This document shows positions 1 to 64,000 of a DNA stretch of 64,000 nucleotides, in pieces. Below the pieces are notes generated by a model. The model was not told the DNA's origin, made no database searches, and saw nothing but the letters and a program-made list of their open reading frames with translations. The translations under genes and the position numbers were made by a program. Positions within the stretch are counted from its first letter, which is position 1. Each line of letters begins with the position of its first letter. The DNA is taken from the NCBI RefSeq assembly GCF_018417535.1, contig NZ_CP070977.1, positions 682,001-746,000 of the forward strand. The letters run 5' to 3'. Source of the DNA: Burkholderia pyrrocinia (GTDB lineage Bacteria > Pseudomonadota > Gammaproteobacteria > Burkholderiales > Burkholderiaceae).

Positions 1-399
1 GCGAACTACCCGTACGAGTTCATGACCCTGCTGTACGACGAAACCACAGCGCAGACTAACAACTCGGCGGGACAGCTTTTCATCTATCCGCAGTCGTCCG
101 GGCAGATCGTCCTGACGCATCGATACATGGTGAAGCAGCCGGACATCACGACGCCCGAGTCGTCGGCTGTCATCCCGTGGTTTCCGGACCAGAACTACTT
201 AATCAAGGCTACGGCCGCGGAGCTGATGAGCGAGACGGACGATGCCCGTCAGGACTCGTTCCGCGCGCAATGTGAAGCGATGCTGCGCACGCACCTCATC
301 ATGGAGGGCGACGAGCAGCAGGTCGTCAAGTCGGTGCGGCTCGATCCGCGGCGCTTCCACACGAATCGCACGCTGAAGCCGACGAAGATCACGGACTAG
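1..399 (+). CDS. Phage structural protein, C-terminal part (5' end outside window)
   Basis: The reading frame is open from the first base of the window, so only the last 132 residues are visible; an internal ATG at base 22 is probably not the start. The visible part is acidic and aromatic with a basic C-terminal tail (RLDPRRFHTNRTLKPTKITD). It ends 4 bases before the next gene, which has a tail-protein character, so this is probably a head-completion or tail-accessory protein of the podovirus-like prophage. I see no motif that decides the function. The assignment to a structural role is inference from position. Confidence 0.6.
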   Translation, partial: ANYPYEFMTLLYDETTAQTNNSAGQLFIYPQSSGQIVLTHRYMVKQPDITTPESSAVIPWFPDQNYLIKATAAELMSETDDARQDSFRAQCEAMLRTHLIMEGDEQQVVKSVRLDPRRFHTNRTLKPTKITD

Positions 400-403
400 G
401 GCC

Positions 404-2023
404 ATGGCTATCCGCAACGCGAAGCCGGTCCGCTTCACGCCGAAGGGCCTCTGCGATGCATTCGACGCGACGGACGCCTTCGCCGGTGCATGCCAGCTTC
501 TGACCAACCTCGTTTTCGACCAAGGCAATCCGGAGCTCATCGTCGCGCGTCCGGGCGTAGGCGCCGCGGCCACGACGTTCAGTGGTTTCACCACACCGAC
601 GTTCGTTTCTGTGCATACGGTCGTCGGGAACGTGGCATACGGCATGGTGTCGACGGCGCGCACCGCGGGATTCGACGAACCGTTCGCATTCAACCTGCTG
701 ACGAGCTCGTTCATCACGATCAGCGGGGTGACGTCGGCGAATGTACCGGCCTCGCCGGCTACGAGCGGGGCGTGGACACCCCCGACAATGGCGATCGTGG
801 GTACGAAGATCTTGATCACGCACCCGGGCTTCAGCGGCACGGGATCGAACTTCTTCGGCGTGATCGACATTTCGACGCCTTCCGCGCCGGCCTGGTCATC
901 GTCGAACCTCGCGACGAACCCTCTTACCGCCGTGCCGACTTCGGTCGCAAACTTCAACAACCGCGCCTACTTCGCAGTCGGCAACGTGCTGAATTTCAGC
1001 GATCCGCTCGCTCCGCTCACGCGGACGAATGCGTCGCAGGCTGTGACCGTAGGGGATACGACACCGATCACTGTGCAGTCGGGATTGCCGATCCAGACGA
1101 CGACTGCCGGCGTGATCGGTGCGTTGGTGGTCTTCAAAGCGGGGCAGGTCTGGCAAGTCACCGGCGACCCGGCAACGAATAACCTCGCGCTGAACTACAT
1201 TTCTCTGACGACGGGATGCGTGTCACCGCGCAGCGTCGTGCAGGGCCCGTTCGGCATCGTATTCGCCGGTATCGATGCGCCGTACGTTCTGAACTTCCTG
1301 GGCACGCTGGTACCGCTATCTAGCCGGCCCGGAATGGATTTCCCGGCGGACTTGCAGGTACCGTTCCAGAACGCGACCCAGCCTTCGCGTATCAGTGCAG
1401 CATTCGCCGGCAACACGTATAGAACCTGCGTACCGACGCTGATCCAGGGTCAGCAGCAGACGAACGATTACTGGTATGACATCCGGCGCAAGCGCTGGAA
1501 CGGGCCGCATACGTTCATCTATGACTGCGCGTCGCAGTACGGAGAATCGTTCGTACTTTCCAGCGCGTCGCAAGGGGCGGCGCTCTTCGTGAGCACGACG
1601 ATCCCCACTTCGAACTCGTTGTACCTGGACGCCGGAGCGTCGTTCGTCTGCCATCTGCAATCTTCGAACTTCCCGAAGACAGGGCATATGCAGCAAGTGC
1701 AGGTCGTGGAATCGACGATCGAACTGTCATCGACCGGCGCCGCAACACAGTTCGGTCTGACCGCTCTGGACGATCAGCAATCGACACTCGCGAGCACGTT
1801 TGCGATGACGCCCTCGTCCGGAGGGCAATGGGGATCGTTCCTATGGGGATCCGGGAACTGGTCGTCGAACGCCAGCATTCCGCACGTCTATACGATCCCG
1901 TGGCCGACCGCGCTCGTATTCCAGAAGATGTCGATCGACGTTCGAGCCACCCCGGTGAACGCCATCAAAATCGGAACCTTCTTCGCCCGGTATCAGGATG
2001 CCGGATACACCAATCGAGGCTGA
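404..2023 (+). CDS. Probable phage tail / packaged-DNA-stabilisation protein
   Basis: This 539-residue protein lacks a signal peptide or membrane segment. It is rich in Ser, Thr, Asn and short hydrophobic beta-strand patterns, as expected for a beta-rich virion protein. It starts with a basic stretch (AIRNAKPVRFTPKGLCDAFD) and lies between a presumed head-completion protein and a tail fibre. In P22-like phages this slot holds gp10, a beta-propeller-like protein that seals the packaged DNA at the portal. The match to gp10 is by size, composition and position only. The ATG at 404 follows the previous stop closely and is the natural start. Confidence 0.5.
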   Translation: MAIRNAKPVRFTPKGLCDAFDATDAFAGACQLLTNLVFDQGNPELIVARPGVGAAATTFSGFTTPTFVSVHTVVGNVAYGMVSTARTAGFDEPFAFNLLTSSFITISGVTSANVPASPATSGAWTPPTMAIVGTKILITHPGFSGTGSNFFGVIDISTPSAPAWSSSNLATNPLTAVPTSVANFNNRAYFAVGNVLNFSDPLAPLTRTNASQAVTVGDTTPITVQSGLPIQTTTAGVIGALVVFKAGQVWQVTGDPATNNLALNYISLTTGCVSPRSVVQGPFGIVFAGIDAPYVLNFLGTLVPLSSRPGMDFPADLQVPFQNATQPSRISAAFAGNTYRTCVPTLIQGQQQTNDYWYDIRRKRWNGPHTFIYDCASQYGESFVLSSASQGAALFVSTTIPTSNSLYLDAGASFVCHLQSSNFPKTGHMQQVQVVESTIELSSTGAATQFGLTALDDQQSTLASTFAMTPSSGGQWGSFLWGSGNWSSNASIPHVYTIPWPTALVFQKMSIDVRATPVNAIKIGTFFARYQDAGYTNRG

Positions 2024-2026
2024 ACC

Positions 2027-2692
2027 ATGACCACCATTATCGGCACGTTGCCGAGCACGTTGCAGAACGGTACGACCGCAGATGCGTCGCAGGTCATGAC
2101 GATCCTGAATTTCATCGTCAATCAGGTCAACGCCAACGCCCAGGCCGCCGGGAGCTATGCGCAGCTGAGTGGCGCCGCGTTCACCGGGCCGATTTCCGTG
2201 AGCGTGACGGGTTCCTCATTCACCGGGCGAAACCTTTTCAACATCAACGGTGCGGGCCAAGGGGAAGTCGGCCTACAAAATACGACCGGCAGTTATTTCT
2301 ATATGCGCGGTCGATCGGCATCCGGCGGCATGGAGTGGGTCAACAATGCCTATTCGGCAGTCGTCGCCTTCATGGATGACGGCGGCAATTTCACGGCGAC
2401 AGGACTCACCGCATCTTCCGATCGGCGTCTGAAATCGCATGTCAAGCGCATTCGAAGCGCCACCGAGGTGGTATTGGCGTGGGTCGGGGTCACGTTTCAA
2501 CGGAAGGGCGACAAGACCAAACGGCGGCATGCCGGCTTCGTCGCCGACGACATGATGGAGAGCGCGCCCGAACTCATCTTCGAAGACGAAAGGGGCTTCA
2601 AGAGCATCGCCTACGGCAATGCATCTGCTTACCTCGCCGTTGCCTTTCAGGAACTGGAGGCGCGCGTGCGCAAGCTGGAGTCGAAGAAATGA
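2027..2692 (+). CDS. Short tail fibre with C-terminal S74 intramolecular chaperone
   Basis: The 221-residue protein has an N-terminal virion-attachment-like segment (GTLPSTLQNGTTADASQVMT), a short beta-rich middle, and from about residue 126 a peptidase S74 chaperone domain. The key SDRRLK motif (residues about 128-133) carries the Ser-Asp pair that in this family performs self-cleavage after trimerisation. The C-terminus from about residue 195 (AYLAVAFQELEARVRKLESK) is the usual coiled coil. The receptor-binding middle, about 90 residues, is very short for a host-range fibre. It starts 4 bases after the previous stop and its stop overlaps the next start. Confidence 0.8.
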   Translation: MTTIIGTLPSTLQNGTTADASQVMTILNFIVNQVNANAQAAGSYAQLSGAAFTGPISVSVTGSSFTGRNLFNINGAGQGEVGLQNTTGSYFYMRGRSASGGMEWVNNAYSAVVAFMDDGGNFTATGLTASSDRRLKSHVKRIRSATEVVLAWVGVTFQRKGDKTKRRHAGFVADDMMESAPELIFEDERGFKSIAYGNASAYLAVAFQELEARVRKLESKK

Positions 2693-3153
2693 CGCTACCT
2701 GCTTCGTTTCCGCTATCCATGTCGCAGATTGCTGCGGAATTGGGTCGCACATTGCCGCTCTCGCTTCTTGATTCGTGGGTGGTCGCGCTCGCCGGGAAGA
2801 GCGGGGCTCCGGTTAGCTTCTCCGATCTGCTAGGTCAGACGGGAACGGCGACCGGTAACGCGACTGGCACGTCTGGGGGCGGAGGCATCATCGCGCCGTT
2901 TTCATCGCCATGGTTCAGAGGGCAGATCTCGCAGCTCGGGGCAACGACTGGAGGCGCACCGGGGTTGACGGTATCCATCTCATTCAGCAGCGCACCGAAC
3001 TGGAATGGAAACATCCTGTTGAAGAACATCACGACCAACGCGTCAATCGTTCTGGGAAAACAGAACTCGACGTCGTGGCAGGTGAATAGCAATCCGGGAA
3101 ATATCGTGCGCGCCGGCGTTACGGACAACTTCACGATCATGCCATCGGCCTAG
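2689..3153 (+). CDS. Small phage tail-associated protein
   Basis: This 154-residue protein overlaps the tail-fibre stop in an ATGA junction, which fixes the start. Its N-terminus has the motif SLLDSWVVALAGKSGAPVSF followed by a Ser-Asp-Leu-Leu segment, a pattern often seen at the start of small phage tail proteins. A Gly/Thr-rich linker (residues about 46-65) leads to a beta-rich C-terminal half. Its tight coupling to the fibre suggests a fibre accessory or adhesin tip, but no enzyme or binding motif is visible. Confidence 0.55.
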   Translation: MTLPASFPLSMSQIAAELGRTLPLSLLDSWVVALAGKSGAPVSFSDLLGQTGTATGNATGTSGGGGIIAPFSSPWFRGQISQLGATTGGAPGLTVSISFSSAPNWNGNILLKNITTNASIVLGKQNSTSWQVNSNPGNIVRAGVTDNFTIMPSA

Positions 3154-3203
3154 TCGTGGCGGGAAACGGCTATATCGTATTCGCAAACTAAATCGGGGAA
3201 ACC

Positions 3204-3392
3204 ATGGGAAACCGGACTCTTACCGAAGACGACGTCAAGGCGATTGCCGAGCAGATTGAAAGTGGCATCACCCAACGCTTTCAGCTCAACGTCGGCCGTG
3301 GAATTCTCGGGCTAGCGTGGCGCGTTTTCATGTACGCCCTGGTCGCTGTTGCCGCGTATGGCGCGGGCGGTGGACTCAAGAAATTCTTCTAG
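3204..3392 (+). CDS. Small phage membrane protein in the lysis region
   Basis: This 62-residue protein has an amphipathic N-terminal half (about residues 1-30) and one hydrophobic helix near residues 33-56, ending in Lys-Lys-Phe-Phe. It lies just upstream of the endolysin and holin genes, so a role as an accessory holin, antiholin or membrane anchor is plausible. One membrane span is too little to identify it. A purine-rich sequence (GGGGAAACC) precedes the ATG. Confidence 0.55.
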   Translation: MGNRTLTEDDVKAIAEQIESGITQRFQLNVGRGILGLAWRVFMYALVAVAAYGAGGGLKKFF

Positions 3393-3401
3393 GAGGTTGT
3401 C

Positions 3402-3620
3402 ATGCTCGAAGCGATCAAATCCGTCATCGAAGCCAAGTTCCAGGCGCTCGCAAACGATGGCCGTGCCTTCGTCGACAAGGTCGAGGAAATCGTCGGCCTC
3501 GGCAATGCTGCCAAGGAGCTTACCGATCTCGAGGGGCACATCGCGGCTATCGTCAACGATACCGAGGCGCCCGCCGAGCAGAAGGTCGAACAGATCCTGC
3601 GTGCGGTCGGGAAGCTCTGA
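3402..3620 (+). CDS. Small phage protein of unknown function
   Basis: A clear AGGAGG ribosome binding site sits 7 bases before the ATG. The 72-residue product is soluble, alternately charged and predicted helical, without Cys and without a membrane segment. It is located between a small membrane protein and the endolysin, one base before the endolysin start. I do not recognise the family. Position suggests a lysis-associated or regulatory role, which is inference. Confidence 0.55.
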   Translation: MLEAIKSVIEAKFQALANDGRAFVDKVEEIVGLGNAAKELTDLEGHIAAIVNDTEAPAEQKVEQILRAVGKL

Positions 3621-3621
3621 A

Positions 3622-4104
3622 ATGAGCAGCTTCGACGACGCCTTCGAAGCCCTGATGGGCAATGAAGGCGGGTACTCGAACAATCCAGCCGACCCGGGAG
3701 GCGAGACGATGTGGGGCGTTACGGCCCGCGTCGCGCGCGCGAACGGGTATGGCGGCGACATGCGCTCGATGCCGCAGGCAACCGCTCGGCTGATCGCGAA
3801 GCGGGTCTACTGGGATCCGTACTACTGCGATCAGTTCGACCCGCGCGTGGCGTTCCAGGTGTTCGACGCGGCGTACAACGGCGGGCTGCCGGTGACATGG
3901 CTGCAGGAAGCGGCCGGGCTGAAGCCCGACGGTCGGATCGGTCCGGTGACGATCGCTGCGGTGAACGCTACGGATCCGGTGCGGCTCGTCGCACGGTTCC
4001 TCGCATACCGGCTGAAATACCTCGCCGATCTGCACAGCTGGCCGTCGTTCAGCCACGGATGGGCGAACCGCATCGCCAACAACCTTTTGAAGGGAGCCGC
4101 GTGA
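3622..4104 (+). CDS. Endolysin, glycoside hydrolase family 108 type
   Basis: The 160-residue protein begins with FDDAFEALMGNEGGYSNNPA. The Glu of EGGY (about residue 15) is the catalytic acid of GH108 muramidases, followed by the family features GGETMWGVTARVA and a C-terminal peptidoglycan-binding-like region with LKPDGRIGPVT. It cuts the glycan strand of murein at the end of the lytic cycle. There is no signal peptide, so it should depend on a holin; the next gene encodes one and overlaps this stop in an ATGA junction. The start at 3622 begins one base after the preceding gene ends. Confidence 0.88.
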   Translation: MSSFDDAFEALMGNEGGYSNNPADPGGETMWGVTARVARANGYGGDMRSMPQATARLIAKRVYWDPYYCDQFDPRVAFQVFDAAYNGGLPVTWLQEAAGLKPDGRIGPVTIAAVNATDPVRLVARFLAYRLKYLADLHSWPSFSHGWANRIANNLLKGAA

Positions 4105-4502
4105 TGGGATTCCTCGATCCGATTTCCGCAGTCTCAGATGTCGTCGGGAAGATCATCGATCGCGTCTGGCCGGACCCGGCGCAGGCCGCTGCGGCGAAGT
4201 TGCAGCTGCTCCAGCTTCAGCAAACGGGTGAGCTCGCGCAGATCACCGGCCAGATGCAGATCAACCAGGCCGAGGCGCAGAGCACCGACCCGCTGCAGCA
4301 CTGGCGCGGCGGGATGGGCTGGGTGTGCGTGGCCGGCTACGCCTGGAATTTCGTGCTGCGCCCGGCGATGAGTGATATTTCTGCGCTTTTCGGACATCAC
4401 ATCGTCCTTACGGAAATGGATCTCACGCAGCTCGCGACGATCACGATCGGGATGCTCGGCCTCGGCGGCATGCACGTCTATCAGCAGGTCAAAGGCAAAT
4501 GA
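4104..4502 (+). CDS. Phage holin, three-transmembrane-segment family
   Basis: The 132-residue protein has an N-terminal amphipathic part with a Gln-rich helix, the conserved middle DPLQHWRGGMGWVCVAGYAW, and two or three hydrophobic segments toward the C-terminus. This matches the Holin_3TMS type that often accompanies GH108 endolysins. It would permeabilise the inner membrane to release the endolysin. It is translationally coupled at both ends by 4-base overlaps, with the endolysin upstream and the oxygenase gene downstream. Confidence 0.8.
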   Translation: MGFLDPISAVSDVVGKIIDRVWPDPAQAAAAKLQLLQLQQTGELAQITGQMQINQAEAQSTDPLQHWRGGMGWVCVAGYAWNFVLRPAMSDISALFGHHIVLTEMDLTQLATITIGMLGLGGMHVYQQVKGK

Positions 4503-5062
4503 ACAACCTCGTCCGGATCGGCGCCGGCATCGATACCGCGCCACTGCTTCTTGCGATCGCCCGGCAACCTGGCCTGTGGGATCGCCATACCGCTCGCACT
4601 GCGGCGGAGGGTAGCCCGCACGCGGACGTTTCAGATATCTGGCTGCGCTACAACGACGAGAAGCCGTACAAGGCAGCGGGCGACTACACCGGATTCAACG
4701 ATGCTCACGATGCGATCTTCTATCCGGAGTGGTACGCACTGCCGCAGGTGCGCCCGATCGTGTTCGGCCTGATGGCGCGCGTCGAGGGCACACGCCTTGG
4801 CGGCATTCTCATTACGAAGCTGCCGGCCGGGAAACGTATCCTGCCGCACGCGGACGACAGTTGGCACGTGAAGCACTACAACACGAAGCTGTACGTTCCG
4901 CTTCAGACGAATCCGAAGTGCATTAACCGCGTCGAGAATGACGTGGTCGTAATGGCGCCGGGAGATGTCTGGTACTTCGACAACACGAAGGAACATGAGG
5001 TGGTCAACGATGGCGACGACGATCGGATCACGCTGATCGTGTCGATCCGGTGCGAGAAATGA
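4499..5062 (+). CDS. Phage-borne Asp/Asn beta-hydroxylase-like 2OG-Fe(II) oxygenase
   Basis: The 187-residue protein shows the facial-triad pattern of 2-oxoglutarate/Fe(II) oxygenases: H117-A-D119 in LPHADDSWHVKHYN, H166 in NTKEHEVVN, and R176 in DDDRITLIVSIR as the likely 2-oxoglutarate ligand. The spacing and the APGDVWYFDNTKEH motif resemble the aspartyl/asparaginyl beta-hydroxylase fold. The substrate is unknown; proteins, amino acids and modified nucleotides are all possible. It overlaps the holin stop and the cupin start by 4 bases each. It is not needed for a known podovirus function, so it behaves as an added gene inside the late operon. Confidence 0.78.
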   Translation: MNNLVRIGAGIDTAPLLLAIARQPGLWDRHTARTAAEGSPHADVSDIWLRYNDEKPYKAAGDYTGFNDAHDAIFYPEWYALPQVRPIVFGLMARVEGTRLGGILITKLPAGKRILPHADDSWHVKHYNTKLYVPLQTNPKCINRVENDVVVMAPGDVWYFDNTKEHEVVNDGDDDRITLIVSIRCEK

Positions 5063-5346
5063 GCATCAAACATCACTTCACGGCCGGCGGCGTGTACGCG
5101 CGCGAGCAGACGCTGTGCGCGGGCGAGGACGTGCAGAAGCATGTGCACGACTACGACCACCTGAGCTATCTCGCGCACGGCACGGCGATGCTCGATGTCG
5201 ACGGCGAGCTGCAGGTACTGCACGGGCCGTGCATGCTCGAAGTGAAGGCGGGGCGCGCGCATCGCATCACTGCGCTGACGGATCTGACGTGGCTCTGCAT
5301 TCACGCCGAAAGCGTGGCGGATCCCGAAACCTTGATGAAGGGGTGA
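5059..5346 (+). CDS. Small cupin-domain protein
   Basis: The 95-residue protein is a single cupin barrel. Motif 1 is KHVHDYDHLSYLAHG, with His28, His30 and His34 as likely metal ligands, and motif 2 is AGRAHRITAL with His68. An in-frame GTG nine bases earlier could also start it, but the ATG at 5059 makes the ATGA overlap seen across this operon. Its role is unknown: it may be a metal-dependent isomerase or oxygenase, or a sensor acting with the adjacent oxygenase. Confidence 0.75.
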   Translation: MSIKHHFTAGGVYAREQTLCAGEDVQKHVHDYDHLSYLAHGTAMLDVDGELQVLHGPCMLEVKAGRAHRITALTDLTWLCIHAESVADPETLMKG

Positions 5347-5349
5347 GCC

Positions 5350-6402
5350 ATGCCATTTGCTGCAGTCGCCGGAGGTTTGGCCGCGGGCGTGGGTGGGTCG
5401 CTCGTGTCAGGGTTGCTTTCGCCCGGGACGTCCGGAGGTAGCGGCGGCGGGGGTGGGGGGAGCTACTACGTGCCGACTGGTCTGGGCAATGCCGATACGA
5501 CGTGGCAGGGCTTGCTGTCGGGCATGAACAGCATGTACGGGAACACCAACCTGACTCCGTACGCGCAAGCCTCGCTTGGGCGGGGGATGGCCGCGAACGA
5601 TATGTACGGAGGTGCGTATCAGAACGCGTCGAATGTTGCGGGAGGGCAGTACACGAGCCTGGGTAATCGGCTGATTGGACAGGCGGATCAGAATTTCGGC
5701 ATCCAGAACTCTCTGATCGGCGCCGGCCAGAGCGTCTACAACATGGGACTGGACCCGCAGAGCGCGCTCTACGATCGCACGCTGAACCAGCTCACGCAGC
5801 AAACCGGCGCGACGAACTCGATGTACGGGCTTGGCTCGTCGGCGGCGGGCGCCGGCGTGCAGAACCAAGCGCTGTCGAATTTCAACATCGACTGGCAGAA
5901 CAACCAACTATCGCGCGCGCTTCAGGGTCTGCAGGGGTACACCGGCGCGGCCAATACGGCCGGTCGTTACGGCGAGCTCGGAACGTCTCAGGCAGAGGCT
6001 GCGCCGGGCTATACGCTGCTTGGTGGCTCGACGCCGTACAACGTCGGGCAGTCGGTCGCCGGCACGCCGGGCTCGCTGGCGAACACGTACGGATCGTTCA
6101 TGAACCAGAACGTGTACGGCCCGGCTGAAGGGATCATGGGGTCGATCATTCCGTACATGAACTACGGCCAAGGTGCGCAATCCGTGCCATTCCAGAGCCA
6201 GGCGGCCGGTGCGGGCGCAGCTGGAAGTCTCGTATCGCAGGGGCTCTCGGGGCTATTCGGCAACCAACAGGTGCAGAACGGCATTTCGAACTATTTCAAC
6301 CCGGCGTCTGGTTCATTCAGCGGCGGTGACTTCACCGGAGCGTTCAATTCGAGCCCGTACTACTCGGGTGGCGGAAACTCGTACGGTTTCACGATGGGGT
6401 AA
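5350..6402 (+). CDS. Probable internal virion / ejection protein (Gly-, Asn-, Gln-rich)
   Basis: This 350-residue protein starts with a Gly/Ala-rich hydrophobic stretch and a run of glycines (residues about 28-37), then is dominated by Gly, Ser, Asn, Gln, Ala and Tyr with many repeated short motifs such as MYG, GAG and YG. There are no catalytic motifs. It is the first of three large, low-complexity, closely spaced proteins, an arrangement like the ejected proteins gp7, gp20 and gp16 of P22-type phages. Function is inferred from composition and position. Confidence 0.5.
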   Translation: MPFAAVAGGLAAGVGGSLVSGLLSPGTSGGSGGGGGGSYYVPTGLGNADTTWQGLLSGMNSMYGNTNLTPYAQASLGRGMAANDMYGGAYQNASNVAGGQYTSLGNRLIGQADQNFGIQNSLIGAGQSVYNMGLDPQSALYDRTLNQLTQQTGATNSMYGLGSSAAGAGVQNQALSNFNIDWQNNQLSRALQGLQGYTGAANTAGRYGELGTSQAEAAPGYTLLGGSTPYNVGQSVAGTPGSLANTYGSFMNQNVYGPAEGIMGSIIPYMNYGQGAQSVPFQSQAAGAGAAGSLVSQGLSGLFGNQQVQNGISNYFNPASGSFSGGDFTGAFNSSPYYSGGGNSYGFTMG

Positions 6403-6405
6403 GCC

Positions 6406-7881
6406 ATGGCCGGACTTGCAGGGCTTCCGTACTTCCTTCAATACCAGCAGCAGGCGCAAGAAGACGCCATGCGGCGTCAGTATGCCCAGTTGCAGCTCGC
6501 CGAGTTCCAGCAGAAGCAGCAGGAGCGGGATCGCCAACAGGCCGCGCTGACGGCTGCGGGCAACGCATTGCCGCAGTTGCTCGCGGGGCAACCCGCGCAG
6601 ATGCCGCCTCCACCGCAGGCGCCGAATCCGGGTCAGCCGTCCATGTCGGCGCAGCCGCAGATGGCAGGTGCTGCACCTGGCCAGATGCAGCCGCTTCCCC
6701 CTGGAATGCCTGCAGGGATGGCGGGCGGTACGGGCGCGCCCGGCAAACCGCCACTGCCCCCGTTCCAGCCGATGCCGTCGACCGGCTCGCCGGCGCAAGC
6801 CGCGCCTGTTCAGATTCCTGCGCCCCCGGCCGCAGCGGCGCCCGCGCAGCAATCGGGCGGCCCACTGACGCTCGACAATGCGATCAAGGTGCTGAAGGAC
6901 CAGGGCCTGTCCGGCGCTGACCTGATGGCCGGCCTGCAGCAGCTCACGCCGATCCTTGATTCGCAGGCGAAGCAGCAAGCCGCGCAGATCCAGCAACAGT
7001 TCACGCGTCAGCTGCAACTCGCGCAGTTGCAGGAGCGGTACGACTCGCTGCACCAGCGTGCCGAGGACAATGCGCTGAACCGAGAAGACCGACGGCAGGC
7101 GCGTTCCGAGTCGAATGCTCTACGTGCTGAATCGATTGCGCTTCGCAAACAGACGATTGCGCTAGGGAGTGGAGATGACGCGAAGTTCTCGCCCGAAGAC
7201 CTGAAGTTTTTGGCTGAACAGGCGCGCGCCGGCGACACGTCGGTGTACCAGAACCTGGGCCGTGGTGCGCAGGGCGCGAAGAACATCATCGCGCTGCGTC
7301 GCGAGGTCATGCGTCAGGAGCGCGAGGCAGGGGGCACTGGCGCGGACATCGCAGCCGCGAACGCCGGATTCCAGGGAGAGAAAGCAGCCGCGCGTACCGG
7401 GGCCACGAAGGCGGCGAACGTCGGCATGGCCGTGGCGGAAGCACAGAAGACATTCCCGCTCGTTCGCCAGGCGTCCGCCGCGCTGCCGCGCACGGAATTC
7501 CCCGGCGTGAACAAGGCTCTTCAGGCCGCTCAAACTGGCACGGGCGATCCGCGCGTGGTGGCATTGGGCACGGCTCTGAACACGTCGATCAACGCCTACG
7601 CGCGCGCGATCAGCCCGAGCGGCACGCCGACAGTATCGGACAAGGAGCATGCACGAGAACTTCTCTCGACCGCCAGCACGGATGCGCAGCTGAACGCGGT
7701 GCTGAACGTCATGGAGAAGGAAATGTCCGCTGCACGGCAGGCACCGGCCGAAGTGCAGGCGCAGCAAAAAGCCCGTATTTCCGGGCGCGGCGAGGGTGCG
7801 CCGGCGGTCGGCACGACGGAAGGAGGATACCGATTCAAGGGCGGTGATCCGTCGAAGCAAAGCAACTGGGAGAAGATGTAA
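6406..7881 (+). CDS. Probable internal virion / ejection protein (Gln- and Pro-rich)
   Basis: The 491-residue protein has a Gln-rich helical N-terminus (about 1-55), a Pro/Ala/Met-rich disordered region (about 65-155), and a long charged helical part (about 160-460) with likely coiled coils. It begins 4 bases after the preceding gene and its stop overlaps the next start by one base (TAATG). Composition and place in the operon suggest a DNA-ejection protein packaged in the capsid. No enzymatic motif was seen. Confidence 0.5.
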   Translation: MAGLAGLPYFLQYQQQAQEDAMRRQYAQLQLAEFQQKQQERDRQQAALTAAGNALPQLLAGQPAQMPPPPQAPNPGQPSMSAQPQMAGAAPGQMQPLPPGMPAGMAGGTGAPGKPPLPPFQPMPSTGSPAQAAPVQIPAPPAAAAPAQQSGGPLTLDNAIKVLKDQGLSGADLMAGLQQLTPILDSQAKQQAAQIQQQFTRQLQLAQLQERYDSLHQRAEDNALNREDRRQARSESNALRAESIALRKQTIALGSGDDAKFSPEDLKFLAEQARAGDTSVYQNLGRGAQGAKNIIALRREVMRQEREAGGTGADIAAANAGFQGEKAAARTGATKAANVGMAVAEAQKTFPLVRQASAALPRTEFPGVNKALQAAQTGTGDPRVVALGTALNTSINAYARAISPSGTPTVSDKEHARELLSTASTDAQLNAVLNVMEKEMSAARQAPAEVQAQQKARISGRGEGAPAVGTTEGGYRFKGGDPSKQSNWEKM

Positions 7882-9437
7882 TGGCCGGCCCGTGGGAAAA
7901 ATACGCGCAGGATACTGCTGCGTCCGCTACAGGTCCATGGGACAAGTACGCCGGAATGGCACCGACCGTCAAGGCAGCTACCGGGCTCGAAAAATTGCCG
8001 CCTGATAGCCCGGCAATGGGCTTGACGCCGCAGCATGCCGACAGCATTGCCGATCGGCTGCTCGGTCTGGGCAAGAGCGCTGTCGGGCTCGGTGAGGCCG
8101 GACTGTCGGCAGCAACCGGCGTTCTGGCCGCGCCTGTGGGAGCCGCATACGGCATCGGCAAGACGCTCACGAGCGGCAAGTACGGCACGCAGCAGGGCAT
8201 CGAGGAAGGCGACCGGGCTGGCGCTGCGCTGGCCGGCAAGCTGACGTATCAGCCGCGCACCGAGGCCGGGCGCGCCGACATCGAGGCGCTCGGCAATTCG
8301 GGGCTGATGCACGCACTGCAAGGCATGCCGGTCGAATCGCCGATGATCGCGCGAATCCCGGAAGTGCCGCGCGGCGTGCTCGCAACCGGCGAAGGGGCGA
8401 CAGGGGCTGCGCGCGCCGGCGCGGCCGCCGTTGGACGTGGTGCCGTACGGGGCGCTGCCCGCGCGTTGCCGGAAGTCGATCCGGAGACGCTGCGGCTCGC
8501 GCGCGAGGCCCACGAGATGGGTTTCCGCTTCCGGCCGGACCAGATGTATGAGAACAAATTCGGGCGAATCGCCGGGCAGCTCTCATCGGACGTACCGTTT
8601 TCCGGTGAGACATCGGGCGCGAACCAGCGCGTGTTCAACCAGCGCTTGATCAGTGCGATCGGCGGTGAAGGCGACAAGCTGACGCGTTCGGTGTACGCCA
8701 ATGCCATGAAGAAGGCGGGGAGCGAAATCGACGCGATCACGGCTGCGCATAGCATCCCCGTCGACAGCGCGTTCTTGAATCGCCTGCAGCGCGCGAAGGG
8801 CAACCAGCTGCCGGAAGTGCAGGGCGTCGTGCAGGGCTACATCGACGATCTGGAGGCGCTGGCCGGCCCCCGTCAGAAACTCGCCGGTGGTGGGGAGACG
8901 TCCGCCGCACGCCAGCTCGACGGAGCAAAGCTCCGGCCGTTCTTGACGAAGCTGAAGACGAATATCCGCAACACGTCGAACGGTGATCTACGGCATGCGC
9001 TGAGCGACCTGCAGGGCGAAATCGAAGACACGTTCCTGCCGCAGTTGTCCGCCGACGAAGCTGCACGCTACGCGACCGCGCGCCGGCAGTACGCGATCGG
9101 GAAGACGATCGAGCCGCTCGTGGCGAAGTCGCCAGGCGGGAACATCAGCCCGAAGGCGCTGATGGGCGCGGCCACGTCGAACGCATACGGCAAGCGCGCG
9201 ATGGCGATGGGTCAGGGCGGCGAACTGGGCAAGTTGGCGGACATCGGCTCGCTGTTCCTGCGCGAGCCGGGCACATCGAACACCGCGGAGCGCGGCATCG
9301 TGGCGGGTTTGCTTGGCGGTGCAGGTTTCGGTGTGAATCCGGCCGCGGCCGCGGTGCCCTGGGCGGCGGCCAACCTGTACAACCGCGCCGGACCCGCCAT
9401 CACCGAACAACTCCTTCAGCGACCGCCCACCCCATGA
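7881..9437 (+). CDS. Probable internal virion / ejection protein
   Basis: The 518-residue protein starts with two related short segments (GPWEKYAQDT and GPWDKYAG), a type of tandem N-terminal repeat common in virion proteins. It continues with Ala/Gly-rich amphipathic helices that could insert in membranes (about 65-110 and 160-190) and a long charged helical middle. The C-terminus is again hydrophobic and Ala/Gly-rich. It is the last of the three presumed ejection proteins and overlaps the ATP-grasp gene by 4 bases. Confidence 0.5.
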   Translation: MAGPWEKYAQDTAASATGPWDKYAGMAPTVKAATGLEKLPPDSPAMGLTPQHADSIADRLLGLGKSAVGLGEAGLSAATGVLAAPVGAAYGIGKTLTSGKYGTQQGIEEGDRAGAALAGKLTYQPRTEAGRADIEALGNSGLMHALQGMPVESPMIARIPEVPRGVLATGEGATGAARAGAAAVGRGAVRGAARALPEVDPETLRLAREAHEMGFRFRPDQMYENKFGRIAGQLSSDVPFSGETSGANQRVFNQRLISAIGGEGDKLTRSVYANAMKKAGSEIDAITAAHSIPVDSAFLNRLQRAKGNQLPEVQGVVQGYIDDLEALAGPRQKLAGGGETSAARQLDGAKLRPFLTKLKTNIRNTSNGDLRHALSDLQGEIEDTFLPQLSADEAARYATARRQYAIGKTIEPLVAKSPGGNISPKALMGAATSNAYGKRAMAMGQGGELGKLADIGSLFLREPGTSNTAERGIVAGLLGGAGFGVNPAAAAVPWAAANLYNRAGPAITEQLLQRPPTP

Positions 9438-10777
9438 GAATTCTCGCGATCGACGTTGGTTCGAACTGCCTCGACTGGCTGATGCGGTGCCAGGAGTGGG
9501 GGCACCAGGTCCTCTGGTACGACAAGCCGCGCCCGGATGGCACCGACCGGCACGCCGGTGAGGGTTTCGTGCCGAAGATCCGCGATTACGACGAGCTGCG
9601 GCGGAAGTGGCTCGGCTGGGCCGACCTGATCTACACGCCCGACAATGTCAGTTACCTCGAGATGCTTGAGCCGTACCGTCGGATCGGCTACCCGATCTAC
9701 GGCTGCAACCTGGCGGCCGTCGAGTGGGAACTGGATCGCGAGGCCGGGCAGAAGGTGATGGAAGAGTGCGGGATGCGGATCATCCCAGGCAAGACGTTTC
9801 ACGACTACGACACCGCGATTGCGTACGTGAAGAAGGAGGGCAAGGCATTCGTGTCTAAGCCGTCCGGCGACGGCGAGCGCGCAATGTCGTACGTTGCCGA
9901 CAACGCGGCCGACATGGTGTACATGCTTGGACGCTGGAAGAAGATCGACAAGTACCGGTCGGCCGCGCGCAAGGACGGCTTCATCCTGCAGGAGAAGATC
10001 AGCGGCATCGAGATGGCCGTGGGCGGTTTCTTCGGGCCGGACGGCTGGTCAGGCGGCTGGGTCGAGAACTGGGAAAACAAGAAGCTGATGAACGGCGACC
10101 TGGGCGTGAACACCGGCGAGATGGGCACCACGGTGCGCGTCGTCCGTCAGTCAAAGCTCGCCGACGAGGTGCTGAAGCCGGCCACCGAGCATCTGAAGCG
10201 CATCGGATACGTCGGCTATGTCGACGTGAACTGCATGATCCCGACCGACGGGAAGGGACCGTATCCGCTCGAGTGGACGATGCGCGATGGCTGGCCAATC
10301 CGTCACAACCTGACCGCGCTGATCGAGGGTGATCCGGCGCAGTGGATGGTCGACAAGATCCAGGGCCGAGACACACTGAAGATCCGCATGGATGAGATCT
10401 GTATCTCGGTCCTGATGGCGTTGCCCGACTTTCCGTATTCGAAGATCACGAACAAGGAACTGTGCGGCATCCCGATCTATGGCGCCGAAGACATGGAGCA
10501 TCTGCACTTCTCCGAGGTCATGATGGGCAACGCGCCGCGCGAGGTGAACGGCAAGGTCGTCGACCTGCCGGGCCCGGTAACGGCCGGAGACTATGTGCTG
10601 ATCGCAACGGGCACGGGCGAGACGATCACCGGTGCTCGCCGTTCGGTCTACAGCGCGATCAAGAAGGTGAAGATCCCGAACAGCCCGTTCTACCGCACCG
10701 ACATCGGGGTCGGCCGGCTGAAGAAGCAGTTGCCCGAGCTGCAGCAGATGGGTTACGCGAAAGGGCTCTCGTACTAG
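9434..10777 (+). CDS. PurD-like ATP-grasp ligase encoded in the prophage
   Basis: The 447-residue protein looks like an ATP-grasp enzyme related to phosphoribosylamine-glycine ligase. Signs are an N-terminal nucleotide-binding-like start (MRILAIDVGSN), the lysine in AFVSKPSGDGERA (about residue 142), the FILQEKISGIEMAVGGFF strand (about 184-200), and the acidic VDVNC and PLEWTMRDGW segments (about 263-288) at the positions of Mg-binding residues. A PurD-like C-terminal lobe ends in FYRTDIG. The usual PurD motif EFNxRFGDPE is altered to LEWTMRDGWP, so the substrate probably differs. It overlaps the preceding virion gene by 4 bases. True PurD activity is doubtful. Confidence 0.65.
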   Translation: MRILAIDVGSNCLDWLMRCQEWGHQVLWYDKPRPDGTDRHAGEGFVPKIRDYDELRRKWLGWADLIYTPDNVSYLEMLEPYRRIGYPIYGCNLAAVEWELDREAGQKVMEECGMRIIPGKTFHDYDTAIAYVKKEGKAFVSKPSGDGERAMSYVADNAADMVYMLGRWKKIDKYRSAARKDGFILQEKISGIEMAVGGFFGPDGWSGGWVENWENKKLMNGDLGVNTGEMGTTVRVVRQSKLADEVLKPATEHLKRIGYVGYVDVNCMIPTDGKGPYPLEWTMRDGWPIRHNLTALIEGDPAQWMVDKIQGRDTLKIRMDEICISVLMALPDFPYSKITNKELCGIPIYGAEDMEHLHFSEVMMGNAPREVNGKVVDLPGPVTAGDYVLIATGTGETITGARRSVYSAIKKVKIPNSPFYRTDIGVGRLKKQLPELQQMGYAKGLSY

Positions 10778-10786
10778 GAGGACGTC

Positions 10787-10945
10787 ATGCCGATGAAGTC
10801 GAAAGCGCAGAACCGCGCAATGCACGCTGCGGCCGAGGGCGGGTCGAAGATCGGTATCCCGAAGAAAGTCGGGAAGGAGTTCGTGCGCACGGAGCACGGC
10901 AAGTCCACGAAGGGGCTGCCGGAACGGAAGCGGAGCAAGAAGTGA
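10787..10945 (+). CDS. Small basic phage protein
   Basis: A strong AGGAGG site precedes the ATG. The 52-residue product is highly basic with many Lys and Arg (for example PKKVGKEF and PERKRSKK at the C-terminus), with Gly and Ser and no hydrophobic segment. It follows the ATP-grasp gene by 9 bases. Small proteins of this kind are common in tailed phages and may bind nucleic acid or virion components; the function is not known to me. Confidence 0.6.
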
Positions 10946-10953
10946 GGCGAGCC

Positions 10954-11475
10954 ATGCGCGCCGGACTGATCTCCGAGGACTCGATCAAGACAGCCTTGAC
11001 CGAATCCAAGGGGGACATTTTTCTCGCTGCGTCGACACTCGATTGCACTCCGCATGAGCTGGATTGTTACATCCGCGCGTCGGCAGAGCTCCAAGGATTC
11101 GCTTCCGCAATCGAGAAGGTCAAGGTGGATCCCGCCTATTCAAGGATGAGCAGCGAGCAGTTCGAGGCGCGCATAGCCGATCTGTCGCGAGCCTACAAGG
11201 TCGTCGGGTTGGAAGAACTCCACGGCCTGGCGACTATGGATCCAAAGGACAGCGCTGCGATGGCGAAGGTCAAATTGCAGGCGGCGATCGCGCTTCGCGG
11301 TGGCGAACAGCGAGCAGTGGGCGATCGTGAGATCGATCTGGCTCTGTCGGAACTGAACCAGCTATATCACCAGAATGCACCGCGCATCAAAGAGATCCGC
11401 CAGACCGTCGTCAAGCTTGAAGATGGTCGGGAAGCGACTCAACAAGTGATCGAACTTCAGCCAGATCCGCAATAG
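10954..11475 (+). CDS. Phage protein with a helix-turn-helix-like N-terminus
   Basis: The 173-residue protein starts at the ATG shortly after the small basic gene. Residues about 12-40 (TALTESKGDIFLAASTLDCT and following) resemble the helix-turn-helix of Fis-type or small-terminase proteins that pick out DNA. The rest is charged and helical. A terminase-small-subunit or regulator role is possible but unproven. Its last 65 bases overlap the 3' end of the convergent reverse-strand gene. Confidence 0.5.
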   Translation: MRAGLISEDSIKTALTESKGDIFLAASTLDCTPHELDCYIRASAELQGFASAIEKVKVDPAYSRMSSEQFEARIADLSRAYKVVGLEELHGLATMDPKDSAAMAKVKLQAAIALRGGEQRAVGDREIDLALSELNQLYHQNAPRIKEIRQTVVKLEDGREATQQVIELQPDPQ

Positions 11476-12223
11476 CGGCGTCGCGCTTTCGCTTGAGCAG
11501 ATCCCAATCGGGGTCATTGCTTCGGTAGACCTGCCACTTCGTCAAGGAGATGTGTCCGAGGCGCGCCATCTCCTTGATGGCGGCTTTGTGACCTCCTTCC
11601 CGGATCACTTTCTTGAGCTCCGTGCGTCCGTTTCCGAGCCAGTCCCAAGCGGGCCTCAATCCAAGTGCGTCAGGAGCCAACCGCGGGCGCATTTCCCATT
11701 CCTCGACCGGCTTAAGGCTCTTGCGCATGTAGGTGACGCGCTGTCGAGGGATGCCGGTTTTCGACTCGATCTGCTCATCCGTCAACCGCTGTCCTCGGCA
11801 TGCGGTCCAAATCGCGCGTAGATCGTCGGTGCGCGGCGTGCGGAGGTCGATGCATTCCTCGTGTACGCGCCAGGTGTGCGGGACTGGGATCACGGTGTAC
11901 TCGGACGTATTCGCGTAAGAGCGTGTCAGCCTGCTCATGGTCATTGGGCATTCCACGAATACGAGCACGTCTGCCGGTCCGGCACGATCCGAATACGTGT
12001 AGCGATCGAGCAACACGCCACCGTTGTCACGCCATCTCGCTAATTGCCCGTCGCTCGCGCGATCCCACCACGCCCACACGTAGACGGGGAGATCGGCGAT
12101 CGACGCGCTCTTGAAGAATACCGGCTTGATTGTCGTGTATCCGCGGTTCACCAGCACATGGGTGAATCCGGCGAAGGCCTTCCGGATCGAGGCAGCGGTG
12201 TCGGTCGTGGAATAGAGCTGCAT
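11411..12223 (-). CDS. Prophage-end protein of unknown function with a possible HTH
   Basis: This 270-residue protein runs against the late operon and starts 9 bases after the end of the lipoprotein gene, so the two form a reverse-strand pair. The N-terminal 120 residues look like a compact alpha/beta domain with many aromatics (YVWAWWDRASDG). A segment at about 148-170 (RLTDEQIESKTGIPRQRVTY) reads like a helix-turn-helix. The C-terminus is charged and helical. I do not recognise a family. Expression from the lysogen is plausible given its orientation at the prophage edge. Confidence 0.55.
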   Translation of the reverse strand: MQLYSTTDTAASIRKAFAGFTHVLVNRGYTTIKPVFFKSASIADLPVYVWAWWDRASDGQLARWRDNGGVLLDRYTYSDRAGPADVLVFVECPMTMSRLTRSYANTSEYTVIPVPHTWRVHEECIDLRTPRTDDLRAIWTACRGQRLTDEQIESKTGIPRQRVTYMRKSLKPVEEWEMRPRLAPDALGLRPAWDWLGNGRTELKKVIREGGHKAAIKEMARLGHISLTKWQVYRSNDPDWDLLKRKRDAAIADLAEVRSLVESLPDHLQA

Positions 12224-12232
12224 TCCGGTCTG

Positions 12233-12436
12233 CTACTTGCGCCCGACTGCCTGCGATGCCGGACAGGGCGCTTCAGGTGCTTCGCATGGACGCAATACCG
12301 GGCCAATTTGGCCGCCTGCCGTCGCATTGCGTGCTACCAGAGGCCCTGGATCGTCTCCACCCCCGCACGCGGCACAAGCGAGCAGAATTGCAACTGCCAA
12401 CGAAACACGAAATGCTCCACCGAAGTTCTTTGCCAT
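12233..12436 (-). CDS. Small lipoprotein at the prophage end
   Basis: The 67-residue product has a basic start (MAKNFGGAFR), a hydrophobic stretch and a lipobox-like LLACAACGGG, so one of two Cys residues near 21-24 could be lipidated after signal peptidase II cleavage. The mature part is short, Pro/Gly-rich and has two more Cys. A GGAGA site lies 6 bases before the ATG. Small Cys-containing lipoproteins near phage ends can be Rz1-like spanins or lysogenic-conversion proteins; it is not next to the lysis genes, so the second is somewhat more likely. Confidence 0.55.
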   Translation of the reverse strand: MAKNFGGAFRVSLAVAILLACAACGGGDDPGPLVARNATAGGQIGPVLRPCEAPEAPCPASQAVGRK

Positions 12437-12801
12437 GACGATCTCCTTGCGCGATGATCAAAGTTGGTCAGTTCGTTGTTTGGTTACAACGACAAACTGA
12501 CAGCTTCTTCGCAAGGGGGCATATGTGGGGGCATTTCGAAAAGACGAACTCGGCGAAAGCCAATAGATACTGGGTGAGGCGGTTTAATGTGAATCCGGCC
12601 TCAGCACCAGAAGTCGGACGCGCACCCGTCAGGGGTGCCGTTCCCGAAAAAGCGCTGCCGGTCGGCTGACCGCAGCGCTTTTTCGTTTCTGCCCGTTCCT
12701 TCTCCGGCGTGCAGGCCCGTATGAGCGCACATGGAAATTCGGCCGCGTGTAATATCGGCACCAATATTCCAATACACCGCACATCACCCGAGGGGGCGCC
12801 G
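12437..12801. other. Prophage-host junction region, no gene; candidate attR area
   Basis: This 365-base stretch has no convincing gene. It contains, from left, an imperfect dyad at 12467-12501 (GTCAGTT...AAACTGAC), a tandem GGGGGCAT motif near 12514-12536 spaced by four bases, a run near 12590-12617 that resembles the 3' end of a tRNA (GAATCCGGCC...CACCA), and a strong bidirectional terminator at 12646-12685. Such a mix is typical of the right edge of a tRNA-integrated prophage, with integrase arm sites near the core. The exact crossover cannot be set without the left end. Confidence 0.4.
12646..12685. terminator. Bidirectional intrinsic terminator
   Basis: A hairpin with arms AAAAAGCGCTGC and GCAGCGCTTTTT encloses a 13-base loop. 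It has T-runs in both directions. It closes the prophage side of the junction and is followed by the small secreted-protein gene. Confidence 0.8.
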
Positions 12802-13095
12802 ATGAAGAACACCGCACGCATGTCGATTTCCGTTCTGGCGCTGATGTTGGCCGCGCCGGCATTTGCCAATACGCCTGCCGACAACGTTGCATGGAGCGCC
12901 AAGCCCGTACAGACGGTTGCATCGTCGTCGGCGTGCTCCGCCTATTCGGGGCGAGTGATGTCGAGCGGCGAACAGATATCGACGGAAACCGCGCTGAAAG
13001 CGCTTGGTACATCGCTGGCCGGTGTCGCGCTGGGCCTCGTCGCTGGCGGATATCAGGGCGCAGCCCCCAATCCGTGCCCGCGCCCCGGCCTGTGA
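12802..13095 (+). CDS. Small secreted protein of unknown function
   Basis: The 97-residue product has a clear Sec signal peptide (MKNTARMSISVLALMLAAPA, cleavage likely after AFA at about residue 22). The mature protein is about 75 residues, with two Cys (one near the middle, one in NPCPRPGL) and a glycine/alanine-rich hydrophobic segment (about 67-85). A GAGGGGG sequence precedes the ATG. It lies alone between two similar terminators. It may be host or a prophage cargo gene. Confidence 0.6.
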   Translation: MKNTARMSISVLALMLAAPAFANTPADNVAWSAKPVQTVASSSACSAYSGRVMSSGEQISTETALKALGTSLAGVALGLVAGGYQGAAPNPCPRPGL

Positions 13096-13150
13096 CCGGC
13101 TCGCAAGCGAACACTGAGGATCACCGCTTCACCTGAAACAAGTTCCATAC

Positions 13151-13190
13151 GAGGCGCCGCGCGTCGCCCGACCGCGGCGCTTTGTCGTTT
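13151..13190 (+). terminator. Intrinsic terminator after the small secreted-protein gene
   Basis: The arms GCGCCGCG and CGCGGCGC form a perfect 8-bp stem around an 11-base loop, followed by TTTGTCGTTT. The sequence of this terminator is about 33/40 identical to the one at 12650-12690, on the same strand. Confidence 0.6.
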
Positions 13191-13199
13191 CTGGCGCGC

Positions 13200-13430
13200 C
13201 TACTCCCAGAAACTCCGGATCGCGACCGCCACGATCACCGGCACCGAGAACACCAGCGGGATCGCGAAATACTGCGCTTCGCGATCGACGATCCAGCTAT
13301 AGATCACCCACGCCGCGCCGATCGCGAACGTGATGAGGCCGACCGCCACGGCGGCGATGTTCAGCGCCAGCTTCGAAGGCTGGCGGCGCGTTTTGGCATT
13401 GTCGTTGTTATCGCGCGGAGACGATTTCAT
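13200..13430 (-). CDS. Small membrane protein, two predicted spans
   Basis: With the ATG at 13430 the product is 76 residues. It has a charged, Asn/Asp/Arg-rich N-terminus (MKSSPRDNNDNAKTRRQPSK), then two hydrophobic helices (about 24-45 and 52-70). A longer in-frame extension upstream has Pro/Arg-rich coding unlike a protein start. It lies downstream of the deacetylase gene on the same strand, with a 111-base gap. The function is unknown to me. Confidence 0.6.
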   Translation of the reverse strand: MKSSPRDNNDNAKTRRQPSKLALNIAAVAVGLITFAIGAAWVIYSWIVDREAQYFAIPLVFSVPVIVAVAIRSFWE

Positions 13431-13541
13431 CGGAAGAGTGCGGCCTCGGGCCGGAACGGGGGTAAAAGCACAGGAAACCCCATCCGCACGGATCGCGCAA
13501 GGGCCGCCGCATGCCGGCCCCGTCACGTTGGTTCCCGCGTG

Positions 13542-14651
13542 TTACAACCCGAACGACGCGGCCAGTTCATCCAGCAGCTCGCGCTGGAACGCGACGAACC
13601 GCTCGCCCGGCTGCTGCGCGATCGCGAGGTCGAGCATCGGATCGGCGACGTCGGTGCGAATGCCGGCCAGTTCCTCCACGATCGCGAGTCCGCAGAACGG
13701 CACGTACGCTTCCGAATAGCCGCCTTCGTGAACGATCACGAGCCGCCCGCCGCAATGGCGCCGTGCGGCATCCTTTACCGCGCGCGTCATGAACCGGTAG
13801 CTGTCGGTATGCAGTTGCATGCGCGCGAGCGGATCGACCGCGCTCGCGTCGAGGCCGCTCGCAACGACGATCAGCTCGGGCCGGAATCGCTCCAGCGCCG
13901 GCAGCACGATCCGCTCGAATGCATGGCGATACGCATCGTCGCCGCTGCCCGCAAGCAGCGGCACGTTCAGGTTCGCGCCGACACCAGCGCCTTCGCCGCG
14001 ATCGTCCGCGCCGCTGTAGCCGGGTGGGAAGCAGCGGTCCTGGTGCAGCGAGATCGTCAGCGTGTCCGGATCGTCGTAGTAGATCGACTGCGTGCCGTTG
14101 CCGTGATGCACGTCCCAGTCGATCACGGCGACGCGCTCGATGCCGTGTTTCGCGCGGGCGGCCTCGATCGCGATCGGGATGTTCGCGAGCATGCAGAAGC
14201 CCATCGGGCGGTCGCGCAGGCAGTGATGGCCGGGCGGCCGCGACAGCGAGAACGCATTGGCCGCGCGCTCGCCGACGACCGTGTCGATCGCCGCGATCGC
14301 GAGGCCGGCCGACAGCGCGGCGATCTCGTAGCTGCCCTTGCCGAACGGCGCGAGATCGCCGAGGTCGCCGCCGTTCGCGTCGCTGAGTGCACGAAACGCG
14401 TCGAGATAGTGCGCCGGATGAATGCGCAGCAGGTCGGCGGTCGAGGCCGGTTCGGCGCCGCGCAGGTCGAGTTGCGCGGCAAGGCCGGACGCCTGCACGA
14501 GCGACAGGATGCGGCGCTTCGAATCGGGCGATTCCGCGTAGCCCGCACTCGACGGCGGCTGGACCCAGCCGCCGACCGGGAAGAACAGCGCGTGCGTGCC
14601 GCCGGTGTGCCAGAAAGTGCGTTCGTCGGTGAAGAAGGCAGTGCGATTCAT
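13542..14651 (-). CDS. Histone-deacetylase-family amidohydrolase
   Basis: The 369-residue protein has the motifs of bacterial class II-like deacetylases and acetylpolyamine amidohydrolases: PPGHH at 139-143, DWDVHHGNGT at 178-187 (zinc ligands Asp and His), GLDAS at 266-270 (zinc ligand Asp268) and EGGY at 309-312 with the catalytic Tyr. It should remove acetyl or similar acyl groups from amines in the cytoplasm. It is the last of three close reverse-strand genes after a porin and an MFS permease (gap to the permease 16 bases), so it may process the imported compound. The substrate is not visible from sequence. Confidence 0.88.
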   Translation of the reverse strand: MNRTAFFTDERTFWHTGGTHALFFPVGGWVQPPSSAGYAESPDSKRRILSLVQASGLAAQLDLRGAEPASTADLLRIHPAHYLDAFRALSDANGGDLGDLAPFGKGSYEIAALSAGLAIAAIDTVVGERAANAFSLSRPPGHHCLRDRPMGFCMLANIPIAIEAARAKHGIERVAVIDWDVHHGNGTQSIYYDDPDTLTISLHQDRCFPPGYSGADDRGEGAGVGANLNVPLLAGSGDDAYRHAFERIVLPALERFRPELIVVASGLDASAVDPLARMQLHTDSYRFMTRAVKDAARRHCGGRLVIVHEGGYSEAYVPFCGLAIVEELAGIRTDVADPMLDLAIAQQPGERFVAFQRELLDELAASFGL

Positions 14652-14667
14652 GGATGTGCGTGACCTG

Positions 14668-15876
14668 TCACGGTTGGGAGGAAACGGAAGGGCGCGTGCG
14701 ACGATCGATATGGCGCAGCGCGGCGAACGAAACGATCGCGACGGCCGTCGCGGCCGCGAACAACGCGCGCATCGTGCCGCCGGCGTCGAGCATCAGCCCG
14801 GCGAGCAGCGGGCCGGCCGCGAGACCGGCGCCGATCACGAAATTGAGCGTCGCGACGAGGCGGCCCGACGTGTCGATCTGCGCGACGGTCGCGAGGATGA
14901 ACGGCAGCACGAAGGTCCACGCGAACTTGAACGCGAAGATCGCCGCGCTGTAGCCGCCGGCGTGCCGCATCGCCGCGAGCGCGACGAGCGAGGCCGCGAG
15001 CAGCGCGTAGCCCGCAGCCAGCATCGCGCGTCGCGCGAGCCGGCCGCCGGCGCACGACGCGAGCGCTGCGCCGGCGATGCCCATCACGCTCGCGATCGCC
15101 AGCACGTTGCCGGTCGACTGCGGACCGAGCCCGGCTTCGCCCGCCGCGCGGCTCGCGAAGGTCCACACGCTGCCGATCGCGAGATAGAACGTCAGCACCG
15201 CGCCGATTGCGACCACGACGAAGCTTCGAGGCGTATGCGCCGCAGCGTCATGCGCGGTTTGCGCAAGCGCCATCCGCGTGCCGAGCGACGCCGGAAAGCC
15301 GCGCGACAGCGGTGCCGCGAGCAGCGCGAGCGCGGCGAGCGCGACGTACAGCGCGCGCAGCCCGAACGCGGCGAACACATGCGGCAGCACGAACAGGCCG
15401 ATCGCGCCCGCGATCAACTGGCCGACGACCCACAGGCCGTACACGCGATCGCTGTTCCTGCTGGTCGCCGCACTCGTCATGCAGAGCACCATCAGCGAGC
15501 CGCCGCCGAGTGCGGTGACGGCGCGCAGCGCGAGCAGTGCGGCGAAGCCCGGCATCCAGAGCGCGGTCAGCAGGTTGCCCGCGCCGAACAGCGCGATCGC
15601 GCAGGCGGCGACGCGGCGCGCGTCGACACGGCCGAGCCACAGGTACGACGGCACGGTCGCAAGACTGAATGCGCCGAGTTCGACGAAGAAGTAAGTGCCG
15701 ATCTGCGACGCAGAGAGCCCGAGTTGCGTCGCGAGCTGGCCGGCGACGGCCGGTGCGACGAGCAGCAGCAGCGGCGTGATGGCCGCGAACACGACGAGCG
15801 CGACGAGCGTCGAGCGCGCGAACGTCGACGCGCGGCCGTCGGGCGAGAGTGCGGCATCCGGAGACAGGGTTTTCAT
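14668..15876 (-). CDS. MFS permease
   Basis: The 402-residue protein consists of about twelve hydrophobic segments with the MFS loop 2-3 pattern (LWLGRVDARRVAACA). It is an inner-membrane secondary transporter. It lies 22 bases downstream of the porin and 16 bases upstream of the deacetylase on the same strand, so the three are probably one operon, supplying outer-membrane entry, inner-membrane uptake (or efflux) and cytoplasmic deacylation. Direction of transport cannot be told from sequence. Confidence 0.82.
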   Translation of the reverse strand: MKTLSPDAALSPDGRASTFARSTLVALVVFAAITPLLLLVAPAVAGQLATQLGLSASQIGTYFFVELGAFSLATVPSYLWLGRVDARRVAACAIALFGAGNLLTALWMPGFAALLALRAVTALGGGSLMVLCMTSAATSRNSDRVYGLWVVGQLIAGAIGLFVLPHVFAAFGLRALYVALAALALLAAPLSRGFPASLGTRMALAQTAHDAAAHTPRSFVVVAIGAVLTFYLAIGSVWTFASRAAGEAGLGPQSTGNVLAIASVMGIAGAALASCAGGRLARRAMLAAGYALLAASLVALAAMRHAGGYSAAIFAFKFAWTFVLPFILATVAQIDTSGRLVATLNFVIGAGLAAGPLLAGLMLDAGGTMRALFAAATAVAIVSFAALRHIDRRTRPSVSSQP

Positions 15877-15898
15877 GGCGGAATCTCGTCAGGGGGAA

Positions 15899-16945
15899 TC
15901 AGAACAGGTGGTACATGCCGACCATCGCGCCGAACTGCGACGCGCCGGCGAGCGGCGTCGGGTCGTATTCGTAGACGGTCTGCGAACTCTGGCCGCTGTT
16001 GCGCGCGTAGCCGAGGTTCACGTACGCGACGGTGCGTTTCGACAGCGCGTACGTGGTGCTCGCGATGAACAGCGTCGGATGGCCGATCGCCGGCGTGCGC
16101 GAGTCGGTGTGGTAGACGCCCGCGTTCAGGCCGATCCCGTTCGGGCTCAGGTAGCGCGCGCCGCCCCAGACGATCGTGCGCGCCGCGTCGAGATCGCCTG
16201 TCAGGCGCTCGACACCGGCGTAGACGGTGAGCGGCAGTGTCGCGAACGCATAGCGCGCGGCGAGCGTGCCGAGTTCGCGGCGGCGCGCCGACGTGTCGTC
16301 GGCCGCCGACACGTCGCCGTGCGCCTGATGCAGCACCGCGCTGACCGACAGGCCGTTGCTCGTGTACTGGCCGCCGAGTTCGAGCACGCGTCCGGCGCGC
16401 GTATTGCCGGCGACGCCGGCCGTCGCGGCGAGCGCCTCGACATCGAAGCCGGCGAACGTCGGCGACTGGTACTTGACCGAGTGATCGATGAAGTTCGCGT
16501 TCATCGGCACGATCACGCCCTGGCCGCTGTACGACGCGTACCAGAGCGGGTCGTAGAACAGCGTCTTGTCGAACAGCACGCTGAACTGCCGGCCGAGCGT
16601 GACGGTGCCGACGGGCCCCGCGATGCCTACGTATGCGCCGCGAAAGAACGCGTAGCCGGGTGCGGTCGCGGTGCCGTCGTTGAGGTTGAGGCCCTGTTCG
16701 AGCTTGAACAGCGCACGCCAGCCGCCGCCGAGATCCTCGTTGCCCTTCAGCCCGACCTGCGAAGGCAGGATGCCGTAGTTCTGCAACTGCACGGCCGAGT
16801 GGCGCCCGTCGGCGTGCGTCAGGTATTGCACGCCGGCGTCGAGCGCGCCGTACAGCGCGAGGGTCGACTGCGCGTGCGCGGCGGGGCTGCACGCGGCGAG
16901 CGTCGCGGCGGCCGCGGCCGTGCGGATGAAGCGGGATTTCGTCAC
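15899..16945 (-). CDS. Gram-negative porin
   Basis: With a GTG start at 16945, preceded by GGAGAACCCCAC, the product is 348 residues with a signal peptide (MTKSRFIRTAAAAATLAACS to AHA). The mature start STLALYGALDAGVQYLT is the first strand of general porins of beta-proteobacteria, and the C-terminus ends in Phe (GAMVGMYHLF), the outer-membrane targeting signal. Upstream in-frame codons lack a signal peptide at their beginning, so the GTG is preferred. It is the first gene of the presumed porin-permease-deacetylase operon. Confidence 0.88.
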   Translation of the reverse strand: MTKSRFIRTAAAAATLAACSPAAHAQSTLALYGALDAGVQYLTHADGRHSAVQLQNYGILPSQVGLKGNEDLGGGWRALFKLEQGLNLNDGTATAPGYAFFRGAYVGIAGPVGTVTLGRQFSVLFDKTLFYDPLWYASYSGQGVIVPMNANFIDHSVKYQSPTFAGFDVEALAATAGVAGNTRAGRVLELGGQYTSNGLSVSAVLHQAHGDVSAADDTSARRRELGTLAARYAFATLPLTVYAGVERLTGDLDAARTIVWGGARYLSPNGIGLNAGVYHTDSRTPAIGHPTLFIASTTYALSKRTVAYVNLGYARNSGQSSQTVYEYDPTPLAGASQFGAMVGMYHLF

Positions 16946-17247
16946 GTGGGGTTCTCCATACCGTCCTGCATCGGTTTGTCGTTGGTGTGATCGCGACGCA
17001 GTGTCCGCAGCGGGAAAACCTTCGAACAGTCGTACAGATGAACGGTGCGGAAAACCCGCGGTGCGCGGCATGGGCTCGGTGCGATGCCGCGGCGCGGCGT
17101 GCTGCGGAGCAGCAACGTGCCGCGCACCGTTCAAATGGATGGGGTTGCCGCCGGTTCCGGCACCGTGGCCCGCCAAAAAAGCCGCTCGCTATAATCGGCG
17201 GTCTGCGTTGCGCGCATCAGCGGCCCGATCGGGCAGGGGAGCGGAAG
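16946..17247. promoter_or_regulatory. Divergent porin/LuxR-regulator intergenic region with repeated half-sites
   Basis: This 302-base region separates the reverse porin operon from the forward LuxR-type regulator. It holds a perfect 12-bp inverted repeat, CGGTGCGCGGCA at 17059-17070 and its complement at 17118-17129, and a further related half-site (GAACGGTGCGG) at about 17040-17050. A TATAAT hexamer at 17190-17195 lies 52 bases before the regulator start, without a clear -35. The repeats are good operator candidates for the regulator; this is inference. Confidence 0.4.
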
Positions 17248-18393
17248 GTGAGGATCACGACGGATACCGGGCAGGATCTCGAAGCGCTGCGTGACGTGCC
17301 GGCCGCCATCGTGCTCGACGAATTCGCGTGGCCGCCGCTGCCTTCGCGTCGCGCCGATTTCGACGGCGTCGCGCGCTGCGACGCGTCGCAGCGCGAACTC
17401 GGGCTGATGCTGCTCGACCTGTATGCGGTCGCCGCGCAGTCCGGCATCGGCGAATTCGAATACCGCTTCTTTTCGCTGCTGCAGGCGCTCGTTCCGTTCG
17501 ATGCCGCATGGACCGGCGTCGCGACGCACGCGTCCACCGGCCCCGTCATGCACAACAGCTTCCTGTACCGCCTGCCGCACGCGTTTTTCAGCGACTGGAA
17601 GCGCGTGCGCGACTGCGACCCGCTCGCGCACCGCACGCTGCGCGGCGCGCACGGACGCGCGGTGCGGCTGTCGGTCGTCGAGCCGGGGCTCGATGCGCGG
17701 TTTCGCGACTGGTGCGTGAAGTACGGGCTCGCGCAACTGATGTGCGTGTGCACGCTCGATCGCCGCTTCGGCCTGACGACGTTCATGTCGATCTACCGCC
17801 AGGGCCTGAATCGCCCGTTCAGCGACGACGATGCGCGTCGTTTCGAGGAAGTGATTCCGCATCTCGCGGCTGCGCTCACGATCAATCGTGCCGCGCAGCT
17901 CACGCGCGAACGTGGCGATACGGTTGCACCGGCCGCACGCGCGCTGTGCGACAACTTCGGTGTGCTCCATCACGCCGATCATGGCTTCGACGACGTGCTG
18001 CGCGCCGAATGGCCCGCATGGGCCGGCGCGCGCGTGCCGGCGCCGCTCGTCGCGCACCTGCGACGCCAGTCAGGCCAGCCGTTCGTCGGCGACGCGCTGC
18101 GCATCCAGTGCGTGCCCGTCGCGGGGCTGTTCCAGATCGAAGCGCGGCCGCGCTCGCTGCTCGACCGGTTGAGCCCGCGCGAGCTGGCCGCGATCCGTTA
18201 TTACGGCGCCGGCCGTTCACACAAGGAAGTCGCGCAACAGATGGCGATTTCGCCGACGACCGTGCGTCACTACCTGCGCTGCGCGTACCGCAAGCTCGGC
18301 ATGCACGACAAGAGCCAGATCGCGGGCGTGCTCGGCGCGACGGGCGGCGCGGCCGACGACGAACCGGTGGAAGCGGGCGGCGCGCCGCGCTGA
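17248..18393 (+). CDS. LuxR-type HTH transcriptional regulator
   Basis: With the GTG at 17248 the protein has 381 residues. The C-terminal 65 residues form a GerE/LuxR helix-turn-helix (LSPRELAAIRYYGAGRSHKE, then QQMAISPTTVRHYLRCAYRK). The large N-terminal domain has no recognisable response-regulator Asp site or autoinducer-binding motif. It is divergent from the porin-permease-deacetylase operon, so it is the likely local regulator. The start is uncertain: the frame stays open to 16987, but the upstream part is atypical. Confidence 0.75.
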   Translation: MRITTDTGQDLEALRDVPAAIVLDEFAWPPLPSRRADFDGVARCDASQRELGLMLLDLYAVAAQSGIGEFEYRFFSLLQALVPFDAAWTGVATHASTGPVMHNSFLYRLPHAFFSDWKRVRDCDPLAHRTLRGAHGRAVRLSVVEPGLDARFRDWCVKYGLAQLMCVCTLDRRFGLTTFMSIYRQGLNRPFSDDDARRFEEVIPHLAAALTINRAAQLTRERGDTVAPAARALCDNFGVLHHADHGFDDVLRAEWPAWAGARVPAPLVAHLRRQSGQPFVGDALRIQCVPVAGLFQIEARPRSLLDRLSPRELAAIRYYGAGRSHKEVAQQMAISPTTVRHYLRCAYRKLGMHDKSQIAGVLGATGGAADDEPVEAGGAPR

Positions 18394-18493
18394 AGCGCGC
18401 GAACGCGGGCGTGTGGCACGCTGCCGCGCGAATGGTTGTGCCCGCAACCATTGAGCGTTATGCTCGTCAGCTCCCAGGAGACGGAATTCCATC

Positions 18494-19492
18494 ATGAAAG
18501 ACACGAATTCAGGGTCGGTGCGCGCGGCGGTGGTCGGTGTCGGCGCGATCGGCGGATTGCTCGCGGCCGCGCTGTCGCGGGCCGGCATGACCGTGAGCGC
18601 GTACGCGCGCGGCGCCACGCTCGACGCGCTGAACGCGTACGGTGTGCGCGTGATCGACGAGACGGGCGTCACCTCGTCGGTGCCGGTGCGCGCGAGCGAC
18701 GATGCATCCGCACTCGGCGTGCAGGACTACGTGGTGATCGCGTTGAAGGCGCAGGCGCTGCCGGCGCTGGCCGCGCACCTTGCGCCGCTGGTCGGGCCGG
18801 GCACCGTGATCGTCGCGGCGATGAACGGGCTGCCGTGGTGGTTCACGTACGGGCTCGAAGGGCCGATCGACGGCGTGCCGCTCGACGCGGTCGATCCGGC
18901 CGGCGCGGTGTCGGCGGCGCTGCCGCCGGCGCAGGCGATCGGCTGCGTCGTGCACCTGTCGTCGAGTACCGACGCACCGGGCGTCGTGCGTCGCGGGCGC
19001 GGCAACCGGCTGATCGTCGGCGCGCCCGATCCGCGGCTCGACGCGGCCACGGCGCGGTTCGCCGCGGCGCTCGCGGCGGGCGGTTTCGACGTCGAGTCGA
19101 CGCCCGCGATCCGGACCGAGATCTGGACGAAGCTGTGGGGCAACATGAACATGAATCCGCTGAGTGCGCTGACGGGGTCGACGGCCGAGCAGTTGCTCGA
19201 CGATCCGTTCACGCAGGAACTCGCGCTGCGGATGATGGAGGAGGCTGCCGCGATCGGCGCGAAACTCGGCCTGTTCACCGGAATGAGCGGGCCCGAGCGG
19301 ATCGCGGTCACACGCAAGCTCGGCGCGTTCAGGACGTCGATGCTGCAGGATTTCGAAGCGGGGCGGTCGCTCGAGATCGGGCCGATCCTCGGCGTGTTTC
19401 CGGAGCTCGGGCGCAAGCTCGACGTGCCGACCCCGTATTGCAACGCGGTGCTCGGGCTGCTGCGGCAGCGCGCGGCGAACAGCGGGCTGTAA
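18494..19492 (+). CDS. 2-dehydropantoate 2-reductase family protein
   Basis: The 332-residue protein has an N-terminal NADPH-binding fold (VVGVGAIGGLLAAALSRAG, about residues 13-31) and the ApbA/PanE C-terminal domain with the catalytic Lys in TEIWTKLWGNMNMNPLSALT (about 211-230). It reduces ketopantoate or a related 2-oxo acid. A CCAGGAGACGG site lies before the ATG. Burkholderia genomes carry several paralogues of this family, so it need not be the pantothenate-pathway enzyme; there are no other pan genes here. Confidence 0.8.
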   Translation: MKDTNSGSVRAAVVGVGAIGGLLAAALSRAGMTVSAYARGATLDALNAYGVRVIDETGVTSSVPVRASDDASALGVQDYVVIALKAQALPALAAHLAPLVGPGTVIVAAMNGLPWWFTYGLEGPIDGVPLDAVDPAGAVSAALPPAQAIGCVVHLSSSTDAPGVVRRGRGNRLIVGAPDPRLDAATARFAAALAAGGFDVESTPAIRTEIWTKLWGNMNMNPLSALTGSTAEQLLDDPFTQELALRMMEEAAAIGAKLGLFTGMSGPERIAVTRKLGAFRTSMLQDFEAGRSLEIGPILGVFPELGRKLDVPTPYCNAVLGLLRQRAANSGL

Positions 19493-19576
19493 CGCGTGCG
19501 TGGCTGCCGGATTCGCGGTCGCAGGTAAGGCGGTAAAGCGCGATCCTTGCGGGGTGCCGCCGCCCGATGCAAAACG

Positions 19577-19613
19577 GGCCGCCCGGGTCGCCGGTTACGC
19601 GACCCGGGCGGCC
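19577..19613 (-). terminator. Strong hairpin terminator for the marR-type gene
   Basis: A 15-bp perfect stem (GGCCGCCCGGGTCGC and its complement) with a 7-base loop lies between the convergent reductase and MarR genes. Read on the reverse strand it is followed by CGTTTTGC, so it fits termination of the regulator transcript. Confidence 0.65.
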
Positions 19614-19683
19614 TGTCGAATTCGTCGGATCAATGCTGGCAGCAGGGCTCGACCGTCTGGCGATGCCGAGCCCGTCACGCGGC

Positions 19684-20133
19684 TCAGTCGTCCCGCTCGG
19701 TTGCGTGCGCGACGACCTTGTCGAGCAGCCGCTCGAACGTCTGGCGTTCGTTGTCGGACAGGCACGCGAGCAAGCCGTCGTTCCACTTGCGCACGATCGG
19801 CATGATCTTGCGATGCAGTGCGCGGCCGTCGGCGGTCAGCGCGATCAGCACGATCCGGCCATCCTCGTCGCTCGCGCTGCGCTTGAGCAGCCCCTGGCGC
19901 AGCAGCGCTTCGGCCGCGCGGCTCGCCTGGCTCTTGTCGAGATTGGTGTGGCGCGCGAGATCCATGATCGAGAACGGGCCGAACGCGCCGACGGCGGCGA
20001 TCACGCGCGCCTCGGGCAGCGAGATGTCGAGCTTGTGCCGGTACACCTCGCCGATCCCGCGGTCGGATCGCTTCGTGAGCGCGTGGAGGCGATAGGTCAG
20101 AAACTGATCGAGCCCGGCTTGACGGCCTTTCAT
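19684..20133 (-). CDS. MarR-family transcriptional regulator
   Basis: The 149-residue protein has the winged-helix layout of MarR proteins: dimerising N-terminal helix, the HTH (SIMDLARHTNLDKSQASRAA, about 55-74), and a wing with the Asp/Arg pattern DEDGRIVLIALTADGRAL. It probably represses itself and a neighbouring gene in response to a small ligand. Its start is 63 bases from the end of the glycerate kinase gene on the same strand; target genes are not evident. Confidence 0.85.
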   Translation of the reverse strand: MKGRQAGLDQFLTYRLHALTKRSDRGIGEVYRHKLDISLPEARVIAAVGAFGPFSIMDLARHTNLDKSQASRAAEALLRQGLLKRSASDEDGRIVLIALTADGRALHRKIMPIVRKWNDGLLACLSDNERQTFERLLDKVVAHATERDD

Positions 20134-20196
20134 GTCGAATCCTGAAGAAAAAGGGCGGGCCCGATTGTTCCTGTATCGCGCGCTCGGGTCAACGGG

Positions 20197-21366
20197 TCAG
20201 TGTGCGCCGTATTTCAGGCGCGTCAATTGCTCCGCTTCGTTCGCGAGCAGGTTCGCCGCGTCGCGGATCGCGACGTCGAGCGTGATCGGCCCGGGAGTCG
20301 GCGAGAAGCAGCCGGAAAAATGTTCGGACAGGCGCGGCAGCGCGGCCGGGTCGACCGCGCCGGACAGCAGCGACGCGGGCACGCCGGCAGCCTGCGCGTG
20401 CCGGCATGCGATGAACGGCGCCTTGCCGTGCAGCGTCTGCACGTCGGAGCGGCCTTCGCCGGTGATCAGCCAGTCGGCGCCGGCGAGCGCCGCGTCGAGC
20501 CCGACCTGCCGCGCGACCACTTCCGCGCCGGCTTCGAACTGCGCGCCGAGCACGTGCAGCGCGAAACCGAGGCCGCCCGCGGCGCCGGCGCCGGGCAGGT
20601 CGCGGGCACGACCGACGGAAGTCCCCGTGGGATGCCGGTCGAGCGCGGCTTCGAGCAGGTCGGCGAAATGGCCGAGCGCGGCATCGAGGGTCGCAACCTG
20701 CCCGGGCGTCACGCCCTTTTGCGGGCCGAATACGGCGGTTGCGCCGTGCGGGCCCGTCAGTGGGTTGTCGACGTCGGACATGCCGACGAATTCTGTTTCC
20801 TTCAGGCGTGGGTCGAGCCCCGACGCGTCGATGCGCGCGATGGCGGCGAGCCGCGACGGCACGGGTTCGACCGGCTGGCCGCCCGAGTCGAAGCACTGCA
20901 GGCCGAGACCCGCGAGCAGCCCGGCGCCCGCGTCGTTGGTGCTGCTGCCGCCGAGCGCGACGAAGAAGCGGCGCACGCCGTCGTCGAGCAGCGTGCGGAT
21001 CGCCTCGCCCATCCCGCGCGTGCTGCGCGCGTCGACCGGCACGCTCATGCCGACCGGGTCCGTAATGCCGACGACCTCGGCCGTCTCGACGATCGCGGTG
21101 TGCGCGTCGATCACGCCGACCGCCGCGTCGCGTGCCGCGAGCGACGCGCCGGCCACCCGCAGCGAGCGTCGCGTGCCGCCGCCCGCCAGCATCGCGTCGA
21201 GCGTGCCTTCGCCGCCGTCGGCCATCGGGCAGCAGCGCACGACGGCGTCGGGTCGCGCGCGGCGGATGCCGGTGGCGATCGCGTCCGCGACCTGCTCGGC
21301 GGAAAGCGAGCCTTTGAACGAATCGGGCGCGATGACGACGACAGGCGCGGACGGGTGTTGCGGCAT
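20197..21366 (-). CDS. glxK: Glycerate kinase (class II, GlxK/GarK type)
   Basis: The 389-residue protein begins APVVVIAPDSFKGSLSAEQV, the hallmark N-terminus of GarK/GlxK glycerate kinases, and has the conserved PMADGGEGT (about 47-55) and LGGSSTNDAGAG (about 137-148) motifs. It phosphorylates D-glycerate with ATP, feeding glyoxylate or glucarate breakdown into glycolysis. A TCCGGAGACACC site precedes the ATG. Other members of those pathways are not adjacent. Confidence 0.87.
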   Translation of the reverse strand: MPQHPSAPVVVIAPDSFKGSLSAEQVADAIATGIRRARPDAVVRCCPMADGGEGTLDAMLAGGGTRRSLRVAGASLAARDAAVGVIDAHTAIVETAEVVGITDPVGMSVPVDARSTRGMGEAIRTLLDDGVRRFFVALGGSSTNDAGAGLLAGLGLQCFDSGGQPVEPVPSRLAAIARIDASGLDPRLKETEFVGMSDVDNPLTGPHGATAVFGPQKGVTPGQVATLDAALGHFADLLEAALDRHPTGTSVGRARDLPGAGAAGGLGFALHVLGAQFEAGAEVVARQVGLDAALAGADWLITGEGRSDVQTLHGKAPFIACRHAQAAGVPASLLSGAVDPAALPRLSEHFSGCFSPTPGPITLDVAIRDAANLLANEAEQLTRLKYGAH

Positions 21367-21757
21367 GGTGTCTCCGGAAGGCGGATTGGTGTGAAGAAAG
21401 GTGGGGGGCCGCGCCGGCGGCGCACCCTCAATCGGAGCTTACAGGATGGCGGGCCCGCGGTGGATACGGCGTCCGGCATAGCGGCGATCCGCGCGTATTG
21501 CGGTGCACGGGGCTGCCGACATGGCGGGGACATATGCGTGTCGCGCCGAACTGGCGGTGCGAGGAAAATTGTTTGCTAGAATAGTCGATTCTTCCGGCCA
21601 AAGCCGTGCTCCGAGCCGCTTGCGCTAGCCATCCGGCGCGTGCAGGGATGGCGTGGCGCTCCGGCGCGGCGTGTGAACGTGACCCTCACTTCACGCCGCA
21701 GGCAGGCACGGCAAGGAAAACCCGATTCGCTCGAATAATTTTAGGACGATTGAAGCC
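21367..21757. other. glxK-tig intergenic region
   Basis: This 391-base stretch has no gene. It contains the likely tig promoter near 21572-21582 and about 170 bases of tig leader. I see no clear promoter for the reverse gene beyond its ribosome site, and no strong hairpin. Confidence 0.5.
21572..21582 (+). promoter_or_regulatory. Extended -10 promoter for tig
   Basis: TTTGCTAGAAT contains a TAGAAT -10 (21577-21582) preceded by TGC, an extended -10 arrangement, with no good -35 at the usual distance. It is the best promoter candidate upstream of tig. Confidence 0.45.
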
Positions 21758-23104
21758 ATGGCTAACGTTGTTGAGAACCTCGGCAAGCTTGAACGCCGCG
21801 TGACGATTTCCCTGCCGAAAGACACGGTGCAGAAGGAAATCGACGCCCGTATCCAGAAACTCGCGAAGAACGTGCGCATGCCGGGTTTCCGCCCGGGCAA
21901 GGTGCCGCTGAAGATGGTCGCGCAGCAGTACTCGGGTCAGGTCGAGGCGGAAGTGCTGAGCGACAAGATCGGCCAGGAATTCTTCACGATCAGCCGCGCG
22001 GAAAACCTGCGCGTCGCCGGCCAGCCGAACTTCGCGCCGAAGCAGGAGCAGGCAGAAGATGCGTACGCGTTCGACGCGACGTTCGAGGTCTACCCGGAAG
22101 TGAAGATCGGCGATCTGGCGACGGCTGAAGTCGAGCGCTCGACCACGTCGATCGGCGATGCCGAAATCGACCGCACGCTGGACATCCTGCGCAAGCAGCG
22201 CGTGCACTTCCACGCACGCGGCGAAGCCGGCGAGCATGGCGACGGCGGCGCGGACACCGCAGCCAAGAACGGCGACCGCGTGACGGTCGACTTCATCGGC
22301 AAGATCGACGACGTCGCGTTCCAGGGCGGCACGGCCGAAGACTTCCCGTTCGTGCTCGGCGAAGGCCGCATGCTGCCGGAATTCGAAACCGCGGCGCTGG
22401 GCCTGAAGGCCGGCGAAGCGCGCACGTTCGACCTGAAGTTCCCGGACGACTACCACGGTGCCGACGTCGCGGGCAAGACCGCGCAATTCACGGTCACGAT
22501 GAAGAAGATCGAATGGCCGCACCTGCCGGAAATCGACGGCGAATTCGCGAAGTCGCTCGGTATCGAAGACGGCGACCTCACGAAGATGCGCGGCGAGATC
22601 AAGGAAAACCTCGAGCGCGAGGCAAAGCGCCGCACGCAGTCGATCGTCAAGAACCAGGTGATGGACGCGCTGCTGAAGATTTCCGAACTCGACGTGCCGA
22701 AGGCGCTGATCGAGCAGGACCAGCAACGCCTCGTCGAAATGGCTCGCCAGGATCTGGCGCAGCGCGGCGTGCCGAACGCGAAGGACGCACCGATCCCGGC
22801 CGAGATGTTCGCCGAGCAGGCCGAGCGTCGCGTGAAGCTGGGCCTCGTGCTGGCCGAGCTCGTGAAGTCGAACAGCCTCGAAGCGAAGCCGGAACAGATC
22901 CGCGCGGAAGTCGACGAGTTCGCGAAGAGCTACGAAGACCCGAAGGAAGTGGTCCGCTGGTATTATTCCAACCAGCAGCGCCTCGCCGAGATGGAAGCGT
23001 TCGTCGTTGAAAGCAACGTCGTCGATTTCGTGCTGGGCAAGGCGAAGGTGACGGACAAGGAAGTGAGCTTCGAGGCACTCGCGAGCGCATCGGCGCAAGC
23101 GTAA
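21758..23104 (+). CDS. tig: Trigger factor
   Basis: The 448-residue protein is a full-length trigger factor, the ribosome-bound chaperone and prolyl isomerase. The N-terminal ribosome-binding domain has the signature GFRPGKVP (about 46-53). The FKBP-type isomerase domain spans about 160-245 ([20 protein letters not shown]). The helical C-terminal chaperone domain follows. It leads the conserved tig-clpP-clpX-lon cluster and is separated from clpP by a terminator. Confidence 0.97.
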
Positions 23105-23116
23105 GTGTCGCTCTAG

Positions 23117-23158
23117 CGGCGTGCCGGCTGTCGGAGCGACGGCCCGCACGCCGTTTTT
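23117..23158 (+). terminator. Terminator after tig
   Basis: The arms CGGCGTGC and GCACGCCG, with further inner CGG/CCG pairing, are followed by TTTTT at 23154-23158. Confidence 0.75.
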
Positions 23159-23244
23159 ACGTCAAGCGCACGGTTGCCATTAATATGGCGATTGAGCGGG
23201 CGGCTTCCCTCCGTTCAATTTTCCATTCGAACAAGGTTCATTGA

Positions 23245-23898
23245 ATGATCACTCGCGCTGAATTGCTGGACATGCTCGCTTCGAACGCGCCGCAGGGTTT
23301 CGAGGCGCAAGCGCTGGGGCTGGTGCCGATCGTCGTCGAAACGAGCGGTCGCGGCGAGCGTTCGTACGATATCTACTCGCGTCTCCTGAAGGAGCGCCTG
23401 GTGTTCATGGTCGGCGAAGTGAACGACCAGACCGCCAACCTCGTGGTCGCGCAATTGCTGTTCCTCGAGAGCGAGAATCCCGACAAGGACATCAGCCTGT
23501 ACATCAACAGCCCGGGCGGCTCGGTGTCGGCCGGCATGGCGATCTACGACACGATGCAGTTCATCAAGCCGGACGTGTCGACGCTGTGCATGGGGCTCGC
23601 GGCCAGCATGGGCGCGTTCCTGCTCGCGTCGGGTGCGAAGGGCAAGCGCTTCGCGCTGCCGAACTCGCGCGTGATGATTCACCAGCCGCTCGGCGGCGCA
23701 CGCGGCCAGGCATCCGACATCGAGATCCAGGCGCGCGAAATCCTCTACCTGAAGGAGCGGCTGAACCAGTTGCTCGCGCAGCATACGGGCCAGGACGTCG
23801 AGCGCATCGCGCGCGACACCGACCGTGATAACTTCATGTCGAGCGAGGACGCGAAGGCGTACGGGCTGATCGATCAGGTGCTGCTGAAGCGCCCGTGA
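23245..23898 (+). CDS. clpP: ATP-dependent Clp protease proteolytic subunit
   Basis: The 217-residue protein is a normal-length ClpP serine protease that forms a tetradecamer with ClpX or ClpA. The catalytic Ser is in [10 protein letters not shown] (about 118), the His in VMIHQPLGG (about 143) and the Asp later (DRDNFMS, about 192). It lies 164 bases before clpX in the same direction. An AACAAGGTTC sequence precedes the ATG. Confidence 0.97.
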
Positions 23899-24062
23899 GC
23901 TTAAGTGGGGTGCCGCCCCGATTCGCGCGGCGCTCCTGCGATATCCCGAACGCCCTGAGCATCTGCGGCAAGCGCATCCAGCCGGCTCCGGTCGCGCCCT
24001 AGGCGCGGCGCTCGGAGCATTCGGCGTATCATGTCATTTACCTGTCCGGAGGCTCTACATTC

Positions 24063-25334
<1,272 letters not shown>

Positions 25335-25356
25335 CCGGCTGGCCGACGATGTTCTG

Positions 25357-25397
25357 CGAAAAAGGCCGTTCATGAGTCCGTGGGCGGCTTTTTTTCG
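25357..25397 (+). terminator. Terminator after clpX
   Basis: A short GCCG/CGGC stem extended by A-T pairs (AAAAAG and CTTTTT) with a 16-base loop ends in TTTTTTT before TCGTTT. Confidence 0.5.
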
Positions 25398-25469
25398 TTT
25401 ATCTTGTGGGTAACTCTGACTCGACACGCGGTGGTTACTTTCTTACCGAATATTTCCCGCACTTGAAGG

Positions 25470-25497
25470 CTTGCAATTCGTTGTGGCGGCCTCAATT
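25470..25497 (+). promoter_or_regulatory. Possible sigma-32-like promoter for lon
   Basis: CTTGCAA at 25470-25476 and CCTCAATT at 25490-25497, spaced by 13 bases, resemble the heat-shock promoter pattern. lon is usually heat-induced. The match is partial. Confidence 0.3.
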
Positions 25498-25531
25498 ACC
25501 GAACAATTGATTCCACTCATGGGGAAATGAA

Positions 25532-27955
25532 ATGTCAGGCACCCAACTTCTCCCGCCGGAACGCATCACGCTCCCGCTGCTGCCGCTGCGGGATGTTGTC
25601 GTTTTCCCGCACATGGTGATTCCGCTCTTCGTGGGCCGGCCGAAATCGATCAAGGCCCTCGAAGCAGCGATGGAAGGCGGCAAGCACATCATGCTCGTCG
25701 CCCAGAAAACCGCGGCCAAGGACGAACCGACCGAAAAGGACATGTACGAGGTCGGTTGTATTGCCAACATCCTGCAGATGCTGAAGCTGCCGGACGGCAC
25801 CGTGAAGGTGCTCGTCGAGGGCCTGCAGCGCGCGAAGGCGTTGTCGATCGAAGAACAGGAGACGCAGTTCTCCTGCGAAGTGATGCCGCTCGAGCCGGAT
25901 CATGCCGACAGCGCTGAAACGGAAGCGCTGCGCCGCGCGATCGTGTCGCAGTTCGACCAGTACGTGAAGCTGAACAAGAAGATCCCGCCGGAGATTCTCA
26001 CGTCGCTGTCGGGCATCGACGAAGCAGGGCGCCTCGCCGACATGATCGCCGAGCGTCTGCCGCTGAAACTCGACCAGAAGCAGCACATCCTCGAGATGTT
26101 CCCGGTCATCGAGCGCCTCGAGCACCTGCTCGCGCAGCTCGAAGCCGAGATCGACATCCTGCAGGTCGAAAAGCGCATCCGCGGGCGCGTGAAGCGCCAG
26201 ATGGAAAAGAGCCAGCGCGAGTACTACCTGAACGAGCAGGTCAAGGCGATCCAGAAGGAACTGGGCGAAGGCGAGGAGGGTGCCGATCTCGAGGAGCTCG
26301 AGAAGCGCATCAACGCCGCGCGCATGCCGAAGGAAGCCAAGAAGAAGGCCGATGCCGAGCTGAAGAAGCTGAAGCTGATGTCGCCGATGTCGGCGGAAGC
26401 GACCGTCGTGCGCAACTACATCGACACGCTGATCGGGCTGCCGTGGCGCAAGAAGAGCAAGGTCAACAACGACCTGTCGAACGCCGAGCAGGTGCTCGAC
26501 GAGGATCACTTCGGCCTCGAGAAGGTCAAGGAACGCATCCTCGAGTACCTCGCGGTGCAACAGCGCGTCGACAAGGTCAAGGCGCCGATCCTGTGCCTCG
26601 TCGGGCCCCCGGGCGTCGGCAAGACCTCGCTCGGCCAGTCGATCGCCCGCGCGACGAACCGCAAGTTCGTCCGGATGGCGCTCGGCGGCGTGCGTGACGA
26701 AGCCGAGATCCGCGGCCACCGCCGTACGTATATCGGTTCGATGCCGGGCAAGATCCTGCAGAGCCTCACGAAGGTCGGCGTGCGCAATCCGCTCTTCCTG
26801 CTCGACGAAGTCGACAAGATGGGCATGGATTTCCGCGGCGATCCGTCGTCGGCGCTGCTCGAAGTGCTCGATCCGGAACAGAATCACACGTTCGCCGACC
26901 ACTACATCGAGGTCGACTTCGACCTGTCGGACGTGATGTTCGTCGCGACGTCGAACTCGCTGAACATCCCGCCGCCGCTGCTCGACCGGATGGAAGTGAT
27001 CCGTCTGTCGGGCTACACGGAAGACGAGAAGGTCAGCATCGCGCAGCGTTACCTGCTGCCGAAGCAGAAGAAGAACAACGGGCTGAAGGAAGGCGAGATC
27101 GAAGTCACCGAACAGGCGATCCGCGACATCATCCGCTACTACACGCGCGAAGCCGGTGTGCGTTCGCTCGAGCGGGAAGTGTCGAAGATCTGCCGCAAGG
27201 TCGTGAAGATGCTGCTGCTGAAGAAGGCATCGGGCGCGATCAAGGTCGATGGCGAGAACCTCGATACGTTCCTCGGCGTGCGCAAGTACGACTTCGGCCT
27301 CGCGGCGAAGGAAAACCAGGTCGGTCAGGTGACGGGCCTCGCGTGGACGGAAGTCGGCGGCGACCTGCTGACGATCGAAGCCGCGGTGATGCCGGGCAAG
27401 GGCAACGTGATCCGCACGGGTTCGCTCGGCGACGTGATGAAGGAGTCGGTCGAGGCTGCGCGTTCGGTCGTGCGTTCGCGTTCGCGCCGTCTGGGCATCA
27501 AGGACGAAGCGTTCGAGAAGCAGGACATCCACATCCACGTGCCGGAAGGCGCGACGCCGAAGGACGGTCCGTCCGCGGGCGGTGCGATGACGACCGCGCT
27601 GGTGTCGGTGCTGACGGGTATCCCCGTGCGTGCCGATGTCGCGATGACGGGCGAAATCACGTTGCGTGGCGAAGTGTTGCCGATCGGCGGGCTGAAGGAA
27701 AAGCTGCTGGCTGCGCATCGCGGCGGCATCAAGCTCGTGCTGATCCCGGAAGAGAACGTGAAGGATCTCGCCGAAATTCCGGACAACGTGAAGAACGCGA
27801 TCGAGATCGTGCCGGTCCGCTGGATCGACAAGGTGCTGGAGCTCGCGCTCGAGCGTTCGCCGACTCCGCTGCCGCCGGAAGAAGAAGCGAAGGCAGCGGC
27901 GCCGGTCGGCGAGGCGGCGAAGGATGCCGGCTCGACGGAAGTCGTCAAGCACTGA
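25532..27955 (+). CDS. lon: ATP-dependent Lon protease
   Basis: The 807-residue protein has the N-terminal Lon substrate-binding domain ([20 protein letters not shown]), coiled-coil region, AAA+ domain with Walker [10 protein letters not shown] (about 358-366), and the C-terminal protease with catalytic Ser in [12 protein letters not shown] (about 681) and Lys in [14 protein letters not shown] (about 724). It degrades damaged and regulatory proteins. The C-terminal tail of about 30 residues is Ala/Glu-rich. Confidence 0.97.
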
Positions 27956-27987
27956 CGTACCTGAACGCCGTCCTGACGGTTGTTCAC

Positions 27988-28017
27988 GAAACCCGCGGCG
28001 TGTCCGCGGGTTTTTTT
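27988..28017 (+). terminator. Terminator after lon
   Basis: AACCCGCGG and CCGCGGGTT form a 9-bp stem with a 5-base loop, followed by a run of T. Confidence 0.85.
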
Positions 28018-28069
28018 ATGCGTGCCGGAATCGAGTGCGGGCGTGGCAGAAAAAAATTCGCGTCCGGGC

Positions 28070-28098
28070 TTGGCAAAATGATCGGGGATGAATTAAAC
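28070..28098 (+). promoter_or_regulatory. Sigma-70 promoter for the tRNA pair
   Basis: TTGGCA at 28070-28075 and TTAAAC at 28093-28098 have the ideal 17-base spacing, followed by a GC-rich segment as in stringently controlled stable-RNA promoters. tRNA-Val starts 61 bases downstream. Confidence 0.65.
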
Positions 28099-28158
28099 TT
28101 GCGGGCTCGCTGGTTGTTGATGCGGAAACGCAGATCGCAGCCAGAACGAATCGGGAAC

Positions 28159-28234
28159 GGGTGCTTAGCTCAGCTGGTAGAGCGGCGCCCTTACAAGGCG
28201 TAGGTCGGGGGTTCGAACCCCTCAGCACCCACCA
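28159..28234 (+). tRNA. tRNA-Val (TAC)
   Basis: The 76-base sequence folds as a cloverleaf: acceptor GGGTGCT/AGCACCC, D-arm GCTC...GAGC, anticodon loop CTTACAA with anticodon TAC, T-arm CGGGGGTTCGAACCCCT, and an encoded CCA end. Confidence 0.97.
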
Positions 28235-28257
28235 GTTTCCTGATTCAGCCAGACCAA

Positions 28258-28334
28258 GGAGCGGTAGTTCAGTCGGTTAGAATACCGGCCTGTCACGCCG
28301 GGGGTCGCGGGTTCGAGTCCCGTCCGCTCCGCCA
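28258..28334 (+). tRNA. tRNA-Asp (GTC)
   Basis: The 77-base sequence folds as a cloverleaf: acceptor GGAGCGG/CCGCTCC, anticodon loop CTGTCAC with anticodon GTC, T-arm GCGGGTTCGAGTCCCGT, encoded CCA. It lies 23 bases after tRNA-Val and is probably cotranscribed with it. Confidence 0.97.
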
Positions 28335-28336
28335 GA

Positions 28337-28373
28337 AAATGAAAAAGCCCGCCTCGTGCGGGCTTTTTCATTT
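28337..28373 (+). terminator. Terminator after the tRNA pair
   Basis: A 16-bp perfect stem (AAATGAAAAAGCCCGC and complement) with a 5-base loop starts 2 bases after the CCA end of tRNA-Asp; the stem supplies T-runs in both directions. Confidence 0.9.
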
Positions 28374-28546
28374 GCATTTCCGGTTGCGCCCGCTGGCGGG
28401 CGCGTGACTGCGGAGTGGAGGAAGCCGCCTGCGCGGCTTCCGGGCGGGACTCGAAGGGTTGCGCTTGCTCGCAGCACACCTGCTTTTCTCCCGTCCCACC
28501 CCGTATGTTGTAATATCGGTCGTTTTGTCCAATTTTCCCGTCACGC

Positions 28547-30481
28547 ATGCTCGATTTCTTCCGTAATCACCAGCGCCTGATGATGGCGCTCCTGCTCCTG
28601 ATCGTGTTGCCGGGGCTGGGTTTCGTCGGGATCCAAGGCTTCCGCGGTTTCTTCGACGATAGTGCGAACGCCGCGGCGGTCAACGGGCACAAGATCACGC
28701 GGGCCGAATTCGACGGCGCGTTCCGCCAGCAGATCGACCAGGCGCGTCAGGCGCTCGGCGGGCAGTTCGACATCAAGATGTTCGATACGCCCGAGCATCG
28801 CAAGCAGGTGCTCGACGGCCTGATCCAGCAACGCGTGCTGGCCGACGAGACGCAGCGTCTGCACCTGACCGCGTCCGACAACGCCGTGCGCGATGCACTG
28901 ATGAGCGACCCGATGATCGCGTCGCTGAAGAAGCCCGACGGTTCGATCGACGTCGAGCGCTACGCGCAACTGCTGTCGTTCCAGGGGATGACGCCCGAGC
29001 AGTACCAGGAGCGCGTGCGCTACAGCCTCTCGCTGCAGCAGATTCCGGCCAGCATCGTGTCGAGCGCGTTCACGCCGAAGAGCCTTGCGCAACGCCTGTC
29101 CGAACTCGCCGCGCAGCAGCGTGAAGTGCAGGCGCTGGTGCTGAAGACGAGCGACTACGCATCGAAGGTCCAGCCGACCGACGCGCAACTCGCCGCGTAC
29201 TATGACGCGCACAAGCAGAGCCTCGCGACGCCTGAGACCGCGACGATCCAGTACCTCGTCTATTCGCCGGCCGCGGCGGCCGCAAGCGCGCAGCCGACCG
29301 ATGCGGACATCAAGAAGTTCTACGACGACAACCCGACGCACTTCCGCACCGAAGCGCAGGTTCGCGTGAGCCACATCTTCATCGCCGCGGCGAGCAGCGC
29401 AAGCGCGGCCGACAAGGCGGCAGCGAAGACGAAGGCCGAGCAACTGCTCGCCGACGTGAAGGCGCATCCGGACCAGTTCGCGCAGATCGCGCAGAAGAGC
29501 TCGCAGGACGCGCCGTCGGCCGCGAAGGGCGGCGACCTCGGCTTCATCACGCGCGGCTCGACGGCGGGCGGCAAGGCGTTCGACGATGCCGCGTTCGCAC
29601 TCAAGCAGGGCGACGTGAGCGGTGTCGTGCAGTCGGAGCTCGGCTTCCACATCCTGAAGGCGACCGAAGTGAAGCCGGAGGCCGTCAAGCCGTTCGCGGA
29701 AGTGAAGGACCGGATCGCGGTGGACCTGAAGCAGCAGTACGCATCGAAGGCGTTCACGGACAACGCGGAAGGCTTCACGTCGACCGTCTACGAAAAGGCG
29801 AAGACGCTGCAGCCGGCCGCCGACAAGTACAAGCTGACGATCCAGACGGCCACCGTCACGCCGACGCCGAATCCGCAACTGCCGCCGACGAGCCCGCTGA
29901 ACAATCCAAAGTTCCTGGCCGCCGTGTTCGCGAACGATTCGGTGAAGAACCAGAACAACACGCAGGCGATCGACGTCGGCAACAACACGCTGATCTCGGC
30001 GCGCGTGACCGACTACAAGCCGGCTGCGGTGCCCGCGCTCGACGCGGTCAAGGACGGCGTGCGCCAGAAGGTCGTCGCCGAGCAGGCCGCGGCACTCGCG
30101 CAGAAGGACGGTGCAGCGAAGCTTGCCGAGTTGCGGAAGTCGAAGTCGGCCGACGGATTCACGGCAGCGCAGAAGGTGTCGCGCACGCAGTCGCAGGGCC
30201 TGGCGCCGGCTGCGCTGAGCGCCGTCTACAAGGTCGATGCGAAGACGCTGCCGGCTTACGTCGGGGTCGATCTCGGCGCGGACGGCTACGCGATCTATCG
30301 CGTGAACGCGGTGATCCCTGGTACGGCGGTTGATCCGCAGCAGCTGGCGGCCGCGCAGCAGCAGATGGCGCAGGTCGACGCGCAAAGCGAAGGCGAAGCG
30401 TATCTTGCCGCGCTGCGCGATCGCTCGAAGGTGAAGCTGTACGGGACGACGACCAGCCAGTCGCAGGACGGCGGCAACTGA
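28547..30481 (+). CDS. ppiD: PpiD-type periplasmic peptidyl-prolyl isomerase
   Basis: The 644-residue protein has a short cytoplasmic start, one membrane helix (about 12-34), an N-terminal SurA-like domain (about 40-190), a parvulin domain (about 265-370, with AQVRVSHIFIA and GFHILKATE), and a C-terminal helical part. It is anchored in the inner membrane and helps fold exported proteins. It follows the lon-tRNA region, as ppiD follows lon in many proteobacteria. Confidence 0.9.
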   Translation: MLDFFRNHQRLMMALLLLIVLPGLGFVGIQGFRGFFDDSANAAAVNGHKITRAEFDGAFRQQIDQARQALGGQFDIKMFDTPEHRKQVLDGLIQQRVLADETQRLHLTASDNAVRDALMSDPMIASLKKPDGSIDVERYAQLLSFQGMTPEQYQERVRYSLSLQQIPASIVSSAFTPKSLAQRLSELAAQQREVQALVLKTSDYASKVQPTDAQLAAYYDAHKQSLATPETATIQYLVYSPAAAAASAQPTDADIKKFYDDNPTHFRTEAQVRVSHIFIAAASSASAADKAAAKTKAEQLLADVKAHPDQFAQIAQKSSQDAPSAAKGGDLGFITRGSTAGGKAFDDAAFALKQGDVSGVVQSELGFHILKATEVKPEAVKPFAEVKDRIAVDLKQQYASKAFTDNAEGFTSTVYEKAKTLQPAADKYKLTIQTATVTPTPNPQLPPTSPLNNPKFLAAVFANDSVKNQNNTQAIDVGNNTLISARVTDYKPAAVPALDAVKDGVRQKVVAEQAAALAQKDGAAKLAELRKSKSADGFTAAQKVSRTQSQGLAPAALSAVYKVDAKTLPAYVGVDLGADGYAIYRVNAVIPGTAVDPQQLAAAQQQMAQVDAQSEGEAYLAALRDRSKVKLYGTTTSQSQDGGN

Positions 30482-30500
30482 GCATCGTTTCGCCCGCAAC

Positions 30501-30535
30501 AACAAAAAGCCCCGCTTCGAGCGGGGCTTTTTGTT
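30501..30535. terminator. Bidirectional terminator between ppiD and tesA
   Basis: A 16-bp stem (AACAAAAAGCCCCGCT and complement) with a TCG loop serves the convergent ppiD and tesA genes; T-tracts exist in both directions. Confidence 0.9.
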
Positions 30536-30556
30536 TTCCGGCGGGGCGATACGTCG

Positions 30557-31231
30557 TCAGCCGCGCGGCTTGCCGAGCAGCGGCTTCAATGCCGGCCAGA
30601 CGTTGTCGAGCAGAATGCCCTGCGCCTGCTGCGCGGGATGCATCTGGTCGGCCTGGAACATCTCGGGCTTGTTCTCGATGCCGGCCAGCAGGAACGGCAC
30701 GAGCGGCACGCCGAGATCCTTCGACAGCCGTGTATAGACGGCGTGGAACTTCTGCGTGTAATCGGGCCCGTAATTGGGCGGCACGTACATGCCGACCAGC
30801 ACGACCTTCGCCTGTGCGCGCCGCGCGCCGGCGATGATGTCGCGCAGGTTCTGCTCGGTCGTCGCGAGCGGCACGCCGCGCAGCGCATCGTTCGAACCGA
30901 GTTCGACGACGACGATCGAAGGCTTGAGCCGCTGCAGCACCGCGGGCAGCCGCGCGCGGCCGCCGCTCGTGGTGTCGCCGCTGACGCTGGCGTTCGCGAC
31001 GCTATAATCGATTCGCTCGGTCGTGAGCCGCTGCCGCAGCAACGCAACCCAGCCCGTGTCGCGCGGCAGCCCGTATTCGGCCGACAGGCTGTCGCCGAGC
31101 ACGACGATCACCGGCTGGCCCGATGTCGGGGCCGGCGCCGTCACGGCGCGTGCAGGCGCGGTTGCGGCCAGCAGGGTGCCCAGCAGCGCGGCGAGCGCCG
31201 CGCGTCTTTTCCAGCGAAATGTCGTGTCCAT
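30557..31231 (-). CDS. tesA: Periplasmic SGNH/GDSL esterase (TesA-like)
   Basis: With the ATG at 31231 the product is 224 residues. It has a signal peptide (MDTTFRWKRRAALAALLGTL, ending near ARA), block I VVLGDSLSAEYG with the catalytic Ser (about 47), block III GSNDALRG, and block V DQMHPAQQ with the Asp-His pair. This is the multifunctional thioesterase/lysophospholipase/arylesterase family. The start codon overlaps that of the divergent ABC ATPase by two bases, so both ribosome sites lie inside the partner's coding region. Confidence 0.9.
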   Translation of the reverse strand: MDTTFRWKRRAALAALLGTLLAATAPARAVTAPAPTSGQPVIVVLGDSLSAEYGLPRDTGWVALLRQRLTTERIDYSVANASVSGDTTSGGRARLPAVLQRLKPSIVVVELGSNDALRGVPLATTEQNLRDIIAGARRAQAKVVLVGMYVPPNYGPDYTQKFHAVYTRLSKDLGVPLVPFLLAGIENKPEMFQADQMHPAQQAQGILLDNVWPALKPLLGKPRG

Positions 31232-31943
31232 GTTCAAGATTACCGATCCGATCATCGAAGTCCATGACGTGTGCAAGCGGGTCGCCGACGCAACGGGCGA
31301 GCTGACGATACTCGACGGCATCACACTCGCCGTGCGGCCGGGCAGCAGCCTCGCGATCGTCGGCGCGTCGGGTTCGGGCAAGTCGACGCTGCTCGGCCTG
31401 CTTGCGGGGTTGGACAGCGCGACGAGCGGCACGGTTCGCCTGCTCGGCCGCGCGCTCGACCAGCTCGACGAGGACGAGCGCGCCGCGCTGCGCAACGGTG
31501 CAGTCGGGTTCGTGTTCCAGTCGTTCCAGTTGATGCCGCACCTGACGGCGCTCGAAAACGTGATGCTGCCGCTCGAACTGCAGGGCGGCATCAGCGCGCG
31601 CGATGCGGCCAACCGCGCACGGGCGCTGCTCGTGCAGGTCGGTCTCGGCGAACGCACCGCGCATTATCCGAAGCTGCTGTCGGGCGGCGAGCAGCAGCGT
31701 GTCGCGCTTGCGCGTGCATTCGTCACGCACCCGGCGATCCTGTTTGCCGACGAGCCGACCGGCAGCCTCGACGCGGCGACGGGGCACGCGGTCATCGACC
31801 TGATGTTCGAACTGAACCGCACGCACGGCGCAACGCTCGTGCTCGTCACGCACGATGCCGAACTCGCGCGCCGCTGCGCGACGACCGTGACGCTCGACAC
31901 CGGACGCATCGTCGAGCCGCACGCGGCGCAACGCGGCGCCTGA
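31230..31943 (+). CDS. ybbA: ABC transporter ATP-binding protein (YbbA/LolD type)
   Basis: The 237-residue ATPase has Walker A GASGSGKST (about 49-57), Q-loop FQSFQLMPHLTALENV, signature LLSGGEQQRVALARAF (about 149-164) and Walker B ILFADEP. The LolD/MacB-like Q-loop and the divergent tesA neighbour point to YbbA. The usual partner permease (YbbP) is missing: the next gene is pgi on the other strand. The ATG at 31230 is needed to keep the conserved IIEVHDV start. Confidence 0.85.
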   Translation: MFKITDPIIEVHDVCKRVADATGELTILDGITLAVRPGSSLAIVGASGSGKSTLLGLLAGLDSATSGTVRLLGRALDQLDEDERAALRNGAVGFVFQSFQLMPHLTALENVMLPLELQGGISARDAANRARALLVQVGLGERTAHYPKLLSGGEQQRVALARAFVTHPAILFADEPTGSLDAATGHAVIDLMFELNRTHGATLVLVTHDAELARRCATTVTLDTGRIVEPHAAQRGA

Positions 31944-31951
31944 ATTCTTCT

Positions 31952-31983
31952 GCCAGCCGCACCGGGCGTACTGCGCGGCTGGC
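31952..31983. terminator. Hairpin between the ABC ATPase and pgi
   Basis: GCCAGCCGC and its complement form a 9-bp stem with a 14-base loop right after the ATPase stop, between convergent genes. There is no T-run, so it is a weak or Rho-assisted terminator at best. Confidence 0.4.
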
Positions 31984-32003
31984 GTGCGCATGACGCCGTC
32001 GCG

Positions 32004-33626
32004 TCAGCGCTTGAGCGCCGCGCGGGCGCATTCGATCAGCGCCGTGGTCGACGAGTCGTGCTTCGCGGGCTCGACCGACTCGGCCGACAGGTCGGCTTCC
32101 ACGACCTTGCCGAGAATCTTGCCGAGTTCGACGCCCCACTGGTCGAACGGATTGATGTCCCACACCGTCGCCTGCACGAGCACCTTGTGCTCGTAAAGCG
32201 CGATCAGCGCGCCGAGCGTGCGCGGCGTCAGCGCATCGACGAGCAGTGTCGTCGTCGGGCGGTTGCCAGGGAACGTCAGGTGCGGCGCGAGCGCTTCCTT
32301 GCCGGGCCCGGCGACCTTGCGTGCTTCTTCGAGCGTGCGGCCGAGCATCAGTGCCTCGCTCTGCGCGAAGCAGTTCGCGAGCAGCTTCGGATGATGGCTC
32401 GCGAGCGGATGCTCGGGCGTCAGCACCGCGATGAAGTCGATCGGCACGATCGTCGGCCCCTGGTGCAGCATCTGGAAGAACGCATGCTGGCCGTTGGTAC
32501 CCGGCTCGCCCCACGTGACGGCCGACGTCGGGTAATCGACGAAGGTGCCGTCCAGGCGCGCGGATTTGCCGTTGCTCTCCATTTCGAGCTGCTGCAGGTA
32601 CGACGGCAGGTAGTGCAGCGCTTCCGAATACGGCGCGACGAGATAGCTCTGCGAGCCGAAGAAATTCCGGTACCAGATGCCGATCAGGCCGAGCAGCACC
32701 GGCAGGTTGCGCTCGAGCGGCGCTGCGCGGAAATGGCGGTCCATGTCGTTCGCGCCGGCCAGCAGTTCGTCGAACTGCTCGGGGCCGATCGCGATCATGA
32801 TCGACAGGCCGACCGCCGACCACAGCGAATAGCGGCCGCCGACCCAGTCCCACATTTCGAACACGTTGTCCGCGGCGATGCCGAACTTCACGACTTCGGC
32901 CGGGTTCGCCGACACGCCGACAAAGTGCTTCGCGAGCGCGTCCTCGGGGCAGCCGCGCGCGACGAACCAGTCGCGCAGCGAGCGTGCGTTCGTCATCGTT
33001 TCGAGGGTCGTGAAGGTCTTCGACACGATGATCGCGAGCGTTTCCTCGGGATCGACCTGTTCGAGCACGCGCGCGAGATCAGCGCCGTCGACGTTCGACA
33101 CGAAGTGGGTCGAGATTTCAGGTGTTGCGACGTGATGCAGCGCATGCACGACCATCTTCGGCCCGAGATCGGAGCCGCCGATGCCGATGTTGATCACGTG
33201 GCGGATGCGTTTGCCGGTGTAGCCCGTCCACGTGCCGCTGCGCACGGCGCGCGCGAAGGTCGCCATCTTCGCGCGCTCGGCGCTCACCTGCGCGTGGAAC
33301 GGCGCTTGCGGGTCGGTCGCGCGCAGCGCGGTGTGCAACGCGGCGCGGCCTTCGGTCGGGTTGACGATCTCGCCCGCGAACATCGCGTCGCGGCGCGCTT
33401 CGACGCCTGCGTCGCGCGCGAGCTGCACGAGCAGGCGCAGCGTTTCGTCATTGATGCGGTTCTTCGAGAGATCGGCCGCGAGACCGCCGCCCGCGATCGT
33501 GAAGCGTTCGGCGCGGGTCGGCGCGCGGTCGTTTTCCGGCGCGAACCAGTCGCGCAGCCGGGCGTGGCGGATCTGTTCGAAGTGGGATTGAAGGGCAGTC
33601 CAGGCGGGGAGCGAATTCAGCGTCAT
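32004..33626 (-). CDS. pgi: Glucose-6-phosphate isomerase
   Basis: With the ATG at 33626 the enzyme has 540 residues, normal for proteobacterial Pgi. It contains [18 protein letters not shown] (about 150-167), and the signature [18 protein letters not shown] with the catalytic Glu (about 355). It interconverts glucose-6-P and fructose-6-P in the cytoplasm. The longer open frame upstream lacks typical coding character. Confidence 0.96.
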
Positions 33627-33737
33627 GGCGGTTCGAGTGAAGCGTGAATCGGGAGGAATGCCGCGCCGGCTCATCGGGATCGGAGGGCCGGCGGACGAGA
33701 GGGCCCGCCGTGCGGCGGGGCAGTCAGTATAGCGGCG

Positions 33738-35282
33738 TTATGTGTCGGCGCGCGGCGACGGATAAAAAAGGCGATTGATCAGCGTGCGCACCATCGGTGC
33801 GAGTTCGCCGGCCGTGAGCCCGGCCGGGCCGGTACCGTGCGCGGTCAGCGTGTCGGCCGCGAGGCCGTGCAGGTAGACGCCCGCGAGCGCCGCTTCGTAC
33901 GGGCCGACGCGCTGCGCGAGCAACGCGCCGATCAGGCCGCCGAGTACGTCGCCGGTGCCGCCGGTGGCGAGCGCCGCGTTGCCGGTCGGGTTGATCGTCA
34001 CGCGGCCGTCGGGTGCCGCAATGACCGTACCCGAGCCTTTCAGCACGACGATGGCCGCATGGCGCGCGGCGAGCGCCTGCGCGGCTGCGACGCGATCGAG
34101 CTGCACCGTCGCCGTGTCGCTGCCGAGCAGCCGCGCGGCCTCGAGCGGATGCGGGGTCAGCACGCACGGATTGCCGCGCGCGCCGCGCGAGGCGACGGCG
34201 GCCGCGAGGTCCGCGTGCGTCGCGACGAGGTTCAGCGCGTCGGCATCGAGCAGTGTCACGGCGTCGTGCGCGAGCACGTCGCGCACGAGCGTTGCCGCGG
34301 CCTCGCGCGTGCCGAGGCCGCAGCCGGCCGCGATCGCGGTCATCGCGCCGAGGTCGAGGCCGTCGGCCGGATGCAACATCAGTTCGGGGAACGGCGGGTC
34401 GTACGGCGGCGCGCCGGCGCCGAGGAAGCCGACGTGCACCTTGCCGGCGCCCGCGAACAGCGCGGCACGCGCGGCCAGGATCGGCGCACCGCACATGCCC
34501 GTGTCGCCGCCGAGCACCGCGAGGCTGCCGAACGTACCCTTATGGGACGCAAATGCGCGCGCGGGCAGGGCCGCAGCGAATCGCGCGGGCGCGTTCAGCA
34601 CGATGGCCGGTGCGGCGGGCGGCGCGACGTCGAGCGATGCGACGGCGATCTCGCCGGCGAGGTCGCGGCCGTCGCCCGTGTAGAGGCCCGGCTTCGCGCC
34701 GATGAAGGTGAGCGTATGCGTGGCCGCGACGGCGACGCCCGCGCCGACGATCCGGCCCGTATCGCTGTCGAGCCCGCTCGGCACGTCAAGCGCGAGTACG
34801 CGGCCGCCGCTGTGCGCATGCGCGGCAATGCGCGTGGCCTGCTCGGCGAACGCGCCGTCGAGCGCGCGGCGGAGACCGATGCCGAACAGCCCGTCGACGA
34901 CCCATGCGTAACCGTCGAGCGATGCGGGCGGCGTTGCCGACAGCGGTACGCCGGCCGCGCGCGCGAGGCCGAGCGCCCATAACGCGTCGTCCGGCTTGAC
35001 CGGCACCGGCATCCACGCCTGCGTCGCGACGCCGAGCTGCTGGAGCTGCGCGGCGGCCACCAGCGCGTCGCCGCCGTTGTTGCCGGGGCCGACCGCGAAC
35101 CACACGGGGCGGTCGTCGCCGGCGACGCGCTCGGACAGCCAGCGCGCGGCGGCGGCACCTGCGCGGCCCATCAGCGTGTGCGGCGGCAGCGCCGCGGCGG
35201 CGTCGGCTTCCGCCGCGCGCAGGTCGGCGACGCGCAGCAGCGCGATCGGATCGGAGTCGGGAAGCGGGCGGGTAACGGTCAT
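33738..35282 (-). CDS. nnrD: Bifunctional NAD(P)H-hydrate epimerase / ADP-dependent dehydratase
   Basis: The 514-residue protein repairs hydrated NAD(P)H. The N-terminal epimerase (YjeF-N) domain carries GPGNNGGDALVAAAQL (about 66-81) and the catalytic-Asp region VVDGLFGIGL. The C-terminal kinase-like dehydratase (about 235-500) has KGTFGSLAVLGGDTGMCGA and the ATP/ADP-site NPTGNAALATGGTGDVLGGL. Fusion of both activities is the common bacterial form. Confidence 0.92.
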   Translation of the reverse strand: MTVTRPLPDSDPIALLRVADLRAAEADAAAALPPHTLMGRAGAAAARWLSERVAGDDRPVWFAVGPGNNGGDALVAAAQLQQLGVATQAWMPVPVKPDDALWALGLARAAGVPLSATPPASLDGYAWVVDGLFGIGLRRALDGAFAEQATRIAAHAHSGGRVLALDVPSGLDSDTGRIVGAGVAVAATHTLTFIGAKPGLYTGDGRDLAGEIAVASLDVAPPAAPAIVLNAPARFAAALPARAFASHKGTFGSLAVLGGDTGMCGAPILAARAALFAGAGKVHVGFLGAGAPPYDPPFPELMLHPADGLDLGAMTAIAAGCGLGTREAAATLVRDVLAHDAVTLLDADALNLVATHADLAAAVASRGARGNPCVLTPHPLEAARLLGSDTATVQLDRVAAAQALAARHAAIVVLKGSGTVIAAPDGRVTINPTGNAALATGGTGDVLGGLIGALLAQRVGPYEAALAGVYLHGLAADTLTAHGTGPAGLTAGELAPMVRTLINRLFYPSPRADT

Positions 35283-35335
35283 CGCGGGATCGTGGCGGCT
35301 GGCAAGGATGCCGCCCCGGGACGGGCCCGCGGCGG

Positions 35336-36631
35336 TCAGGTCGTGAAGCGCTCGGCGCGCAGCGCGGCGAGCGTGTCGGGGGGCCAGTCCTGCACGTCGC
35401 CGCCCAGGTAGTCGGTCACCACTTTAGCAGACCCGCACGCGAGCCCCCAGCCGGTCGGGCCGTGCCCGAAATTGACGAACACGCGCGGATGCGGGGTCGG
35501 ACCCACGACGGGCAGGCCGTCCGGCGACAGCAGTTGCGTGCCTTGCCACGACAGCGCGGCCGAGATCCGGGCGGCACCGGGGACCCAATCGTGGACGGCC
35601 TGGCCGAGCAGCGCGAGCGCGGCCTCGGACAGCGGCTCGGCGAGCGGCTTCGCGGTGTCGGGCAGGCTCTGCAGCACGGCGCCGCCGCCGATGCGCAGCC
35701 GCTGGTGGGTGCGCGTGATCGAGATCCGCTTGATCGAATCGACGACGCTCAGGTGCGGCGCGTGCTCTTCGTAGGCGACCGGCGCGGTGAGCGTGTGGAC
35801 CCGCACCGGATGCAGCGGCAGGTGCCAGCCGAGCCGTTCGAGCAGCGACAGGCTGCCGGCGCCGGCGGCGACCACGATCGCGTCGGCGGAAATCACGTCG
35901 ACTTCGCGCGCATTCGCCGCGTTCCGGTTGCCGGACGGGACGAGTTCGACCGCGGCGCGGCCGGTGTCGACGCGGATCGCGGCAACGTCCGCGCCGAAGC
36001 GGAACTGCACGCCGTGCTCGTCGAGCGTCTGCTTGACCAGTTTCGCGAACAGCGGGCAGTTCCCGGTGCGCTCGGTCTCGAGCAGCACGCCGCCGGCGAA
36101 GCCGGGCTCGGCCGGCACCGACGGTTCGAGCGCCGCGCATTCGTCGGCGCTCAGCGTGCGGTACGGCTGGTCGAGCGTGCGCAGCAGGTCGAGCGCGGGC
36201 TGCATCGCTTCCCAGTCGCGCGGATCGCGCACGACGTGCAGGATGCCGGGCTTCTGTTCGAATTCGAGTTCTAGGCGTGTTTCGATGTCGGCGAGCGTGT
36301 CGCGCGATGCGTCGATCAGCGGGCGCAGCCGCGCGTACTGCGCGGCGAACGCGTCGGGCTCGCGCAGCGTGCCGAGCTGCTTGACGAAGCGGCGCACGCC
36401 GCCGTTGAAGCCCGGCTTGTAGACGATCCCGCTGTCACGCGGCTGGCGCATGAAGGTCGGGCCGAACCAGACGTCGAGCGGGCTCGGCAGCAGTGCGCCG
36501 CCGTCGCCGTAGGTCGCGCCCTGCGCGACGGTCGCGTGGCGTTCGACCACGCACACGTGGTGGCCGGCCGCGCGCAACTGGTAGGCGGTGGCGACGCCGC
36601 TGATTCCGCCGCCGATGACGATGACATCCAT
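35336..36631 (-). CDS. dadA: D-amino acid dehydrogenase-like FAD oxidoreductase
   Basis: The 431-residue protein starts with a dinucleotide-binding motif (MDVIVIGGGISGVATAYQLR) and has the DadA-type segments ATYGDGGALLPSPLDVWFGP and, near the C-terminus, NFGHGPTGWGLACGSAKVVT. It would oxidise D-amino acids (D-alanine is typical) to 2-oxo acids, passing electrons to the respiratory chain. No alanine racemase gene is adjacent and several paralogues are usual, so the substrate is not certain. Confidence 0.82.
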   Translation of the reverse strand: MDVIVIGGGISGVATAYQLRAAGHHVCVVERHATVAQGATYGDGGALLPSPLDVWFGPTFMRQPRDSGIVYKPGFNGGVRRFVKQLGTLREPDAFAAQYARLRPLIDASRDTLADIETRLELEFEQKPGILHVVRDPRDWEAMQPALDLLRTLDQPYRTLSADECAALEPSVPAEPGFAGGVLLETERTGNCPLFAKLVKQTLDEHGVQFRFGADVAAIRVDTGRAAVELVPSGNRNAANAREVDVISADAIVVAAGAGSLSLLERLGWHLPLHPVRVHTLTAPVAYEEHAPHLSVVDSIKRISITRTHQRLRIGGGAVLQSLPDTAKPLAEPLSEAALALLGQAVHDWVPGAARISAALSWQGTQLLSPDGLPVVGPTPHPRVFVNFGHGPTGWGLACGSAKVVTDYLGGDVQDWPPDTLAALRAERFTT

Positions 36632-36959
36632 GGATTGCTTCGATGACGGGCGGCGCGCACGCCGCCCGGTGAGAATTCGCTGAGGGCCCGGGCCCGGTGA
36701 ACCCGGAATGATAGCGCCAAAATCGCGCCAACCGGCGTCGGGCGAGCGCGTGCCGTGCGGCCGCGCGACGGCCGCCGGCTGCCGCGCCCGCGCGGGCCGG
36801 CCCGGCGGGCGGCCGTGTACGGCGCGCGCCGCGGCACCGTTGCGGTGCATGCGGACTACCGATCGGCCGGTTTTGGGCGCCCGACTTCCGGGTATAATTG
36901 CGGCCTTCCTTTCGCCCCACGTCGCCACCTCGCGCGACTCATCGACGTCAGTCCAGCCC
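36632..36959. other. dadA-purL divergent intergenic region
   Basis: This 328-base stretch has no gene. The middle (about 36735-36860) is extremely GC-rich. The right end holds the purL promoter (36871-36898). No PurR-like operator was recognised, and no clear promoter for dadA beyond a TATCAT read on the reverse strand near 36708. Confidence 0.45.
36871..36898 (+). promoter_or_regulatory. Promoter upstream of purL
   Basis: A perfect TATAAT at 36893-36898 lies 62 bases before the purL start. TTTTGG at 36871-36876 gives a weak -35 at 16 bases spacing. Confidence 0.55.
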
Positions 36960-39900
36960 ATGGCTCACTTCTCGTGTTTTCCCGGCGCTTCGGCCCTCTC
37001 CGATTTCCGTCAAACCCGTCTGCTCGACACGCTCAGGCAAATCGACGCCAACATCGTCGCGGTGCGCGGCCAGTTCCTGCACTTCGTCAATGCGGCCGAG
37101 CCGCTGTCGGCCGACGACAGCGCGCGCATCGACGCGCTGATGCACTACGGCGCGCCGTTCGAGCCGGCGGCCGAGAAGGGGGCGTCCGAGACCTTCGTCG
37201 TGCTGCCGCGCTTCGGCACGGTCTCGCCGTGGGCGAGCAAGGCGACCGACATCGCGCAGCACTGCGGCCTCACGCAGGTGCGCCGTATCGAGCGCGGCGT
37301 CGAATTCACGGTTACGCTGAAGTCGGGCCTGCTCGGCGGCAAGAAGGCGCTGTCCGACGACGCGCGTGCGGCCGTCGCCGCTGCGCTGCATGACCGGATG
37401 ACCGAAAGCGTGGTCGCCGCGCGCGACGACGCGAAGCACCTGTTCGACGAACTGCCGGCCAAGCCGCTCGCGAGCGTCGACGTGCTGGGCGTCGGCCGCG
37501 GCGCGCTCGAGCGCGCGAACGGCGAACTGGGCCTCGCGCTCGCCGACGACGAGATCGACTACCTGGTCGACGCGTTCCGCAAGCTCGAACGCAACCCGAC
37601 CGACGTCGAACTGATGATGTTCGCGCAGGCGAACAGCGAGCACTGCCGCCACAAGATCTTCAACGCGCAGTGGACGATCGACGGCGAAGCGCAGGACATG
37701 TCGCTGTTCGCGATGATCCGCAACACCGAGAAGCTGAACCCGCAGGGCACGATCGTCGCGTATTCGGACAACTCGTCGATCATGGTCGGCGCCGAGGCCG
37801 AGCGCTGGTTCCCGCGCAACGCGGGCGCGGCCGGCGAGCCGGGTGAACGTTATGGCCGCCACACCGAACTCACGCACACGCTGATGAAGGTCGAGACGCA
37901 CAACCACCCGACGGCGATCTCGCCGTTCCCGGGTGCGGCGACCGGCGCGGGCGGCGAGATCCGCGACGAAGGCGCGACGGGCCGCGGCGCGCGTCCGAAG
38001 GCCGGCCTCACGGGCTTCACCGTGTCGAACCTCGACCTGCCTGATGCACGCCGGTCGTGGGAAAACGCGCGCGACGCGGCGCAGCCGGTCGGCGAGCGCA
38101 ATCCGAATGACGCGCACGGCCCGTACGGCCGCCCGGACCGCATCGCGTCGCCGCTGCAGATCATGATCGACGGCCCGCTCGGCGGCGCCGCGTTCAACAA
38201 CGAATTCGGCCGCCCGAACCTCGGCGGCTACTTCCGCGTGTACGAGCAGAACGTCGGCGGTCAGGTGCGCGGTTATCACAAGCCGATCATGATCGCGGGC
38301 GGCCTCGGCAACATCGCGGATCAACATACGCACAAGCACGACGTGCCGGCCGGCTCGCTGCTAATCCAGATCGGCGGCCCCGGCATGCGGATCGGCATGG
38401 GCGGCGGCGCGGCGAGTTCGATGGCGACCGGCGCGAACACGGCCGAGCTCGATTTCGACTCGGTGCAGCGCGGCAACCCCGAAATCGAGCGTCGTGCGCA
38501 GGAAGTGATCAACGGCTGCTGGCAGCTCGGCGCGGAAAACCCGATCCTGAGCATCCACGACGTCGGCGCGGGCGGCCTGTCGAACGCGTTCCCCGAGATC
38601 GTCGACGGCGCGGGCAAGGGCGCACGCTTCGAACTGCGCAAGGTCGCGCTCGAGGAATCGGGCCTGTCGCCGCGCGAGATCTGGTCGAACGAGGCGCAGG
38701 AGCGCTACGTGCTCGCGATCGCGCCGGCCGACCTGCCGCGCTTCGAGGCGATCTGCGCACGTGAGCGCTGCCCGTTCGCGGTGGTTGGTGTCGCAACCGA
38801 CGAGCGCCAGTTGCAGCTCGTCGACGCCGAAGCGGCGGGTGCCGACGAATATCCGGTCGACATGCCGATGGAAGTGCTGCTCGGCAAGCCGCCGCGCATG
38901 CACCGCGACGTCGCGCGCGTGGCGACCGAGCGCGCGCCGGTCGACGTGACGGGCATCGCGCTGTCGGAAGTGGCGGTCGACGTGCTGAAGCACCCGACGG
39001 TCGGCAGCAAGTCGTTCCTGATCACGATCGGCGACCGTTCGGTCGGCGGCACGTCGGTGCGCGACCAGATGGTCGGCCCGTGGCAGGTGCCGGTGGCCGA
39101 CTGCGCGGTCACCGCGCTCGACTATGCGGGCTTCAAGGGCGAGGCGATGACGATGGCCGAGCGCACCCCGCTCGCGGTGATCGACGCGCCCGCATCGGGC
39201 CGCATGGCCGTCGGCGAAGCGATCACGAACATCGCGAGCGCGCCGATCGCGTCGCTCGACAAGCTGAAGCTGTCGGCGAACTGGATGGCCGCATGCGGCA
39301 CGGCCGGCGAGGACGCCGCGCTGTTCGACACGGTCAAGGCGATCGGCATGGAGCTGTGCCCGGCGCTCGGGATCGGCATCCCGGTCGGCAAGGACTCGCT
39401 GTCGATGAAGACGAAGTGGGACGAGCAGGGTGTCGCAAAGGAAGTGGTCTCGCCGGTGTCGCTGATCATTTCCGCGTTCGCGCCGGTCGAGGACGTGCGC
39501 CGCCACCTGACGCCGCAACTGCGCCGCGTCGCCGACGCGGGCGACAGCGTGCTGATCGCGATCGATCTCGGCCGCGGCAAGAACCGGATGGGCGGCAGCA
39601 TCTTCGCGCAGGTCACGCAGCAGGTCGGCGACACGACACCGGACGTCGACGATGCGCAAGACCTGAAGCGCTTCTTCAACGCGATCCAGTCGCTCAACGC
39701 GCAGGACAAGCTGCTCGCGTACCACGACCGCTCGGACGGCGGCTTGTGGGCGACGGTGTGCGAAATGGCGTTCGCGGGCCGCGCGGGCGTGTCGCTGAAC
39801 GTCGACATGCTGACGCTCGACGAGAACCACGAATCCGACTACGGCGACGCGAAGGACTGGGCGAAGCAGACGAGCGGTCGCCGCGACGATCGCACGCTGC

Positions 39901-41024
39901 GCGCGCTGTTCTCCGAGGAGCTCGGCGCCGTCGTGCAGGTGCGCACGGCCGATCGCGACGCGGTGCTCGGCGCGCTGCGCGAGTTCGGCCTGTCGACGTG
40001 CTCGCACGTGATCGGCTCGGTCAACGACCGTGACGTGATCGAGGTGTACCGCGACGCGAAGAAGATCTTCGACGCGCCGCGCACCGAACTCCATCGTGCA
40101 TGGGGCGAAGTGAGCTGGCGCATCGCGCGCCTGCGCGACAACCCCGCATGCGCGGATGCCGAATACGACGCGCTGCTCGACGCGGCCGATCCGGGCATCT
40201 CGCCGGTGCTGAGCTTCGATCCGGCCGACGACATCGCCGCGCCGTTCATCGCGACCGGCGCGCGGCCGCGCGTCGTAATCCTGCGCGAGCAGGGCGTGAA
40301 CTCGCATCTGGAAACGGCCTACGCGTTCGACCGTGCGGGCTTCGATGCGCATGACGTGCACATGAGCGACCTGCTCGCGGGTCGCGCGACGCTCGCCGAT
40401 TTCGCGGGGGCGGTTGCGTGCGGCGGCTTCTCGTACGGCGACGTGCTCGGTGCGGGCGAAGGCTGGGCGAAGACGATCCGTTTCAACGCGAACCTCGCCG
40501 ACATGTTCGCGGCGTTCTTTGCGCGTCCGGATACGTTCGCGCTCGGCATCTGCAACGGCTGCCAGATGTTGTCCAGCATCTCGTCGATGATTCCGGGTGC
40601 GGAAGCATGGCCGAAGTTCACGCGCAACAAATCCGAGCAGTTCGAGGCGCGCTTCTCGTTCGTGGAAGTGGAGAAGTCGCCGTCGATCTTCTTCGCCGGG
40701 ATGGAAGGCTCGCGGATTCCGGTCGCGGTCGCGCACGGCGAAGGCTACGCGGACTTCTCGCAGCAGGGCGACATCGACCGCGTTGCAGTCGCGATGCGTT
40801 TCGTCGACCACCGCGGCGAAGCGACCGAGCGCTATCCGTTCAACCCGAACGGCTCGCCGGCCGGCATCACGTCGGTCACGACGGCCGACGGCCGCTTCTC
40901 GGTGCTGATGCCGCACATGGAGCGCGTGCACCGTACGGTCGCGATGAGCTGGCACCCGGAAGGCTGGGGTGAAGCGAGCCCGTGGATGCGCGTGTTCCGC
41001 AACGCGCGCCGCTGGATCGGCTGA
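36960..41024 (+). CDS. purL: Phosphoribosylformylglycinamidine synthase (large, single-chain)
   Basis: With the ATG at 36960 the enzyme has 1354 residues, as expected for the proteobacterial single-chain form. It contains the two AIR-synthase-like halves with [20 protein letters not shown] (about 309-328) and the C-terminal glutaminase with nucleophile Cys in [11 protein letters not shown] (about 1200) and the His in [10 protein letters not shown]. It makes FGAM from FGAR, glutamine and ATP in purine synthesis. The frame extends upstream of 36960 but the promoter lies there, so the later start is right. Confidence 0.97.
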
Positions 41025-41029
41025 TCCGG

Positions 41030-41575
41030 ATGATGTTCGACCCGAATGCGCCGGTCGAGGTCGTCACGCTGCGCGACGAGCGCGCGAGCGAGGCCGACGC
41101 GATCGGCCGCGTGATCGTCGCGGCGTTCGCGAGCGAGCCGCAGGGCGGACAGTTCGAGCGGCAGATCGTCGACGCGCTGCGCGCGGACGGCGCGCTGAGC
41201 GTGTCGCTCGTCGCGGAGCGCGACGGGCGCATCATCGGCCACGTCGCGTTCTCGCCGGTCGCGATCGGCGGCGAACCGTCGGATCGACAGCAGTGGTACG
41301 GGCTTGCGCCGCTCGCGGTGCGGCCCGACTGCCAGCGGCAGAGCATCGGCGCGGGGCTCGTGCGCACGGGGCTCGACGCGTTGCGTCGGCTCGGCGCGCG
41401 TGGCTGCGTCGTGCTCGGCGATCCCGCGTACTACGCGCGCTTCGGGTTCGAACCGTCCGGCGCCATCGTGTTTCCGGACGTACCGCCCGAGTATTTCCTC
41501 GCGCTGTCGTTCGACGAATCGGCGCCGCGACCGTCGGGCGACGTTCGCTATCGCGACGTGTTCTATCCCGCGTAG
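41030..41575 (+). CDS. GNAT-family N-acetyltransferase (YhbS-like)
   Basis: The 181-residue protein begins at one of two tandem ATG codons 6 bases after purL. It has the GNAT acetyl-CoA region (GLAPLAVRPDCQRQSIGAGL, about 88-107) and the YhbS-like follow-up GCVVLGDPAYYARFGFEPSG. The substrate is unknown. It is probably cotranscribed with purL and ends at a TTCG-loop terminator. Confidence 0.85.
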   Translation: MMFDPNAPVEVVTLRDERASEADAIGRVIVAAFASEPQGGQFERQIVDALRADGALSVSLVAERDGRIIGHVAFSPVAIGGEPSDRQQWYGLAPLAVRPDCQRQSIGAGLVRTGLDALRRLGARGCVVLGDPAYYARFGFEPSGAIVFPDVPPEYFLALSFDESAPRPSGDVRYRDVFYPA

Positions 41576-41617
41576 CGAACGCTGCGATGCGGGCGGGTAT
41601 CGTCAAGTACAGCAATG

Positions 41618-41641
41618 GCCGCTCTTCGGAGCGGCTTTTTT
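41618..41641 (+). terminator. TTCG-tetraloop terminator after the GNAT gene
   Basis: The stem GCCGCTC/GAGCGGC closes a TTCG tetraloop and is followed by TTTTTT. An identical 18-base hairpin lies inverted at 41706-41723. Confidence 0.9.
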
Positions 41642-41700
41642 ATTGCACGTGGACTGACGGCCGGAACCTCGCGATGCGCGCGCTGCAGGCGCACCAATTG

Positions 41701-41723
41701 AAAAAGCCGCTCCGAAGAGCGGC
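41701..41723 (-). terminator. TTCG-tetraloop terminator for the reverse parvulin operon
   Basis: Read on the reverse strand, GCCGCTC-TTCG-GAGCGGC is followed by TTTTT. It is the exact mirror of the hairpin at 41618-41635. Confidence 0.9.
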
Positions 41724-41755
41724 TTTTCGATGCACGGGCGACGGGCGCGCCGGCG

Positions 41756-42538
41756 TTACTGGATCTTCGCCTGCTGGCGCAGGCCTTCCTCGAACGCCTG
41801 CAGCTTCTGCTGCACGAGCTGTTGCGCGATCTGCGCCTTCACCTGGTCGAACGGCGGCGGTGCGATGTCGCGGATGTCGTCGACGCGGATGATGTGCCAG
41901 CCGAACTGCGTCTTCACCGGCGCGTCGGTCATCTGGCCTTTCTGCAGTTTCTGCGCGGCTGCCGCGAATTCCGGCACGTACGCCTTCGGGTCGGACCAGT
42001 CGAGATCGCCGCCGTTCTTGCCCGAACCCGGATCCTTCGAGTATTGCTTCGCGAGATCCTCGAACTTCGCGCCGGCCTTGATCTTCGCGATCAGGTCCTT
42101 CGCCTGCTGCTCGTTGTCGACGAGGATGTGGTGCAGGTGATATTCGCGGTTGCCGCCGGCACCCTTGACGAGCTCGTCGTAGCGCGCCTTCACTTCGGCG
42201 TCGGTCGGCTGGTTCTTCTTCAGGAAGCTCTCGATCATCGAACGCAGCACGACGGTCTGCTGCGCGACGGCGACCTGCGCCTTCACGTCCGGACGGTTCG
42301 GGATGCCTTCGCGGATCGCTTCCTGCATCAGGATCTCGCGGTTCACGAGTTCCTGGCGCACGGCCTGCTGCAGTTGCGGGCTGTCGGTCTGGCCTTGCTG
42401 GACCAGCTGCGCGACCATCGCGTCGGCGCGCGACTTCGGAATCGGCGTGCCGTTGACGACGGCGATGTTCTGGGCGAATGCCGGCGCCGCTGCGAAAGCA
42501 GCCGCCGCGACCCACAGGCGGGGGGATTTCAGGATCAT
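41756..42538 (-). CDS. Secreted parvulin-type peptidyl-prolyl isomerase
   Basis: The 260-residue protein has a signal peptide (MILKSPRLWVAAAAFAAAPA, cleavage near AFA-QN), a SurA-like helical N-terminus and a parvulin domain (about 130-230: HLHHILVDNEQQAKDLIAKI through FGWHIIRVDDIRD). It should act on exported proteins in the periplasm. Burkholderia carries several such PpiC/PrsA-like proteins. It lies 18 bases downstream of bolA. Confidence 0.9.
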   Translation of the reverse strand: MILKSPRLWVAAAAFAAAPAFAQNIAVVNGTPIPKSRADAMVAQLVQQGQTDSPQLQQAVRQELVNREILMQEAIREGIPNRPDVKAQVAVAQQTVVLRSMIESFLKKNQPTDAEVKARYDELVKGAGGNREYHLHHILVDNEQQAKDLIAKIKAGAKFEDLAKQYSKDPGSGKNGGDLDWSDPKAYVPEFAAAAQKLQKGQMTDAPVKTQFGWHIIRVDDIRDIAPPPFDQVKAQIAQQLVQQKLQAFEEGLRQQAKIQ

Positions 42539-42556
42539 CGGGAATTCCTAATGAGA

Positions 42557-42865
42557 CTAGATAGAAGATTCGTTGAATTCTTCGGGCGTGTAAGCCACGA
42601 TCGCGAGCGCGTGAATGCCGCGCTGCATCGCATCAGCGAGCGCATCATACACCAGCCGGTGCCGTGCGACGCGCGGCTTGCCCGCGAAGGCGGCCGACAC
42701 GATCGTGACCGTGTAGTGGCCGCCGGAGGCCGCGCCGGCGTGGCCCGCGTGCTGCGCGCTGTCGTCGCGCACGGCGAGCGACACGGGCGCGAGCGACGCG
42801 GTGAGGCGCGCTTCGATCAGCGCGATGCGTTCGTCGGGCGACGCGTGGAGAAAGGCGTCCGTCAT
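42557..42865 (-). CDS. bolA: BolA-family protein
   Basis: The 102-residue protein has the BolA class II KH-like fold signature FAGKPRVARHRLVYDAL (about 61-77) with the conserved His. BolA proteins pair with monothiol glutaredoxins in iron-sulfur trafficking and affect cell shape under stress. It begins one base after the septation-protein gene ends. Confidence 0.9.
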   Translation of the reverse strand: MTDAFLHASPDERIALIEARLTASLAPVSLAVRDDSAQHAGHAGAASGGHYTVTIVSAAFAGKPRVARHRLVYDALADAMQRGIHALAIVAYTPEEFNESSI

Positions 42866-42866
42866 G

Positions 42867-43397
42867 TCATTCGTCCTTCAGGTACTTCGTGAGCCACAGG
42901 CTCTGCAGGATGATGAACACGACCATTGCGCCGGTCGTGCCGAACAGCTTGAAGTTCACCCATTGCGATTCGGTGAAGTTGTGCACCACATACAGGTTCG
43001 CGACGCCGAGCACCGCGAAGAACAGCGCCCACGCGACGTTCAGCTTGTCCCACACCGGGTGCGGCAGCGTGAGCTGCTTGCCCATCATCTTCTCGATCAG
43101 GTTGTTGCCGAACGCATAGCGCGCGGCAAGCAGCCCGACCGCAAACAGCCAGTACAGCACAGTCGGTTTCCATTGAATGAATTTCTCGTCATGCAGGACG
43201 AGGGTGGCGCCACCGAAGACGACGATCACGCCGAGGCTGACCCACAGCATCGTGTCGACCTTCCGGTGCCGGAAGGCGACCCACGCGACCTGGGCCAGCG
43301 TCGCGACGATCGCGACGGCGGTGGCGGTGAAGATGCCCCAGACCTTGAAGGCGACAAAAAACAGGATGATCGGAAACAGATCGAACAGGAATTTCAT
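42867..43397 (-). CDS. yciB: Inner-membrane septation protein A (YciB/IspZ)
   Basis: The 176-residue protein has five hydrophobic segments and the family N-terminus [20 protein letters not shown], plus the conserved [15 protein letters not shown]. It is an inner-membrane protein involved in cell division and envelope maintenance. It is followed closely by bolA and the parvulin gene. Confidence 0.93.
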
Positions 43398-43412
43398 GGC
43401 GCTCGCAGCTGC

Positions 43413-43440
43413 GTGAAAGGCCGCTTGCGCGGCCTTTCAC
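43413..43440 (-). terminator. Terminator after msrB
   Basis: The 12-bp stem GTGAAAGGCCGC and its complement with a TTGC loop lies between msrB and yciB, both on the reverse strand. The T-tract is within the arm. Confidence 0.65.
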
Positions 43441-43542
43441 CGTTGTAGGGACCCGCCGGGCACCGCCGTCGCGGATCGGGGGCGGCCAGCCCGGGAGCAG
43501 GCCGCCCGGCGAGGATCACCTCGCCGATCCGCCCGGCGCCGC

Positions 43543-43974
43543 TCATTCGTTTTCGGGTCGGGATTCGAAGTTTAACGCAGCCGAATTGATGCAGTACCGC
43601 AAACCGGTCTGATCGCGCGGGCCGTCCTCGAAGACGTGGCCGAGATGCGCGCCGCAATGGTTGCAGCGGACCTCGACGCGCACCATGCCGTGCGAGTAGT
43701 CGACTTTTTCGTCGATCACCTCGCCGTCGAGCGGCTTGAAGTAGCTGGGCCAGCCGCAGCCCGAGTGGAATTTGGAGCCGGATTCGAACAGCGGCGTGCT
43801 GCACACGACGCACTTGTAGATGCCGGCGTCCTCGGTGTCGGTGTATTCGCCGGTGAATGCGCGCTCGGTCGCCGCATGCTGCGTGACCTCGTACTGCATC
43901 GGCGTGAGCCGGCGGCGCAGCTCGGCGTCGTCCTTCTGGTACGGGAAGGTCTTGTCGTCGGAATCGTGGGACAT
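43543..43974 (-). CDS. msrB: Peptide-methionine (R)-S-oxide reductase
   Basis: The 143-residue protein has the zinc-binding CVVC and CNHC pairs (about 54-57 and 103-106), the active-site pattern SGCGWPSYF, and catalytic Cys in [11 protein letters not shown] (about 127). It reduces methionine-R-sulfoxide in proteins. The length is normal for a single-domain MsrB. SelO, another redox-linked enzyme, is directly upstream on the same strand (46 bases). Confidence 0.95.
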
Positions 43975-44020
43975 GTGGGGTTCTCCTGATCGGTCGGTCG
44001 ATACGCGCGGGTTGGGGGCT

Positions 44021-45589
<1,569 letters not shown>

Positions 45590-45694
45590 GTTGAGCGCCT
45601 CTGGGTAAGCCGATATTGTAAGGCGGCGCCGCGCCGCCCGCATGGTGGCCCGCGCACCGCGCGCCACGCCCGTCCGGGCCGCTGACGGGCGCCC

Positions 45695-45740
45695 GCCGGT
45701 CTCGTGTCAACGCATGCGTGTTCCTTATGGAAACAGCCCC
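45695..45740 (+). repeat. Decayed right end of the 316-bp palindromic element
   Basis: This 46-base stretch matches bases 50672-50717, the right terminal part of the element at 50405-50720, in 40 of 46 positions and in the same orientation. It ends 43 bases before the start of the acyl-CoA ligase gene. The other parts of the element are absent, because the selO gene lies immediately to the left. Confidence 0.7.
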
Positions 45741-45782
45741 CGGGCTGGTCACCGATTCGCGTCCTTCAGGGAGAACAAGACG

Positions 45783-47426
45783 ATGGGTAAGCCGTTGCTG
45801 GGCCAGATGATGGACATGCCGTTGCTGGTGTCCTCGCTGATCGCGCATGCCGCGCGTCACGCGGGTGACACCGAGATCGTGTCGAAGCGCATCGAGGGCG
45901 ATGTGCATCGCTACACGTATCGCGACTGCGAACGCCGCGCGAAGCAGCTCGCGCAGGCGCTCGCGCGGCTCGGCGTCGAAGCCGGCGACCGCGTCGGCAC
46001 GCTGGCGTGGAACGGCTACCGGCATCTGGAGGCGTACTACGGGATCGGCGGGATGGGTTCCGTGTGCCACACGATCAACCCGCGCCTGTTCCCCGAGCAG
46101 ATCGCGTACATCGTCAATCACGCGGAAGACCGCTACGTCCTGTTCGACATCAATTTCGCGCCGCTGGTCGACGCGATCGCGCCGCAATGCCCGCACGTGA
46201 AGGGCTGGATTGCGATGACGGACGCCGCGCACCTGCCGTCCTGCGCGACGCCGCTGCTCTGCTACGAAACGCTCGTCGAAGCGGAGGACGGCCGCTACGA
46301 CTGGCCGCGCGTCGACGAGCAGCAGGCGTCGGGGCTCTGCTACACGTCGGGCACGACCGGCAATCCGAAGGGCGTGCTGTATTCGCACCGCTCGACGGTG
46401 CTGCACGCGTACGGCGCCGCGCTGCCCGACGCGATGAACCTGTCCGCGATGGACGCCGTGCTGCCCGTCGTGCCGATGTTCCACGTCAACGCGTGGGGCT
46501 TGCCGTATGCGGTGCCGCTCACCGGCGGCAAGCTCGTGCTGCCCGGCAAGGATCTCGACGGCAAATCGCTGTACGAGCTGATGGAGGCCGAGCGCGTGAC
46601 GTTCTCCGCGGGCGTGCCGACCGTGTGGCTCGGCTTGCTCAACTACATGCGCGAGGCCGGCGTGCGTTTCTCGACGCTGAACCGCACGGTGATCGGCGGT
46701 TCAGCGTGCCCGCCCGCGATGCTGCGCACGTTCGAGGACGAATACGGCGTGCGCGTGATTCATGCATGGGGGATGACCGAATTGTCGCCACTCGGCACGC
46801 TCGCCAAGCTCAACTGGGCGCAGTCGCAGCGGCCGCTCGACGCGCAGCGCCGGCTGCTCGAGAAGCAGGGGCGCGTGATCTGCGGCGTCGACATGCGCAT
46901 CGTCGGCGAGGACGGCCATGAGCTGCCGTGGGACGGCGTCGCGTTCGGCGAACTGCAGGTGCGCGGGCCGTGGGTGATCGATCACTACTTTCGCGGCGAC
47001 ACGTCGCCGCTGTCGGACGGCTGGTTCCCGACCGGCGACGTCGCGACGATCGACCCCGACGGCTTCCTGCAGATCACCGACCGCAGCAAGGACGTGATCA
47101 AGTCGGGCGGCGAGTGGATCAGCTCGATCGACATCGAGAACGTCGCGATCGCGCACCCGGGTGTTGCCGAGGCCGCGTGCATCGCATGCGCGCACCCGAA
47201 ATGGACCGAGCGCCCGCTGCTCGTCGTGGTGCCCCGCGAAGGCGCGAACCTGAGCCGCGACACGCTGCTCGCGTTCTATGAGGGCAAGGTCGCGAAATGG
47301 TGGATTCCCGACGACGTCGTGTTCGTCGAATCGCTGCCGCACACCGCGACCGGCAAGCTGCAGAAGCTGAAGCTGCGCGAGACGTTTCGCGATTACGTGT
47401 TGCCGACGGCGGTGTGCGAGCCATAA
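45783..47426 (+). CDS. Acyl-CoA ligase (medium/long-chain or methylthiopropionyl-CoA type)
   Basis: The 547-residue protein has the adenylate-forming motif [12 protein letters not shown] (about 186-197), [20 protein letters not shown] (about 416-435), and the C-terminal catalytic Lys in [13 protein letters not shown] (about 525). The N-terminus [19 protein letters not shown] is typical of AlkK/DmdB-like ligases. It activates fatty acids or related acids as CoA thioesters. The next genes (FadB-type fusion and thiolase) continue beta-oxidation. A GGGAGAACAAG site precedes the ATG. Confidence 0.87.
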
Positions 47427-47625
47427 GGAGCCGTAAGGCCAAGCGCGGGCCGGAGACAGGCCGCGATCCGGTCGCCCGATCCGTCCCCGGGTCGGGATAA
47501 AAATTCAAATTGAACGACCGTGCTTTTTCGTTGTATGCTGCCTCCGTTCGATCCGGACATGCGGCTGTTCGACCGCGCACAATGAAGCGCAGCCACCCCG
47601 GCGCGCGATGCATGGAGGCAGGCAG

Positions 47626-49710
47626 ATGGCAGTGGATTACTCGACTCGCGACGGCGTGGCCGTCCTTACGCTCAACAATCCGCCCGTCAACGGGCTCGGC
47701 CTGTCGACCCGCCAGGGCGTCATGGACGCGCTCGATCGCGCCGCGCAGGATCCGTCGGTCGCGGCCATCGTGCTGACCGGCGCGGGCCGCGCATTCTCGG
47801 GCGGCGCCGACATCACCGAATTCAACACGCCGAAGGCGCTGCAGGAGCCGACGCTGCACACCGTGATCCGCGCGGTGGAGGCGAGCGCGAAGCCCGTCGT
47901 CGCGGCGCTGCACAGCGTCGTGATGGGCGGCGGCCTCGAACTCGCGCTCGGCGCGCACTACCGCGTTGCGGCACCCGGCGCGCAGGTCGCACTGCCCGAA
48001 GTGAAGCTCGGCCTGCTGCCGGGCGCGGGCGGCACGCAGCGCCTGCCGCGCGCGGTGGGGCTCGAAACCGCGCTGAACATGATCGTGTCGGGCGCGCCGG
48101 TGCCGTCGGAGCAACTCGCGAAGAGCGGGCTGTTCGACGAAATGGCCGACGGCGACCTGCTCGACGCGGCCGTCGCGTTCGCGCGCAAGGTCGGTGCTCA
48201 AAAGGGGCCGCATCCGCGCGTGCGCGATCGCAAGATCGTCCACGAGAACGCCGCGGGCTTCATCCAGTTCGCACGCAATTCCGCGCGGGCCGCCGCACCG
48301 AACTTCCCCGCGCCGCACAAGTGCATCGACGCGATCGAGGCCGGCGTGCTGAACGGCTTCGACAAGGGCAGCGTTGCCGAGCGCGAGGGTTTCGTCGCGC
48401 TGATGATGACGCCGGAAAGCCGTGCGCTGCGTCATGCGTTCTTCGGCGAGCGTGCGGCGAGCAAGATTCCCGACGTGCCGGCCGATACGTCGTTGCGCGA
48501 GATTCGTCGCGTCGGCGTGATCGGCGCGGGCACGATGGGCGGCGGGATCGCGATGAACTTCGTCAACGCGGGCCTGCCCGTCACGCTGCTCGAGACCAGG
48601 CAGGAAGCGCTCGAGCGCGGCGTCGCGACGATCCGCAAGAACTACGACGCGCAGGTGAAGAAGGGCAAGCTCACGCAGGAGAAGCTCGACGCACGCATGG
48701 CGCTGATCGCGCCGACGCTGTCCTACGACGACTTGAAGGATGCCGATCTGATCGTCGAGGCCGTGTTCGAGGAACTCGGTGTGAAGGAGCAGGTGTTCAG
48801 GAAGCTCGACGAAGTCGCGAAACCGGGCGCGATCCTCGCGTCGAACACGTCGACGCTCGACGTCGACAAGATCGCGGCGTTCACGAAGCGTCCGCAGGAC
48901 GTCGTCGGTATGCACTTCTTCAGCCCGGCGAACGTGATGAAGCTGCTCGAGGTCGTGCGCGGCGCGCAGACCGCGAAGGACGTGCTCGCGACCGTGATGG
49001 CGGTGGCGAAGAAGATCCGCAAGACGGCGGTCGTGTCGGGCGTGTGCGACGGCTTCATCGGCAACCGGATGATCGAGCAGTACATCCGCCAGGCGCTCTT
49101 CATGCTCGAGGAAGGCGCGCTGCCTTCGCAGGTCGATCGCGCGATCGAGAAGTTCGGTTTCGCGATGGGGCCGTTCCGGATGAGCGACCTCGCCGGCAAC
49201 GACATCGGCTGGGCGATCCGCAAGCGCCGCTACGTCGAGCAGCCCGATCTGCAGTATTCGAAGATCGCCGACCGTCTGTGCGAGCAGGGCCGCTTCGGCC
49301 AGAAGACGGGCGCGGGCTGGTACGACTACGTGCCGGGCGAGCGCAAGGCGAAGCCGTCGTCGCTGGTCGACGAGATGGTCGTCGCGTATTCGCAGGAGCG
49401 TGGCGTCGAGCGGCGCAAGATCGGCGATGACGAGATCGTCGAGCGGCTCGTGTTCGCGCTCGTCAACGAAGGCGCGAAGATCCTCGAAGAGAAGATCGCA
49501 TCGAAGGCATCCGACATCGACATGGTCTACCTGACCGGCTATGGCTTCCCGCTGTGGCGCGGCGGCCCGATGCTGTACGCGGACGTGGTCGGCCTCTACA
49601 ACGTCGAGCGCGCGATTCGCCGCTATGCGGCCGCGCCGAACGGCGACGCCTGGCAGCTCGCGCCGTCGATCGTGGAGCTGGCAAAGGCCGGCCGCGGGTT
49701 CAACGGCTGA
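47626..49710 (+). CDS. Enoyl-CoA hydratase / 3-hydroxyacyl-CoA dehydrogenase fusion (FadB/FadJ type)
   Basis: With the ATG at 47626 (GGAGG 7 bases upstream) the protein has 694 residues. The N-terminal crotonase domain carries [15 protein letters not shown] (about 49-63) and [14 protein letters not shown]. The dehydrogenase has the NAD-binding [20 protein letters not shown] (about 297-316) and the active-site [15 protein letters not shown]. This is the peroxisomal-type multifunctional beta-oxidation enzyme. Its usual partner is a thiolase, found about 1 kb downstream. Confidence 0.92.
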
Positions 49711-49754
49711 CGATATCGCACGACGGCGCGCCCGATTCCTCCAGGAGAAACGCA

Positions 49755-50387
49755 ATGAAACGCACCGACGACGTACTGCTCGTGATCGACGTGCAATACG
49801 ACTTCATGCCGGGCGGCGCGCTCGCGGTGCCGGACGGCGACGCGGTCGTGCCGGTGATCAACGCGCTCGCGCGACGCTTCGACCAGGTCGTGCTGACACA
49901 GGACTGGCACCCGCGCGAGCACGTGTCGTTCGCGGCGAACCATCCGGGGCGCGAGCCGTTCTCGACGCTCGCACTGCCGTACGGCGAGCAGGTGCTGTGG
50001 CCCGTGCACTGCGTGCAGGACACCGACGGCGCGGCGCTGCATCGCGACCTCGACATCCCGCACGCGCGGCTCGTGATCCGCAAGGGCGGCGACGCACAGG
50101 TCGACAGCTATTCCGCGTTCGTCGAAGCCGATCGGACGACGCGCACGGGGCTCGCGGGCTATTTGCGCGAGCTCGGCGCGAAGCGCGTGTGGTGCTGCGG
50201 GCTCGCGACCGACTATTGCGTCGCGTGGTCGGCGCTCGATGCGCGTGCGGCCGGTTTCGAAGCCGCGGTGATCGACGATGCGTGCCGCGCGATCGACCTG
50301 AACGGGTCGCTCGCGCACGCATGGCAGCAGATGCAGGCAGCGGGCGTCGCACATGTGATGTCCGCGGGCGCGCGCCCGACGGCGTAG
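49755..50387 (+). CDS. pncA: Nicotinamidase
   Basis: The 210-residue cysteine hydrolase has the catalytic Asp in LLVIDVQYDF (about 10), the metal-binding TQDWHPREHVSFAANHPG (about 49-66), the Lys in VIRKGGD (about 113), and the nucleophile Cys in GLATDYCVAWS (about 158). It deaminates nicotinamide to nicotinate in NAD salvage. A CCAGGAGAAACGCA site precedes the ATG. It lies within a beta-oxidation gene group and is not an obvious member of that pathway. Confidence 0.9.
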   Translation: MKRTDDVLLVIDVQYDFMPGGALAVPDGDAVVPVINALARRFDQVVLTQDWHPREHVSFAANHPGREPFSTLALPYGEQVLWPVHCVQDTDGAALHRDLDIPHARLVIRKGGDAQVDSYSAFVEADRTTRTGLAGYLRELGAKRVWCCGLATDYCVAWSALDARAAGFEAAVIDDACRAIDLNGSLAHAWQQMQAAGVAHVMSAGARPTA

Positions 50388-50404
50388 CGCATTCCCCATC
50401 CGAT

Positions 50405-50720
50405 TTAGGGTCTGTTTACATATGGAACGCACATGCGAATGCCCGAAATCGCTCGTCCCCCAAGGGGACTTCCTTCGGGGCGTATGGCAAGAAGTGAGGA
50501 GCGCCGTTTGGCCGAGCCAAACAAGCGACGAGCGACGCCGCCATACGGGTGATTTCGGGCATTCCCGTGACATGAATTTTCTAATTTGGGGTTGCCACGA
50601 GAACGGCCGCTCGCCGCGTTGCGCTCCTTGCGAATACGTCAGTATTCGCGGCGTCGCGCGCCTCGCGAGCGGCCGTTCTCGTGGCAACGCATGCGCGTTC
50701 CATATGTAAACAGACCCTAA
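50405..50720. repeat. 316-bp palindromic, MITE-like element with 33-bp terminal inverted repeats
   Basis: The ends TTAGGGTCTGTTTACATATG... and its complement match in 32 of 33 positions (50405-50437 and 50688-50720). Inside are two further inverted repeats: AATGCCCGAAATC at 50438-50450 with 50551-50563, and a perfect 24-bp pair at 50591-50614 with 50665-50688 capped by an 8-bp stem (50630-50637/50642-50649). The element fills almost the whole pncA-thiolase gap. The TA inside each TTA/TAA end would fit a TA target-site duplication, as in IS630/Tc1-type elements. There is no transposase gene; a 95-codon open frame inside is most likely a by-product of the hairpins. Confidence 0.8.
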
Positions 50721-50747
50721 CATGAAGCAGGACCGAAGGAGACTCGC

Positions 50748-51926
<1,179 letters not shown>

Positions 51927-51939
51927 TCTTTGGCCGATG

Positions 51940-51976
51940 GCGGCCGCGGTTTCGCTTTGGCGAGGCTCGCGGCCGC
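51940..51976 (+). terminator. Hairpin after the thiolase gene
   Basis: GCGGCCGCG and its complement form a 9-bp stem with a 19-base loop, 14 bases after the stop. It lacks a T-run and is only a candidate terminator. Confidence 0.35.
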
Positions 51977-52059
51977 GACGCGAATCGGCGCGGCCGTGCC
52001 GCTATTCGAAACAATCGGGAAGCAAAAGGCGTGCTTCGGGTAATGCCGTTTCCCCTTAC

Positions 52060-52087
52060 TTGTCAAACGAATTGCCCCACCTATACT
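52060..52087 (+). promoter_or_regulatory. Sigma-70 promoter for the diguanylate cyclase
   Basis: TTGTCA at 52060-52065 and TATACT at 52082-52087 with a 16-base spacer are close to consensus. They lie about 100 bases before the cyclase start. Confidence 0.6.
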
Positions 52088-52187
52088 TGCTCTGACATTT
52101 GCCTTTCGGCACGATGGGCAGGATCGTGCAACGCACGATCCGTGCCGCGAAGGTTCGAACCAACGCAGCAGACCGACCGGGGACCGA

Positions 52188-53588
52188 ATGAGTACGACCT
52201 ATGCAGCCGGGGAACCGCCGCGCGTCGTCAGCGCGGCCGCGAGGCTCTACGCGAAATGCCTGCTGATCGGATTCGCGTTGCTGCCTGCCTATCTGATTGC
52301 CTATCTGTGGTTCTTCAGCGACCCGCGCGTCGTGTTCGAGAGCCACGCGTTCCATGAAATCGCGATTGCGGCGGCGACCCTCGAGGGCGCGTTCGTCACC
52401 TACGTGACGTGGGTGTGCTACCGGTCGTCCGGCGAGCCGCTGCTGCGCTGGCTGACGCTCGGCTTTCTCGGCTTCGCGATGATCTATGCGCTGCACGGCG
52501 TCTTCACCGGGATGGCGCACCACAATATCTGGCTGTTCCTGCTGTACGGGCCCGCGTCGCGGCTCGTGATGTCGATTCTGCTGCTCACTGGCCTGATGTC
52601 GTATTCGCGTCCGCCCGATCACATCGAGAAGCGCACGAGCGCGCGGACGTGGCTGCCGTGGATCATGTTCTTCGTGATCGTCAACGTCGCGGTGGCGTAC
52701 ATCGCGTATTCGCCGGTCGCGGGCGCGCTGGGCACGCGGCTGTCGATGGAGGGCGGCGCGCTCGTGTTCTCGCTGCTGAACGTCGGCGTGCTGCTCGCGC
52801 GGCGGATCCGCTCGCCGCTGATGGTGATCTACGGCGTGTCGATCATGGCGTTCGCGCTGTCGTCGGTTGCTTTCATTCTCGGCAAGCCGTGGAATCACAT
52901 GTGGTGGCTCGCGCATGCGATTTTCGCGGGCGGGTTCTTCCTGCTGAGCTACGGCGTCGTGCAGGCGCTGCAGACGACGCGCTCGTTCTCGGCGATCTAC
53001 CGCCAGGAAGACCTGATGAGCCGGCTGTCGGAATCGATGGCGCGCACCGAGAGCGCGCTGCAGGAACTGCGGCGCACGAACCAGAAGCTCGAGTACATGG
53101 CCGCGACGGATCCGATGACGGGCGCATCGAACCGCCGGCAGTTCATCGCGCAGGTCGAGCGCGAGATGGTGCGGGCCGAGCGCGACGGCACGCCGTTTTG
53201 CCTGCTCGCGCTCGATCTCGACAATTTCAAGAACATCAACGATGCGTACGGGCACCAGATCGGCGACGAGGTGCTGCGCGGCGTCGTCCGCCAGTGCCTC
53301 GAGGCGATTCGCCCGGCGGGCGGGCTCGCGCGGGTCGGCGGCGAAGAGTTCATGGCGCTGCTGCCAGAGATGCCGCTCGAGGGCGCGCGGATGACGGCCG
53401 AGCGCGTGCGCTCGTCGATCGCGAGTTCGCCGTTCGGGCTGGACTTCAAGCGCGTGCAGGTGACGGTCAGCGTCGGCGTCGCGCAATACGGGGTCGACGG
53501 CAGTACGGTCGATGCGTTGCTGCGCGTGGTCGACGAGCGGCTGTACCAGGCGAAGCGGGAAGGGCGGAACCGGGTTGTGTCGCGGTGA
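52188..53588 (+). CDS. Membrane diguanylate cyclase (GGDEF)
   Basis: The 466-residue protein has about eight hydrophobic segments over residues 20-265, a short coiled coil (about 285-305), and a C-terminal GGDEF domain with the active loop RVGGEEF (G384-F388) and substrate motif DLDNFKNINDAYGH. It makes c-di-GMP in response to a membrane-sensed signal. The allosteric I-site RxxD that normally lies five residues before GGDEF is absent (the sequence there is RPAGGLARV), so product feedback inhibition is unlikely. No phosphodiesterase domain is attached. Confidence 0.9.
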   Translation: MSTTYAAGEPPRVVSAAARLYAKCLLIGFALLPAYLIAYLWFFSDPRVVFESHAFHEIAIAAATLEGAFVTYVTWVCYRSSGEPLLRWLTLGFLGFAMIYALHGVFTGMAHHNIWLFLLYGPASRLVMSILLLTGLMSYSRPPDHIEKRTSARTWLPWIMFFVIVNVAVAYIAYSPVAGALGTRLSMEGGALVFSLLNVGVLLARRIRSPLMVIYGVSIMAFALSSVAFILGKPWNHMWWLAHAIFAGGFFLLSYGVVQALQTTRSFSAIYRQEDLMSRLSESMARTESALQELRRTNQKLEYMAATDPMTGASNRRQFIAQVEREMVRAERDGTPFCLLALDLDNFKNINDAYGHQIGDEVLRGVVRQCLEAIRPAGGLARVGGEEFMALLPEMPLEGARMTAERVRSSIASSPFGLDFKRVQVTVSVGVAQYGVDGSTVDALLRVVDERLYQAKREGRNRVVSR

Positions 53589-53683
53589 TGCGGGTTCTCG
53601 AGCGGCACGCCGGCGCCGTTGAGCGAGTGCGGTGCGTTCGGCAGCGCGGTTGTGCGGAAGCGACGAGCGATGTAGTACCGACC

Positions 53684-53720
53684 GAAGCCCTGGAGGCGGA
53701 AACACCTCCGGGGCTTCTGC
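53684..53720. terminator. Hairpin between the cyclase and the reverse lipoprotein gene
   Basis: GAAGCCCTGGAGG and CCTCCGGGGCTTC form an almost perfect 13-bp stem (one mismatch) with an 11-base loop between convergent genes. T-runs are poor. Confidence 0.45.
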
Positions 53721-53750
53721 ATGCTCGGTTTGCGCGCGATGGGCGATGCG

Positions 53751-55892
53751 CTAGCGCGATGCCAAGGCCGCTGCGTTTTTCGGCTGCATCTCCTGCATCC
53801 GCTGCGACGCCTGCCACCAGTACTTGCCCGCGCGCTGCTGCGGATCGCGGATCGCGAGATATGTCGTACTCCAGAGCTGCGCCGCGTTGGCTTCGGTCGC
53901 GTCCGCGCTGCGCGTGCCGAACGCATCGGTCTGGAACTGGCCGTTCACGTAGGACCACGTCCACATCTCCGATGTACGCATGTCGCGTCCGTTCGAGATC
54001 ACCTGCCAGATCGTCTGACGCGCCTGCGTGAGCAGCGCGCGCGTCGCGGCGGACAGGTCCTGGCGCGCGAGCTGGCGATCGAGCCCGGCCACCCACATCG
54101 CCTGCTGCCACGACCAGATCACCGTGCCGTGATACGCGGAGCTCGTGAACTTCGGCCACAGCGACGGGTTCGCATACGCGGGGTTCGCGATCAGCATCCC
54201 GGCATCGGTCACGAGCCCGGCCGGGAACGGCCGCGTGACGTCGGTGACGATCCGCTGGAGCGCGTCGTCCGGCGGCGTGCCGAACAGCAGCGCGAAGCCG
54301 CCGTCGGAATTCATCACCGGAATCGGGTTGCCCTGCTGATCGAGCGACAGCGCGTAGAACGACAGCGGTGCGCCCGGCGCGGCGCCGGCCGGCACGCCGG
54401 CGGACGGTGCATAGGCCGACACGTCGGTGGCCGCCTGCACGGCCGGCACGCTGACCTGGAACAGCGGCGGCGCCTGCGTTTCCCATGTGGCGGCTTCGTT
54501 CGCCGTGTTGGTGAGCGTCGCGCGCTGTGCGGCATCCAGGTACGGATCGAGCAGGCCGCGCGCGAGGAACGCGTTCGCCGCGCGCAACGCGGCCGGCACG
54601 AGCACCGCATTTACGTCGTACGGGTACACGCCGCCGCCGAGCCCGTCGGTACTGTCGCGCCAGTTGCCGACGATCTCGCCGGGCCTCAGGTGGATCAGGT
54701 TCGCGACCGACGGCTGTTGCGCGAACGGCTGTGCGGTGGTCGCGACGTGCAGCAGGTTGACGACCAGGCGGCTGCCGTTGGTCTGCCCGTCGCTGCCGCG
54801 CTGCGCGAGATACGCTGCCGCGCGGGCCTGGCCGCGCGTATCGTCGATCAGCCACGCGGCCGCGATCGGCGCGAGCAGGTAGTCGCTGTCGATCATCTTG
54901 TAGTCGTAGGTCGGCGTCGGGTCGTTCGGCCGCCCGTTCTTCTGGTTGTCGACCAGCGCGAATTCGCCGATGCCTTCCTCGTGCGCGACCTTGCCGTCGG
55001 CCGACAGGCGGCTCAGTACCGACGACAACCCGGCCTCGATCGCCGCGGGTTCGAGCACCGGCATCAGCATGCGGACCGAGATCAGCGTATCGCGGCCGAA
55101 GTACGTGTCGTACTGCCACGAGCCGGCCAGCAGCTTGTCGTGGAAGCTCAGGAATTCGAGCACGTTCTGGCTGACCGGATCGGGGTTCACGGACGGTGCG
55201 AGCAGATCGGCGCGCGTGATCGGCGACAGCGGGGTCTCGCCCGACAGCGCATCGACATGCAACTTCAGCGTGTGCGAGCCCGCCGGTGCGCGCAGCACGA
55301 GCTTGCCGCCCGCTGCCGGCGCGATGCTGCCGCCGTCGCGCAGCGTGATGCGCAGCGCATAACCGGGTGCACCGTCGATCCGGTCGCGCTGCCATTGCGC
55401 GGCGCTGCCCTGGATCGTCGGCGCCGTGACGATCTGCTGCGGAATCGTTGCGCCGCCGTTGAAGTCGCGCAGGAAGCGCACGTTGCTGAGCACGCCCTGG
55501 CGGATCGTCAGCGTGTCGGTGTCCACCGACACGTCGGCGCCGATGCCGTACAGCGGGCGGCCGTGCGTGTCGGGGGCCGACAGCGCGGACGGCGGCGTGT
55601 CGAGGCTCCAGTTCACCGGCTGCGCGGTGTCGTCGAACCATAGCCCCGTGCCGCTGTTGCCGGCGGGGAAGACCACGAGCAGGCGCGGTTTCGTCGACGA
55701 GCGCGCCAGCAGGTGCGCGGCGACCTTGTCCTGCCGGTAGAACGCATTGATCTGGCCGCCGGTGTCCATGCGGAACGACAGCGCGGCGTTGTGCGACGGC
55801 GTGCCGCTCGACTGGACATCGTCGTCGTTGCATGCGGCGAGCAGGCCGGCGCAGACGAACCCGAGACACAGCGACTTCGCAAGGCGATGCAT
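53751..55892 (-). CDS. Large lipoprotein resembling six-hairpin glycosidases
   Basis: The 713-residue protein has a signal peptide ending in the lipobox LLAAC (Cys21), followed by Asn-Asp-Asp-Asp. A beta-rich N-terminal part (about 35-240) is followed by a helical catalytic-like part (about 250-700). WQYDTYFGRDTLISVRMLMP (about 258-277) resembles the active-site entry of amylo-glucosidase and trehalase-like alpha/alpha-toroid enzymes, and VAHEEGIGEFA and WSWQQAMWVAGLDRQL fit such a fold. A glycan-processing role outside the cytoplasm is likely but the substrate is unknown. Confidence 0.65.
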   Translation of the reverse strand: MHRLAKSLCLGFVCAGLLAACNDDDVQSSGTPSHNAALSFRMDTGGQINAFYRQDKVAAHLLARSSTKPRLLVVFPAGNSGTGLWFDDTAQPVNWSLDTPPSALSAPDTHGRPLYGIGADVSVDTDTLTIRQGVLSNVRFLRDFNGGATIPQQIVTAPTIQGSAAQWQRDRIDGAPGYALRITLRDGGSIAPAAGGKLVLRAPAGSHTLKLHVDALSGETPLSPITRADLLAPSVNPDPVSQNVLEFLSFHDKLLAGSWQYDTYFGRDTLISVRMLMPVLEPAAIEAGLSSVLSRLSADGKVAHEEGIGEFALVDNQKNGRPNDPTPTYDYKMIDSDYLLAPIAAAWLIDDTRGQARAAAYLAQRGSDGQTNGSRLVVNLLHVATTAQPFAQQPSVANLIHLRPGEIVGNWRDSTDGLGGGVYPYDVNAVLVPAALRAANAFLARGLLDPYLDAAQRATLTNTANEAATWETQAPPLFQVSVPAVQAATDVSAYAPSAGVPAGAAPGAPLSFYALSLDQQGNPIPVMNSDGGFALLFGTPPDDALQRIVTDVTRPFPAGLVTDAGMLIANPAYANPSLWPKFTSSAYHGTVIWSWQQAMWVAGLDRQLARQDLSAATRALLTQARQTIWQVISNGRDMRTSEMWTWSYVNGQFQTDAFGTRSADATEANAAQLWSTTYLAIRDPQQRAGKYWWQASQRMQEMQPKNAAALASR

Positions 55893-56832
55893 GTTGATGT
55901 CCCTCCTGGTGACTGGCGATTTTTATCGGAATGGTCGAATGAACGGATCTTCTGTCCGTTTCGTTCAGTGCTGCGGACATTCGGGCTAATACCCGAAATC
56001 AATCGGGATGCGGTGCTTCTGAAATCGGCGAATGACTGATCAGTGCCGAAAAATCAAGTGGCAGAGCGTGTTGCCCCGGTGCGGCGTGGGGAAAGTCTCT
56101 GGGATGGCCTTCGCACGGGCGAATGGCGATTCGGTCGCGGCGAGAGAAAATAAAATGTAAGCCGTCGTAGGGGATTCTAAATTTTCGGGAAAGTTGAAGT
56201 CAATAATGTTTTATAGATTTTCCGATACTCGATTGAAAAGACGATCGCAATTATTACCCGGGTCGGTAAAATATGCGATTTAATGAAGTTGGATAATGGA
56301 TCTGCGATATCCGGTGGCGAAATAATTGGCAATGACGTTTCAATCCGGCGATTGATGTCGGACAGGAATTGAATCGTCGCGTTCGTGCCAGCCGTTGTCG
56401 GGCAATGCCGGAATGCGCGGAAACGGAGCGCGCGAAGCCCGAGCAATCCGCGTTCCTGCAATTCAACGGAAAACGTACTCCGTTGCCGGCTTCGAAGCGC
56501 GATCCGGATAACCGGCCCCGTGGTCGGTCGCCGCATGATCGGCCCCGGTTCGGGCCGCGAACCGAGCGATCGTTCCATCGGAGGCGTCAAGTTTGGTAGG
56601 CTTGGTGCCTGTCGCCGTTTGCGCGGATTGCGCCGTCGAGAGTCTACGCGGTGAACAAGTGCGTATCGTCGCCGGAAAGGTTGGACGATAGCCGATTCGA
56701 TACGCGCTTTTTTCCCGGTTGCCCGCGATCGCGTGCAAGCGAAGCAGACAGACGAGTGGCCGGGCGTCGCCCGGCCGGCCGCGATGCGAGCCGCGCCCGC
56801 ATCGTGAACCCTAACGAACAGGAGCAACCGAA
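55893..56832. other. 940-base gene-poor region, partly AT-rich
   Basis: I see no convincing gene on either strand. The left part is the leader of the reverse lipoprotein gene. It contains a palindrome TTCGGG-CTAATA-CCCGAA at 55980-55997, 88 bases upstream of that gene. Bases about 56140-56370 are AT-rich, in strong contrast to the rest of the window. The right part (56380-56830) returns to high GC and leads to the Dabb gene. The AT-rich block could be a silenced promoter region, a remnant of foreign DNA, or an unrecognised RNA gene. Confidence 0.4.
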
Positions 56833-57147
56833 GTGATCAGACATATTGTCATGTGGAAGTTGAAGGAATCGGCGGAAGGCGCGACGCGCGCGCAGAACGC
56901 GCTGAAGCTGAAGGAAAAGCTCGAAGGCTGCCGCGACCTCGTGCCGGGCATCCTGCAGATCGACGTCGGCGTAGCGACGCCGGGCCTCGATGCGACCTCC
57001 GACATCGTGCTCGTATCCGATTTCACGGACAAGGCCGCGCTCGACGCCTACCAGGTGCACCCGGTTCACCAGGAAGTGAAGAAATTCGTCGTCGCGGTGG
57101 CCGAATCGCGCGAGTGCGTCGACTACATCGTCGACAACGCACGATGA
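56833..57147 (+). CDS. Stress-responsive A/B-barrel (Dabb) protein
   Basis: The 104-residue protein has the Dabb signature: MIRHIVMWKLKESAEG at the start, LVPGILQIDVGVATPG in the middle, and LDAYQVHPVHQEVKKFV near the end. These ferredoxin-like dimers occur in stress response and aromatic metabolism; the exact role is unknown. GGAGCAACCGAAG precedes the GTG/ATG region. Its stop overlaps the next start in an ATGA junction, so both are translated together. Confidence 0.88.
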   Translation: MIRHIVMWKLKESAEGATRAQNALKLKEKLEGCRDLVPGILQIDVGVATPGLDATSDIVLVSDFTDKAALDAYQVHPVHQEVKKFVVAVAESRECVDYIVDNAR

Positions 57148-57623
57148 GCGACGCGGCATCCCCGACGGACGGCCCGTCGATCGAAAGCCCGTTCGTCGAC
57201 CTGCTCGGCGTGCAGCTCGTGTCTGCGAAAGACGGCGCGAGCGAGATCGTGCTGCCGCTCGAAGAGCGGCACATGAACACGTGGAGTATCGCGCACGGCG
57301 GCGTGACGATGACGCTTGCGGACATCGCGCTCGCGATGGCCGCGCGCAGCCTGACCGACGACGGCGTCGGCGTCGTCACGGTCGAGATGAAGGTGAACTT
57401 CATGCAGCCGGGCCGCGGCGAGTTGCGCGCGTACGGGCGCGTGATGCATCGCTCGACCACAATGGCCTACTGCGAAGGCGAAGTGCGCGACAGCGACGGC
57501 AACTTCGTCGCGAAGGCGCTCGGTACGTTCAAGTACATGCGGCGGCTCGCGGTGGGCCGCGACATCAAGCGGCAACGCTCGCGCACGGCGCCGGACGCGC
57601 AGCCCGGCCCGAGCGACGCGTAA
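57144..57623 (+). CDS. Hotdog-fold thioesterase (PaaI-type)
   Basis: The 159-residue protein has the hotdog thioesterase pattern: HMNTWSIAHGGVTMTLADIA (about 43-62), VEMKVNFMQPGRGELRAYG, and a C-terminal extension rich in Arg and Pro. It should hydrolyse an acyl- or aryl-CoA. It overlaps the Dabb gene by 4 bases. The substrate is unknown. Confidence 0.87.
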   Translation: MSDAASPTDGPSIESPFVDLLGVQLVSAKDGASEIVLPLEERHMNTWSIAHGGVTMTLADIALAMAARSLTDDGVGVVTVEMKVNFMQPGRGELRAYGRVMHRSTTMAYCEGEVRDSDGNFVAKALGTFKYMRRLAVGRDIKRQRSRTAPDAQPGPSDA

Positions 57624-57634
57624 GCGCGCTCCCG

Positions 57635-57668
57635 GCCCTGCTGCTTCACCGGCAGGGCCGTTTTGTTT
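57635..57668 (+). terminator. Terminator after the thioesterase gene
   Basis: CGGCCCTGC and GCAGGGCCG form a 9-bp stem, followed by TTTTGTTTT. Confidence 0.8.
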
Positions 57669-57818
57669 TGCGGCGCGGATTCGCGCGCCGGACGCGTTTC
57701 GCGGGACGCCGAAGTGCCGGTATTTCGACATGCAGCGTGCGTAGCGCCCGCCCGACGCGGGCGTGGCATCATGTGACGCTTGACCGTTTACGGCGCCGCG
57801 CAGGCGCCGTCCTCACCG

Positions 57819-58778
57819 ATGCCGCTGAATCCGAAGATCGCCCAGGTGCTCGACATGATCGAGCGCGCGAAACGTCCGTCCTATCACCACCAGACGGCGC
57901 AGCAGGCGCGCGCCGCGTACGAGAAGAGTGCGCCGATCCTCGACGTGGCGCCGGCGCCGATGCATTCGATCGAGGAATGCGTCGTGCCGACGCGCGACGG
58001 CCGCACGATCGGCGCACGGCTTTACCTGCCGGTCGAGCCGAGCCTCGCGGAGCCGTTGCCCGCGCTCGTCTACTATCACGGCGGCGGCTTCACGGTCGGC
58101 AGCGTCGACACGCACGATGCGCTGTGCCGGATGTTCGCGCGTGACGCGCAATGCGCGGTGCTGTCGGTCGGCTACCGGCTCGCGCCCGAACACCGGTTTC
58201 CGACCGCGGTGAACGACGCCGACGATGCGTTGCGCTGGCTGCATCGCGAGGCTGCAGCGTTCGGCATCGACGCAGCGCGGTTGGCGGTCGGCGGCGACAG
58301 CGCGGGCGGCACGCTTGCGACCGTCTGCGCGGTGCTCGCGCGCGATGCAGGCATTCAACTTACGCTGCAAATGCTGATCTACCCGGGCGTGACGGGCTAC
58401 CAGGACACCGCATCGCACGCGCGGCTCGCGAACGGCTACCTGCTGTCGCAGGACACGATCCAGTGGTTCTTCACACAATACGTGCGCGATCCGGCGGACC
58501 GCGACGACTGGCGCTTCGCGCCGCTCGACGGCATGCGCGGCGCGCCGTCGTTCGCGGGCGTCGCGCCGGCCTGGATCGCGACGGCCGAATACGATCCGCT
58601 GAGCGACGAGGGCGCCGCGTACGCGGACAAGCTGCGCGCGGCCGGCAATGCGGTTACGCTGGTCTGCTATCCGGGAATGATCCACGAATTCTTCAAGATG
58701 GGCGGCTACGTGCCCGAGGTGCGGGCCGCGCATGCCGATGCGGTCGCGGCGCTGAAGGCCGCATTCGACGACGTTTGA
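57819..58778 (+). CDS. Alpha/beta hydrolase of the hormone-sensitive-lipase family
   Basis: With the ATG at 57819 the product is 319 residues. It has the oxyanion motif YYHGGGFTVGS (about 83-93), nucleophile motif GGDSAGGTLA (Ser about 158), the Asp in AEYDPLSDEG and the His in MIHEFFKMGG. This is the family IV esterase/lipase layout. A TTG 39 bases upstream is an alternative start, but there is no reason to prefer it. Confidence 0.9.
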   Translation: MPLNPKIAQVLDMIERAKRPSYHHQTAQQARAAYEKSAPILDVAPAPMHSIEECVVPTRDGRTIGARLYLPVEPSLAEPLPALVYYHGGGFTVGSVDTHDALCRMFARDAQCAVLSVGYRLAPEHRFPTAVNDADDALRWLHREAAAFGIDAARLAVGGDSAGGTLATVCAVLARDAGIQLTLQMLIYPGVTGYQDTASHARLANGYLLSQDTIQWFFTQYVRDPADRDDWRFAPLDGMRGAPSFAGVAPAWIATAEYDPLSDEGAAYADKLRAAGNAVTLVCYPGMIHEFFKMGGYVPEVRAAHADAVAALKAAFDDV

Positions 58779-58820
58779 CGGCGGGCGTTTGACGGCGTGC
58801 TTGCCGCATGGAGAACTGCT

Positions 58821-59261
58821 ATGACGGACGGCGTGGTGGAAACGGGCGACTGGACGCTACTGGGAGGCGACGCCGCGCGCATTCGCGACGCGGTGTTCGT
58901 GCGCGAGCAGCAGATTCCGCCGGAATGGGAACTCGACGACGACGATCCGTTATCGTTCCATGCGGTCGCGTACCGGGTCGACGTGGCGACGGGAATCCGC
59001 CGTGCGGTCGCGACGGGGAGGCTGCTGCCGTCCGGTACGATCGGCCGCGTCGCCGTGTTGGCCGACGCGCGCGGGCAGGGCGTCGGGTCGGCCGTGCTGA
59101 ACGCGCTGCTCGATGGCGCGCGGCGCCGCGGCGAAACCGTCGTGCGGCTCTACGCGCAGGATTCGGCGGTGTCGTTCTATGTGCGGCACGGCTTCGCGGC
59201 GGTCGGTGAACCGTTCGTCGAGGCCGGTGTGCCGCACGTCGAGATGACGCGCGCGCCGTAG
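58821..59261 (+). CDS. GNAT-family N-acetyltransferase (ElaA/YjcF-like)
   Basis: With the ATG at 58821 (GGAGAAC 8 bases upstream) the product is 146 residues. It has the YjcF-like start IRDAVFVREQQIPPEWELDD, the acetyl-CoA-binding RVAVLADARGQGVGSAVLNA (about 73-92), and the end SFYVRHGFAAVGEPFVEAGV. The substrate is unknown. It lies 42 bases after the hydrolase. Confidence 0.88.
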   Translation: MTDGVVETGDWTLLGGDAARIRDAVFVREQQIPPEWELDDDDPLSFHAVAYRVDVATGIRRAVATGRLLPSGTIGRVAVLADARGQGVGSAVLNALLDGARRRGETVVRLYAQDSAVSFYVRHGFAAVGEPFVEAGVPHVEMTRAP

Positions 59262-59277
59262 CGCAGGGAATGCGCGT

Positions 59278-60123
59278 TCAGCGCGGCCGCGTTGCGTCGA
59301 GGTCGAACGTGAACGCGCGCTCGAACGAACCCGGGCGGACGGTGCGGTGCGAACCGTCGTCGTCGCAGCGCTCCTTGATCTCGACCGTCAGCCGCACGCC
59401 TTCCTTCATCGTGACGCGCAGCGCGGTCGTGCCGCGCGTGCCGTACTCGGGCGTCTCGATGAACGCGGCCGACAGCGCGCGCTCGCGCTCGATCGGAATG
59501 CCCGTGTGCGGCAGCGCGTCGTCGTCCGCGACATGCGGGTCGCGCATCAGATCGATCAGTTCGTCGAGCGACGGGGTCGGATTGTCGGTGAGCAGCGTGC
59601 CGAGCTCCGCGCGCTTGCGCACCACTTTCGGCCAGGGCGTATCGAGCCGCGCATTCGACAGCGCGTGCACACCGGGCGGGACCGCGACGGGCGCGGCGAC
59701 GGCGCTCTCGCCCTCGGGCGCACGGTTGCAGAACCACGCGAGTTCGCGCCGCTTCCAGTCGCCGACGAGCAGGTTGAAGCCGTTGTACACGGCCGCGTGC
59801 TCGGCAAGCTGCCCGAGATAGTCGAGCGGCGCGACGGACGGGCCGCGGAGGAAATCGGACACGAGCTTGCCGCGCGTCGGCGCGCCGGCGCGGATGTCGA
59901 ACGGCGCGCGGTAGTTCGTCAGCGCCGCGAAGCGGCCGTCGCGCGATACGCCGAGCCACGTGCCGCCGGCTTCGAGATCGCGGCCGGCCAGCACGCCCGG
60001 TACATCCTCCCACCAGGTGAGCGGCGCGCTCGTGCGACGAAAGAACTCGTCGCGGTTGGCGGTCAGGGTAAAGACGGGACCGGCGGCGGCATCAGGCTGC
60101 CAGTCGAAGGCAATCAGGCACAT
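59278..60123 (-). CDS. NRDE/TANGO2-family protein
   Basis: The 281-residue protein begins MCLIAFDWQP with the conserved Cys2, and has the family motif LTANRDEFFRR (about 19-29). Eukaryotic TANGO2 homologues have been linked to heme handling and lipid metabolism; the bacterial role is not settled. It is followed on the same chromosome side by ygfZ but has a separate start. No signal peptide. Confidence 0.88.
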   Translation of the reverse strand: MCLIAFDWQPDAAAGPVFTLTANRDEFFRRTSAPLTWWEDVPGVLAGRDLEAGGTWLGVSRDGRFAALTNYRAPFDIRAGAPTRGKLVSDFLRGPSVAPLDYLGQLAEHAAVYNGFNLLVGDWKRRELAWFCNRAPEGESAVAAPVAVPPGVHALSNARLDTPWPKVVRKRAELGTLLTDNPTPSLDELIDLMRDPHVADDDALPHTGIPIERERALSAAFIETPEYGTRGTTALRVTMKEGVRLTVEIKERCDDDGSHRTVRPGSFERAFTFDLDATRPR

Positions 60124-60199
60124 CGGGCGAATCTCTCGCAGGAAACATCGTGCACCGGCTGCGACTCGCGAGCCGGCGCACGAACGGGTTGTCAGTGCG

Positions 60200-61234
60200 T
60201 CACGCTTCCGTCGGCCACGCGTACGGGAGCGCGTCGAACGCGAGCACCGGGCCATCGGCCGAACCGAGGTGCACCGTGCCGTTGTCGAGCGCGGCGAGCT
60301 TGATCTCGACGAGCGCGTCGACGCCGCCCGCGGGCGCGGCCGCCGCGTTGACGATCATCCCGCACGGCTGGCCGGGATCGTCGCTGTGGAACAGTTCGAC
60401 GCCGGCATGCACGGTATCGGTCTCGCCGGCGACGTGCGCGAGCGCGGTGCGGCGCTTGATGGTGCCGCGGTACTGGCTGCGCGCGACGATTTCCTGGCCC
60501 GGGTAACACCCCTTGCGGAAGTTAACGGCGCCGATTACGTCGAAGTTGACCATCTGCGGCACAAACTGTTCGACGGCCGGCTGCGTGATGCGCGGCTCGC
60601 CCGCACGAACGTCGAGCCAGTCCCACACGGCCGGCGACACGACCGGCAGTGTGCTGGCAAGCGCGGCGATGCGCGCATCGACTTCCGCGCGCGGGCCGAT
60701 CCACAGATAACGCTTGCGGCCGGCCGCATCGGGCACGCGAATCAGCGTGCCGGCCGGGCCGTCGACCTTCACGTGCACGCCGTCCGGCAGCGCATCGAAG
60801 ATGCCCGACAGCGCGTCGCGCACGTCGCCCGCGAAGCCGACCACCGCGAGCGCGTCGCTCGCATCGGTGAGCTTCGCCTTCGAGCGCAGCACGAACATCG
60901 ACAGCCGCTTCTGCACGGCAGGCTGGACGTCCTTCGACACGAGCAGGCGCACGCCGTGGCCGGCACGCCACGTGAGGAACGACCCGAGGAGGCGCCCCTT
61001 CGGCGAGCAATAGCCGGACAGCCGCGCGCTCGCGGCGTCGAGGTGCTCGATGTCGTTGGTCAACTGGCTGTGCAGGAACGTCGCGGCGTCGTCGCCGGCC
61101 ACGTCGATCACGCCGAATTGCGGCAGCGGCATGCAGGCGCCCGGCGCGTCGAAATCGGCGGCGGACGGGCGGGGGAAAACGGGGAGCGAGGCGGGTGCGG
61201 CCTGGGCAGCCGGTGAAGCGAACGGTGTGCTCAT
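60200..61234 (-). CDS. ygfZ: Folate-binding tRNA-modifying/Fe-S protein YgfZ
   Basis: The 344-residue protein contains the YgfZ signature KGCYPGQEIVARSQYRG (about 236-252), with the conserved Cys, and the GcvT-like folate-binding fold. YgfZ supports assembly or repair of some Fe-S enzymes such as MiaB. It is divergent from mltG, as is common in beta-proteobacteria (61235-61311 between them). Confidence 0.92.
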   Translation of the reverse strand: MSTPFASPAAQAAPASLPVFPRPSAADFDAPGACMPLPQFGVIDVAGDDAATFLHSQLTNDIEHLDAASARLSGYCSPKGRLLGSFLTWRAGHGVRLLVSKDVQPAVQKRLSMFVLRSKAKLTDASDALAVVGFAGDVRDALSGIFDALPDGVHVKVDGPAGTLIRVPDAAGRKRYLWIGPRAEVDARIAALASTLPVVSPAVWDWLDVRAGEPRITQPAVEQFVPQMVNFDVIGAVNFRKGCYPGQEIVARSQYRGTIKRRTALAHVAGETDTVHAGVELFHSDDPGQPCGMIVNAAAAPAGGVDALVEIKLAALDNGTVHLGSADGPVLAFDALPYAWPTEA

Positions 61235-61311
61235 GGAATGAGGGAACAGTCAACCCTGACTTTGACGGAGGCGAGCAAGTATTATATGGGTCTTACCTGA
61301 GTCACGTTTCC

Positions 61312-62331
61312 ATGTCCCTACTGAAGAAATGCGCCGCGACAGTCGTGGCGCTGGCCGTCGTTGTGGCCGCTGCCGGCGCGGGCGGCGGGTATTACTGGGC
61401 GACCCGGCCGCTGCTGCTGGGCTCGGCATCGCTCGACGTCACGATCAAGCCGCGCAGCACCGTGAAGAGCGTCGCGCTGCAGCTCAAGCGCGGCGGCGTG
61501 CCGGTCGAGCCGCTCGGTTTCGTCGCGATGACGCGCGTGCTCGGGCTGTCGAGCCGGCTCAAGTCCGGCAACTACGAATTCAAGACGGGCGTCACGCCGT
61601 ACGAAGTCCTGCAAAAGATCGCGCGCGGCGACGTGAACGAGTACGTCGCGACCGTCATCGAGGGCTGGACCTTCAAGCGGATGCGCGCGGAACTCGACGC
61701 GAATCCCGATCTTGCGCACACGACGGCCGGGATGAGCGACACCGAGCTGCTGCGCGCGATCGGCGCGTCGGACAGCGCCGTGCAGCGCGGCAGCGGCGAG
61801 GGGCTGTTCTTCCCCGACACCTACCTGTTCGACAAGGGCACGAGCGACCTGAACATCTACCGGCGCGCGTACCACCTGATGCAGACGCGCCTCGACGAGG
61901 CCTGGGCCGCGCGCGTGCCGGGGCTGCCGTACAAGTCGCCTTACGAAGCGCTGACGGTCGCGTCGATCGTCGAGAAGGAAACGGGGCACGCGGCCGACCG
62001 CGCGTTCGTCGCGGCCGTGTTCGCGAACCGGTTGCGCATCGGGATGCCGCTGCAGACCGATCCGTCGGTGATCTACGGGCTCGGCGACGCGTACGACGGC
62101 CGCCTGCGCAAGCGCGACCTGCAGGCCGACACTCCTTACAATACCTATACGCGACGCGGCCTGCCGCCGACACCGATCGCGTTGCCGGGCGTCGCCGCGC
62201 TGCAGGCGGCAATCAATCCGGCGCAGACGAGCGCACTCTATTTCGTCGCGAAGGGCGACGGCACGAGCGTGTTCTCGGAAACGCTCGGTGACCACAACAA
62301 GGCCGTGGACAAGTACATACGAGGTCAATAA
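61312..62331 (+). CDS. mltG: Endolytic murein transglycosylase
   Basis: The 339-residue protein has one N-terminal membrane helix (about 6-28), a LysM-like subdomain (about 40-110) and the YceG-type catalytic part with the Glu in [10 protein letters not shown] (about 222) and the [16 protein letters not shown] motif. It cuts nascent glycan strands to stop their growth. Its stop overlaps the tmk start by one base (AATAATGG), giving a conserved mltG-tmk-holB order. Confidence 0.93.
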
Positions 62332-62951
62332 TGGCGAGCGGTAAATTCATCACGTTCGAAGGCATCGACGGGGCGGGGAAGACCACCCACCTGCAATGGT
62401 TCTGCGAACGCCTCCAGGGCAAGCTGGCCGCGGCCGGCCGGCAGGTCGTCGTCACCCGCGAGCCGGGCGGCACGCAGCTCGGCGAGAAACTGCGCGAGAT
62501 CCTGCTGAACCAGCCGATGGATCTCGAGACGGAAGCGCTGCTGATGTTCGCCGCGCGCCGCGAGCATCTCGCGCTCGTGATCGAGCCGGCGCTCGCGCGC
62601 GGCGACTGGGTCGTGTCCGATCGCTTCACCGACGCGACGTTCGCGTACCAGGGCGGCGGCCGCGGGCTGCCGCGCGACAAGCTCGAGACGCTCGAGCGCT
62701 GGGTGCAGGGCGGTTTCCAGCCCGATCTCACGGTGCTGTTCGACGTCGCGCCGCAGGTCGCGAGCGAGCGCCGCGGCGCCGTGCGGATGCCCGACAAGTT
62801 CGAAAGCGAGTCCGACGCGTTCTTCGCGCGTACGCGTGGCGAATACCTGCGGCGAGCGGAAGAGGCGCCGCACCGCTTCGCGATCGTCGACGCGACGCAG
62901 TCGATTCCCGAGATCCGCCAGCAGCTCGAACGCGTGCTCGCCGCGCTGTAA
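62331..62951 (+). CDS. tmk: Thymidylate kinase
   Basis: The 206-residue protein has the P-loop [16 protein letters not shown] (about 8-23), the DR(F/Y) motif [20 protein letters not shown] (about 100-119), and the LID region. It phosphorylates dTMP to dTDP. Length is normal. Confidence 0.95.
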
Positions 62952-62970
62952 CCCGCAAGGAACGCACCAC

Positions 62971-63999
62971 ATGATCTATCCGTGGCAGACCGACGACTGG
63001 AACCGCCTGCAGCAACTGCGAGCGCAATGGCCGCATGCGCTGCTGCTGCACGGCCAGGCCGGGATCGGCAAGCTGCAGTTCGCGCAGCATCTCGCGCAGG
63101 GCTTCCTGTGCGAATCGCCGCGGCCGAACGGCGAGCCGTGCGGCACCTGCGCGGCCTGCACCTGGTTCTCGCAGGGCAACCACCCGGACTACCGGATCGT
63201 GCTGCCCGAGGCGCTGGCCGGCGAAGCACCCGGCGCCGCGGACGACGCGAAGCCGGCCGACGCGGATGAAGGCGGCAAGAAGACGCGCGCGCCGAGCAAG
63301 GAAATCAAGATCGAGCAGGTGCGCGCGCTGCTCGATTTCTGCGGGGTCGGTTCGCACCGCGGCGGCGCGCGCGTCGTCGTGCTGTATCCGGCCGAGGCGC
63401 TCAACGTCGCCGCGTCGAACGCGCTGCTGAAAACGCTGGAGGAACCGCCGTCCGGCGTCGTGTTCCTGCTCGTGTCGGCACGCATCGACCGCCTGTTGCC
63501 GACGATCATCAGCCGCTGCCGGCAATGGCCGATGACCGTGCCGGCGCCCGACGCGGCTGCGGCCTGGCTCGCGGCGCAGGGCGTCGACCATGCGAGCGCG
63601 CTGCTCGCCGAAGTCGGAGGCGCGCCGCTCGCCGCGCTGGCGCTCGCGAGCGACGAGAACCGCCCGCTGCGCGACTACACGCTCGGGCAACTCGCGGCCG
63701 GTGCGGCGTGCGACCCGTTCGCATGCGGCGAGACGCTGCAGAAGTTGCCGGTGCCGCTGGTGCTGGGCTGGCTGCAGCGCTGGCTGTACGATCTGCTCGC
63801 GCAGCGGATGGCGGGCACGCCGCGCTACTTCCCGACGCACGCGGCGGCGCTCGCGCGCTGCGCGGAGTCGGTCGACGCGAACGCGTTCGCGCGCTTCATG
63901 AAAGCCGTGACGCGGCAGCGGACGGTCGAGAACCATCCGCTGAACGCGCGGCTCGTATTCGAGGAATTGTTTCTCGGATATCGGGAAATGTTCGCGTGA
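62971..63999 (+). CDS. holB: DNA polymerase III delta' subunit
   Basis: The 342-residue protein has the clamp-loader layout: LLLHGQAGIGKLQFAQHLAQ (about 22-41), where the P-loop Ser/Thr is replaced by Leu so ATP is probably not bound, as usual for delta', a zinc-binding set of Cys (CGTCAAC, about 53-59), and the IISRCRQW sensor (about 179-186). An acidic, low-complexity insert (about 85-110) is unusual for the E. coli form. The stop is the last codon but one base in the window. Confidence 0.93.
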   Translation: MIYPWQTDDWNRLQQLRAQWPHALLLHGQAGIGKLQFAQHLAQGFLCESPRPNGEPCGTCAACTWFSQGNHPDYRIVLPEALAGEAPGAADDAKPADADEGGKKTRAPSKEIKIEQVRALLDFCGVGSHRGGARVVVLYPAEALNVAASNALLKTLEEPPSGVVFLLVSARIDRLLPTIISRCRQWPMTVPAPDAAAAWLAAQGVDHASALLAEVGGAPLAALALASDENRPLRDYTLGQLAAGAACDPFACGETLQKLPVPLVLGWLQRWLYDLLAQRMAGTPRYFPTHAAALARCAESVDANAFARFMKAVTRQRTVENHPLNARLVFEELFLGYREMFA

Positions 64000-64000
64000 T

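What the first reader, a model, noticed from the sequence alone, without database searches (positions are those of the whole stretch)
50405..50720. Non-coding 316-bp element with nested palindromes between pncA and a thiolase gene
The element has 33-bp terminal inverted repeats (32/33 identical), two internal hairpins (one 24-bp perfect arm pair plus an 8-bp cap), and no transposase. It fills nearly the entire intergenic space and would place very stable structured RNA between two cotranscribed-looking genes. The ends TTAGGGTC/GACCCTAA allow a TA target duplication, as in IS630/Tc1-like elements. This makes it look like a miniature transposable element or a large REP-type structure that may act as a terminator, an RNA stabiliser or a protein-binding site. 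I do not know of a name for it.
Basis: seen in the sequence. Interest (0 to 1): 0.75.

Follow-up and report, generated by a model that had tools for sequence, protein, structure and literature searches.

The report
Fold-back mini-transposon with self-matching arms
This is a short gene-less jumping DNA that folds back on itself along its whole length, carries the ends of a common type of bacterial insertion sequence, and has two distant arms that change in step with each other even at sites where it has stopped moving.

Summary
Window 50408-50717 (310 bp, TA on both sides) is one copy of a dispersed Burkholderia family: ten long copies in its own genome, matches in 64 of 65 genus genomes (49 at E below 1e-20). 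It is a MITE. Its ends and TA target match complete IS5-family insertion sequences (about 800-860 bp) found in other genomes, not IS630/Tc1; none was found in the window's genome. The nicotinamidase-thiolase junction lacks it in 29 of 29 other genomes first fetched, three of them keeping terminal-repeat remnants. The unexpected part: at 19 sites shared between species, the stems show 42 mirrored two-sided changes, half of them transversions, against 74 one-sided states with no clear G-U preference (26 G-U, 20 A-C). Within a genome, an element's two ends match each other better than they match sister copies (70 closer, 3 equal, 5 farther, of 78). Best account: arm-to-arm correction by replication template switching (inferred). 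A looser pairing definition did show a G-U excess in the hairpins, so RNA selection is not excluded. Effects on the neighbouring genes are untested.

The parts
50406..50719 (.). whole element with the flanking TA on each side; core 50408-50717
   Evidence: TA target shown at another copy's site, L005
50408..50437 (+). left terminal inverted repeat (outer stem)
50432..50569 (+). hairpin A
50456..50482 (+). 27-bp module TCCCCCAAGGGGACTTCCTTCGGGGCG, absent from most family members (17 of 173 carry it by pattern)
50503..50530 (+). apex motif of hairpin A, GCCGTTTGG-N5-CCAAACAAGCGACG
50570..50590 (+). AT-rich linker between the hairpins
50591..50688 (+). hairpin B with 24-bp perfect arms and 8-bp cap
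50688..50717 (-). right terminal inverted repeat (outer stem)

Best explanation
It is a non-autonomous IS5-family MITE. A transposase of an IS5-family insertion sequence once recognised its GGGNCTGTT...AACAGNCCC ends and inserted it at a TA, which was duplicated (ends, target and cognate insertion sequences shown; the act of transposition inferred). In this genome it now looks stranded and is inherited with the locus (inferred from finding no cognate transposase). Because the whole element is a nest of inverted repeats, replication can switch template from one arm to the other, so a mutation in one arm is copied into, or removed by, the other. That keeps the arms matched at fixed sites while their sequence drifts (matched drift shown; template switching as its cause inferred).
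For: Dispersed copies and a 98% identical copy at a different place in another species, L061, whose own thiolase junction is empty (L233). Empty sites for two further copies: 25 of 25 printed loci for L003 and 24 of 24 printed other genomes for L005; at L005 two (L382, L387) read plain CTAG, i.e. TA became TA...TA. Insertion sequences with the same ends and TA flanks: L351 (859 bp with flanks; IS5-family model above its cut-off for both frames), L407, L419, L414, L415, L420, L422, L423, L425, L426. Mirrored changes at 19 shared sites: 42 (21 transversion-type) against 74 one-sided states; independent change would give about 0.3 (my estimate from those counts). 39 perfect 22-bp terminal-repeat haplotypes, 26 confined to one site. 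Own arms closer than sister copies in 70 of 78 unfiltered regions, equal in 3, farther in 5. Complementary changes also at letters 1-3 outside GGG...CCC, not at 4-12. One in-situ inverted copy, L290 against L076/L082.
Against: No template-switch event was observed directly. Selection for a DNA hairpin could also keep arms matched. A looser pair definition gave 84 G-U against 36 A-C states, and by cells hairpin A of type 2 had 38 G-U against 4 A-C, so selection on RNA in the hairpins is not excluded. Five of 78 regions had arms farther apart than sister copies. The empty letters at the window's own junction (mostly GATTCAGGACATG) do not give a clean TA duplication; at L003 none of the 25 empty alleles has TA, only the length fits.
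Confidence: 0.68

Rival explanations
1. The element is a MITE, but its stems are kept paired by selection on the transcript (structured RNA, for instance an RNase III substrate or mRNA stabiliser), through ordinary compensatory mutations.
For: Very stable fold; same layout of outer stem, hairpin A, linker and hairpin B in consensus folds of three end types; G-U excess in hairpins under a looser definition (84 against 36 states) and in type-2 hairpin A by cells (38 against 4).
Against: In strict stems G-U and A-C one-sided states are 26 and 20 (p 0.46), and in the outer stem 5 and 7; half of the mirrored changes are transversions that cannot pass through a G-U pair; mirrored letters lie outside the element too. 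No Rfam family above threshold.
Confidence: 0.15
2. Mirrored changes arise because whole elements are overwritten by sister copies (ectopic gene conversion), which replaces both arms at once.
For: Type-1 copies of the own genome share one terminal-repeat haplotype.
Against: 26 of 39 haplotypes occur at one site only and copies within one genome differ in haplotype; own arms are closer than sister copies in 70 of 78. Not all copies of each genome were fetched.
Confidence: 0.1
3. One reading: an IS630/Tc1-type element, a large REP-type structure or a terminator.
For: TA target and strong hairpins in an intercistronic gap.
Against: Transposases found with these ends are IS5-family; terminator-like sites 1 against 0.4 in shuffles.
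Confidence: 0.05

Closest known systems
Prokaryotic MITEs of IS5-family insertion sequences
   Same: Non-coding, terminal inverted repeats and TA target shared with complete IS5-family elements.
   Different: The interior is not a shortened insertion sequence: two long hairpins with conserved apices fill it, and the arms drift in step.
Correia/NEMIS elements of Neisseria
   Same: TA at termini, long stem-loops, reported in-place inversion and RNase III cutting of transcripts (passages of PMC10969869; PMC2229807).
   Different: Those are about 107 and 155 bp with 24-bp repeats (PMC2229807 passages) against 310 bp here. Sequence relation not tested; a resemblance of one apex was recalled only.
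RUP of pneumococcus
   Same: Short element tied to an insertion sequence by its ends and TA target (PMC2229807 passages).
   Different: 107 bp and linked to IS630-Spn1 there; IS5-family here.
Template-switch (quasipalindrome) correction
   Same: A single event makes two-sided, pairing-preserving changes; proposed for RNA genes (abstract and passages of PMC8794818); PMC7202029 seen as listing only.
   Different: Here in a mobile element with terminal arms about 250 bp apart, compared at the same sites across species, with a control against sister copies.

Membership tests
IS5-family MITE | short, non-coding, no transposase | tested here: met
   310 bp; only ORF has no family match
IS5-family MITE | terminal inverted repeats | tested here: met
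   32 of 33
IS5-family MITE | many dispersed copies and sites without the element | tested here: met
IS5-family MITE | target duplication (TA) | tested here: met
   81 of 130 TA/TA; plain CTAG empty allele in 2 of 24 other genomes at the L005 site; not resolved at the window's own junction
IS5-family MITE | ends shared with an autonomous IS5-family element | tested here: met
   in other genomes: L351, L407, L419, L414, L415, L420, L422, L423, L425, L426; none in own genome at E<=1e-15
IS5-family MITE | mobilised by that transposase | not testable with these tools
   needs a transposition assay
IS630/Tc1-type MITE | ends shared with an IS630-family transposase | tested here: not met
   the transposase between such ends in L351 scores as IS5 family; IS630 models were not searched genome-wide
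REP/BIME | short (tens of bp) palindromes without terminal repeats or target duplication (definition recalled) | tested here: not met
   310 bp, TIR-bounded, TA-flanked
Structured RNA family | pairing kept with a G-U over A-C preference | tested here: inconclusive
   26 against 20 in strict stems; 84 against 36 in the looser definition
Structured RNA family | match to a known family | tested here: not met
   only sub-threshold microRNA models
Rho-independent terminator | G+C stem followed by a T-run | tested here: not met
   one weak site on the - strand, shuffles 0.4
Correia/NEMIS | sequence homology | not tested
   no Neisseria sequence was fetched

The most novel reading that the evidence does not exclude
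A mobile element whose arms, about 250 bp apart, correct each other through replication template switching, so that each genomic site drifts as its own self-matching haplotype: a natural, genus-wide record of quasipalindrome correction, in which strong covariation arises without selection on RNA.
Probability: 0.6. Interest if true: 0.72.

Novelty: new variant of a known kind. Interest (0 to 1): 0.55.

Why it matters
Covariation is commonly taken as proof of a functional RNA. This family shows strong covariation without a clear wobble preference in strict stems, partly in letters just outside the element, so it offers a test set for separating replication-driven arm correction from selection. 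It also ties a Burkholderia repeat, for which I found no name in the searches, to IS5-family insertion sequences.

Tried and rejected
Rfam: only sub-threshold microRNA models for the long hairpin, taken as chance. Autonomous partner in the own genome: not found (in one search I inspected the listed end matches by eye; several single unpaired ends remain). Phage records: no match. IMG/VR: 2 contigs with the apex motif, not opened. Plasmid collection: 8 records, all Burkholderiaceae, 0.87-3.2 Mb; the three regions opened have no annotated features in the stretch, so gene context could not be read there. Phylum sample: exact apex motif only in the own genome of 398; the pattern is strict, another Burkholderia in that sample (G012) lacks it too.

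Wobble counts that I set aside, told in full. (115 of 118 elements): outer stem 8 G-U and 53 A-C, hairpin A 110 and 16, hairpin B 51 and 13; dropped because it counts mismatches inherited by whole subfamilies. (energy-based pairs at shared sites): 84 G-U and 36 A-C states; replaced because energy folding admits G-U in weak internal loops, which may bias it. (within types): hairpin A of type 2 had 38 G-U and 4 A-C cells (8 and 4 states), outer stem of type 2 had 2 and 8. The strict count uses runs of at least 8 stacked pairs.

Filter losses: my end pattern missed 21 of 89, 3 of 29 and 21 of 118 loci. Of the missed ones, 19 were looked at again: 12 have 1-2 arm differences, three have 3, and four have 5-6. 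One search used a crude codon-position model for genes: 86 elements tested, 13 unclassified.

Literature: searches gave no description of this family; passages only of PMC10969869, PMC8794818 and PMC2229807 were seen, all other papers as listings. The library holds open-licence papers only.

Full report
What is there. The reported repeats are exact and the + strand folds end to end (z -16.9). The core is 50408-50717 with TA on either side. It begins 20 bases after a nicotinamidase/pyrazinamidase gene and ends 30 bases before an acetyl-CoA C-acyltransferase gene.

A family. The own genome (8.54 Mb, 3 contigs) holds ten long copies (L001-L010) in at least three end types, plus two relics. In the genus, 64 of 65 genomes match at E<=0.001; 49 of 65 have a match below 1e-20 by my count of the table, and the weaker ones may be only the short 27-bp module or a relic. 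An exact apex pattern found 118 stretches in species genomes before the scan stopped at its limit; the 80 listed are from Burkholderia, Paraburkholderia, Caballeronia, betaproteobacterial and other proteobacterial MAGs, one of them labelled Amphritea. In an even sample of 398 phylum genomes only the own genome has that exact motif. In all, 173 distinct elements were delimited, with losses by my filter (21 of 89, 3 of 29, 21 of 118). Consensus folds of the three main end types (48, 34 and 14 copies) show outer stem, hairpin A, linker and hairpin B in the same order, with largely different stem letters. Since loci L101-L218 were found by the apex motif, conservation of that motif itself is no evidence there; letters beside it are also alike between types.

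Mobility and its agent. The closest relative, 98% identical, is L061 in another genome at another place; that genome's thiolase junction is empty (L233). For copies L003 and L005, joined flanks align to relatives. All 25 loci printed for L003 and all 24 other genomes printed for L005 lack the element; L382 and L387 read plain CTAG where L005 has CTA...TAG. At the L003 site no empty allele has TA, but the length fits a two-base duplication. In a genome with type-3 elements, a pair of the same ends encloses an insertion sequence of 859 bp (with flanking CTA/TAG) in two overlapping frames; both score above the cut-off of the IS5-family model. Related transposases occur at 22 places in 12 of 65 genus genomes. 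Of these, L407 and L419 have TA-flanked ends like type 1, and L414, L415, L420, L422, L423, L425 and L426 ends like type 2; four more (L406, L408, L411, L417) show one such end only, the rest none that I recognised. The own genome has no such transposase at E<=1e-15, and its end motifs enclose nothing longer than the mini-elements (by inspection). So the element is an IS5-family MITE, probably stranded here. The IS5 subgroup was not tested.

The junction. All 65 genus genomes have the thiolase start. The junction was read in 29 other genomes: none has an intact element. In 19 of them the empty allele contains CAGGAC (as in GATTCAGGACATG), seven are other short variants, and three (L229, L230, L231) keep a left or right terminal-repeat remnant. 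Ten of eleven more distant genomes could be read and also have no intact element; 24 were not fetched. So the junction was occupied in more lineages, or is a repeated target, and the insertion in the window need not be young. The empty letters do not give a clean TA duplication; this is unresolved.

Arms in step. Copies at the same place in different genomes were grouped by their flanks: 19 sites, 64 copies. In stacked stems (1575 site-by-pair positions; the inverted copy L290 left out) 42 two-sided changes keep Watson-Crick pairing: outer stem 21, hairpin A 12, hairpin B 6, outside letters 3; 21 are transversion-type. One-sided states are 74: G-U 26, A-C 20, other 28. With independent change at the one-sided rate I would expect about 0.3 mirrored changes (estimate). 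G-U and A-C do not differ significantly (p 0.46); in A and B together they are 20 and 12, in the outer stem 5 and 7. Against this, looser definitions give a G-U excess in the hairpins (numbers in Tried and rejected), so RNA selection on A and B stays open.

Sister copies as a control. Of 173 elements, 123 have a perfect 22-bp terminal pair, in 39 haplotypes, 26 of them confined to one site. In 21 genomes with two or more type-1 copies, own arms differ by 0.29 of 22 letters on average, against 2.49 to the left arms of sister copies; 60 closer, 8 equal, 0 farther, of 68. That set had been filtered for matching ends, so I repeated it on fetched regions without the filter: of 89, two at contig ends and nine alone in their genome were left out; of 78, own arms are closer in 70, equal in 3, farther in 5. 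In 130 elements (one per shared site), complementarity of flank letters exceeds shuffles at positions 1, 2 and 3 outside the core (127 against 110, 98 against 77, 78 against 60) and not at positions 4-12. Position 3 may partly reflect a palindromic target (CTAG or TTAA).

Mechanism. Template switching between imperfect inverted repeats predicts this pattern (PMC8794818, abstract and passages). Inversion of the interior is a further expected outcome: at one site L290 is inverted relative to L076 and L082, all three with the end GGGACTGTTTCC; 106 of 108 same-site pairs have the same orientation, and the two others are this case. Independent insertion is not excluded. Selection for a DNA hairpin remains possible.

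Function here. No promoter-like site and no convincing terminator. RNase III cutting, reported for Correia transcripts (PMC10969869 passages), is plausible for such long stems but untested.

Verdict. A known kind of element (MITE) with an unusual anatomy and an unusually clear record of arms drifting in step; the cause is inferred.

Noticed in passing
window 50456-50482; L005; L029, L030: A 27-bp palindromic module sits inside the window copy. By pattern it is in 17 of 173 elements at several positions, usually between CGT letters, and is present in some and absent in other copies of one site (L191 against L088, L146, L260). In the own genome it has 10 matches with up to 2 mismatches, 8 outside these elements. 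It may be a second, nested small repeat.
   Followed up: partly
window 45695-45740: Relic of the right end of another family copy, before the acyl-CoA synthetase-like gene.
   Followed up: partly
L002, L064, L068, L174 and others: In 21 of 86 elements tested with a crude gene model, a neighbouring gene ends exactly at the element border, so that the TA plus the first G of the core forms its stop codon. Whether this is the native stop or a truncation was not tested.
   Followed up: partly
L076, L082, L290: Element interior inverted relative to the flanks at one shared site.
   Followed up: partly
L106, L112, L122, L131, L141, L155: Short members of 177-193 bp lacking most of hairpin B; L131/L169 and L128/L141 show short and long forms at one site.
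   Followed up: no
L449, L450: Two IMG/VR contigs carry the apex motif; possibly host DNA in prophage contigs.
   Followed up: no
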